The notes beneath the pieces were generated by a model. That model did not search any database, was not told where the DNA came from, and saw nothing but the letters and a program-made list of their open reading frames with translations. Below, one piece after another: positions 1 through 37,313 of a stretch of 37,313 bases of DNA. The stretch spans positions 1 through 37,313 of the forward strand of contig DASVWD010000120.1 in NCBI GenBank assembly GCA_036389795.1, written 5' to 3'. Position 1 is the first letter of the stretch, and the number at the start of each line of letters is the position of its first letter. The position numbers and the translations under genes are program-made. This stretch comes from Longimicrobium sp. Lineage in GTDB: Bacteria; Gemmatimonadota; Gemmatimonadetes; Longimicrobiales; Longimicrobiaceae.

Positions 1-311
1 GAGCCGTACTGACCCTGATCCCGGGCCTGGAAAAAACAACAAGCCTCACGCAGGGTCAGCAGAGTCAGCAGAGTCAGCAGAGAGGCCCTCTGCCAACTCT
101 GCTGACTCTGCGTGCAAAATCCTGTTGCCGGACTCCGTACGACGTTCCCATTGATGCCGCCGGGCGGAGGCGCTATGCTGAACGTCGAGCGCGCAGGGCG
201 CCGCCCGTCCGCGGAAAGGGACCGAGTCCCGCCTGTGAGGCAGAGGTACAATCCGGCCACGCTTCTTTCGGCCCGCGTGCGGACGACGGGCGCCCACGAA
301 AGGAGCGTATC
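1..311. other. Gene-free left end
   Basis: No convincing coding region is present. The stretch holds a hairpin repeat (43-115) and the leader of the ankyrin-repeat gene. A -10-like TACAAT lies at 247-252 without a good -35 box, and an AAGGAG Shine-Dalgarno sits about 7 nt before the ATG at 312. Short open frames here have the composition of chance frames in GC-rich DNA. Confidence 0.6.
43..115. repeat. Long-arm hairpin repeat, copy 1
   Basis: The left half holds three tandem copies of a 9-mer close to GTCAGCAGA. The right half is its inverted complement and ends in ACTCTGCGTG. The same design, CCTCAC(A/G)C(A/G)GAG-type arms around a short loop, recurs at 4041, 7558, 16640, 18854, 29304 and 35441. 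Folded as RNA it would form a strong stem. Confidence 0.75.
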
Positions 312-1817
312 ATGCCCACGCGTTCCCTCCCCGCACGTCCCAGCCTCGCCCAGCTCAAGCTCCAGGCGAAAGAGCTCCAGCGCGCTCACCGCGAGGGAAA
401 GCCTTCCGCCGCCGCGCGCATCGCCGCGCACCATCCGCGCCTGAAGGGCCGCTCGCCGCAGGCGGTGCTCGGCCGGCCGCTGGCGCTCGCCGACGCGCAG
501 CTGGTGCTCGCCCGCGAGTACGGCTTCGAGAGCTGGGCCGCCCTGAAGCACCGCGTCGAGGTGGGGAGCCGCGTCGCGCAGTTCCGGCCGCACCCGCGCT
601 TCGGCGAGGCCGCCGCCGCGCTCGACGCGGGCGACCTCGGGCGGCTGCGCGCCCTGCTCGCGGCGGACCCCGCCCTGGTCCACGCGCGCACCGACCTGGA
701 GCCGCCGTACGGCTACTTCACCGGCGCCACGCTGCTGCACCACGTGGCCTGGAACCCGGGGCGCCCCGCCCCGGTGCCGGCGAACGTCGTCGAGATCGCG
801 CGGCTGCTGCTGGACCACGGCGCCGAGGTGGACGCCGAGACGCTCGGCCCCAGCGGCGGGACCACGATGGGCCTGGTCATCACCAGCAAGATGGCGAGCG
901 ACGCCGGCGTCTCGGGGCCGCTCATCGAGCTCCTGCTGGAGCGCGGCGCCACGCTCGACCTGGGGGCCTCGGAGCGCGTGATCCCCGACTGGGGGCGGAG
1001 GAGCGTCCTGGACCTGCCGCTGGCGAACCATGCGCCGCGCGCCGCCGAGAAGCTGATCGAGCTGGGCGCCGAGCCGGACGTGTGCGCCGCCGCGGCGCTG
1101 GGGCGGATGGACCTCCTGCGCGGCTTCTTCGGCGAGGACGGGCGGCTGCGGTCGCGCCCGCGCCGGGGCGGCAGGCCGATGGCCGAGCGCGACGCCGTCG
1201 GGCTGGCGCTGCTCTTCGCCTACGTCAACCGGCACCCCGAGGCGGTGGACTTCCTGCTGGAGAAGGACGGGAACTGGGACATGACCGGCGTCAACAACGG
1301 CACGGCCCTGCACCGCGCCGCGTGGGACGGCGACCTGGCCATGGTCCGGCGCCTCGTCGCCAGGGGCGCCGACATCGGCAACCGGGACAATCCCTTCGTC
1401 TCGACGCCGCTCTCCTGGGCGCAGCACAACAAGCAGGCCGAGGTCTTCGCGTGGATGCGCTCTCACTGCGCCATCGACCTGCACGACGCGGCCGGCTTCG
1501 GCCTGCGGGAGCACGTGGAGGCCCGCCTGCGCGAGGACCCCGCCTCCGTGAACAAGCGCATCGACCAGTGGGACGTTCCCCAGAGCACGCCGCTGTACTG
1601 GGCCGCGTGGACGAAGTACCACGACGTCGACGGGGAGCATCCGTGGGACGAGGCGGAGCGCGAAGCGCTGGTGCGGCTGCTCCTGGACCGGGGCGCCGAC
1701 CCGAACCTGGTGGCCGGCGACGGGCACACCGCGCTCGACGTCGCCGAAGCGGCGGGCGCGGCCGGCGTCGCGCGGCTGCTCGCCGAGCGGGGCGGCAGGC
1801 GGGCGGCGGAGCTGTAG
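312..1817 (+). CDS. Ankyrin-repeat protein
   Basis: A 501-residue cytoplasmic protein, probably a protein-protein interaction scaffold; its partner is unknown. Residues 1-85 form the short helical lead-in common to bacterial ankyrin proteins of this type (SLAQLKLQAKELQRAH, then LADAQLVLAREYGFESW). Ankyrin-type repeats follow from about 95 to 495, recognised by motifs such as ARLLLDHGAEVDAET, GTALHRAAWDGDLAMVRRL and VRLLLDRGADPN. No signal peptide, membrane segment or enzyme domain was seen. The ATG at 312 follows an AAGGAG Shine-Dalgarno at good spacing, which supports the start. It appears to stand alone as a single-gene unit, with repeat-filled gaps on both sides. The ankyrin call is firm; the cellular role is unknown. 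Confidence 0.93.
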   Translation: MPTRSLPARPSLAQLKLQAKELQRAHREGKPSAAARIAAHHPRLKGRSPQAVLGRPLALADAQLVLAREYGFESWAALKHRVEVGSRVAQFRPHPRFGEAAAALDAGDLGRLRALLAADPALVHARTDLEPPYGYFTGATLLHHVAWNPGRPAPVPANVVEIARLLLDHGAEVDAETLGPSGGTTMGLVITSKMASDAGVSGPLIELLLERGATLDLGASERVIPDWGRRSVLDLPLANHAPRAAEKLIELGAEPDVCAAAALGRMDLLRGFFGEDGRLRSRPRRGGRPMAERDAVGLALLFAYVNRHPEAVDFLLEKDGNWDMTGVNNGTALHRAAWDGDLAMVRRLVARGADIGNRDNPFVSTPLSWAQHNKQAEVFAWMRSHCAIDLHDAAGFGLREHVEARLREDPASVNKRIDQWDVPQSTPLYWAAWTKYHDVDGEHPWDEAEREALVRLLLDRGADPNLVAGDGHTALDVAEAAGAAGVARLLAERGGRRAAEL

Positions 1818-1835
1818 AACGGCGGGTTCGGGCGT

Positions 1836-1893
1836 GTCCCTCCGCTGCGCTCCGGGCCGGGCTGCGCTGTCGGGCGCGCATCCCTCACGCGGG
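1836..1893. repeat. Dispersed repeat shared with 10420-10566
   Basis: The block begins TCCCTCCGCTGCGCTCC and ends GCATCCCTCACGCGGGT. The same ends are found at 10420-10566, but there they are separated by about 90 extra bases. It lies directly after the ankyrin gene stop. Confidence 0.7.
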
Positions 1894-1917
1894 TTTGTGC
1901 GATCCGCCGATGTTGCG

Positions 1918-2042
1918 AGTGCCTGAAGACACTCGCTGGAATTACGGAAAGCCTCGCAAACCCCGCGAGGCTTCAACCGCGCAACCCGGTTTCCACCGAC
2001 GCCGAGTCGCGTAAAGTACCCTCTCCCGAAGGTTGGGAGAGG
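1918..2042. repeat. AAGCCTCGC stem-loop plus CCTCTCCC hairpin
   Basis: AAGCCTCGC-(7 nt)-GCGAGGCTT at 1949-1973 is a perfect 9-bp stem followed by CAACCGC. Upstream is GAGTGCCTGAAGACACTC. About 45 nt downstream comes CCTCTCCC...GGGAGAGG. The whole cassette or parts of it recur at 5179-5345, 14309-14505, 20676-20813 and 22420-22475. Confidence 0.75.
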
Positions 2043-2156
2043 GTGGCGACGCGGTAGCGGCGTCGGGTGAGGGCCTCCGCCCCTTGCGCCGACACCTCGT
2101 TCTCCCGATGATGCCCGTGCGCTCCGTCCACTTGGGCGGGCGCTTCCATGCAGCGA

Positions 2157-2165
2157 GAAGGAGGA
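2157..2165 (+). promoter_or_regulatory. Shine-Dalgarno deciding a GTG start
   Basis: AGAAGGAGG lies immediately before the GTG at 2169. The in-frame ATG at 2148 lies upstream of it and has no Shine-Dalgarno of its own, so translation most likely begins at 2169. Confidence 0.65.
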
Positions 2166-2168
2166 GCC

Positions 2169-2990
2169 GTGGCGGGACGCATCCTGGTCGGGACGCAGGG
2201 GTGGAACTACGCCGCCTGGGTGGGGCCGTTCTACCCCGAGGGGACGCGCCCCGCGGACATGCTCACCCGCTACGCCGAGGCGTTCCCCACCGTCGAGGTG
2301 GACTCGACCTTCTACGCCGTCCCGCCCGTGAACACGGTGCGCGGGTGGGCGGCGCGCTCGCCGGAGGGGTTCGTCTTCGCGCTCAAGCTGCCGCAGGAGG
2401 TCACCCACGAGCGGCGGCTGCGCGATAGCGAAGACGTGGTGGGGCTCTTCCTGGAGCGCGCGCGGCTGCTGGGGCCCAAGCTGGGGCCGGTCCTGGTGCA
2501 GATGGGGCCGGACTTCCTCCCCTCCGAGTACGACGCGCTGGCCGCCTTCCTCCCGCTCCTCCCGCGCGACCTGCGCTTCGCGGTGGAGCTGCGCCACCAG
2601 CGGTGGACGCGCGCCGAGGTGCTCCCCGACCTGCTGTCGCTGCTGGCCGAGCACGGCGTGGCGCTGGCGCTCAGCGACGGGCGCTGGATGACGCGCGAGA
2701 CGGTGATCGACCTGGCCTGGCGGCCCACGGCGGACTTCCACTACGTGCGCTGGATGGGCCCCGACCGCGACCTCACCGACTTCTCGCACGTGCAGGTGGA
2801 CCGCTCGACCGAGCTCTCCGCTTGGGCCGCCGTGCTGCGCGAGATGCCCTCGCGCGGGATCGACGTCTACGGCTACGCCAACAACCACTTCGCCGGCCAC
2901 AGCCCGGCCTCCGCGCGAGACGTCCAGCGCCTGCTCGGCCTGCGCCCCGTCGACCCCCGCCAGATCGGCGAGCAGATCTCGCTCTTCTGA
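2169..2990 (+). CDS. DUF72 (YecE-like) family protein
   Basis: A 273-residue protein of the DUF72/YecE family, a TIM-barrel-like fold of unknown biochemical function. The N-terminal family signature IGT/VGTQGWNYxxWVGxFYP is present at residues 5-20. It is followed by FPTVEVDSTFYAVP near 38-52 and FVFALKLPQEVTH near 68-80. The C-terminal part carries FAVELRHQRW, DFHYVRWMGP and VYGYANNHFAGHSP, which are typical of the family. Starting at the GTG gives MAGRILVGTQGWNY, which fits the family N-terminus; an ATG 21 nt upstream is disfavoured. No signal peptide, so cytoplasmic. It has no close same-strand partner. The family call is confident; no substrate can be stated. Confidence 0.93.
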   Translation: MAGRILVGTQGWNYAAWVGPFYPEGTRPADMLTRYAEAFPTVEVDSTFYAVPPVNTVRGWAARSPEGFVFALKLPQEVTHERRLRDSEDVVGLFLERARLLGPKLGPVLVQMGPDFLPSEYDALAAFLPLLPRDLRFAVELRHQRWTRAEVLPDLLSLLAEHGVALALSDGRWMTRETVIDLAWRPTADFHYVRWMGPDRDLTDFSHVQVDRSTELSAWAAVLREMPSRGIDVYGYANNHFAGHSPASARDVQRLLGLRPVDPRQIGEQISLF

Positions 2991-3190
2991 ACAGATTCCG
3001 GCTATCATCCTGTCTCGCACAGTCCGGCTCCCGGCGGTCGAGGCATGTCTCGCCCCTACGAAGACTCGCCCGACCTGCTACCGTCTCCCGGAGCAGCCGA
3101 TCCCTTGAATCACGAGGAACTTGCGCGACCCGCGCGCCGATGCCAGTTTGTTAGCACCCCCACGCCACCACCCGTCCCACCTCCCATCCC

Positions 3191-4015
3191 ATGCAGAGAA
3201 TCCTTTTGCCCGTGCTGCTGGTCCTGGCGGCCTCCTCCGCGCGCGCCCAGAGCGTGCCCGCGCTCAACCGGTCGCAGCGCGACACGCTGCGCTACCGCGA
3301 GATCACGACCAGCAGCAGCACGCTCACCATGGGCGGCACCCGCATCGAGTCGGGGATGCGCCAGAACTCGCTGATCGCGCTCACCTTCGCCCGCGGCGAC
3401 ACGGCGCTGGCCTGGTACGAGTCGCTCTCGCTCTCGCAGACCACCCCGCACGGGAGCCAGGAGCCCGCCACCGGCGAGGCGCTGGGCAAGCCGTTCGTGC
3501 TGCGCCTGACCCCGCGCAGCCAGGCCACCACCCTCTCGTCGCCCCGCTTCCCGGCGGCCGTGGAGGGGATCGCCGACCTGGCGCAGCAGTTCACCGACTT
3601 CTTCACCACGCTCCCCGACGGCCCGCTCACGCCGGGGCGCACCTGGTCGGACGTGGTCTCGGTGCCCGGCCCGCTCAGCGCCGCGCCGAAGCGGTTCGTG
3701 GCGGTGCGCAGCTACCGGGTGCGCGGCGACAGCCTGGTGGGCGGCGAGCGCGTGGTGGTGATCGAGGCGCGCTCGCAGATCACCCTGGAGAGCACCGTGG
3801 AGGAGGCCGGCCGCGTGCAGTACATGCGGGCCGAGGGAGAGGAGCGGGGGCTGGTGTTCTTCGCCCCCGGCTCAGGCCGGTGGGCCGGGCGCGACCGCCG
3901 CGGCGAGCTGCAGGGCACCATCACCGGCGCCGGCGCGCCGGTCGAGTACACCTTCCGCTACAACAGCGTCATCTCCCCCGTCGCGCGCGGCGCCGCCTCC
4001 GCCGCCTCGCCCTGA
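3191..4015 (+). CDS. Secreted protein of unknown function
   Basis: A 274-residue protein starting with a classical signal peptide (MQRILLPVLLVLAASSARAQ, cleavage likely after ARA). The mature part looks beta-rich: alternating short hydrophobic strands, many Ser/Thr/Gly, and phrases such as TLPDGPLTPGRTW and AEGEERGLVFFAPGSGR. I do not recognise a domain. The composition would suit an exported ligand-binding or barrel-like protein. There is no clear Shine-Dalgarno before the ATG, but the signal peptide begins exactly there. The third-codon GC bias is like its neighbours. A hairpin repeat follows 26 bp after the stop. It is probably a real single gene; its function is unknown. Confidence 0.8.
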   Translation: MQRILLPVLLVLAASSARAQSVPALNRSQRDTLRYREITTSSSTLTMGGTRIESGMRQNSLIALTFARGDTALAWYESLSLSQTTPHGSQEPATGEALGKPFVLRLTPRSQATTLSSPRFPAAVEGIADLAQQFTDFFTTLPDGPLTPGRTWSDVVSVPGPLSAAPKRFVAVRSYRVRGDSLVGGERVVVIEARSQITLESTVEEAGRVQYMRAEGEERGLVFFAPGSGRWAGRDRRGELQGTITGAGAPVEYTFRYNSVISPVARGAASAASP

Positions 4016-4040
4016 GCCGAGAACCAGCAACAGCTTGGCT

Positions 4041-4108
4041 CTCACAGAGGACACAGAGAACACAGAGGAACTGCTCGTAGTTCTCTGTGTCTCTGTTTCT
4101 CTGTGTGA
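4041..4108. repeat. Long-arm hairpin repeat, copy 2
   Basis: CTCACAGAGGACACAGAG-type left arm, a loop around 4072-4078, and a CTCTGTGTCTCTGTT-type right arm. It sits just downstream of the secreted-protein gene and could act as a transcription terminator. Confidence 0.75.
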
Positions 4109-4280
4109 AATTTCCGGGGTTCTTTCGTAGCGCACCAGAGCCGGCTCAGACGGACGGGCATCTCACGTCGGGTATCTCCCCACACCACATCCGGAAGCCT
4201 TCCGATCAACGCCGTCCGGCCGCGGCTTACTTTGCCGCTCGCCGCGGACGGCGATCTGACTTCCAGGGGAGATGAACACG

Positions 4281-5135
4281 ATGGAGCTCGTCCTCGTGGC
4301 CGGGGCCACCGGCCAGCTCGGCCGATATGTGGTGCGGGAGCTGAAGGCGCGCGGCTACCGGGTGCGGGCGCTCACCCGCGCGCCGGAGCGGCTGCGCGCC
4401 GCGGGCGTGGAGGCCGACGAGGCCGCGCGCGGCGACCTGCTGGACTCGGCATCGCTCGGCGCGGCGTGCGCGGGTGTGGACGCGGTGCTCTCCTGCGCCG
4501 GCGCGTCGATGGACCTGGGCGCGCTCGGCGACCGGCGCTCGTTCCTGGAGGTGGACTGGCGGGGGAACCGCAGCCTGCTCGCGGCGGCGCGGGCGGCGGG
4601 CGCGCGGAAGCTCGTCTACGTCTCCGTCTTCGGCGGGGAGGCGATGAGCGGGCTGGAGTACACCGATGCGCACGAGCGCTTCGTGGACGAGCTGGCGCGC
4701 TCGGGGCTGGCGCACACCGTGGTGCGGCCGACGGGCTTCTTCTCCTTCCTCGGCGAGATCGCGAAGATGGCGAAGAAAGGTCGCGGTCCGGTGATCGGCG
4801 ACGGCTCCGCGCGCACCAACCCGATCCACGAGGCCGACGTGGCGGTCGTGTGCGCCGACGCGCTCGCCTCCCCCGAGCGGGAGATCGCCGCGGGCGGGCC
4901 GGACGTGCTCACGCGGCGGGAGATCGTGGAGCTGGCCTTCCGCGCCGTGGGCCGCGAGCCCAAGGTTACCCGCGTGCCGCCGGCCGTCTTCCGCACCATG
5001 GCGCTGCTGGCGAGGCCCTTCAACCGGCGGCTGGCGGCGCTGCTGGCGTTCGGCGCGGCGGTGAGCCAGGTGGACTGCGTGGCGCCGGTGCGCGGCACGC
5101 GGCGGCTGGAGGACTACTTCCGCACCCTGGCGTAG
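4281..5135 (+). CDS. NAD(P)-binding SDR/NmrA-type protein
   Basis: A 284-residue atypical short-chain dehydrogenase or NmrA-like protein. The nucleotide-binding glycine motif GATGQLG lies at residues 8-14 directly after the first beta strand (MELVLVA), and VLSCAGAS follows near 74. YVSVFGG near 116 and VRPTGFF near 153 match the atypical SDR5/NmrA pattern (for example the YwnB and complex-I-associated types). The usual YxxxK catalytic pair is not evident, so it may bind cofactor without classical dehydrogenase activity. AGGGGAG at 4265-4271 is 9 nt before the ATG at 4281, so I prefer that start to the ATG at 4272, which touches the Shine-Dalgarno. It appears to be monocistronic and cytoplasmic. 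Confidence 0.9.
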   Translation: MELVLVAGATGQLGRYVVRELKARGYRVRALTRAPERLRAAGVEADEAARGDLLDSASLGAACAGVDAVLSCAGASMDLGALGDRRSFLEVDWRGNRSLLAAARAAGARKLVYVSVFGGEAMSGLEYTDAHERFVDELARSGLAHTVVRPTGFFSFLGEIAKMAKKGRGPVIGDGSARTNPIHEADVAVVCADALASPEREIAAGGPDVLTRREIVELAFRAVGREPKVTRVPPAVFRTMALLARPFNRRLAALLAFGAAVSQVDCVAPVRGTRRLEDYFRTLA

Positions 5136-5178
5136 GGTCGAGGCATGCCTCGACCGTCCGGCGGCTGCGCCGCCGGGT

Positions 5179-5283
5179 CCCTCTCCCCCGCGCGGCCCGG
5201 TCGTTCGTTCCTCACGACCAGGGGCCGCGCTCCCCTCTCCCAGACTGCGGGAGAGGGGAAAACACCTCGGCGCTGCGCGCGAC
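5179..5283. repeat. 105-bp repeat, copy 1 (inverted relative to 14401-14505)
   Basis: Read on the minus strand this block matches 14401-14505 with only a handful of differences by eye. Its centre is a CCCCTCTCCC...GGGAGAGGGG hairpin. It lies entirely between genes. Confidence 0.85.
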
Positions 5284-5320
5284 AAAACCATGCGCGGAGC
5301 GAGATGGGTTTGCGTGGTGG

Positions 5321-5345
5321 AAGCCTCGCGGGGTTGGCGAGGCTT
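5321..5345. repeat. AAGCCTCGC stem-loop, copy 2
   Basis: AAGCCTCGC, 7-nt loop GGGGTTG, GCGAGGCTT. The order of flanking sequence (GGCTTCAGCCGCC downstream) shows it is inverted relative to the copies at 1949 and 14340. Confidence 0.75.
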
Positions 5346-5490
5346 TCTGCAGTTGTCGCCGTGGCTTCAGCCGCCTTTCCCCCGATCATCCGCCAACGCA
5401 TCATGAGAGGCGGGCGCCCTTCCAACTTTCTCCCCGGCCCCGGCAACCTATCCACCGGCAAGTGACGGAAGCCCACACACCCGAGCCCGC

Positions 5491-6030
5491 GTGACGGTCG
5501 TCAGCCTGCCGCAGCCGGTGAACCGCTCCCGAGCCACCGAGCCGAGCGCCCCGGGCGCGTTCGAGGAGCTGTACCGCGCCCACTACCAGCGCGTGTACGC
5601 GCTCACCCTGCGCATGACCTGCGACACGGAGCGCGCCGAGGAGCTCACGCAGGACGTGTTCGTGCGCGTGTGGCAGAACCTGGCCACCTTCCGGGGCGAG
5701 AGCGCGCTCTCCACCTGGATCCACACGGTGGCCGTGCGCACCACGCTGCAGCACCTGCGCTCCGAGCACCGCCGCGAGGCGCGCATCCTGAGCACCGACG
5801 ACGTGTCGCGCTACGCGGCCGAGGCCCGGCGCGCCATGCCCGACACGCGGGTGGACCTGGAGCGCGCCATGGCCCGGCTGCCGCAGGGGGCCCGGACGGT
5901 GCTCCTGCTGGTGGACGTGGAGGGATACCCGTACGACGACGCCGCGGAGCTGCTGGGCGTGACGGTGGGGACCGTGAAGAGCCAGCTCCACCGCGCGCGC
6001 AGGCTGATGATGGAGGCCCTGGAGCGATGA
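5491..6030 (+). CDS. ECF RNA polymerase sigma factor
   Basis: A 179-residue sigma-70 family factor of the extracytoplasmic-function type. Region 2 spans about 25-95: FEELYRAHYQRVYALTLRM, then AEELTQDVFVRVWQNL, then STWIHTVAVR. Region 4 spans about 125-178, with the helix-turn-helix DAAELLGVTVGTVKSQLHRAR. It would direct RNA polymerase to a small regulon and is presumably held inactive by the anti-sigma factor encoded next. Its stop overlaps the start of that gene (ATGA, 6027-6030), indicating translational coupling. The GTG start at 5491 has no clear Shine-Dalgarno and is a best guess; region 2 begins shortly after, so little can be missing. Confidence 0.93.
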   Translation: MTVVSLPQPVNRSRATEPSAPGAFEELYRAHYQRVYALTLRMTCDTERAEELTQDVFVRVWQNLATFRGESALSTWIHTVAVRTTLQHLRSEHRREARILSTDDVSRYAAEARRAMPDTRVDLERAMARLPQGARTVLLLVDVEGYPYDDAAELLGVTVGTVKSQLHRARRLMMEALER

Positions 6031-6692
6031 ACGAGCACTACGGAGAAGCCACGCTGCACGACTACGCCGACGGGACGCTCCCGCCCGGCGACGAAGCCGC
6101 CGTGGCGGCGCACCTGGCGACTTGCGGCGAGTGCCGCGGCCGGGTGGAGCGCGTCCGCGCGCTCACCGCCGCCCTGGGCGCCCTGCCGCGCCGCGCCGAG
6201 CCGGCGTGCGACCTGTGGCCGGGGGTCGAGGCGCGCACGGTGGAGCCGGACCGGCGGGTGATCCCCTTTCCGGCCGCCGTGGCGCCCTTCCACCGCCGCT
6301 CGGCGCCGTCGGCCGCCTGGCAGCGGGCGGCCGCCGCCGTGCTCCTCTTCGTGGGCGGCGTCGGCATCGGCCGCACGACGACCGCGGCGGCGGGGCCGGA
6401 CCCCGCGCTCCCGGCCGAGACTCCGGCCACCGCGATGGAGGCGGCCGCGCGGGTGCAGCGGGCGGGGACCGAGTACGTGGCCGCGGTAGCGGCGTTCGCG
6501 GCGCTCACGGGCCAGGCCGAGCCCGCCGAGCTGGCGCAGGGGCGCGAGGCCGCCCTGGCCGCCATGTACGGCGCCGCCAAGGAGCTCACCCGGCTGCCGT
6601 CGCGCGACAGCAGCGCCAGCACCATCTACCGCACCGTGTCGAGCACGCGCCACCTGGCGAACGTGGAGACGGCGCCCGACGTCCGCTTCTGA
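6027..6692 (+). CDS. Zinc-finger anti-sigma factor
   Basis: A 221-residue membrane-anchored anti-sigma factor. The cytoplasmic N-terminus carries the zinc-finger motif HLATCGECRGRVERV (H-x3-C-x2-C, residues about 32-39), the sigma-binding module seen in ZAS/zf-HC2 proteins. One transmembrane segment, AAAAVLLFVGGVGIG, lies near 100-115. The extracytoplasmic C-terminal half is Ala/Glu-rich and helical (AARVQRAGTEYVAAVAAF, AALAAMYGAAKEL), perhaps the sensory part. The start ATG overlaps the sigma-factor stop. A longer frame read upstream of 6027 runs through the sigma gene and is not a plausible start. It would sequester the sigma factor at 5491-6030 until an envelope signal releases it; the signal is unknown. 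Confidence 0.9.
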   Translation: MNEHYGEATLHDYADGTLPPGDEAAVAAHLATCGECRGRVERVRALTAALGALPRRAEPACDLWPGVEARTVEPDRRVIPFPAAVAPFHRRSAPSAAWQRAAAAVLLFVGGVGIGRTTTAAAGPDPALPAETPATAMEAAARVQRAGTEYVAAVAAFAALTGQAEPAELAQGREAALAAMYGAAKELTRLPSRDSSASTIYRTVSSTRHLANVETAPDVRF

Positions 6693-6707
6693 CCCGCCGT
6701 CGTGACG

Positions 6708-7517
6708 ATGCCCTTCCGCCCCGGACTCGCCGTCCCCGCCCTCGCGGCCGCGCTGCTGGCGTCCGCCGCCGCGGCCCAGGCGGGCCCCTGCGCGGACGGG
6801 CTCCCGCGCACGGCCACGCTGGGGATCGGCTTCTTCCACTGCGTGGGCGGCAACTGCAGCGTGAACCTGCGCACCGCGCGGGGGATGGCGCACGACTTCT
6901 CCGCCGAGCCGCGCGTGTGGGACCTGGACCCGGCGGGCCCCGCGGCGGGGCGCCTGCGCGAGGGCGACGTGATCACCGCCGTCGACGGCGCGCTGGTGAC
7001 CACCCCCGAGGGCGGCCGCCGCCTGGCGAACCTGGCGCCGGGCAGGCCGGTCACCCTGCGCGTGCGGCGCGACGGCGAGGAGCAGGAGGTGCGGCTGGTG
7101 CCCGTCCCCGGGTGCAACACGCCGGGGCTGGTGGTGAACACGTCGCCCGAGCGGCCCGGGTGGAAGTCGCCCGGCGGCGGCGGCATGGGCGAGCGGTGGC
7201 GGCCGCCGCTGCGCTTCGGCGTGCAGCTCGAGTGCGGCGACTGCGGGTGGCGCCGCGGCGAGGACGGGTGGGTGTTCTGGGCGTCGGCGCCGCCGCGGGT
7301 GAAGGGGGTGGAGCCCGGCAGCCCCGCCGAGCGCGCCGGCGTGCGCCCCGGCGACGTCCTGATCTCCATCGCCGGCCGCCGCTTCACCGAGACGGGCGGC
7401 CAGGCCCCCACCCGCGGCGCGCGCCCCGGCCAGCCGATGCGGATGGAGGTCCTGCGCGACGGCCGCGTCCTCACCCTCTCCATCGTCCCCATCATCCTGC
7501 GTCCCGAAGAGCTTTAG
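6708..7517 (+). CDS. Secreted double-PDZ-domain protein
   Basis: A 269-residue exported protein with a signal peptide (LAVPALAAALLASAAAAQA) and two PDZ-like domains. The first spans roughly 60-130 (DLDPAGPAAGRLREGDVITAVDG); the second spans roughly 195-265 (GVEPGSPAERAGVRPGDVLISIAGRRF). There is no protease domain, so it is not a complete DegP/HtrA or RseP. Cysteines are unusually frequent for an exported protein of this size, including CGDCGW between the domains. It follows the anti-sigma gene by 15 bp, or 9 bp if the alternative GTG at 6702 is used, so the three genes form one operon. It may bind peptide C-termini of misfolded envelope proteins and feed into release of the anti-sigma factor, which is inference. 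Confidence 0.85.
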   Translation: MPFRPGLAVPALAAALLASAAAAQAGPCADGLPRTATLGIGFFHCVGGNCSVNLRTARGMAHDFSAEPRVWDLDPAGPAAGRLREGDVITAVDGALVTTPEGGRRLANLAPGRPVTLRVRRDGEEQEVRLVPVPGCNTPGLVVNTSPERPGWKSPGGGGMGERWRPPLRFGVQLECGDCGWRRGEDGWVFWASAPPRVKGVEPGSPAERAGVRPGDVLISIAGRRFTETGGQAPTRGARPGQPMRMEVLRDGRVLTLSIVPIILRPEEL

Positions 7518-7557
7518 GCGACGGGCGATTCCTACGGCATCAACCCCCAAACTGATA

Positions 7558-7624
7558 GCCTCACACGGAGTCAACGGAGTCAACAGAGAACCCCTTTTTG
7601 TTCTCCGTTGACTCCGTGTGAGGC
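7558..7624. terminator. Hairpin repeat copy 3 / likely bidirectional terminator
   Basis: Perfect 22-bp arms at 7558-7579 and 7603-7624 surround a 23-nt loop, and TTTTCC follows on the plus strand. It lies between the convergent PDZ gene (ends 7517) and the receiver gene (ends 7635). It belongs to the same repeat family as 43-115 and is the best-preserved copy. Confidence 0.7.
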
Positions 7625-7634
7625 TTTTCCGGAT

Positions 7635-8039
7635 TTATTCTCGCGACGCTTCGTGCCCGTTGTGCAGGCGCATCCCCAGCAGGCGGCGGGTCTCGGCGAG
7701 GAGCTGGAGCGGGGGGCAGGGCTTGAGCAGGTAGGCGCTGAAGCCGGCGGCCAGCGCCCGCTCGCGGTCGGCCTCGGAGAAGGCGGTGCTGAGCGCCAGC
7801 AGGGGGATGGTCCCGGTCAGCGCGTCGGAGCGCAGCGCGTGCGCCGCCTCCAGCGCCTCCGAGCGGGGAAGGCCGTACTCCAGCACGATCAGGTCCGGCA
7901 GCCGCTCGCGCGCCAGCCGCACCCCCTCCGCGTGGAACGCGGCGGCCAGCACCCCGAAGCCGTGGTGCTTCAGGATGGTGGCGTAGATGGCGCGGCTGTC
8001 CTCGTGCGTGTCCACGAGGAGCACGGTCTTGCCGGGCAC
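7635..8039 (-). CDS. Degenerate response-regulator receiver protein
   Basis: A single-domain receiver (CheY-like fold) of about 134 residues if started at the GTG at 8039. The N-terminal acidic pocket reads LLVDTHED (second Asp replaced by Thr). The phospho-acceptor strand reads DLIVLEYGLP, where the usual Asp is Glu (codon GAG). The switch Thr/Ser (LLALSTAFSE) and the conserved Lys (AYLLKPCPP) are kept. There is no output domain. A Glu in place of Asp can mimic constant phosphorylation, so this may be locked or signal-independent. The frame stays open up to 8234, but a promoter-like sequence at 8123-8150 and loss of receiver similarity argue for the shorter form; the start is uncertain. Confidence 0.75.
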   Translation of the reverse strand: MPGKTVLLVDTHEDSRAIYATILKHHGFGVLAAAFHAEGVRLARERLPDLIVLEYGLPRSEALEAAHALRSDALTGTIPLLALSTAFSEADRERALAAGFSAYLLKPCPPLQLLAETRRLLGMRLHNGHEASRE

Positions 8040-8059
8040 CGGGGTGTCGCTGGGGAAGA

Positions 8060-8071
8060 GAAAACGTTTTC
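8060..8071. promoter_or_regulatory. AT-rich 12-bp palindrome upstream of receiver gene
   Basis: GAAAACGTTTTC is a perfect palindrome and stands out in otherwise GC-rich DNA. It lies about 20 bp before the preferred GTG start (8039), in the leader of the receiver gene. It could be an operator; no binding protein is identified. Confidence 0.35.
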
Positions 8072-8122
8072 GGGGAATCCCTGCCGTGAAAGCGCGCGGA
8101 AGTGCAGCGCGCTCAACGTGCA

Positions 8123-8150
8123 AGATAACCCGCCGCCGGGGGAGAAACAA
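8123..8150 (-). promoter_or_regulatory. Possible sigma-70 promoter of receiver gene
   Basis: On the minus strand, TTGTTT (8150-8145), a 16-nt spacer, then TTATCT (8128-8123). The resulting leader to the GTG at 8039 would be about 75 nt and would include the palindrome at 8060. Confidence 0.35.
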
Positions 8151-8259
8151 ACAATTTGTCCACCGGCGTGACGAGGGTCGCGCGAGTCGATGCGAACGCG
8201 CCACCGGCGATACCGCCGGCGGCGCGCACCGCACCGTTTCGTGAGGAGGGCCGGGAGGC

Positions 8260-10221
8260 TCAGCTCCCGGCGGGCTCCAGCACCACGAAGCGCACGTCGT
8301 CCTTCGACATCTCCTTGAGCCAGGCGACCAGCGCGCCCACCTGGTCCGGCGGGAGCACCCCGCGCGCCCCGCGGATGCGCTTGGTGACCCGCAGCTCGCG
8401 CCCGGCCTGCGCGTACTCGGCCTGGTAGGTGCCGAAGGCGCTGGTGGCCGTCACGTTCTGCGGCAGCCGCGCCCGATAGCCCGCGGGGAGCGTCACGCGG
8501 AACTCGCTGACGCTCTCGATGGGGCCCACCACCGCCGCCACGTCGATCGGGAAGCGGCGCGGCGCCGGCGCCGCCTCCAGCTCGGAGATGGTGGAGCTCG
8601 ACTCGCCGTTGCCCACCGGGAGGGTGAGGATCAGCGTCTCGCCGCTCCGGCTGGCCGCCCGCCCGCCCGAGAGCCACAGGCGCGTGCGCGGCTCGGCCAG
8701 CAGGTCGCGCCCGTCGAAGATCTCCAGGCTGTCGGCCGTGGCGCCCTCGAACATCCCCTGGGCGGCGCTGCGCCCCAGGTCCTGCTTCTCGCGCGCCGAG
8801 TAGCGCCGCGCGAAGGCGTTGCGCAGCGCGTACTGCATCCCGCCGCCCACCCGCGTGTCCACCGTCCCCCGGAAGGTGCCGTCGGGGGCCAGCTCGCCCG
8901 CGATCTTCGTCTCGCGGCGGTTGGCCGCGGGCGGGTCCTCGGGGAAGGTGACCTCCTCGGCGCGGCCGTCGGGGTGCACCACCAGCCCGAACTCGCCCTG
9001 GTACGAGGGCGGGACGGAGCCGTACGGGGTGAGCTCCGCCGTCAGGTCCAGGAAGGTGTAGCCGCCGCCCGGCTTCTCCACCGCCGCGATCATGTGGTCG
9101 AACTGGCTGAGCGAGGGCATCCCCCGCTCCACCCCGCCGGTCGAGGAGAGGAGCACGGGGTAGGCGGCGACGCCCATCCGCCGCGCCAGCGCGATGAAGA
9201 AGGTCGCCTTGTCCTTGCAGTCGCCGTACTGCGCCTCGAGCACCGAGGCGGGGGTGCGCGGCTGGTACCCGCCGATCCCCAGCGACAGCGACACGTAGCG
9301 GAAGTCCTGCGCCACCCAGCGGTGCAGCGCCCGGAGCGAGTCGTCGCGGGTCTTCGCGTCCTTCACCACCTCGGCGAAGCGCGCCTCCATCTCCGGGGTC
9401 ACCGCGTAGCGGTCGTGCGAGAGCCCGTGGTACCAGCGCGCCACGTCGGCCCAGGTCACCGGCCCCGTCATGGTGATGGACATCCACACCCCGTTCGAGT
9501 CGGCCGCGAACGGCTCCGGCTCCACCCTGGGCACCTCGGCGGTCGACCACTCGTACACCACCGTCCCGTCGCCGCGGCGCGTCCTGCGGGTGAAGTCGAG
9601 GTTTTCCTCCTTCACGCGCGGCTGCAGGCTGGCGGGGATCTCCACCACGTAGCGCGACCGCCGCACGGGCCGGCCGGCGTGCACGCTCCAGTTGGCCAGG
9701 AAGTCGCCCGGCAGCAGCGGCTGCACGTTCTCGATGGTGTAGCTGTAGTCCACGATGGCGCCCGGCACCACCCCGGCCAGCGAGATGCGGCGCACCTTCT
9801 GGTCGGTGTAGACGGGGGCCGACTCCGAGACCTCGGCCAGGCTCTCGCGGTCCTGCGCGGGCCTGTCGCTGATCACCCTGCCGTCGGGCCCGATCACCCG
9901 GGCCCAGTTCAGCCGCAGGCGCTGGCGCGAGGCGTCGTAGCCGAAGGTGTTCTCGGCCCACCCCTCCACGTCTTCCTGGGTGAGCACCTGGGCCACGGTG
10001 CGGTAGGTGCGTGAGTCGGTGCCGTCGGCGTTGTAGATCACCACGCCGTCGTCCAGGAGCAGGACCGACGACTCGTCGGGGAAGTCCTCGGGCTTGACGG
10101 CCAGGCGGTAGATGGTGTCGTCCTTGACCGACGGGTCGCCCCGCTCGGTGATGCGCGGCGCCTGTGCGTTGAGCGCGGACGCGGCGAGCGACAGCCCCAG
10201 GAGGGCGGCGAAGGCACGCAT
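8260..10221 (-). CDS. Exported DUF3857 / transglutaminase-like protein
   Basis: A 653-residue protein with signal peptide MRAFAALLGLSLAASALNA. A DUF3857-type beta-rich domain covers about 40-280, followed by a transglutaminase-like core. The core carries Cys335 in QYGDCKDKATFF, His376 in QFDHMIAA and Asp392 in TFLDLTAEL, the full papain-like Cys-His-Asp triad. The C-terminal 200 residues are beta-rich and end in a charged helix. The family is common in Bacteroidota and Gemmatimonadota, usually secreted or periplasmic, with an unproven substrate. The ATG at 10221 is chosen because it begins the signal peptide; frames reaching 10272 or beyond add sequence with no signal. GAGGT about 10 nt upstream is a fair Shine-Dalgarno. 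The receiver gene follows on the same strand. Confidence 0.9.
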   Translation of the reverse strand: MRAFAALLGLSLAASALNAQAPRITERGDPSVKDDTIYRLAVKPEDFPDESSVLLLDDGVVIYNADGTDSRTYRTVAQVLTQEDVEGWAENTFGYDASRQRLRLNWARVIGPDGRVISDRPAQDRESLAEVSESAPVYTDQKVRRISLAGVVPGAIVDYSYTIENVQPLLPGDFLANWSVHAGRPVRRSRYVVEIPASLQPRVKEENLDFTRRTRRGDGTVVYEWSTAEVPRVEPEPFAADSNGVWMSITMTGPVTWADVARWYHGLSHDRYAVTPEMEARFAEVVKDAKTRDDSLRALHRWVAQDFRYVSLSLGIGGYQPRTPASVLEAQYGDCKDKATFFIALARRMGVAAYPVLLSSTGGVERGMPSLSQFDHMIAAVEKPGGGYTFLDLTAELTPYGSVPPSYQGEFGLVVHPDGRAEEVTFPEDPPAANRRETKIAGELAPDGTFRGTVDTRVGGGMQYALRNAFARRYSAREKQDLGRSAAQGMFEGATADSLEIFDGRDLLAEPRTRLWLSGGRAASRSGETLILTLPVGNGESSSTISELEAAPAPRRFPIDVAAVVGPIESVSEFRVTLPAGYRARLPQNVTATSAFGTYQAEYAQAGRELRVTKRIRGARGVLPPDQVGALVAWLKEMSKDDVRFVVLEPAGS

Positions 10222-10376
10222 GCTGGGATGGACCTCGGGAACGGTGGAGAGCGGAAAAAAGAAGCGCCGCATGAGGTTGCGGGCGCGGGGAATCTACCAC
10301 GCCCGCCGCGCTCGTTCAAGGCGGTGCGTCCGATGAACGCGGGGAGGGCGGTGTTTATGACGGATCGTGGGCCCCG

Positions 10377-10413
10377 GCACTCCGCACTTCGCACCCCACA
10401 CTTCGCACTTCGG
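10377..10413. repeat. GCACTTC array, copy 1
   Basis: Degenerate tandem GCACTTC/GCACTCC/GCACCCC heptamers. The same short-period array recurs at 13437, 22557, 24694, 28257, 30697 (opposite sense) and 30924. Confidence 0.75.
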
Positions 10414-10419
10414 TTTCGG

Positions 10420-10566
10420 GCGTATCCCTCCGCTGCGCTCCGGGCCGGGCTGCGCGCGCCGGAGGGCACGATACCACCGTGCCCAACGGCGCCGGGCCAC
10501 CGCCGCGACGATACCCCGTGTCGCGGCGGCGTCCCGGCCCTGCCGGGCGCGCATCCCTCACGCGGG
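10420..10566. repeat. Dispersed repeat, copy 2, with internal insertion
   Basis: The left end (TCCCTCCGCTGCGCTCCGGG) and the right end (GGCGCGCATCCCTCACGCGG) match 1836-1893. Here about 90 bp of GC-rich, partly palindromic sequence separates them, including CACGATACCACCGTG and CGCGACG...CGTGTCGCG. Confidence 0.65.
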
Positions 10567-10717
10567 TCTCGTCGCGCGAAGCGCCTGGGGGTGTCGTAGG
10601 GGCGAGCCTGCGAGTCCGAGCTGAGGCGGCGTCGGCACCGGAGGCCGTCTGCCGCGCACGGGCGACCTCCGCCGGCCGAGGCAGGCCTCGCCCCTACGGT
10701 CCGGACGAGGGCTCCGG

Positions 10718-11449
10718 CTACGGCCACTCGCGCAGGTGCAGCAGCAGCCCCGCGGCGACCAGCCAGAAGATCCCGTAGCCGGCGACGTAGGCGATCGAGC
10801 CCCAGGCCCAAACGCCTGCCTCCCAGGCCTGGTAGGTGCTGGTGATCGTGGCGTGCGGGGGCAAGATGAAGGCGATCACCTGTGATAGAGTGGGTGGGAG
10901 CGGTGTCGTGCCTATTTCCGCGAACACGCTGATCGCACCCTGCCATGTTTCCGTCACCGCGAACACCCCCAGGGCCAGCAGGCTGTCCCCGAAGCGCAGC
11001 AGGACCGAGAAGAAGGCCGTGATCCCGCCGTACACCAGCGCCATCAACGCTGCCTGTTCCAGCGTGCGCGCTCCGGTGCGGATCTCGCCCCACGCTGCGA
11101 GCTGACCCAGGACCAGGAACAGGGCCGCCGTCGCGAGCGCCCCTCCGTACCCGAGGAGCCAGCGCACGCCGTAGTAGGTGAGCGGGCGGGTGGGATGGGA
11201 AAAGTAGATCCGGTAATACCCGCGCCTCCGGTCCGTCGCCACGAAGCCCCACAGCAGCACCAGCACCGACAGGCCCGCCAGGTTCGCCAGAGAGAACGAA
11301 AGCCCTGAGGGCTCCACCAGCTCCGGCGGGGTCTCGGGTCCCGGCACGCCGTGGAAGTGGAAGCCGGGCTCCATCAGGTAGAAGAACAGACAGAACGCGG
11401 CGAGCGCCAGGAAGCGCCAGCGTATCGACCAGAGCAGCAGTGGGATCAT
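10718..11449 (-). CDS. ABC transporter permease
   Basis: A 243-residue integral membrane protein with about six hydrophobic segments: FLALAAFCLFFYLM, LANLAGLSVLVLLWGFVA, GGALATAALFLVLGQLA, AALMALVYGGITAFFSVL, VIAFILP and IAYVAGYGIFWLVAAGLLL. It resembles ABC-2-type permeases encoded beside a lone ATPase; the substrate is unknown. Its ATG at 11449 overlaps the stop of the ATPase gene (ATGA, 11446-11449), so the two are translationally coupled and form one transporter. The last residues are LLLHLREWP, with no extra domain. Its assignment as permease rests on hydrophobicity and on the coupled ATPase rather than on a strong motif. Confidence 0.85.
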   Translation of the reverse strand: MIPLLLWSIRWRFLALAAFCLFFYLMEPGFHFHGVPGPETPPELVEPSGLSFSLANLAGLSVLVLLWGFVATDRRRGYYRIYFSHPTRPLTYYGVRWLLGYGGALATAALFLVLGQLAAWGEIRTGARTLEQAALMALVYGGITAFFSVLLRFGDSLLALGVFAVTETWQGAISVFAEIGTTPLPPTLSQVIAFILPPHATITSTYQAWEAGVWAWGSIAYVAGYGIFWLVAAGLLLHLREWP

Positions 11450-12387
11450 CGCCCGCCTCCTCGCTTCCCGCCCTTACGCCGCCGGTAGCGGTCCTCCAGC
11501 GTCACCCGCTCGGGCGCCAGCGCGCGCACGGTGAGCCCGCGCCCGATCAGCTCGGCCACCCGGCGGTTCAGCTCCGCCGTGTCCTTCGCCTCCACGCGGA
11601 AGGCGAGCGGCGGGCCCTCCTCGGGCACCGCGCCCGGGAAGGCGGCGCGCACCGCCTCGGCGGCGCCGGGGGCGGGCTCCACCTCCAGCCGGTACGCGGG
11701 GAAGCCGGCCACGGGGCGCAGGTCGATCACCTCGCGCACCTTCCCCGACTCCAGCACCGCCACCCGCTCCGTCGAGCGCTCCAGCTCGTCCAGGTCGTGC
11801 GAGGCGATCACGACGGTGCGGCGCGGGTCGGCGCGGCGCCATTCGGCCACGATGTCGCGGAGCCTGGCGATCCACTCCGGGTCCAGCCCGTTCGTGGGCT
11901 CGTCCAGCACCATCAGCCACCGCTCGCCCAGGAGCGCCTGCGCGATCGCCAGCCGCTGCAGCGTCCCCTTCGAGAGCGCGCTCACCCGCCGGTCGGCCAC
12001 TTCGCCGAGGCCCAGCCGCTCGACGGCGGCGTCGACCCGGGCGCGCCAGTCGGGCACCTCGCCGAGCGCCGCGTAGGCGCGCAGGGCGAAGCGCACGCTC
12101 CAGTGCCGCGGGACCGCCACCACCTCGGGGACGTAGGCGACGCCGTGGTGCTCCACGTAGACGCGCGGCGCCGCCCCGGCCAGGGTCACCCGGCCGGCGG
12201 TGGGGCGCAGGTAGCCTAGGAGCAGGCGGATGAGCGTGCTCTTCCCGGCGCCGTTGGGGCCCACGATCCCCAGCGCCGTCCCCGGCTCCACCGCGAGCGA
12301 CACGCCGTCGAGCGCGCGCACGGTGCGGCCGCGGGCGCGGGCCAGCCAGCCGCCGTACTCCTTCGTGACCTCCTCGAGACGGATCAT
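11446..12387 (-). CDS. ABC transporter ATP-binding protein
   Basis: A 313-residue ATPase subunit of an ABC exporter. Walker A is GPNGAGKST near residue 45. The signature motif is degenerate, LSKGT where LSGGQ is usual. Walker B with the catalytic Glu is LMVLDEPTNGLDP near 160, and the switch His is in VVIASHDLDELE. The C-terminal 90 residues form an extra alpha/beta domain (YRLEVEPAPGAAEAVRAAFPG), as in ABC-2 ATPases of the DrrA/CcmA type. The ATG at 12387 gives MIRLEEVTKEYGG, the usual first strand; longer frames run into the PAP2 promoter region. It is the first gene of a two-gene operon with the permease and diverges from the PAP2 gene across a 64-bp gap. Confidence 0.95.
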   Translation of the reverse strand: MIRLEEVTKEYGGWLARARGRTVRALDGVSLAVEPGTALGIVGPNGAGKSTLIRLLLGYLRPTAGRVTLAGAAPRVYVEHHGVAYVPEVVAVPRHWSVRFALRAYAALGEVPDWRARVDAAVERLGLGEVADRRVSALSKGTLQRLAIAQALLGERWLMVLDEPTNGLDPEWIARLRDIVAEWRRADPRRTVVIASHDLDELERSTERVAVLESGKVREVIDLRPVAGFPAYRLEVEPAPGAAEAVRAAFPGAVPEEGPPLAFRVEAKDTAELNRRVAELIGRGLTVRALAPERVTLEDRYRRRKGGKRGGGR

Positions 12388-12451
12388 GCGCCGCAGCGTA
12401 CGCCGCCGGGGTGCCGCCCGCAAGGTACGCTTCCTGCTTTTCAGCGCGTGC

Positions 12452-13300
12452 ATGAGCAAGAGCACGGCCCAGCGGCGCCCCCGGCGCGAGCGCCGCGCCT
12501 CCCCCCGCACGCCGGACACGCGCGGCCAGCGCTGGCTGTTCGGCTTCCTGCGCTGGATCGCCGGCCACGTCAGCGGCTTCTACGCCGCCATCGGCGTCTT
12601 CCTGATCGCCGCGGTGGTGGTGATCCTGATCGCGGTCTTCGGCTTCGCCGAGCTGGCCATGAACGTGGCGGAGGGCGAGACGCAGGCGTTCGACGACTCG
12701 GTCCTGCTCTGGCTGGACCGCCACGCCTCGCCGATGCTCACGGGGATCGCGCTCGACGTCACGGCGCTGGGGGCGGGGACCGTGGTGTGGACGGTGGTGG
12801 TGATCGCCAGCTTCTTCCTCTGGCACACCCGCCACCGCTTCTCGGCCGTGCTGCTGTGGGTGGCGATGGTGGGCTCGGCGCTGATCAGCTCCAGCCTGAA
12901 AGCGTTCTTCGACCGGCCGCGGCCGGACCTCTTCCCCTGGCGCGCGCCGTACGCGGGCGAGTCGAGCTTCCCCTCGGGGCACTCGATGACGGCCATGGTG
13001 GCCTACTTCACCCTGGCGTACCTGATCGCCCGGCTGGAGCCCACGCGGGCGCTGAAGCGCTTCACCTTCTTCGTGGCCACGGTGATCATCCTGGGCGTGG
13101 GCCTCTCGCGCATGTACCTGGGGGTGCACTACCCAACGGACGTGATCGGCGGGTTCTTCACCGGGCTGGCGTGGGCGTCGTTCTGCGCCCTGTCGATGGA
13201 GGCGCTGCGCTACTTCGCCACCCGCAAGCCCGACGTGGAGAGGAAGGTGGAGCAGGACCTGGAGGCCACGGCGGATCCGATCGGCGGCGGGAAGAAGTAG
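12452..13300 (+). CDS. PAP2-family membrane phosphatase
   Basis: A 282-residue membrane protein of the type 2 phosphatidic acid phosphatase family. All three active-site motifs are present: KAFFDRPRPD (KxxxxxxRP), SSFPSGHS (PSGH) and GLSRMYLGVHYPTD (SRxxxxxHxxxD). A basic N-terminal tail (KSTAQRRPRRERR) precedes about six transmembrane segments. It would dephosphorylate a lipid such as phosphatidate or undecaprenyl pyrophosphate, on the outer face of the membrane. The ATG at 12452 is preferred over upstream codons because the preceding in-frame stretch runs back into the divergent ATPase gene. The stop is followed at once by a GTGCGTGAGTGCG repeat. Confidence 0.95.
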   Translation: MSKSTAQRRPRRERRASPRTPDTRGQRWLFGFLRWIAGHVSGFYAAIGVFLIAAVVVILIAVFGFAELAMNVAEGETQAFDDSVLLWLDRHASPMLTGIALDVTALGAGTVVWTVVVIASFFLWHTRHRFSAVLLWVAMVGSALISSSLKAFFDRPRPDLFPWRAPYAGESSFPSGHSMTAMVAYFTLAYLIARLEPTRALKRFTFFVATVIILGVGLSRMYLGVHYPTDVIGGFFTGLAWASFCALSMEALRYFATRKPDVERKVEQDLEATADPIGGGKK

Positions 13301-13473
13301 AGTGCGTGAGTGCGTTGTTCCGGCCACAATACCCGGTTGAAACCGGGGGCTGCAACGGCGGGAAGTCCCCTTCGCGGACTGCTCGCCGAGACTCGCCTGA
13401 CCGGCGAGACGATGACTGACGCCGATCCGCCGTTGCTTTCGCACTTTCGCACTTTCGCACTCACGCACTTTCG
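13301..13473. repeat. Gap bounded by inverted GCACTTC-type arrays
   Basis: It begins AGTGCGTGAGTGCG (13301-13314) right after the PAP2 stop and ends with GCACTTT/GCACTCAC heptamers (13437-13473) abutting the next ATG. The enclosed 120 bp hold CCGGTTGAAACCGGGG and GAAGTCCCCTTCGCGGACT stem-loops. Confidence 0.7.
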
Positions 13474-14289
13474 ATGTCCGACCCCATTCTCGCCCATTCG
13501 CGCGTGGCGGCGCCCGGCCGCGAGCCGGAGCGGTGGCTGCTGGTGCTGCACGGGATCTTCGGCGCGGGGCGCAACTGGGGCACCATCGCGCGGCGGCTGG
13601 CGGAGGCGCGGCCCGAGTGGGGGGCGGTGCTCGTCGACCTGCGGATGCACGGCCAGTCGCGCTCGTTCCAGGGCCCGCACACCATCGCGGCGAGCGCGGC
13701 GGACGTGGACGCGCTGGTGGCGCACCTGGACCTGCACGCGGCGGCCGTGCTCGGCCACTCCTTCGGCGGCAAGGTGGCGCTGGTCTACACGCAGCACCAC
13801 GGCGCCGAGCTGCGCCAGGCGTGGGTGGTCGACTCCACCGTGGCCGTGCGCGAGCCGTCGGGGACCGCCTGGCGGATGATCGAAGTGGTGAAGTCGCTCC
13901 CCCCGGAGTTCGGCTCGCGCGACGAAGCCGTGCAGGCGCTGATGCGTGCCGGCTACGAGGAGGGCGTGGCGCGGTGGATGGCGATCAACCTGGAGCCCGC
14001 GGAGGGGCGCTACCGCTGGCGGCTGGACTTCGCCGCGATGGAGGAGATGCTGCGCGACTTTTTCCGCACCGACCTGTGGCCGGTGGTGGAGCAGCCGCCG
14101 GAAGGCGTGGAGCTGCGCTTCGTGAAGGCCACCCGCTCCGACAGCCTCGACCCCGAGTCCGCCGGGCGCATCCGCGCCGCGGGGGAGGCGACCGGCCGCG
14201 TCTTCCTCCACGAACTGGAGGGCGGCCACTGGCTCAACACCGACAACCCCGAGGGCGTGCTGCGGCTGCTGGTGGAGCACCTGCCGTAG
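13474..14289 (+). CDS. Alpha/beta hydrolase (YbfF-like)
   Basis: A 271-residue cytoplasmic esterase-type hydrolase. The oxyanion region reads LVLHGIFGAGRNW near residues 20-33. The nucleophile elbow is LGHSFGGKVAL with Ser96, and the catalytic His is His252 in GGHWLNTDNPEG. The acid is probably the Asp in LRFVKATRSDSLD near 220-226. The pattern (VDLRMHGQS, AADVDALVAHLDL) is closest to the YbfF/esterase group rather than to epoxide hydrolases or haloalkane dehalogenases. There is no signal peptide. No Shine-Dalgarno can be seen, because the heptamer array ends exactly at the ATG; translation may therefore be weak or leader-independent. Confidence 0.9.
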   Translation: MSDPILAHSRVAAPGREPERWLLVLHGIFGAGRNWGTIARRLAEARPEWGAVLVDLRMHGQSRSFQGPHTIAASAADVDALVAHLDLHAAAVLGHSFGGKVALVYTQHHGAELRQAWVVDSTVAVREPSGTAWRMIEVVKSLPPEFGSRDEAVQALMRAGYEEGVARWMAINLEPAEGRYRWRLDFAAMEEMLRDFFRTDLWPVVEQPPEGVELRFVKATRSDSLDPESAGRIRAAGEATGRVFLHELEGGHWLNTDNPEGVLRLLVEHLP

Positions 14290-14308
14290 CCGCGAGCACC
14301 CTCCGCCG

Positions 14309-14364
14309 AGTGCCTGAAGACACTCGCTGGAACCACGGAAAGCCTCGCAAACCCCGCGAGGCTT
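14309..14364. repeat. AAGCCTCGC stem-loop cassette, copy 3
   Basis: GAGTGCCTGAAGACACTC, then AAGCCTCGC-aaacccc-GCGAGGCTT (14340-14364). It is nearly identical in order and spacing to 1918-1973. Confidence 0.8.
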
Positions 14365-14400
14365 CAACCGCAGAATTGCATTTGCGCTGCGCTCGGTGTC

Positions 14401-14505
14401 GTCGCGCGAAGCGCCGAGGTGTTTCCCCTCTCCCGCAGTCTGGGAGAGGGGAGCGCGGCCCCTGGTCGTGAGGAACGAGCGACCGGGGCCGCGCGGGGGA
14501 GAGGG
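14401..14505. repeat. 105-bp repeat, copy 2
   Basis: Nearly identical to the reverse complement of 5179-5283. It starts GTCGCGCGAAGCGCCGAGG and ends GGGGGAGAGGG. Confidence 0.85.
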
Positions 14506-14533
14506 TCCCCCCGCCGCCCCATGAACGATCTTC

Positions 14534-14562
14534 TTGACCCGCGTCATTACCCTATGTAGAAT
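14534..14562 (+). promoter_or_regulatory. Near-consensus sigma-70 promoter of the PadR operon
   Basis: TTGACC (14534-14539), an exact 17-nt spacer, then TAGAAT (14557-14562). Transcription should start near 14569. This is the best housekeeping promoter in the window. Confidence 0.75.
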
Positions 14563-14567
14563 TCTAC
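14556..14567. promoter_or_regulatory. Palindromic operator overlapping the -10 box
   Basis: GTAGAATTCTAC is a perfect 12-bp palindrome that covers the -10 hexamer. That is the expected position for autorepression by the PadR-type regulator encoded just downstream. Confidence 0.6.
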
Positions 14568-14597
14568 TGGAGGTCGTCACGAACCCCCGATCCGCCC

Positions 14598-14924
14598 ATG
14601 TGCGCCCGCTTCAACCTGACCTACCCGACGGCCCTGGTGCTCCGCGCGCTGGCGGAGGGGTGCCGCTACGGCTTCGACGTGATGGACGCGACGGGGCTGG
14701 CGAGCGGCACCGTGTACCCGCTGCTGCGGCGGCTGGAGGCGCTGGGCTTCGTGACGGCGGACTGGGAGGGCGAGGAGGCCGCGCGCCGCGACGGGCGCCC
14801 GGCGCGCCGCTACTACCAGCTGACCGCCGAGGGCGCCGCCGTGCTGGGCGAGGCGCGCCGCAAGTTCGCCGGGCTGGAGCACGGCCTCCGCGCCCCGTCC
14901 GCCCCCCGCCCCGCCGAGGGGTGA
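14598..14924 (+). CDS. PadR-family transcriptional regulator
   Basis: A 108-residue PadR-like winged-helix protein. Residues 8-80 form the wHTH: LTYPTALVLRALAEGCRYGFDVMDATGLASGTVYPLLRRLEAL in outline, then GFVTADWEGEE and the wing GRPARRYYQLTAEG. The C-terminal dimerisation helix is short. Such proteins bind palindromes near their own promoters and repress them until a ligand or stress releases them; GTAGAATTCTAC over the -10 box is the likely site. The ATG at 14598 lies 23 nt after GGAGGT, which is too far for a normal Shine-Dalgarno, but no closer in-frame start exists. Its stop overlaps a possible GTG start of the next gene (GTGA). Confidence 0.93.
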   Translation: MCARFNLTYPTALVLRALAEGCRYGFDVMDATGLASGTVYPLLRRLEALGFVTADWEGEEAARRDGRPARRYYQLTAEGAAVLGEARRKFAGLEHGLRAPSAPRPAEG

Positions 14925-14929
14925 GCCTC

Positions 14930-15634
14930 ATGCCGATCCTGCTCGGGCTGATCTCCCTCGCCGCGCGGCTGGTGCCGGCGCCCGCGCGCGGCGACTGGGC
15001 GCGCGAGTGGCACGCCGAGCTGCTGCACCGCCGGGCCTGGCTGGAGCGGCGCGGCGCGCTCGGCTGGGCCGCGCGGCTCGACCTGGCGCTGCGCGTGCTC
15101 GGCGCGCTGCCCGACGCGCTGGCCGTGCGCCGCATCGCCGCGGAGCGCGGGGCGGCGGCGCCGGGCGTCTTCGCCGCTCACCCGCTGCGCGCGGCCGCCG
15201 CCGTGGCCGTGCTCGCCGCCGCGGCCGTGATGGAGACGGTGGGGTTCGCGGCGGCGACGGCGGTGCGCGGCCCGGTGCCGGCGGTCGCGGTCGCGGCGGC
15301 GCTGGCCGCGGGGGTCGGCGTGCTGGCGGCGGCGGCGCACGCGGCGGCCACGCTGCTCGGCGGCGTGCCGGCGCGGGCGTTCTCGCTGCGGCCGCGGCTC
15401 CATCCCCCGTCTCCCGACACCCGGTCGGCGGCGGATTCGGCCGCGCTGGTGCTTGCGGGCTCCGGCGCGGGGCTGGCGCTGGCGCTGGCCGCGGCGCTCG
15501 CTCCCCCGACCGACGGCGCCGCGCGGGTGCTGGGCGGCGGGCTGGGCGCCGGCGCGCTCACCTTCCACGCCGGTGTCTCGCTCGCGCTCGGCCTCCTCCT
15601 CTCGCTCCGCCTCCGCCGCGCGCCTTCCGGGTAG
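14930..15634 (+). CDS. Membrane protein of a PadR operon
   Basis: A 234-residue membrane protein of unknown function. The amphipathic N-terminus reads LLGLISLAARLVPAPARGDWAREWHAELLHRR. That DWxxEWxAEL motif is also seen in the lead-in of PadR-linked permeases (the ADOP/MacB-like type) in Acidobacteriota and Gemmatimonadota. Here no FtsX-like permease follows; instead there are about four Ala-rich transmembrane segments (for example AAAVAVLAAAAVMETVGFAAATAV and VSLALGLLLSLRL). I infer a truncated or divergent relative of that prefix module. GAGGGG about 8 nt before the ATG at 14930 favours this start over the overlapping GTG at 14921. It is probably co-transcribed with PadR. Confidence 0.8.
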   Translation: MPILLGLISLAARLVPAPARGDWAREWHAELLHRRAWLERRGALGWAARLDLALRVLGALPDALAVRRIAAERGAAAPGVFAAHPLRAAAAVAVLAAAAVMETVGFAAATAVRGPVPAVAVAAALAAGVGVLAAAAHAAATLLGGVPARAFSLRPRLHPPSPDTRSAADSAALVLAGSGAGLALALAAALAPPTDGAARVLGGGLGAGALTFHAGVSLALGLLLSLRLRRAPSG

Positions 15635-15690
15635 CGCCACCCTCCGCCGCGCCCGCGGCATCTCACGATTCCCCAGACCGGAGTCTCCCG

Positions 15691-16629
15691 ATGCGACCTC
15701 TCCCGAGCGCCGCCAGGGCCGGCGCGTCCCTGTGCACCCTGCTGTCGGCCGCCGCCCCCTGTCGCGCGCAGGCCTCGCAGGTGGCCGACACCGCGTTCGA
15801 CGCCTCCGTCGCCGAGCCCGCCTACCCGCGGGGGAGTGGCCCGCGCGTGGTGATCGACGCGGCGCACTTCAACGTCCACACCGCCGAGGGGCGCTACCGC
15901 CCGTTCGCCACGCTGCTGGCGAACGACGGATTCCGCGTCGCCCCGGGCCGCCGCGCGCTCGACGCCGCCGCCCTGCGCGCGGCGGACGTGCTGGTGATCG
16001 CCAACGCGCTGGGAGACAGCTCGTCGGCCGAGGCCGCGGCGCGCCCGGCCTTCACCGCCGAGGAGGTGGAGGCGGTGTGGCGGTGGGTGGACGGGGGCGG
16101 CGCGCTGCTGCTGGTGGCCGACCACGAGCCGGCGGGCGCGGCGGCGCGGCGGCTGGCGGCGCGCTTCGGCGTGGACATGAGCACGGGGCGCACCTTCGAC
16201 GACCCGCACTCGGACTGGACCTCCGGCAGCCCCACCTGGCTCGTCTTCCAGCGCGACACGGGCGCGCGCATCCTCGACCACCCGATCACCCGCGGGCGCG
16301 GCGAGCGCGAGCGGATCCGCCGCGTGGAGACCTTCAGCGGGCAGTCGCTCGCGGGGCCGCCCGGGAGCGTGGGCTTCCTGGCGCTGGCGCCGGGCGCCGT
16401 GGACCGCTTCCCCGGCGGCCGCGCCGTCCCGGCGGACGGGCGCGCGCAGGCCGTGGCGCTCACCGTCGGCCGCGGCCGGGTGGTGGTGCTGGGCGAGGCG
16501 GCGCTCCTCACCGCGCAGGTGACCTCGGCCGGGGGAAGGACGGTGCGCTTCGGGTGGACCTGGCCCGACAACGACGACCGCCAGCTCGCGCTCAACATCG
16601 TGCGCTGGCTGGCGGGTGCGCTACAGTGA
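15691..16629 (+). CDS. Exported DUF4350-like protein
   Basis: A 312-residue exported protein. An N-terminal signal region (GASLCTLLSAAAPCRAQA) precedes a Rossmann-like, GATase1/ThuA-type fold. Its features are VVIDAAHFNVHTAEGRY at 50-66, a strand LVIANALGDSSS near 104, WRWVDGGGALLLVADH near 130-146, and AVALTVGRGRVVVLGEAALLTAQ near 250-275. This is the layout of DUF4350 proteins, which are usually membrane-linked and of unknown biochemistry. GGAG about 8 nt before the ATG supports the start. It lies 56 bp after the membrane-protein gene on the same strand and may be the third gene of the PadR operon. A strong hairpin follows the stop. Confidence 0.82.
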   Translation: MRPLPSAARAGASLCTLLSAAAPCRAQASQVADTAFDASVAEPAYPRGSGPRVVIDAAHFNVHTAEGRYRPFATLLANDGFRVAPGRRALDAAALRAADVLVIANALGDSSSAEAAARPAFTAEEVEAVWRWVDGGGALLLVADHEPAGAAARRLAARFGVDMSTGRTFDDPHSDWTSGSPTWLVFQRDTGARILDHPITRGRGERERIRRVETFSGQSLAGPPGSVGFLALAPGAVDRFPGGRAVPADGRAQAVALTVGRGRVVVLGEAALLTAQVTSAGGRTVRFGWTWPDNDDRQLALNIVRWLAGALQ

Positions 16630-16639
16630 ATCGAACGAC

Positions 16640-16732
16640 AAAGCCTCACGCAGAGGAAGCAGAGGTAGCAGAGAAATCGGCGCCCCGGGCGTGGTTTCCT
16701 CTGCTAACTCTGCTGACTCTGCGTGAGGCTTT
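16640..16732. terminator. Hairpin repeat copy 4 / likely terminator
   Basis: Arms of about 34 bp, nearly complementary, run from AAAGCCTCACGCAGAG to CTCTGCGTGAGGCTTT with a loop around 16674-16698. It begins 11 bp after the DUF4350 stop. An ATG inside the right arm (16723) is in frame with the next gene but is not its true start. Confidence 0.7.
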
Positions 16733-16813
16733 GCTGTTTGTTCTTTTTGCGGCGAGGCAGGGTTCTGGCGTCGGCGGGCGCGGGGGATACATTGCCCATC
16801 CCGACACCCGAAC

Positions 16814-16818
16814 GGAGA
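16814..16818 (+). promoter_or_regulatory. Shine-Dalgarno deciding a TTG start
   Basis: GGAGA lies 9 nt before the TTG at 16828, which begins a lipoprotein signal peptide. No Shine-Dalgarno precedes the in-frame ATG at 16723. Confidence 0.55.
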
Positions 16819-16827
16819 CCGCCGCCC

Positions 16828-18816
16828 TTGCAGAAGACCTTTGTCGCCGGCGCGCTGGCGCTGCTCGCCGCCTGCGCGCCCGGCGCCCGCTCGGATACGC
16901 AGACGCCCGCGCCGGAGACCGCGGCCCGGGACACCACCCGCCGCTGGCTGCGGCCGGTCCCCACCACGCAGGCGTACCGCCGCGCGCTGGCCGCGGGGAC
17001 GCGCGCCGCCACGGGGGCGCCGGGGCCGCGCTACTGGCAGCAGGGGGTGAGCTACCGCATCCGCGCCGAGCTCGACCCGCGCACGGCGGAGCTGCGCGGG
17101 AGCGAGCGCATCGTCTACCGCAACCGCTCGCCCGACACGCTGGCGACCGTCGTCCTCAACCTCTACCAGAACATCTTCACCGAGACGGCGCGGCGGAACC
17201 GCGTGGCGCCCAACACCGGCGGCGTCACCCTGGAGCGCGTCGCGGCGCAGGGGCGCGCGCTCGCCGAGCAGCCGGCCAGCCGCATCGGCGTGACGGCGGT
17301 CGTCGACTCGCCGGCGGCGGGGTACGCGGTGCAGGGCACGCTCGCCCGGCTGGTGCTGCCGCGGCCGCTGCTCCCCGGCGACAGCGCGGTGCTGGAGGTC
17401 GACTGGCGGCACAAAGTCCCCCCGGCGGGGACGTTCCGCACCGCGTACGAGGACGCGCTCGGCGGGCGGGCGTTCAACGTGGCGCAGTGGTATCCCCAGG
17501 TGGCCGTCTACGACGACGTGAACGGGTGGGACGCCACCCCGTACCTGGGCGACGGCGAGTTCTACCTGGAGTGGGGCGACTTCGACGTGTCGATCACCGT
17601 CCCCGCCGGGCACCTGGTGGGCGCCACGGGGACGCTGGCGAACCCCGAGGAGGTGCTGAGCGGGCAGACGCGCGAGCGCCTGGCCCGCGCCGCGCAGTCC
17701 GACTCCGTGGTCCACGTCGTCGCGGAGGGCGACCTGGGGCGGGCGACCGCGCGGCGCACGGGAAAGCTCACCTGGCGCTTCCGGGCGGAGAACGTGCGCG
17801 ACTTCGCCTTCGCCGCCTCGGACCGCTACCTGTGGGACGCCGCCCGCGCCGCCGTCCCCGCGGGCGAGGGCGGCGGGGCGCGGTCCGCGCTCGTGCACGC
17901 CTTCTACCGGCCGGGCGCCCCGGGGTGGGAGCGCGCCTGGAGGTACGGGCAGCACGCCATCGAGTACTTCAGCCGGCTCCTGGTCCCCTACCTCTACCCG
18001 CAGGTCACCGTCGCCGAGGGGCCGATCGGGGGGATGGAGTACCCGATGCTGGTCTTCATCCCCAGGCCGCGCGAGGCCGAGGCGCTGCAGGCGGTGATCG
18101 CCCACGAGGTGGGGCACGAGTGGTTCCCGATGATGGTGGGCCAGGACGAGGCCGCGTACGCGTGGATGGACGAGGGGCTCACCACCTTCCACGAAGACCA
18201 GGCCGCGGCCGACTTCTTCCCCGGCGCCGAGCCGCCGCGGCTGGGCACCGCCGAGGCGTACCTGCGCGTGGCCGGCCGCGACAACGAGGTGCCGCTGATG
18301 CGCCACACCGACCTGGTGAGCCCCTACGGCGCGCGCACGGTGGCCGCGTACGGCAAGCCGGCCACCATGCTCGTCGCGCTCAGGGCGGTGCTCGGCCAGC
18401 CGGCCTTCGACCGGGCGATGCGCACCTACGCGCGCGAGTGGCTGCTGAAGCACCCCACGCCGTGGGACTTCTTCGCCACCTTCGAGCGCGTGGCGGGGCG
18501 CGACCTGGACTGGTTCTTCCAGCCCTGGTGGTTCGAGACGGGGGTGATGGACCAGGCGATCGCCTCGGTGCGCCAGGTGGAGGGCGGCGTCGAGGTCACC
18601 CTGCGCGACCTGGGCGACGTCCCCATGCCCGCCACGGTGGTGGTCACCACCGGGAACGGGACGATGGTGGAGGGCGAGGTGCCGGTGGAGGAGTGGGCCG
18701 GCACGCGCACGGCGACCGTCTCGCTCCCCGCCTCGGGCCGCCTGGTGCGCGTGGAGATCGACCCGCGCCGCCTCTTCCCCGACGCCGACCGCTCCAACAA
18801 CCTCTGGGAGCCGTAG
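16828..18816 (+). CDS. M1-family metallopeptidase lipoprotein
   Basis: A 662-residue gluzincin of the aminopeptidase M1 family. Starting at TTG 16828 gives MQKTFVAGALALLAAC, a lipoprotein signal peptide with Cys17 as the lipid site. The zinc site is HEVGH at 426-430, with the third ligand Glu449 in WMDEGLTTF, the exact 18-residue spacing of M1 enzymes. The exopeptidase-type GxMEN motif is GGMEYP here, as in bacterial M1 relatives of less certain specificity. An N-terminal beta-sandwich (about 60-290) precedes the catalytic domain, and a C-terminal beta domain ends the protein. It probably trims peptides in the periplasm or at the cell surface. It is monocistronic, between two hairpin repeats. 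Confidence 0.93.
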   Translation: MQKTFVAGALALLAACAPGARSDTQTPAPETAARDTTRRWLRPVPTTQAYRRALAAGTRAATGAPGPRYWQQGVSYRIRAELDPRTAELRGSERIVYRNRSPDTLATVVLNLYQNIFTETARRNRVAPNTGGVTLERVAAQGRALAEQPASRIGVTAVVDSPAAGYAVQGTLARLVLPRPLLPGDSAVLEVDWRHKVPPAGTFRTAYEDALGGRAFNVAQWYPQVAVYDDVNGWDATPYLGDGEFYLEWGDFDVSITVPAGHLVGATGTLANPEEVLSGQTRERLARAAQSDSVVHVVAEGDLGRATARRTGKLTWRFRAENVRDFAFAASDRYLWDAARAAVPAGEGGGARSALVHAFYRPGAPGWERAWRYGQHAIEYFSRLLVPYLYPQVTVAEGPIGGMEYPMLVFIPRPREAEALQAVIAHEVGHEWFPMMVGQDEAAYAWMDEGLTTFHEDQAAADFFPGAEPPRLGTAEAYLRVAGRDNEVPLMRHTDLVSPYGARTVAAYGKPATMLVALRAVLGQPAFDRAMRTYAREWLLKHPTPWDFFATFERVAGRDLDWFFQPWWFETGVMDQAIASVRQVEGGVEVTLRDLGDVPMPATVVVTTGNGTMVEGEVPVEEWAGTRTATVSLPASGRLVRVEIDPRRLFPDADRSNNLWEP

Positions 18817-18853
18817 CCGGGCACCATCCCTCATCCGACCTGTCGAGGGAAAT

Positions 18854-18919
18854 CGCACGGAGCTAACGGAATACGACGGAGAAGGTTTTTCTCTGTCGAC
18901 TCCGTTGACTCCGTGTGAG
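18854..18919. terminator. Hairpin repeat copy 5 / likely terminator
   Basis: CGCACGGAGCTAACGGA...TCCGTTGACTCCGTGTG imperfect arms, with GGTTTTTCTC in the loop. It lies 38 bp after the M1 stop. Confidence 0.6.
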
Positions 18920-19084
18920 GCCCGATCGGTTTGGCGGCCCCCTCGCGGAGACGGATGGCGGCCCGCATCTTGTCGGCGCGCCGGCGCGCGCGGTCCGCAC
19001 CCGGCGCGACTCTTGCCGTCTCCGCCCCGGTGGGCCGCGTTCGCGCGCCCGGCGGAAGTCTCTGGATCCCAAGCAGATAGACAC

Positions 19085-20557
19085 ATGAAGAACGACCTCG
19101 TCCTCCGCCTGGCGGTCCTTCCCGCCCTGGCGCTGGCGGCGGCGTGCGGAGGCGGCGACGCCGAGGCCCGCGGCGACGGCAAGGCCGGCCGCGACACCAC
19201 CGCGGTGGCGATGGCCGACTCGGCCAGCCCCACCGCCGGCTCCGAGAAGGAGCCCGGCGGCGCCTATCGCGACGACGCCCCGGCGCAGATCCGCGGTATC
19301 TACCTGAACGCCTACGCGGCGGGCGGGCCGCGGCTCAGGCACCTGCTGGGCATCGCCGACAGCACCGAGATCAACGCCTTCGTGGTGGACGTCAAGGACG
19401 AGCGCGGCCTGCACTACCGCTCGCAGCTGGAGCTGCCGATGCAGCTCGCGCAACCCTCGGAGCTCACGCTGGGCGACCTGAAGACGTTCGTCGACACGCT
19501 GCACGCGCACGGCATCTACGCCATGGCGCGCATCGTGGTGTTCAAGGACCCGGTGCTCTCCAAGGCGCGCCCCGACTGGTCGGTGAAGCAGGCGGGCGGG
19601 GCGCTCTGGCGCGACAAGAAGGGGAACACCTGGGTGAGCCCCTGGGACGAGAACGTCTGGGACTACAACCTCGACATCGCCGAGGAGGTGGCGCGCGCCG
19701 GGTTCGACGCCATCCAGTTCGACTACGTGCGCTTCGCCGAGCCGTACCGGAGCCTCCCCACCCAGGTGCACCCCAAGGCGCGCGGCGACCGCACCGACGC
19801 CATCGCCGCGTTCCTGAACGAGGCCAAGCGCCGCCTGCACCCGCTGGGCGTGGCGGTGACGGCCGACGTGTTCGGGCTGGTGCCCAACGACCCGCGCGAC
19901 GTGAACATCGGGCAGCAGTGGGAGACCGTCGCCTCCACGGCCGACCACCTGCTGCCGATGATGTACCCGTCGCACTACCTCCCCTCGCACCTCCCCGGGG
20001 TGCGGCAGCCGGACCTGATGCCGTACCAGACCATCTTCAAGAGCGCGGGGATGGCGCGGCTGCGCAACGACCGGCTGAGCGAGGCGGGCGTCTCGCCCGC
20101 GCGCGTGGTGGTGTGGCTGCAGGCGTTCAGCGCGCCCTGGCTGGGGAGGAACCACCAGACGTACGGCGGCACCCAGGTGCGCCAGCAGAAGGAGGCGGTG
20201 TACGACGTGGGCTTCGACGACTGGGTGCTCTGGCACCCCGGCTCCAAGTACGACCACATCCTCTCCGGGCTGGATCCGCAGACGACGTCGCGCAAGAAGC
20301 CGCAGTACACGCCGCCGCAGGACGTGCTGGCGATGGTGGAGCGCATGGAGCGCGAGGGGGTGCGCGCGGCGCGCGAGAAGGCGGCGCAGCAGGCCCGCGG
20401 CGACGTGACCGACCCGGCTGCGGCGCAGGCGGCCCGCGCCGGCCGCCCCGAGCCCGGCCAGCCGCCCTCGCCGAACACCCCCGGCCAGAACGCCCCCGCC
20501 GAGGCCGCGCCCAAGACGACCACCGGCTCGGGCTCGGGCGGAGGGGGACGGCGGTAG
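19085..20557 (+). CDS. DUF4015 glycoside-hydrolase-like lipoprotein
   Basis: A 490-residue lipoprotein (signal LRLAVLPALALAAAC, lipid Cys near residue 19). It has a low-complexity linker (about 20-65) and then a TIM-barrel domain of the DUF4015 putative glycoside hydrolase type: IRGIYLNAYAAGG near 70, INAFVVDVKDERG near 97, IYAMARIVVFKDP near 145, FDAIQFDYVRFAEP near 205 and VAVTADVFGL near 255. The Asp/Glu residues at the strand ends suit an acid-base mechanism, but no substrate is known. The C-terminus (about 415-490) is an Ala/Pro/Gly-rich tail, probably disordered. It is followed by a compact hairpin terminator. Neither neighbour suggests a pathway. Confidence 0.88.
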   Translation: MKNDLVLRLAVLPALALAAACGGGDAEARGDGKAGRDTTAVAMADSASPTAGSEKEPGGAYRDDAPAQIRGIYLNAYAAGGPRLRHLLGIADSTEINAFVVDVKDERGLHYRSQLELPMQLAQPSELTLGDLKTFVDTLHAHGIYAMARIVVFKDPVLSKARPDWSVKQAGGALWRDKKGNTWVSPWDENVWDYNLDIAEEVARAGFDAIQFDYVRFAEPYRSLPTQVHPKARGDRTDAIAAFLNEAKRRLHPLGVAVTADVFGLVPNDPRDVNIGQQWETVASTADHLLPMMYPSHYLPSHLPGVRQPDLMPYQTIFKSAGMARLRNDRLSEAGVSPARVVVWLQAFSAPWLGRNHQTYGGTQVRQQKEAVYDVGFDDWVLWHPGSKYDHILSGLDPQTTSRKKPQYTPPQDVLAMVERMEREGVRAAREKAAQQARGDVTDPAAAQAARAGRPEPGQPPSPNTPGQNAPAEAAPKTTTGSGSGGGGRR

Positions 20558-20578
20558 GCGAGGGGTACCGAAACGAAT

Positions 20579-20608
20579 CGAGGCCCGCGGAGCGATCCGC
20601 GGGCCTCG
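20579..20608 (+). terminator. Terminator of the DUF4015 gene
   Basis: Perfect 13-bp arms around the loop GCGA, followed by TTGC rather than a long T-run. It begins 21 bp after the stop. Confidence 0.75.
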
Positions 20609-20675
20609 TTGCATGGTGCGAAAGAGCGGCCGTCGGCGCGGCGGCGGGCCCTCACCCGCCGCCTTGGAGCGGCAA

Positions 20676-20813
20676 CCCTCTCCCAACTTCGGGAGAGGGT
20701 GGACTTTACGGTATGGCGCTCGGGACGGGGTTCTGCCTCGCGTTGCGCACCACGGGCTGCGGAGGGAGCCGACCGGGGTGCGCGGTTGAAGCCTCGCGGG
20801 GTTTGCGAGGCTT
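20676..20813. repeat. CCTCTCCC hairpin and AAGCCTCGC stem-loop, copy 4
   Basis: CCTCTCCCAACTTCGGGAGAGG, followed after about 85 bp by AAGCCTCGC-ggggttt-GCGAGGCTT (20789-20813). Orientation is inverted relative to 1949. Confidence 0.7.
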
Positions 20814-20864
20814 TCTGCCGTTGTTGCCGCGGCTTGAGCCGCCCGGCGCGGAACCACCCGACGA

Positions 20865-20896
20865 CGAAGGCCCGCGCTTCGCAGCACGGGCCTTCG
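20865..20896 (-). terminator. Terminator of the serine-hydrolase gene
   Basis: CGAAGGCCCG (20865-20874) and CGGGCCTTCG (20887-20896) form a 10-bp stem 24 bp beyond the stop of the minus-strand gene. Confidence 0.65.
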
Positions 20897-20920
20897 CATC
20901 ACGAGAGTCCGAGGGAGCCG

Positions 20921-22177
20921 TCAGTTGCCGCCGGCGGAGTAGCCGTAGCGGCCGGTGCCCAGGTCGGCGGACTCGGCCACGCGGTCGTGGAACTCGCGGC
21001 GGAGCGCCTGCATCCGGTTGTTGCCCTCGGTGTCGTAGGTGCGGTTGGTGAGCAGCACCGCCCAGGTGCCCCGGTCGGGGTCGATCCAGATGGAGGTGCC
21101 CGTGTAGCCGGTGTGGCCGAAGGAGCGGTCGGACACGCGCATCCCCGTGGACCCCGTCCCCGGGCGGCCCGGCGTGTCCCACCCCAGGGCGCGGGTGCCG
21201 GCGCCGGGCTGGCGCTGCGTGAACATGCGGATGGTCGACGCCCGCAGCACGCGCGTGCCCTCCAGCGTCCCCCCGCTGGCCAGCATCGCCGCGAAGCGCG
21301 CCAGGTCGTGCACGGTGGAGAAGAGCCCCGCGTTGCCGGTGATCCCGCCCAGCCGCCGCGAGATCGGATCGTGCACGTAGCCGCGGAAGCGGTCGCCGTG
21401 CTCGCGCGAGGTGCCGGCGCAGCGGCGGCACCCCTCGCCGGCCGCGTAGGTGGTGGAGCGCATCTTCAGCGGTCCGAACACCCGGCGGTCCAGCAGCCGG
21501 TAGAGCGGCTCGCCGGCGGCGCGCTCGGCCGCGGCGAAGAGCACCACGAACCCCACGTCGGAGTACTCGACCCGCATCCCGGGCCGGTGCTGGATCGGCG
21601 TGCCCATCACCCAGCGCAGCGCCTGCTCGTAGGTGTAGCCGTCGGGGATGTCGATCCCGGCCGGCAGCCCCGAGGTGTGGGTGAGGAGGTGGCGGATGGT
21701 CACCCAGTCCTTCATCCCGCCGCGGAACTCGGGGAGGTAGGCGTAGACCGGGTCGTCCAGGCGCATCTTCCCGTCTTCCACCAGCAGCATCACCGCCGTG
21801 GTGGTGCCCACCACCTTGGTGAGCGAGGCCAGGTCGTACACGGTGCGGTCGGGGTCCACCGGCTGGCCGTCCCACCCGCGCCCCATGTTGCCGAGGCCCT
21901 GCTCCAGCACCACCCGCTCGCCGCGCCCCACCGCGAGCGCCGCGCCGGGGAAGGCCCCGCGCTGCATCTCGGAGTAGACGGCTTCCTCGGCGCGGATGAG
22001 CGCGGTGGCGGAGAGGCCCGCCTCGGCGGCGGTGGCCAGCGGGTGCGAGGCGCCGCGCCCGTCGGCGCGGGCGGCGGGTGTGCGCGACGAGTCCGCGCGC
22101 GGGTGCGCGGAGGCCGGGGTAGCGGGCGCGACGACGTACGAGGACGCCGCCACGAGCAGCATGGCGGTGAACGGCAT
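20921..22177 (-). CDS. Exported serine hydrolase (beta-lactamase/PBP4* family)
   Basis: A 418-residue exported member of the class C beta-lactamase-like serine hydrolases. The signal peptide is MPFTAMLLVAASSYVVAPATPASA. The catalytic SxxK motif is Ser118-Leu-Thr-Lys121 in LASLTKVVG. The second motif appears as VEYSDVGF (YxN replaced by YSD). The third is GHTGYTGT near residue 355, in the KTG position. Such proteins include esterases, D-amino-acid peptidases and penicillin-binding proteins; an antibiotic-resistance role is not implied. HLLTHTSGLP is also characteristic. The start at 22177 is chosen because it begins the signal peptide; an open frame runs on to 22303, across the promoter. It appears to be monocistronic. 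Confidence 0.92.
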   Translation of the reverse strand: MPFTAMLLVAASSYVVAPATPASAHPRADSSRTPAARADGRGASHPLATAAEAGLSATALIRAEEAVYSEMQRGAFPGAALAVGRGERVVLEQGLGNMGRGWDGQPVDPDRTVYDLASLTKVVGTTTAVMLLVEDGKMRLDDPVYAYLPEFRGGMKDWVTIRHLLTHTSGLPAGIDIPDGYTYEQALRWVMGTPIQHRPGMRVEYSDVGFVVLFAAAERAAGEPLYRLLDRRVFGPLKMRSTTYAAGEGCRRCAGTSREHGDRFRGYVHDPISRRLGGITGNAGLFSTVHDLARFAAMLASGGTLEGTRVLRASTIRMFTQRQPGAGTRALGWDTPGRPGTGSTGMRVSDRSFGHTGYTGTSIWIDPDRGTWAVLLTNRTYDTEGNNRMQALRREFHDRVAESADLGTGRYGYSAGGN

Positions 22178-22229
22178 GGCGGTGCGGGTTCCGGCGGAAG
22201 ATCCGCGTACTGCGGTGTGGGGGAGTATC

Positions 22230-22258
22230 ACGATAGTCCATTGACCGGCCCGTGTCAA
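22230..22258 (-). promoter_or_regulatory. Sigma-70-type promoter of the serine-hydrolase gene
   Basis: On the minus strand, TTGACA (22258-22253), a 17-nt spacer, then TATCGT (22235-22230). It lies about 53 bp before the chosen ATG at 22177, consistent with the shorter start. Confidence 0.65.
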
Positions 22259-22419
22259 CAACCCTGACTTAGGCCCGTCATGTCCGTCCCAAGCAGTGGA
22301 CAATGATGCAGATGCGGGGCGGATGATCGTGCTGCTACGGACCTCGTCATGTGCACGGTATCAATGTTGTACTATTGCACGACGTAAGACTTTTGGTTTC
22401 AGCGGTTTAAGCCTGTCGG

Positions 22420-22475
22420 CGGCGGCTGAAGCCGCGGCAACAACGGCAGAAAGCCTCGCAAACCGCGTGAGGCTT
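22420..22475. repeat. AAGCCTCGC stem-loop, copy 5
   Basis: GGCGGCTGAAGCCGCGGC precedes AAGCCTCGC-aaaccgc-GTGAGGCTT, with one stem mismatch compared with the other copies. Confidence 0.65.
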
Positions 22476-22556
22476 CAACCGCGAACAGCCGGACGATGCC
22501 GCGCGATCAGCACCCGGCCCCGCTCCCGGGAAACCGGAAGAGGGGCCTCGTCGTTC

Positions 22557-22607
22557 CGCACTTCGCACTTCGCACTTCGCACTCAGCACTCAGCATTCAC
22601 GCACTCC
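22557..22607. repeat. GCACTTC array containing the nadE stop codon
   Basis: GCACTTC heptamers grade into GCACTCAGCACTCAGCATTCACGCACTC. Read on the minus strand, its first bases AGTGCGTGA supply the last sense codons and the TGA of nadE. Confidence 0.8.
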
Positions 22608-24669
22608 CGTCCGGCACGTTCCTCTGCAGCTCGTCCAGCCACACCACCGCCTCGCTGTCGCTGGGGGCGCGCCAGTCGCCGCGGGGGGAGAGGGAGCCGC
22701 CGGAGCCCACCTTGGGGCCGTTGGGCACGGCGGAGCGCTTGAACTGGCTGGTCTTGAAGAAGCGCCAGAGGAAGACCTCCAGCCAGCGCTTGATCTCGGC
22801 CAGGGTGTACTCGCCGCGCTTCTCCGGCGGCACCAGCTCGGGCCACTCGCCGCGCCCGCGGTCGCCCCAGGCGTGGTGCGCCAGGAACGCCACCTTGCTG
22901 GGGCGGAAGCCGAAGCGGGTGACGTAGTACAGGGTGAAGTCCTGCAGCGCGTAGGGGCCCACCACGTCCTCGGTGCGCTGCGCGGGGCGCGAGCGGTCTG
23001 CCTGCCCCTCCGGGTGCGGCACCAGCTCGGGCGAGATCTCCGTCTCCACGATCTCGCGCAGCACGGCGGCGGCCTCCGGGCTCACCTCGCCGCTCCCCGC
23101 CACCCAGCGGATCAGGTACTGGATGAGCGTCTTGGGGACCGAGGCGTTCACGTTGTAGTGCGACATGTGGTCGCCCACGCCGTAGGTGGCCCACCCCAGC
23201 GCCAGCTCGCTCAGGTCGCCCGTGCCCACCACCAGCGCCTCGTGGTAGTTGGCCAGGCGGAAGAGGTGCGAGGTGCGCTCGCCGGCCTGCGCGTTCTCGA
23301 AGGTGACGTCGTACACCGGCTCGCCCGCCGCGAACGGGTGGCCGATGTCGCGCAGCATCAGCTCGGCGCTGGGGCGGATGTCGATCTCCCCCGGGGTGAT
23401 CCCCAGCGCGCGCATCAGGTTCCAGGCGTTCTCGCGCGTGGCCGTGCTGGTGGCGAAGCCGGGCATGGTGTAGCCCAGGACGTTGGTGCGCGGCAGCCCC
23501 AGCCGGTCCATGGTGCGCACGGCCACGATCAGCGCGTGGGTGGAGTCGAGCCCGCCCGAGACGCCGATCACCACCTTCTGGATCCCCGTGGCCGCCAGGC
23601 GCTTCATCAGCCCGTGCACCTGGATGTTGTACGCCTCGAAGCAGCGCAGGTCCAGCATCTTCGGGTCGCTGGGGACGAACGGGTAGCGCGGCACCCGGCG
23701 CAGCGGCGGCGAGACGGCCGGCGGCACCTGGAACTCGAAGCCCACGCGGCGGACCTCGCGCACCCGCTCGCGGTGCGCGCCCACGCAGTCGTTGAAGGTG
23801 GTCATGCGCATGCGGTCCTGGGCCAGCCGCTCCAGGTCCAGGTCGGCAGCGATCACCTGCTCCTCGTCGGCGAAACGGCGGCTCTCGGCCAGCAGCTCGC
23901 CGTTCTCGTGGATCAGCGCGTGCCCGTCCCACGCCAGGTCGGTGGTGGACTCGCCCGGCCCGGCGGCCGAGTACAGGTAGCCGGCGATGCACTTGGCCGA
24001 GATCCCGGCGCACAGGTCGCGGCGGTACTCGGCCTTGCCCAGGGTGATGTTGCTGGCCGAGAGGTTGGCCAGCACGGTGGCGCCCGCCATCGCCAGCCAG
24101 GTGCTGGGCGTCACCGGCACCCACGCGTCCTCGCAGATCTCCACCCCCAGCGCGAAGCCGTGCACGTTCACGGCGTCGAAGAGCAGGTCGGCGCCGAAGG
24201 GAACCGTCGCGCCCAGGAACGGCACCTCGCGCGAGACCGCCAGGTGCCCGGGGGTGAACTGGCGCCGCTCGTAGAACTCGCGGTAGTTGGGGAGGAAGCT
24301 CTTCGGCACGATCCCCAGCACGCGGCCGCGGTAGACCACCACCGCGCAGTTGAAGAGCTTGCCCTCGAAGAGGAGCGGCGCGCCCACCAGGAGGACGGGG
24401 GCGAGCCCGGCGCTCGCGCGCACCAGAGCGCCGAGCGCGTCCACCACGCCGTCCAGCAGCGCGCTCTGGTGGAAGAGGTCTTCGCTGGTGTAGGCCGAGA
24501 TCCCCAGCTCGGGGAAGAGCGCCACGGCGGCGCCCAGCTCCGACGCCCGCCGCGCCAGCCCCAGCGTGCGCTCGACGTTGAAGCCCGGGTCGGCCACGCG
24601 CACGTGCGGGACGCAGACGGCCACGCGCACGAAGCCGTGGGAGTAGACCGAGTCGAAGGGGCGGTCCAA
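22597..24669 (-). CDS. nadE: Glutamine-dependent NAD+ synthetase
   Basis: A 690-residue two-domain enzyme that makes NAD+ from deamido-NAD+, ATP and glutamine in the cytoplasm. The N-terminal nitrilase-type glutaminase domain (about 10-290) has the Glu in [11 protein letters not shown], the Lys in [19 protein letters not shown] and the nucleophile Cys179 in [11 protein letters not shown]. The synthetase domain follows, with the PP-loop [14 protein letters not shown], then [25 protein letters not shown]. The length and the Cys position match the large glutamine-dependent forms. The TTG start at 24669 is set by AGGAG five bases upstream. Longer frames read through a GCACTTC array and add [11 protein letters not shown]-like nonsense. 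The stop codon falls in another array. Confidence 0.96.
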
Positions 24670-24674
24670 GGGCG

Positions 24675-24679
24675 CTCCT
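24675..24679 (-). promoter_or_regulatory. Shine-Dalgarno deciding the nadE TTG start
   Basis: AGGAG on the minus strand, five bases before TTG (24669-24667). No ATG or GTG in the frame has comparable support. Confidence 0.65.
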
Positions 24680-24693
24680 GGGAACCGGGCCAG

Positions 24694-24724
24694 TGCGAAG
24701 TGCGAGGTGCGAAGTGCGAGCTTC
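24694..24724. repeat. GCACTTC-type array, inverted copy upstream of nadE
   Basis: On the plus strand it reads AGTGCGAAGTGCGAGGTGCG and so on. Together with the array at 22557 (opposite sense) it flanks nadE as an inverted pair. Confidence 0.75.
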
Positions 24725-24993
24725 GGGCGTGCGCGAAAGTGGCACCCCGCGTCCTCCCACGCAATCGCGGCGCCGTCCCGCCGCCGCTTCTGCCGCGGGC
24801 TGACCGGGCGGTGCCGCATCATCATACTCGTAATGAGAACGTTGCGCCAGGGCCGCGTCTGACCACGGCCGACCCGTCAGGCGTGCCACCGGTGGCGGAT
24901 GTGGAGCGGAGCCTTGTCGGGCAGACGAGAGAGAGCGATTCTGATGCAAACTGGACTTTCCGAACGCTTCGCCCGCTCACCGCCCGCCCCTCC

Positions 24994-26388
24994 ATGATGA
25001 CCATCGGCGAAGTCGAATCCCTCGTATCCGGCGGCGAGTCGGAGATCATCGAGTTCAAGCGGAGCACGGGGCAGCGCTCCGACGCGATGCGGACCGTCTG
25101 CGGGATGCTGAACAGCCGCGGGGGCTACGTCCTTTTCGGCGTGACGGACGAGGGCCGGATCGTGGGACAGGAAGTTTCCACGCGCACCCTGGAAGATCTG
25201 GTGCACGAGATCCGGCGGATCGACCCGCAGCCGGCGCTCACGCCCGAGCGCGTCCCGCTGGCGGGCGGCCGGGAGGTGATCGTCATCGCGGTCCCGGGGA
25301 GCACCAGCGGCCCCTTCGCCTACGACGGACGCCCGTACGTCCGCCACGGCCCGGTGACCGCCGCGATGCCGCAGGAGCGCTTCCGCCAGCTGGTGCTGGA
25401 GCGGCTGCACCCGATGCACCGCTGGGAGACGCAGCCGGCGCACGGTTTCGGGATCGACGACCTCGACCTGGGCGAGCTGACGGTCACCGTCGAGGAGGCG
25501 GTCCGCCGGACGCGGCTCGCCGACCCCGGAACGCGCGACCCGGCGCACCTGCTGCGGGGGCTGCGCTTGATGCAGGGCGGCCAGGTGCTCAACGCGGCGG
25601 TCGCGCTGTTCGGCCGGGCGGACCGATTCCTCCCGCACTACCCACAGTGCCTCCTCCGCCTGGCGCGCTTCCGTGGCAAGGACAAGACGGAGTTCATCGA
25701 CAACCGGCGGGAGACGGGAAATGCCTTCGACCTCCTGCTGCGCGCGCAGCGCTTCCTCCGCGACCACCTTCCCGTGGCCGGCCGGGTGGTGCCGGAGCTC
25801 TTTGAGCGGGTGGACGACCCGCTGTACCCGCCCGTGGCCCTGCGCGAGGCGCTCGCGAACGCGCTCTGCCACCGCGACTACGCGATGCCCGGCGGCTCCG
25901 TGGGCATCGCCCTGTACGACGACCGGCTGGAGATCACCAGCACCGGGCGGCTTCCCTTCGGCCTGACGCCGGAGGACCTCACGGTGGACCACACTTCGCT
26001 GCCGTGGAACCCGCTCATCGCCGGCATCTTCCACCTCCGCGGGATCATTGAGCAGTGGGGGCGCGGCACCCAGAAGATCCGCGCGCTGACCGAGGAGGCG
26101 GGGCTGGTCGCGCCCGAGTTCGAGGTGCGGGGCGGCGAGGTCGTGGTGCGCTTCCATCCCACCCGGTACGTGGCTCCCAGCCGGGTCAGCCGGCCGCTGA
26201 GCCCCCTCCAGCAGCGGATCTTGGAAGCTCTCTCCGAGATCGGGCCGGCGACTCTCGGCGAGGTCGACGCGCACCTCGGTGCCGGCACGCCCAAGCTGAC
26301 CGTGAAGGACAACCTGCACACGCTGCGGCAGCTGGAGCTGGTGAAGCTCACCGGCAGGGCGCGGACGGCGCGGTGGAGCCTGATCTGA
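24994..26388 (+). CDS. AlbA_2/Schlafen-type ATP-binding regulator
   Basis: A 464-residue cytoplasmic protein. The N-terminal AlbA_2 domain (about 5-125, Schlafen-type) is recognised by ESEIIEFKRSTG, VCGMLNSRGGYVLFGVTDEGRIVGQ and PYVRHGPVTAAM. A GHKL-type ATP-binding domain of the HATPase_c_4 kind follows at about 285-380: REALANALCHRDY, then DDRLEITSTGRLP and then GIIEQWGRGTQKI. The C-terminus (about 400-464) is a winged helix (QQRILEALSEIGPATLGEVDAHLG). Proteins of this build are often annotated as transcriptional regulators or divergent AAA-4 proteins; some sit in defence or mobile loci, but no such genes adjoin here. The ATG at 24994 is the likely start, with a second ATG one codon on. A 22-bp minisatellite follows 19 bp after the stop. 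Confidence 0.9.
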   Translation: MMTIGEVESLVSGGESEIIEFKRSTGQRSDAMRTVCGMLNSRGGYVLFGVTDEGRIVGQEVSTRTLEDLVHEIRRIDPQPALTPERVPLAGGREVIVIAVPGSTSGPFAYDGRPYVRHGPVTAAMPQERFRQLVLERLHPMHRWETQPAHGFGIDDLDLGELTVTVEEAVRRTRLADPGTRDPAHLLRGLRLMQGGQVLNAAVALFGRADRFLPHYPQCLLRLARFRGKDKTEFIDNRRETGNAFDLLLRAQRFLRDHLPVAGRVVPELFERVDDPLYPPVALREALANALCHRDYAMPGGSVGIALYDDRLEITSTGRLPFGLTPEDLTVDHTSLPWNPLIAGIFHLRGIIEQWGRGTQKIRALTEEAGLVAPEFEVRGGEVVVRFHPTRYVAPSRVSRPLSPLQQRILEALSEIGPATLGEVDAHLGAGTPKLTVKDNLHTLRQLELVKLTGRARTARWSLI

Positions 26389-26407
26389 AGTCCCCGATGC
26401 GGCGTCG

Positions 26408-26473
26408 CCTCCCAATCCCTCCCAATCGACCTCCCAATCCCTCCCAATCGCCCTCCCAATCCCTCCCGATCGA
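26408..26473. repeat. 22-bp tandem repeat, three units
   Basis: Three head-to-tail 22-mers (26408-26429, 26430-26451, 26452-26473). Each is built from two copies of a CTCCCAATC core, and only one to three positions differ between units. It lies between two plus-strand genes. Confidence 0.85.
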
Positions 26474-26646
26474 TGGTTCCAGTCTCACGTGCAGGCGGCA
26501 TCTCCGAGGCGAGCCTCGCCGGGGCGGCGGTTGCAGCGGGTGGCCGCGCTCCACAGTTTTCGGCCGCTCACCCGGCCGCGAGGGTTCCCGCGCCGCAGGG
26601 ACCGGGCGGCCGCTCACTCGGGCAACGACGGCAACGGAGGACTCAC

Positions 26647-27555
26647 GTGCAGCGCCAATCGCTCCTGCTCGCCACGGGCGCGGCATTCACGCTCGCCGCA
26701 TGTGCCTCGGCGCCGCCGCAGGACGCCGCGCGCGTCCCGGCCGCTTTCGTCTCGGACCGCATCGAGGTGGTCACCCGCGGGAGCGGGCCCGACGTGATCC
26801 TCGTCCCCGGCCTCGCCGCGTACCGCGACGTCTGGGCCGAAGCCGCCGGGGCGCTCGACGACCGCTACCGCCTCCACCTGGTGCAGGTGAAGGGGTTCGC
26901 CGGGGTCGCGCCCGGCGCGAACGCCGAGGGTCCGGTCGCCGCGCCGGTGGCGGAGGAGATCGCGCGCTACATCCGCGAGGCGGACCTGGACCGGCCGGCG
27001 GTGGTCGGGCACTCGATGGGCGGCTCGATCGGCATCATGCTCGCCGCGCGCCACCCGGAGAGCGTCGGCCGCCTGATGGTGGTCGACATGATGCCGTTCC
27101 TGGGCGCGATGTTCGGCCCCCCCGGGACCACGGCGGAGAGCGTGCGGCCGGTCGCGGCGCAGATGCGCGACTCCATGCTCGCGCGCCCCGCCGGATCCGA
27201 CGGGATGCTCGAGCGGATGGTCGCCGGCATGACCCGCAGGGACTCGATGCGGTCCGTCCTCGCGCGCTACGCGCGGGACAGCGACCGCCGCACGGTGGCC
27301 AACGCGTTCCACGAGCTGATCGTGACCGACCTGCGGCCCGAGCTCGCGCGCATCACCGTCCCGGTGGCGGTGCTGTACGTCGTTCCGCCGAACGTGCCGA
27401 TGTCGCCCGCGGAGTTCGATGCGGCGGTGCGCCAGTCCTACGCCAGCGCGGCGGCGACCGCGCGGTTCACGAGGATCCCCGACAGCAACCACTACATCCA
27501 GCTCGACCAGCCGGCGCTGCTCGTGACGGAGGTGGATGCTCTCATGCGGCAGTGA
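26647..27555 (+). CDS. Alpha/beta-hydrolase lipoprotein
   Basis: A 302-residue exported hydrolase. The GTG at 26647 follows GGAGG by six bases and opens a lipoprotein signal (SLLLATGAAFTLAAC). The oxyanion region is VILVPGLAAYRDVW. The nucleophile is Ser123 in VVGHSMGGSIGIML, and the His is His282 in PDSNHYIQLDQP. The acid may lie near 235-250. The fold and motifs match esterase/lactonase-type alpha/beta hydrolases (lid region about 150-220, Met-rich). Lipid attachment would hold it in the periplasm or outer membrane. A strong terminator hairpin follows directly. It has no obvious substrate and appears to be a single-gene unit. Confidence 0.9.
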   Translation: MQRQSLLLATGAAFTLAACASAPPQDAARVPAAFVSDRIEVVTRGSGPDVILVPGLAAYRDVWAEAAGALDDRYRLHLVQVKGFAGVAPGANAEGPVAAPVAEEIARYIREADLDRPAVVGHSMGGSIGIMLAARHPESVGRLMVVDMMPFLGAMFGPPGTTAESVRPVAAQMRDSMLARPAGSDGMLERMVAGMTRRDSMRSVLARYARDSDRRTVANAFHELIVTDLRPELARITVPVAVLYVVPPNVPMSPAEFDAAVRQSYASAAATARFTRIPDSNHYIQLDQPALLVTEVDALMRQ

Positions 27556-27561
27556 CGCGGT

Positions 27562-27621
27562 GCGCGCCGGAGGACGCGGAGGAGCTTCGTCCGCCGCTCC
27601 TCCGCGTCCTCGGCGGCGCGC
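27562..27621. terminator. Bidirectional terminator between convergent genes
   Basis: Arms of about 24-26 bp (27562-27585 and 27596-27621), nearly perfect, around a 10-nt loop. It sits 6 bp from each stop codon, between the hydrolase and the CMD-type gene. Confidence 0.8.
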
Positions 27622-27626
27622 CGGCC

Positions 27627-28154
27627 TCACTGCGCGGCCGCGCGCGGGACGTAGCTCCCCACCGGCGCCCGGAAGCTCACCGCCAGGCGGTTCCACCCGT
27701 TGATGGCGACCACGGCGACGGTGAGGTCCACGATCTCGGCCTCGCTGAAGTGGCGCCGCACCTCCTCGAACACCTCGTCGGGCACGCCCGTGCGGCCGAC
27801 CTCGGTGACCGCCTCGGTCCAGGCGAGCGCGGCCCGCTCGCGGGGCGTGAAGAACGGCCCCTCGCGCCAGACCGGGATTGCGTACAGCCGCTGCTCGCTC
27901 TCGCCGGCCGCGCGCGCGTCCTTGGTGTGCATGTCCACGCAGTAGGCGCAGCCGTTGAGGTACGACGCGCGCAGCTTGACCAGGTGGATCAGCGAGTGCT
28001 CCAGCCCGCACTGGCGCACGTAGGCCTCCATCGCGAACTGCGCCCGCGCCGCCTCCGGCGCCACGCGGGTGTAGTCGATCCGCGGTCCGTGCGCGGCGGC
28101 GGCTTCCCGGCCGTCGCTCGCGGTAGGGACGGCGGTCGTTGCGGCATCCTGCAT
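27627..28154 (-). CDS. AhpD/CMD-type peroxidase-like protein (ECF41 target)
   Basis: A 175-residue carboxymuconolactone-decarboxylase-family protein of the AhpD-like type. The redox motif is Cys69-Ala-Tyr-Cys72 with His76 (NGCAYCVDMHT), preceded by the helix EHSLIHLVKLRASYL. The C-terminal half includes FTPRERAALAWTEAVTEV and INGWNRLAVSFR. The expected function is thiol-dependent peroxide or redox chemistry in the cytoplasm. GAGAGGT seven bases before the ATG at 28154 fixes the start. It is divergent from an ECF41 sigma factor, the family's classic neighbour, and has its own TGTCACA-N15-CGTC promoter, so it is very likely the sigma factor's main target. Confidence 0.94.
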   Translation of the reverse strand: MQDAATTAVPTASDGREAAAAHGPRIDYTRVAPEAARAQFAMEAYVRQCGLEHSLIHLVKLRASYLNGCAYCVDMHTKDARAAGESEQRLYAIPVWREGPFFTPRERAALAWTEAVTEVGRTGVPDEVFEEVRRHFSEAEIVDLTVAVVAINGWNRLAVSFRAPVGSYVPRAAAQ

Positions 28155-28230
28155 TCTCGCACCTCTCGGTTCGTGGGTCGATGCAAGCGCGCCGGGCGCC
28201 ACCGTGCGCCGGCGTGCTCACGCTGATCAA

Positions 28231-28256
28231 GACGCGGAGGGCGCGCGCCTGTGACA
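28231..28256 (-). promoter_or_regulatory. ECF41-type promoter for the CMD gene
   Basis: On the minus strand, TGTCACA (28256-28250), 15 nt, CGTC (28234-28231). The spacing is identical to the plus-strand promoter at 28300. It lies 77 bp before the CMD start codon, giving a leader of roughly 65-70 nt. Confidence 0.8.
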
Positions 28257-28286
28257 GTCGCACTTCGCACCTCGCACTTCGCACCG
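28257..28286. repeat. GCACTTC array inside the divergent promoter region
   Basis: GCACTTCGCACCTCGCACTTCGCACC lies exactly between the two -35 elements, so it may have been inserted there or may set their spacing. Confidence 0.75.
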
Positions 28287-28299
28287 GCGGACGATAGGC

Positions 28300-28325
28300 T
28301 GTCACACCCGCGCCTCTCGCCCGTC
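28300..28325 (+). promoter_or_regulatory. ECF41-type promoter for the sigma-factor gene
   Basis: TGTCACA (28300-28306), 15 nt, CGTC (28322-28325). The sigma ATG at 28334 is only 8 nt past the -10 element, implying a leaderless or near-leaderless mRNA and autoregulation. Confidence 0.78.
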
Positions 28326-28333
28326 TACGTGGC

Positions 28334-29224
28334 ATGATCGCACCCGACCCGTCCGGCATCTCCGCGGAGGTGCTGTCCCACCGCCCGCGGCTGCTCGGCC
28401 TGGCGTACCGCATGCTGGGCGACGCGCAGGAGGCGGAGGACATCGTGCAGGAGGCCTACCTGCGCTGGCTGCGGATCGACCCCGCCACGGTCCAGTCGCC
28501 CGAGGCGTGGCTGGTGACCGTCGTCAGCCGCCTGGCGCTCGACCGCCTGCGCAGGAGCGCCACCGAGCGGGCGGCGTACGCCGGCCCGTGGCTCCCCGCG
28601 CCCGTCGCCACCCCCTCGCCCGACGCCGGCGCGGAGCGCGCCTCCGACCTCTCCATCGCGCTGCTGATGCTGCTGGAGCGGCTCGCGCCCGAGGAGCGGG
28701 CGGCGTTCCTGCTGCGCGACGTCTTCGACACCGGCTACGCCGAGATCGCCCACGCGCTGGGGCGCAGCGAGGCGGCGGTCCGCCAGATGGTGCACCGCGC
28801 GCGGGAGCGCGTGCGCGCCGGCCGCCCGCGCTTCGCCCCGCCGCCCGAGGCGCGGGAGCGGCTCCTCCACCGCTTCCTCCAGGCCCTCGCCGACGACGAC
28901 CGCGACGGGGTGCTCGCCCTGCTCGCGCCCGACGTGACCTTCACCACCGACGGCGGCGGCAAGGTGCCGGCGGCGCGCAACGTGGTGTCCGGCGCCGACC
29001 GCGTCTGCCGGTTCGTGCTGGGGCTGGAGCGCAAGTACGGCGGCCGGACCGGGCACCGCGTGGCCCCGGTCAACGGCCATCCGGCGCTGCTCACCTTCTG
29101 GGAAGGCCGCCTGCTCGCCGTCACCGAGCTGGCGATGGACGGCGAGCGCATCGTGGCCTTCTACCGCGTGATGAACCCCGACAAGCTGCGCCACGCCGCG
29201 GACTCCGCCCCGGAGATCGAATGA
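28334..29224 (+). CDS. ECF41-family (SigJ-like) RNA polymerase sigma factor
   Basis: A 296-residue ECF sigma factor of group ECF41. Region 2 (about 10-80) contains LLGLAYRMLGDAQEAEDIVQEAYLRWL. Region 4 (about 115-165) contains DTGYAEIAHALGRSEAAVRQMVHRARERV. A SnoaL-like C-terminal extension (about 180-290) replaces a separate anti-sigma factor. It has both family hallmarks, DGGGK near residue 217 and NPDKL near 281, which tune activity in this group. It is divergent from the CMD-type gene, and both genes have matching ECF41 promoters, so the pair forms an autoregulated unit. The signal that changes the extension's state is unknown. The start codon lies just after its own -10 element. Confidence 0.95.
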   Translation: MIAPDPSGISAEVLSHRPRLLGLAYRMLGDAQEAEDIVQEAYLRWLRIDPATVQSPEAWLVTVVSRLALDRLRRSATERAAYAGPWLPAPVATPSPDAGAERASDLSIALLMLLERLAPEERAAFLLRDVFDTGYAEIAHALGRSEAAVRQMVHRARERVRAGRPRFAPPPEARERLLHRFLQALADDDRDGVLALLAPDVTFTTDGGGKVPAARNVVSGADRVCRFVLGLERKYGGRTGHRVAPVNGHPALLTFWEGRLLAVTELAMDGERIVAFYRVMNPDKLRHAADSAPEIE

Positions 29225-29590
29225 CCGCCGGGCGCTGAGGACCGGGCCCCGAGGACGGCTGATCCCATCTTGCAGAGCCTCGTCCCGGAACAGGTCCTGA
29301 AAGGCCTCACACAGAGGAACAGAGGAACAGAGGACTTCTCCGTTCCTCTGTTCCTCTCTGTGGTCCAATCGGTTTCTGCTCTATCTGGACCCCCGTTCGG
29401 AAATCCCCCACACCTCCCGCGGCCTGTGGTGCTCCTCCCGGCGCGGGCGTCCGCCTCCGCCCGCCATCCGCTTCCGCCGCCCTCCCGACAGACGCTCCCC
29501 CGCGCGGGCCGTAGCTTCCGGGCCGAATCGGGAGTGAACCGAGCGCCGCGCTGGATGCGCGGCTTACGCCAGAACGGAGCGACACGAGCA
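29225..29590. other. Intergenic gap with hairpin repeat
   Basis: It holds the hairpin repeat 29304-29363; the rest shows no gene. No clear promoter was found for the multicopper oxidase; GGAG at about 29576 precedes its ATG. Confidence 0.5.
29304..29363. repeat. Long-arm hairpin repeat, copy 6
   Basis: CCTCACACAGAGGAACAGAG-type left arm with a tandem AGAGGAAC 8-mer, loop ACTTCTC, and a GTTCCTCTGTTCCTCTCTGTG-type right arm written on the same strand. It lies 79 bp after the sigma-factor stop. Confidence 0.75.
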
Positions 29591-30703
29591 ATGAGCGAGA
29601 GCACGAACCGCCAGGCCGCCGAGGCCGCCCGCAAGTCCCGGCGCGACTTCCTGCGCTTCTCCGCGCTGGGGCTCGCGGTGCCGGTGGTGGGGACCGCGCT
29701 GGCCGCGTGCAGGGAAGAGGCGGCGCAGGGTGCACAGGCGCCCGCCGCGACCGCCGTGGCCCACGACAGCGACGCCAGCGGCGGCACCACCGCGCCGCAC
29801 CCCAGGAGCCCGGCCGAGATCCGCGCCGCCGCCGACGAGATGGACCGCCACCACGAGGCGGGTGTCAAGTCGTTCCCGGCGAAGACCGAGGGGAAGGGGA
29901 ACCAGCCCTTCGCGCCCCGCATCGAGAACGGGGTGAAGGTGTTCGAGCTCACCGCCGAGGTGCTGCAGTGGGAGACCGAGCCCGGGAAGCGGGTGGAGGC
30001 GTGGGCGTATAACCGCCAGGTGCCGGGCCCGCAGATCCGCGTGAAGGAGGGCGACCGGGTGCGCGTGGTGCTGCACAACAGGCTCCCCGAGTCCACCGCC
30101 GTGCACTTCCACGGGTTGGAGCTGCCGAACGACCAGGACGGCGTGCCGTTCATCACCCAGCCGCCGGTGAAGCCGGGCGAGAGCTACACCTACGAGTTCA
30201 CGGTCCCCAACGCGGGCTCGCACATGTACCACTCGCACCACAACGCGGCCAAGCAGGTGGGGAACGGGCTGCTGGGCGCCTTCATCGTGGAGCCGAAGGC
30301 CCCGCGCCCGATTGAGCGGGTGGACGTGGACTACGTGATGATCCTGAACGACGGCGCCCACGGCTACACCCTGAACGGCAAGGGCTTCCCGGCCACCGAG
30401 CCGGTCGTGGCGAAGCAGGGTCAGAAGGTGCGCATCCGCTTCATGAACGAGGGGATGATGATCCACCCGATGCACCTGCACGGGATGCACATGACGGTGA
30501 TCGACAAGGACGGCTGGCCGCAGCCCGCGCCGTGGAAGTGCGACACGCTGAACGTGGCCCCCGGCGAGCGCTGGGACGTGATCGTCGACTGCAACAACCC
30601 CGGCACCTGGGCGTTTCACTGCCACATCCTCCCCCACGCCGAGGGGCCGATGGGGATGTTCGGGATGGTGACGGCGCTGGTGGTGGAGAAGGCGAGTGCG
30701 TGA
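29591..30703 (+). CDS. Tat-exported two-domain multicopper oxidase
   Basis: A 370-residue exported copper oxidase. A twin-arginine signal (KSRRDFLRFSALGLAVP) ends in a possible lipobox (TALAAC), so it may be both Tat-exported and lipid-anchored. Two cupredoxin domains carry all copper ligands. Domain 1 has His172/His174 (HFHG) and His214/His216 (HSH). Domain 2 has His292/295/297 (HPMHLHG), His343-Cys344-His345, His349 and Met354. That gives one type 1 site and one trinuclear cluster. The length suits two-domain laccase-like enzymes; substrates could be phenolics, metals or nitrite relatives, which cannot be settled here. It ends in ...KASA, where the last codons and TGA belong to a repeat array. 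Confidence 0.93.
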   Translation: MSESTNRQAAEAARKSRRDFLRFSALGLAVPVVGTALAACREEAAQGAQAPAATAVAHDSDASGGTTAPHPRSPAEIRAAADEMDRHHEAGVKSFPAKTEGKGNQPFAPRIENGVKVFELTAEVLQWETEPGKRVEAWAYNRQVPGPQIRVKEGDRVRVVLHNRLPESTAVHFHGLELPNDQDGVPFITQPPVKPGESYTYEFTVPNAGSHMYHSHHNAAKQVGNGLLGAFIVEPKAPRPIERVDVDYVMILNDGAHGYTLNGKGFPATEPVVAKQGQKVRIRFMNEGMMIHPMHLHGMHMTVIDKDGWPQPAPWKCDTLNVAPGERWDVIVDCNNPGTWAFHCHILPHAEGPMGMFGMVTALVVEKASA

Positions 30704-30753
30704 GTGCGGAAGTGCGTGAGTGCGGAAGTGCGAAAGTGCGAAAGTGCGAAAGT
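30697..30753. repeat. GAAGTGC array containing the multicopper-oxidase stop
   Basis: AGTGCGTGAGTGCGGAAGTGCG and on, ending in GAAAGTGCGAAAGTG. The first bases AGTGCGTGA are the final two sense codons plus the stop of the oxidase gene. Confidence 0.8.
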
Positions 30754-30923
30754 GAACCGTGGGATACGGGACAACCCCGCACCGACGCACTCACGCACCT
30801 CGAGCCCGACCGGGTCCGCGACAAAAGCGGCCTGGTCGCGTTTTCCCCACCGCTTGCACGATCTGCCCGATGGATGCGTGACACGGCCCGGCCATCCGGC
30901 ACTCGACGGGCACGAGGTGCCGT

Positions 30924-30960
30924 TCCGCACTTCGCACCCCGCACTTCGCACTTCGCACTG
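30924..30960. repeat. GCACTTC array, opposite sense
   Basis: GCACTTCGCACCCCGCACTTCGCACTTCGCAC, then GATATC. With 30697-30753 it forms an inverted pair about 170 bp apart that bounds the gap between two convergent genes. The enclosed stretch shows no gene. Confidence 0.75.
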
Positions 30961-30967
30961 ATATCAG

Positions 30968-32383
30968 TCACGTCGCGATGCGCAGGCGTGCGGCCGGGTC
31001 GCCGAAGAGCATGTAGTTCTGCGCGTCGCCGCGCATGAGCCAGGTGTCCAGGAAGCGCGCCTTCAGCCGCTCGTTCCACTGCAGCCTGCCGCGCTGCTGC
31101 TGGTCGTAGGTGTGCGTGATCTGCGCGTTGCACGTACTGTAGCGCATGTTCATGTCCTGCATGGCCAGGCCGGCCGGCTGGACGCCCAGCAGCTGCTGCA
31201 GGGCGCTCTTGAAGGGGGCGATGCGCTCGTGCCAGCGCTCGAGGAAGGGCGGCGGGGCTTCCGAGGCCGCGAAGCCGAGCAGGAAGGCGATGTCGACGTG
31301 GCCGATGAACGCGATCGGCCCCCTGGGGTGGGCCAGGAGCTTCCTGGGCAGCGCGGCGACGAAGTCGGCGTCGGTGTGCTGCTCCGGCACGCCCTTGATC
31401 CAGTGCGTGGAGTCGCTCAGCGCGGGGGTGCCGTACCCGTAGCAGGCGAACTGGAAGAAGACCGCTCCCTCCAGGAACGGCTGGTCGAGCGGCACGTCGT
31501 CCCCCGTGAAGAGCGCGTCGAGGCTGAGCTCGCCGGCGTGCTGGCAGCAGATCGCGCCGTTGAACCGCCTCTGCACCTCGGCGGGCGCGCCCGCGGCCCC
31601 CAGGCCGTGGCTGGCCGTGTAGACCAGGGCGGGCCTGCCGGCCTGCAGCGCGCTCAGCAGCCCGGCCTTGGTCGCCTCTTCGCCCACGACCACGCGGGTG
31701 GAGAACCGCAGCTCGTCCCGGACGTACTCGGCCAGGGGCTCCACCATCTGCCGCCGGCTGTAGTGGGTGGGGTCGGGAAAGCCCGCGTCGGGAGCGAAGA
31801 GGACCGCCTCTTCCCGCACGACCGGCTCGGCCGCCGTCTCCAGGCGGATCAGCTTCTCCACGTACTGCCGCAGGTCGTCCGGCGTGTCGAAGGCCACGCG
31901 GCCCACGTTCGCCACCGTGTCCAGGACGGACTGGAAGAGGAACGGCACCTGCTCCGGCCCGCCCACGATCAGCACGTACTGCGGCACCTTCGCGCCTTCC
32001 AGGCCCAGGGCGTAGTAGTTCTGGTGCAGCCACTCGAGCCACTGCTCGGGCGGCTCGCCCTGGTAGAGCAGCGGCGCGGCGGGGTCGGACATGCCGCGAT
32101 GCCGCGCCAGCGGCTCCAGGACGCGGGCGATCTCCCCGATCTGGGGATCCGCGGCGTTGGCCAGCCAGGTCCATCCGGCGGCCCGGGGGTCGCCCGGATC
32201 CAGGACGGCGCGCGCCCGCTCGCCCCGCAGCCTGGCGGCTTCCTGCGTGGCGCGGGTCAGGCCCTGCACGCGCTCCGCGTTCGCTTCCAGGGCGCTCACC
32301 AGGCCCTCGAACACCTCTTCGTCGTCCCTGGGAGGGAACAGCAGCCGGCCGTCGAGGTCGAGCCCCAGACCCATGACCTTCAT
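30968..32383 (-). CDS. Clan CD (gingipain/C25-like) caspase-fold protein
   Basis: A 471-residue protein with the hallmarks of a caspase-fold cysteine peptidase. The catalytic His is probably His259 in LVYTASHGLG and the Cys is Cys314 in FFQFACYGYG, each ending a hydrophobic strand, at the usual clan CD spacing. LAHPRGPIAFIGHVDIAFLLGF near 350 is a further conserved-looking block. The N-terminal 100 residues are helical and charged. There is no signal peptide, so it likely acts inside the cell. AAGGAG six bases before the ATG at 32383 sets the start. It lies 406 bp downstream of a CHAT-TPR gene on the same strand, separated by a MITE-like element. It may process a specific protein or act in abortive defence; both are inference. 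Confidence 0.78.
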   Translation of the reverse strand: MKVMGLGLDLDGRLLFPPRDDEEVFEGLVSALEANAERVQGLTRATQEAARLRGERARAVLDPGDPRAAGWTWLANAADPQIGEIARVLEPLARHRGMSDPAAPLLYQGEPPEQWLEWLHQNYYALGLEGAKVPQYVLIVGGPEQVPFLFQSVLDTVANVGRVAFDTPDDLRQYVEKLIRLETAAEPVVREEAVLFAPDAGFPDPTHYSRRQMVEPLAEYVRDELRFSTRVVVGEEATKAGLLSALQAGRPALVYTASHGLGAAGAPAEVQRRFNGAICCQHAGELSLDALFTGDDVPLDQPFLEGAVFFQFACYGYGTPALSDSTHWIKGVPEQHTDADFVAALPRKLLAHPRGPIAFIGHVDIAFLLGFAASEAPPPFLERWHERIAPFKSALQQLLGVQPAGLAMQDMNMRYSTCNAQITHTYDQQQRGRLQWNERLKARFLDTWLMRGDAQNYMLFGDPAARLRIAT

Positions 32384-32789
32384 CTCTCTCTCCTTTGTCT
32401 GCGTGGGATGAGGACGTAGCACACTTCGAGCTGCGAGCGAAAGCAGATCAATCGGCCATGGCAGATTCCCCAGGCGATCGTGCGACCATGGAGATGTCAT
32501 TCCGAGGGGGCGTCCTCACGAGACTTCCCTCCGCCCCAGAGGCTGGACGCGGCCGAGAAATCTGCTCCGCGTGCGAGCGAGCTCGGTCCGTTGCGACTGC
32601 CCTCGTGCCAGGGTGAGTAGATTCTTCGGTCGCCGCCCGGCTTCATCGCGTTCACGGGTCGGTGCGGCGGCTCCCTCGGAATGACGTTCAACGGTGCTGG
32701 TGGGCGGGAACAACCTGCGGTTCGTCGTCCGAGATCCGTGACCAGATCATGCATCGGAGCTTCCGCCACGTACCAACCGATCTTCCGAC
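32384..32789. other. Gap holding a MITE-like element
   Basis: The inverted-repeat element at 32496-32685 occupies nearly half. The remainder has no recognisable gene; AAGGAG for the downstream minus-strand gene is at 32390-32395. Confidence 0.55.
32496..32685. mobile_element. MITE-like inverted-repeat element, about 190 bp
   Basis: Perfect 13-bp terminal inverted repeats GTCATTCCGAGGG (32496-32508) and CCCTCGGAATGAC (32673-32685). Inside them is a second, imperfect inverted pair (CCGAGAAATCTGCTC and GAGTAGATTCTTCGG). It carries no coding region. It could be a non-autonomous transposable element or a large hairpin repeat; no target-site duplication is obvious. Confidence 0.6.
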
Positions 32790-35252
32790 CTAGCGCTTGC
32801 GGATCTTCACGATCCGCTCGCCGCTCACGAGCCAGCCCTCGCCGCCCGCCTGGCGCTCGCCCGCGAAGTTTTGCAGCGGCAGGACGGCGCCTTCCGGCTC
32901 GCCTTCCCACAGGACGTCCCCCCCGCAGAAGGCCGGGCCGGGGAACCGGGGTCCGTCCGGCTCCGGGGCGAAGCCGTGGAAGGCGTTGCCCACCAGCACG
33001 AACCCGCTCCAGTTCCACCCTTCGCTCCAGAGGATGCTCCGGCGCATCTCCGCCTGCGCCAGCTGCAGGGCCTCGGCGGGAGAGCGCCCGCCCTCCCGCA
33101 GGCCCAGGTAGAACTCCTCCATGAACGCGGCGGCCGCGTCGTCGCGGATCGGCCAGAGGCTCACCAGCACGCAGCGGGCGCCCGCCACGAGAAAGCTGTG
33201 GGCGAGGTTGATGTAGGTGTCGGGGTGGGGGCTGCCCAGCCCCGTCTGGCAGCCGGAGAGCGTCACCAGCTCGGCGCGGGTCGTGAAGTCGTCCCCCATC
33301 AGCTGGTACGCGAACAGCGCCCCCGGCCCTCCGCCGGGGGAGGCGGCGCCCGGCCGCGGGGCGGGAGAAGGGGCGAGGACCAGGAACGACAGCTCCCCGG
33401 AAACCAGGTGCCAGTAGCCGTGGGTCGCCAGGTGCAGGACGCCGGCGGCCGTGGCGGCCGCGCGCACGGCGGCGGGGTGCGCCTGCGGCCCGGTGAACAC
33501 CGCGCCGTCCAGGAGCTCGGCCACGCGCCGCACCTCCTCGCGCGTGCCGGGGAGCTCGCAGAAGCTCAGGGAGAAGGTGGGAGCGTCCGGGAGGGGGAAC
33601 GCCGGGATCTCGACGGTCTGCGGCCCGCAGTCCCCGATGGCGGCGGCGGGGACCTGGAAGCCCGCCAGGCCGCGCCACGCCTCGGGGTCCCGCCGGCGGT
33701 CCAGCTGCATGAACACGCCCACCGAGGGCGTCACGCAGACCTGCCACCGGGCGCCGAGCGAGGGGCCCTCCGCCGGGCCGAGCGCCGCCCACGGCACGTG
33801 GAAGTAGCTGCGATGGGGGACGACCAGCAGGCGGCCCTCTCCGCTCTCCAGCCGCTCGCGCACGCCCGCCGGGAACAGCGCCTGGTAGAGCGCCGCCAGC
33901 GCCTGCTGGAGCTCGTCCCAGGAGACGCGCGCCGCGGGCCCGTGGGCGCGCACTTCCCGCGCCTCGCCCGCGGGCGGCGGGGAGCCCGCCTCGTCCGGCG
34001 GCAGCAGCAGCCCGATCACCCGCTCCAGGGCGGCGCGGGCCGGCCCCGCGTCCCAGGCGTCCACGCGGCCGTCGGGGCCGGCGAGCCACGCCAGTGCGGT
34101 GTCGCCGGTTTCCAGGATCTTGAACAGGTGCGCGTCCGCATCGCGCAACGCGGACCGGATCTCCGCCCGGCGGGGCGCGTCCAGGGTCACGCGCCCGTTG
34201 TCGGCGGCGCGGATGGTGCGCTCGCCCTGGAGCTTGATCCGGTGGCGGAACATCAGGTCGAGGAGCGCGCGCCCCTGCCCGCGCTCGGAGGCTTCCAGCG
34301 CCTGCTCGGCGCGGCCGTGGCGGAACAGGAGGGCGGCGTACTCCTGGCTCACGCCGGCCAGCTGCTCCATCCAGTGGAACCGCTCCGCGCCGTCCAGGCT
34401 GCCGCGCCGGGTGTCGACCAGGTCCAGGCATTCGTCGTACAGCGCCAAGGCTCTCTCCCACTCCCCTTTCGCGGCCAGCGCCCGCGCCAGCTCGTACGCC
34501 CTCTCCAGGAGGTGGCGGTCCTGCCGCTCCTTCGAAGCCTGGTAGGCCCGCTCCAGCGCGGGCAGCTCCTCCTCCTGCGTCCCTCCCAGCATCCGCCGGA
34601 CCTGCGCGAGCGCGCTCTCCGCCTCTTCGACGTAGTCCGGAACGCCGGTCTGGCGCGCGCAGTCGAGCGCCTCCTCCAGGTGCGTCAGCGCCTGCGCCGG
34701 CTGCCCGTCGTGCAGGGCGATCTTCGCCTGCTGGAAGCGCCACGACCGGCGGAGCTCGGGGTCCCGCCTGACGCGCTCGTCCAGCCCCTCGAACTCCTTC
34801 AGCCGCTCGCGCGCCTCGTCGAAAACCCCCATCCCGGCATAGTGGTTGGCCAGCTGCAGCAGGGTGGCTCCCTCGCCGCGCGCATCCTTGCAGTCGCGGT
34901 ACGCCTCGAGCGCATGCCGGTAGTGGTCGGAGCAACGCTGACGGCTGTTCATGTAGCCGTAGACGTTGCCGAGGTTGAAGTGGGTGCGCGCCACGCCGGC
35001 CTTCTGTCCCCGGCTCCCGTAGACCAGCAGGGCCGCGTTGAACATCCGCTCGGCCAGCTTGAGGTTCCCGGACTCGGCCAGCGCGGAGCCGTAGTTGCCG
35101 CAGAAGTCCGCGTACTCGACGCTCGACCGGTCCTCTTCACCGAACAGGGAGAGGCATTGCGCGAAAAGGGGGAGGGCTTCGGCGGGTCTGCCCTGGTCGT
35201 ACAGGCGCGTTGCCTCGGCGAGAAGGTGTTTCCGCTCCTCGGCTTGTTGCAT
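32790..35252 (-). CDS. TPR-CHAT caspase-like protein
   Basis: An 820-residue protein. TPR-type helical repeats fill about 1-330: EATRLYDQGRPAEALPLFAQCL, HFNLGNVYGYM, LAAKGEWERALALYDECLDLV and others. A linker follows, then a C-terminal CHAT domain (about 480-775). The CHAT dyad is His611 in LHLATHGYWHL and Cys668 in VTLSGCQTGLG, followed by FLVAGARCVLVSLWPIRDD, typical of the family. The last 45 residues form a beta-rich tail ending in GERIVKIRKR. CHAT proteins are caspase relatives, some activated through their TPRs by a partner. GAAGGGA before the ATG at 35252 supports the start. It is upstream of the C25-like gene. Target and trigger are unknown. Confidence 0.92.
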   Translation of the reverse strand: MQQAEERKHLLAEATRLYDQGRPAEALPLFAQCLSLFGEEDRSSVEYADFCGNYGSALAESGNLKLAERMFNAALLVYGSRGQKAGVARTHFNLGNVYGYMNSRQRCSDHYRHALEAYRDCKDARGEGATLLQLANHYAGMGVFDEARERLKEFEGLDERVRRDPELRRSWRFQQAKIALHDGQPAQALTHLEEALDCARQTGVPDYVEEAESALAQVRRMLGGTQEEELPALERAYQASKERQDRHLLERAYELARALAAKGEWERALALYDECLDLVDTRRGSLDGAERFHWMEQLAGVSQEYAALLFRHGRAEQALEASERGQGRALLDLMFRHRIKLQGERTIRAADNGRVTLDAPRRAEIRSALRDADAHLFKILETGDTALAWLAGPDGRVDAWDAGPARAALERVIGLLLPPDEAGSPPPAGEAREVRAHGPAARVSWDELQQALAALYQALFPAGVRERLESGEGRLLVVPHRSYFHVPWAALGPAEGPSLGARWQVCVTPSVGVFMQLDRRRDPEAWRGLAGFQVPAAAIGDCGPQTVEIPAFPLPDAPTFSLSFCELPGTREEVRRVAELLDGAVFTGPQAHPAAVRAAATAAGVLHLATHGYWHLVSGELSFLVLAPSPAPRPGAASPGGGPGALFAYQLMGDDFTTRAELVTLSGCQTGLGSPHPDTYINLAHSFLVAGARCVLVSLWPIRDDAAAAFMEEFYLGLREGGRSPAEALQLAQAEMRRSILWSEGWNWSGFVLVGNAFHGFAPEPDGPRFPGPAFCGGDVLWEGEPEGAVLPLQNFAGERQAGGEGWLVSGERIVKIRKR

Positions 35253-35440
35253 GGTTTCCCTTCTTCATGAACGATGATCAGGAATTATCCCGGCGCGCTC
35301 ACGCCGCACGCCCGAGGTCGAGCTTGTGGGGATTGCGATACGGACACCACCGCGCATGCCGACGCGGCCGCGGCGAAGAAGATATGCCCGCACGGGGTCC
35401 GCTGCTACGTTGTCCTGCTCATCGAGATCCGGACTGAAGT

Positions 35441-35491
35441 CTCACACGGAGTCGACGGAGAACCGCGGGAGCTCTCTGCTACCTCTGTGAG
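35441..35491. repeat. Hairpin repeat, copy 7 (degenerate)
   Basis: CTCACACGGAGTCGACGGAG...CTCTCTGCTACCTCTGTGAG. The outer stem is kept and the inner part is eroded. It sits between the stop of the unknown gene and the CHAT gene. Confidence 0.55.
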
Positions 35492-35516
35492 CCCTCCGCG
35501 GGTGGTCCGACGGATG

Positions 35517-35978
35517 CTACCGGCCAGGCCAGCCCGGCGGCCATTCCTCGTAGTCGCGATATTCGGAAGCATAGACCTTCTCGTCCGTCGCCACCCGGCT
35601 GCGGCAGAGGAGGTCGCAGGCGACGAACCGCGGCGGGACCAGGTGCCGGCCGCCGGGGCCGAAGTGGGAGTCCCTGGTACGCCGCTCCGCTTTCGGCACC
35701 GTGCCGAGGCGGACCTCGACGGTCACCCTGGCCTCGCGAAGCCGCTCCACGTCGATGTGGTGGGCCGCCAGGTCCTCGCGCAGCCACGCCGCCAGCTCGC
35801 GGGCGATGCCGAGCGCCGGGATCGGCTCGCCTTCGAACGTGCACGCCTCCGCGAGCACGTCGACGACCAGCGTCCCCGAGCCGAGGCGCTCCAGCTCCGG
35901 GTAGCAGCCATGGAGGCGCCACCCGCAGAACATCTGGCACAGGTTGTCGGCTGCGTGCTGGAGACGCTTGCGTCGCAT
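35517..35978 (-). CDS. Unknown protein upstream of the CHAT gene
   Basis: A 153-residue protein that I do not recognise. The N-terminal part is helical with spaced cysteines (NLCQMFCGWRLHGCYPEL). A strand and helix follow (GTLVVDVLAEACTFEGEPI, IARELAAWLREDLAAH). The C-terminus is charged, with Trp/Pro at the very end (EEWPPGWPGR). There is no signal peptide or membrane segment. The codon third positions are GC-rich like real neighbours, and the opposite-strand open frame looks like its shadow. The ATG at 35978 has no clear Shine-Dalgarno. It is same-strand with the CHAT and C25-like genes but 264 bp upstream, so it is likely a separate transcript. It is divergent from the isochorismatase-fold gene. 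Confidence 0.65.
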   Translation of the reverse strand: MRRKRLQHAADNLCQMFCGWRLHGCYPELERLGSGTLVVDVLAEACTFEGEPIPALGIARELAAWLREDLAAHHIDVERLREARVTVEVRLGTVPKAERRTRDSHFGPGGRHLVPPRFVACDLLCRSRVATDEKVYASEYRDYEEWPPGWPGR

Positions 35979-36059
35979 GGGCCGCGGGAAGGATCGATGC
36001 TCGAGGCGCGGGCGGAGCTCCCGATGAGTTACGCTACACCCTGTTCAACGGGCAAGTAG

Positions 36060-36866
36060 ATGGGGAATCGGCTTCTGCGGCTGCGCGTCCGCTCCGCGGC
36101 CGGCGACGGAGCGGACCGGGCGCGGGAGGTGCTCCGGCCGGACTGGGACCCCGCGCGGGCGGCGGTCGTCGTCTGCGACATGTGGGATGCCCATCACTGC
36201 GTGTCGGCGGCCAGGCGCGTGGCGGAGATGGCGCCCCGCATGAACGCGGTGGTCTCCGCTCTCCGCGCGCGGGGGGCGCTGATCATCCACGCGCCGGCCG
36301 GCTGCGCCGACTTCTACGACGGAACTCCCGCGCGGATGCGCGCCCTCCAGGCTCCCCGGGCGGAGGCGCCGGTGCCGATCGACTGGAACGACTGGAACCC
36401 GGACCGGGAGGCCGCGCTGCCGCCGGCCCTGGCGGAGCCGGGACCCTGCTCCTGCGATTCGGCCGAGCCGTGCTGCGAGGCGGGGCCGCCCTACCCGTGG
36501 ACCCGCCAGGTCGCGTCGATCGATATCGCCCCCGAAGACGCCGTGAGCGACAGCGGCCAGGAGGTGTTCAACCTGCTGGCGCAGCGTGGGATCGAGGACG
36601 TCGTCGTGATGGGCGTACACGCGAACGTCTGCGTGCTCGGCCGTCCGTACGGCATCCGGCAGCTGGCGTACCTGGGCAGGCGGCCGCTGCTCTGCCGCGA
36701 CCTGACGGACTCCTTCCACAGGGACCCGCGCGGGCACTCCTGGGGCACGGAGCAGGTCGTCGCGCACGTCGAGCGCCACTGGTGCCCGACGGTGACCAGC
36801 GACCAGCTGGTGGGCGGAGCGCCCTTCCGGTTCCAGGACGACGTGAGCGACGTCGAGGATACGTGA
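36060..36866 (+). CDS. Isochorismatase-fold protein lacking lysine
   Basis: A 268-residue cysteine-hydrolase-fold protein (isochorismatase family). The first strand carries Asp40 (VVVCDMWDAHH) and the nucleophile position is Cys191 (VHANVCVLGRPYGIRQL). The canonical third residue, a Lys, cannot be present, because the whole protein contains no lysine. A loop near 127-140 is cysteine-rich (CSCDSAEPCCE), followed by PYPWTRQ and DAVSDSGQEVFNLL. RDLTDSFHRDPRGHSWGTEQVV and CPTVTSDQ near the end recall a less-studied branch of the family. No Shine-Dalgarno is evident before the ATG at 36060. It is convergent with the cysteine-rich peptide gene and shares its terminator. Substrate unknown. Confidence 0.85.
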   Translation: MGNRLLRLRVRSAAGDGADRAREVLRPDWDPARAAVVVCDMWDAHHCVSAARRVAEMAPRMNAVVSALRARGALIIHAPAGCADFYDGTPARMRALQAPRAEAPVPIDWNDWNPDREAALPPALAEPGPCSCDSAEPCCEAGPPYPWTRQVASIDIAPEDAVSDSGQEVFNLLAQRGIEDVVVMGVHANVCVLGRPYGIRQLAYLGRRPLLCRDLTDSFHRDPRGHSWGTEQVVAHVERHWCPTVTSDQLVGGAPFRFQDDVSDVEDT

Positions 36867-36893
36867 GCGCCCGGCACGTGAGCGCAATGGCGA

Positions 36894-36925
36894 CGGCCCG
36901 GCCGCGAGCGCTCGCGGCCGGGCCG
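36894..36925. terminator. Perfect 32-bp palindrome, shared terminator
   Basis: The whole block, from CGGCCCGGCC to GGCCGGGCCG, equals its own reverse complement. It lies 27 bp after the isochorismatase-fold stop and 26 bp after the small-peptide stop on the other strand. There is no T-run on either side. Confidence 0.7.
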
Positions 36926-36951
36926 ATCTCATCAGGACCGACCCGGACCGG

Positions 36952-37149
36952 TCAGCAGGCGCAGGTCACTTCCGCCGTCGGCGCGGGCGGGCAGCCCACG
37001 CACGTCTGGCAGCAGTCGAGGCCGCAGGTGGGCTGCTGGCCGCGCGTGGCGAAGTGCGCGTGCACCGTGCCGCCGGCGCCCCGCGCGAACGCCGAGGTCT
37101 CGAACGAATCGACGGAGACGGCGTCGAGATCCAGCTTCAGCTTCTTCAT
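36952..37149 (-). CDS. Cysteine-rich RiPP precursor-like peptide, pinensin-type leader
   Basis: A 65-residue peptide. The N-terminus MKKLKLDLDAVSVDSFET matches the leader style of pinensin-family lanthipeptide precursors (basic start, LxLD, SFET). A variable spacer with GGTV follows, then a tail from about residue 43 with seven cysteines (TCGLDCCQTC, VGCPP, VTCAC) and few but spaced Ser/Thr. This layout suggests a ribosomally made peptide whose tail is modified and cut from the leader. AGGAG eight bases before the ATG at 37149 is a good Shine-Dalgarno. No modification enzyme or exporter lies in the window; these may be to the right. A small metal-binding protein is the main alternative. Confidence 0.75.
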   Translation of the reverse strand: MKKLKLDLDAVSVDSFETSAFARGAGGTVHAHFATRGQQPTCGLDCCQTCVGCPPAPTAEVTCAC

Positions 37150-37227
37150 GAGGATCGCTCCTGGGGGAAATCCGGCCGCGCAGCGGTACCGGGCGGTCCA
37201 GTGTGCGGCGGTCGTGGGGGAGCGAGA

Positions 37228-37255
37228 AAGATATGCGACGGGTGTTTCTTCGCAA
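37228..37255 (-). promoter_or_regulatory. Possible promoter of the RiPP-like gene
   Basis: On the minus strand, TTGCGA (37255-37250), a 16-nt spacer, then TATCTT (37233-37228). This gives a leader of roughly 70 nt to the ATG at 37149. The DNA upstream (37255-37290) is clearly less GC-rich than the genes. Confidence 0.35.
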
Positions 37256-37313
37256 GATGAATCTTCACATCGATTTATCGACGTGGGCCGCTGGCCGTGC
37301 GTGCATAGGCGAT

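Follow-up and report, generated by a model that had tools for sequence, protein, structure and literature searches.

Divergent ECF41 sigma factor and CMD genes of a Longimicrobium sp. with paired putative TGTCACA-N15-CGTC promoters and a predicted leaderless sigma mRNA

A gene of the carboxymuconolactone-decarboxylase (CMD) family and a gene for an ECF41 sigma factor were found in divergent orientation in the 37,313-nucleotide stretch of Longimicrobium sp. DNA analysed here (the window), with a pair of ECF41-type promoters in between, each of which points at its own gene. The arrangement is very probably an ECF41 one-protein signalling locus, i.e. a self-regulated sigma factor with two promoters, a CMD target and positive autoregulation. 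The parts of the locus are as follows.

27627-28154, minus strand: CMD/AhpD-like gene (PF02627) with the CxxC sequence CAYC; start codon ATG at 28154; presumed to be the only enzyme target
28231-28256, minus strand: putative ECF41-type promoter of the CMD gene, TGTCACA-N15-CGTC, TGTCACAGGCGCGCGCCCTCCGCGTC
28257-28299: spacer of 43 bp separating the two -35 elements, consisting partly of CGCACTT/CGCACCT heptads
28300-28325, plus strand: putative ECF41-type promoter of the sigma gene, TGTCACA-N15-CGTC, TGTCACACCCGCGCCTCTCGCCCGTC
28334-28336, plus strand: sigma start codon ATG, at the position where transcription is predicted to begin on the basis of mapping in S. meliloti (ninth nucleotide after CGTC)
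28334-29224, plus strand: ECF41 sigma factor of 296 amino acids, with sigma2 at residues 14-76, sigma4 at residues 109-159 and a SnoaL-like extension at about 179-259

Judged from its sequence, the sigma factor is of the ECF41/SigJ type. The sigma domains matched by Pfam were only the ECF-type sigma2 and sigma4 (PF04542 at 14-76 and PF08281 at 109-159), and a SnoaL_2 match at 179-259 (E 1.7e-5) reached 25.8 bits, just below the curated threshold of 27. A preliminary description of this DNA had named a SnoaL-like extension with DGGGK and NPDKL; both motifs were found in the C-terminal part of the protein. The NCBIfam SigJ subfamily model scored 319 bits (cut-off 271), and the structure of M. 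tuberculosis SigJ (5xe7) aligned over nearly the full length, with residues 15-285 (E 1e-57). The genome encodes one ECF41 sigma factor, its next best sigma relative being 33% identical, over sigma2-sigma4 only; the closest named relatives are from Gemmatimonadota and point to this phylum for the genome. Of the features by which ECF41 sigma factors are recognised, the domains, the C-terminal extension, the CxxC CMD neighbour, the promoter motif and the lack of an adjacent anti-sigma gene were found here.

The CMD-type neighbour was likewise recovered, as profile searches of its product gave matches to the Pfam CMD family (E 6.8e-21) and to the AhpD core (TIGR00778, E 2e-15). The products scanned in the neighbourhood were NAD synthase, SLFN_AlbA_2, alpha/beta hydrolase, CMD, multicopper oxidase, C25-like and TPR-CHAT proteins; none of them was an anti-sigma factor, in agreement with the earlier claim that the locus operates without a separate one. 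The C25-peptidase-like gene adjoins the TPR-CHAT protease gene at 30968-35252 of the window (minus strand). An inverted repeat of the CAGAGGAACAGAGGAA type was observed just 3' of the sigma gene at about 29310-29365 and might be a terminator or a dispersed repeat.

Control of sigma activity by the C-terminal extension has been published for other members of the group (PMC3426412, PMC8999054). In the mechanism proposed here, the SnoaL-like extension would act as a built-in regulatory domain, so that a separate anti-sigma factor would not be needed. Some signal would relieve the extension, and RNA polymerase with the sigma factor would then recognise both copies of TGTCACA-N15-CGTC and transcribe the divergent CMD and sigma genes, resulting in positive autoregulation. 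The CMD protein, as a CxxC, AhpD-like enzyme, is probably antioxidant or detoxifying. We infer the binding at two sites, the feedback and the function of CMD from sequence, the drive on both genes being read from the motif; the earlier proposal that one sigma factor drives its target and itself is supported to this extent. If the sigma gene were driven by its own product alone, basal expression would have to come from elsewhere, and this counts against the reading.

The preliminary description had placed TGTCACA-N15-CGTC once on each strand between the two genes, each copy directed at its own gene, and had suggested a genome-wide search for the regulon. Both copies were confirmed at 28231-28256 and 28300-28325, and in the 7,516,773-base genome the exact motif gave two matches, both at this locus, with 0 matches for the reversed control. 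Shuffled windows gave a mean of 0.09 matches, even when spacers of N13-17 were allowed. A wider regulon was rejected, since scans with relaxed motifs yielded either no excess over the control or no convincing promoter. With one mismatch, 28 further sites were found versus 55 for the reversed control; the pattern TGTCACR-N14-17-CGTC gave four additional sites, all with TGTCACG and other spacers, and no start codon of a long frame was present 8-10 nt 3' of any of these four.

For comparison, public genomes were sampled for ECF41 loci; the group labels Gamma, Alpha and Actinomycetes refer to the genome on which each sample was centred. Among relatives from Gemmatimonadota, from the Gamma- and Alphaproteobacteria and from the Actinomycetes sample, the motif was present 5' of the sigma gene, the CMD gene or both; viral copies were not found. 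Both promoters were present in 5 of 10 divergent CMD loci, a set in which L014 and L086, counted as two, look identical in sequence. The motif was restricted to the sigma side in L014/L086 and L162, and to the CMD side in L013 and in L074, the closest orthologue (same genus, 65% identity). Paired promoters are thus not universal, and, with L074 and L013 carrying the motif only at the CMD side, autoregulation of the sigma gene does not seem to be obligatory.

The mapped transcription start of S. meliloti lies 9 nt past the ECF41 motif (PMC3616915; sequence in PMC6180224). In the present locus, the ninth nucleotide after CGTC is the A of the sigma start codon (28334), which predicts a leaderless mRNA for the sigma gene; the rule derives from one mapped promoter of another phylum with a 16-nt spacer versus 15 nt here, and the leader lengths of R. 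sphaeroides and B. licheniformis fit it only if the tabulated distance starts at the -10 element. The CMD ATG lies 76 nt past CGTC, shortly 3' of the Shine-Dalgarno-like GAGAGGTG, and from a predicted start at about 28222 the CMD leader would comprise about 68 nt. It is likely from this geometry that the CMD transcript has a leader and a ribosome-binding site and that the sigma mRNA begins directly with its AUG, in which case two products of one regulator would be translated by different routes.

An in-frame ATG or GTG 8-10 nt past CGTC was found in 16 of the 33 non-redundant sigma-side promoters, and out of frame in none, versus 0 of 34 non-redundant CMD-side promoters (Fisher p about 1e-6, uncorrected for relatedness; the 65% identity cut used for non-redundancy only partly removes dependence among related sequences). 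The 16 promoters span Gemmatimonadota, Gammaproteobacteria (Lysobacteraceae), Alphaproteobacteria and the Actinomycetes sample. At most CMD-side promoters the in-frame start was 25-76 nt away, often behind a Shine-Dalgarno-like stretch. ATG or GTG triplets 6 nt after CGTC, counted in all frames, occurred 13 times in the 34 CMD-side promoters (L015, L096, L105, L108, L141 and others); this suggests a preference at the initiator, with G as the ninth nucleotide, rather than a start codon. It seems an even question whether self-driving ECF41 sigma factors are commonly leaderless by promoter placement across phyla, with the CMD target keeping its leader and ribosome-binding site. Roughly one half of the surveyed sigma promoters have no close start, which counts against the leaderless prediction for the present sigma gene. 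In the main texts of the open-access literature, leaderless transcripts and ECF41 were found together only in the S. meliloti transcription start paper.

Three other explanations were considered. Apart from the shortness of the motif, nothing speaks for the pair being chance matches, which is extremely improbable: 0.09 matches are expected in the window, the 7.5-Mb genome has exactly two, both at this locus, and none for the control, and the motif recurs in relatives. The CMD promoter might be the only functional ECF41 target, the sigma gene being transcribed mainly from another promoter without meaningful autoregulation. L074 and L013, which retain the motif only at the CMD side, agree with this, as does the predominant published layout, in which the sigma gene lacks a motif of its own (PMC3426412). 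For the present locus it is nevertheless improbable, as the sigma-side motif is perfect and, apart from its partner, unique in the genome, and as the close spacing to the ATG is found again in other lineages, always in frame. Alternatively, both promoters might work and the sigma mRNA might not be leaderless, either because transcription starts at another base or because translation starts at a later in-frame GTG, which is found 44 nt past CGTC; in L084, a member of this clade, the sole start codon lies at 41 nt. We consider this rather unlikely, given that no start codon lies between the upstream stop and 28334 and that the ATG at 8-9 nt is the only plausible start before the conserved sigma2 in L018, L020, L022, L024-L028, L083 and others. 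The N-terminus predicted from the start at 28334 is MIAPDP.

Should the sigma mRNA prove leaderless and the CMD mRNA leadered, regulator and target would differ in how their translation is initiated, the asymmetry would make accumulation of the sigma factor depend on conditions in which leaderless translation is favoured, and the start-site annotation of such sigma genes would be fixed. As a testable rule, the promoter would direct transcription to begin at the start codon itself in about half of the surveyed ECF41 genes with a promoter of their own, and in no surveyed target.

Nine Gemmatimonadota sigma factors, including the present one, formed a clade (FastTree support 0.98) in which all detected promoters had N15, whereas elsewhere a 16-nt spacer predominated, with 17 nt in part of the Actinomycetes sample. 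In the sequences compared, the 15-nt spacer marks one Gemmatimonadota ECF41 clade; L088, outside this clade, likewise has a 15-nt spacer. The length of the sigma linker was rejected as the cause, as a crude measure, with many sequences unmeasured, failed to separate the N15 and N16 groups.

The gap between the -35 elements was 43 bp here, 2 bp in L034 and L113, 20 bp in L037 and 97-101 bp in L083 and L084. A shared operator between the promoters was rejected, since these gaps differ among loci and their sequences are unrelated. The 2-bp gap of L034 and L113 should block simultaneous binding of two polymerases; for the 43-bp gap of this locus such a block is less clear. Tandem repeats of CGCACTT-type heptads were dispersed throughout the genome (271 overlapping CGCACTTCGCACTTCGCAC matches versus 0 for the reversed control), with clusters in the window at 28258-28284, between the two promoters, and at 10383, 22557-22582, 24693-24718 and 30926-30958. 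Other divergent loci showed no conservation of the heptad-bearing spacer (28257-28299). In L083, the region separating the divergent promoters (1332-1432) contains a long inverted repeat (CTCACGCGGAGGCGCGGAGAACGCGGAGAA...), so that repeats fill the promoter spacer there too, of another kind.

ECF41 was described by Wecke et al. (2012), with COE neighbours, the motif TGTCACA-n16(+/-1)-CGTC and the lack of an anti-sigma gene (PMC3426412). Among their 55 divergent loci, the motif preceded the sigma gene in 36 and the COE gene in 41, and the COE promoters of B. licheniformis (assayed in B. subtilis) and R. sphaeroides were activated by the sigma factor (PMC3426412). The present locus belongs to the published '<ECF< >COE>' class, an arrangement already described in 2012. 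It shares with these loci the C-terminal extension, the CxxC CMD neighbour, TGTCACA/CGTC before both genes, the lack of an anti-sigma gene and the single target. It differs from them in its 15-nt spacer, which falls inside the published 16 +/- 1, and in the sigma promoter abutting the start codon, a feature absent from the main text of Wecke et al. The promoter elements are also shared with R. sphaeroides RSP_0606-ecf41 and S. meliloti SMb20029-rpoE9, where the CMD gene is the sole detected target; for the S. meliloti sigma factor RpoE9, a single target, the CMD gene, has been reported (PMC6180224). In S. meliloti, the CMD and sigma genes are co-directional with one mapped promoter before CMD, and the R. 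sphaeroides operon has been called orthologous to it, whereas the genes are divergent here, with separate promoters. M. tuberculosis SigJ (5xe7) resembles the present sigma factor in domain layout and in sequence over the aligned residues. A known design is thus confirmed in a little-studied phylum, and the close sigma start and the N15 marking one Gemmatimonadota clade are two details, read from sequence, that go beyond the initial finding.
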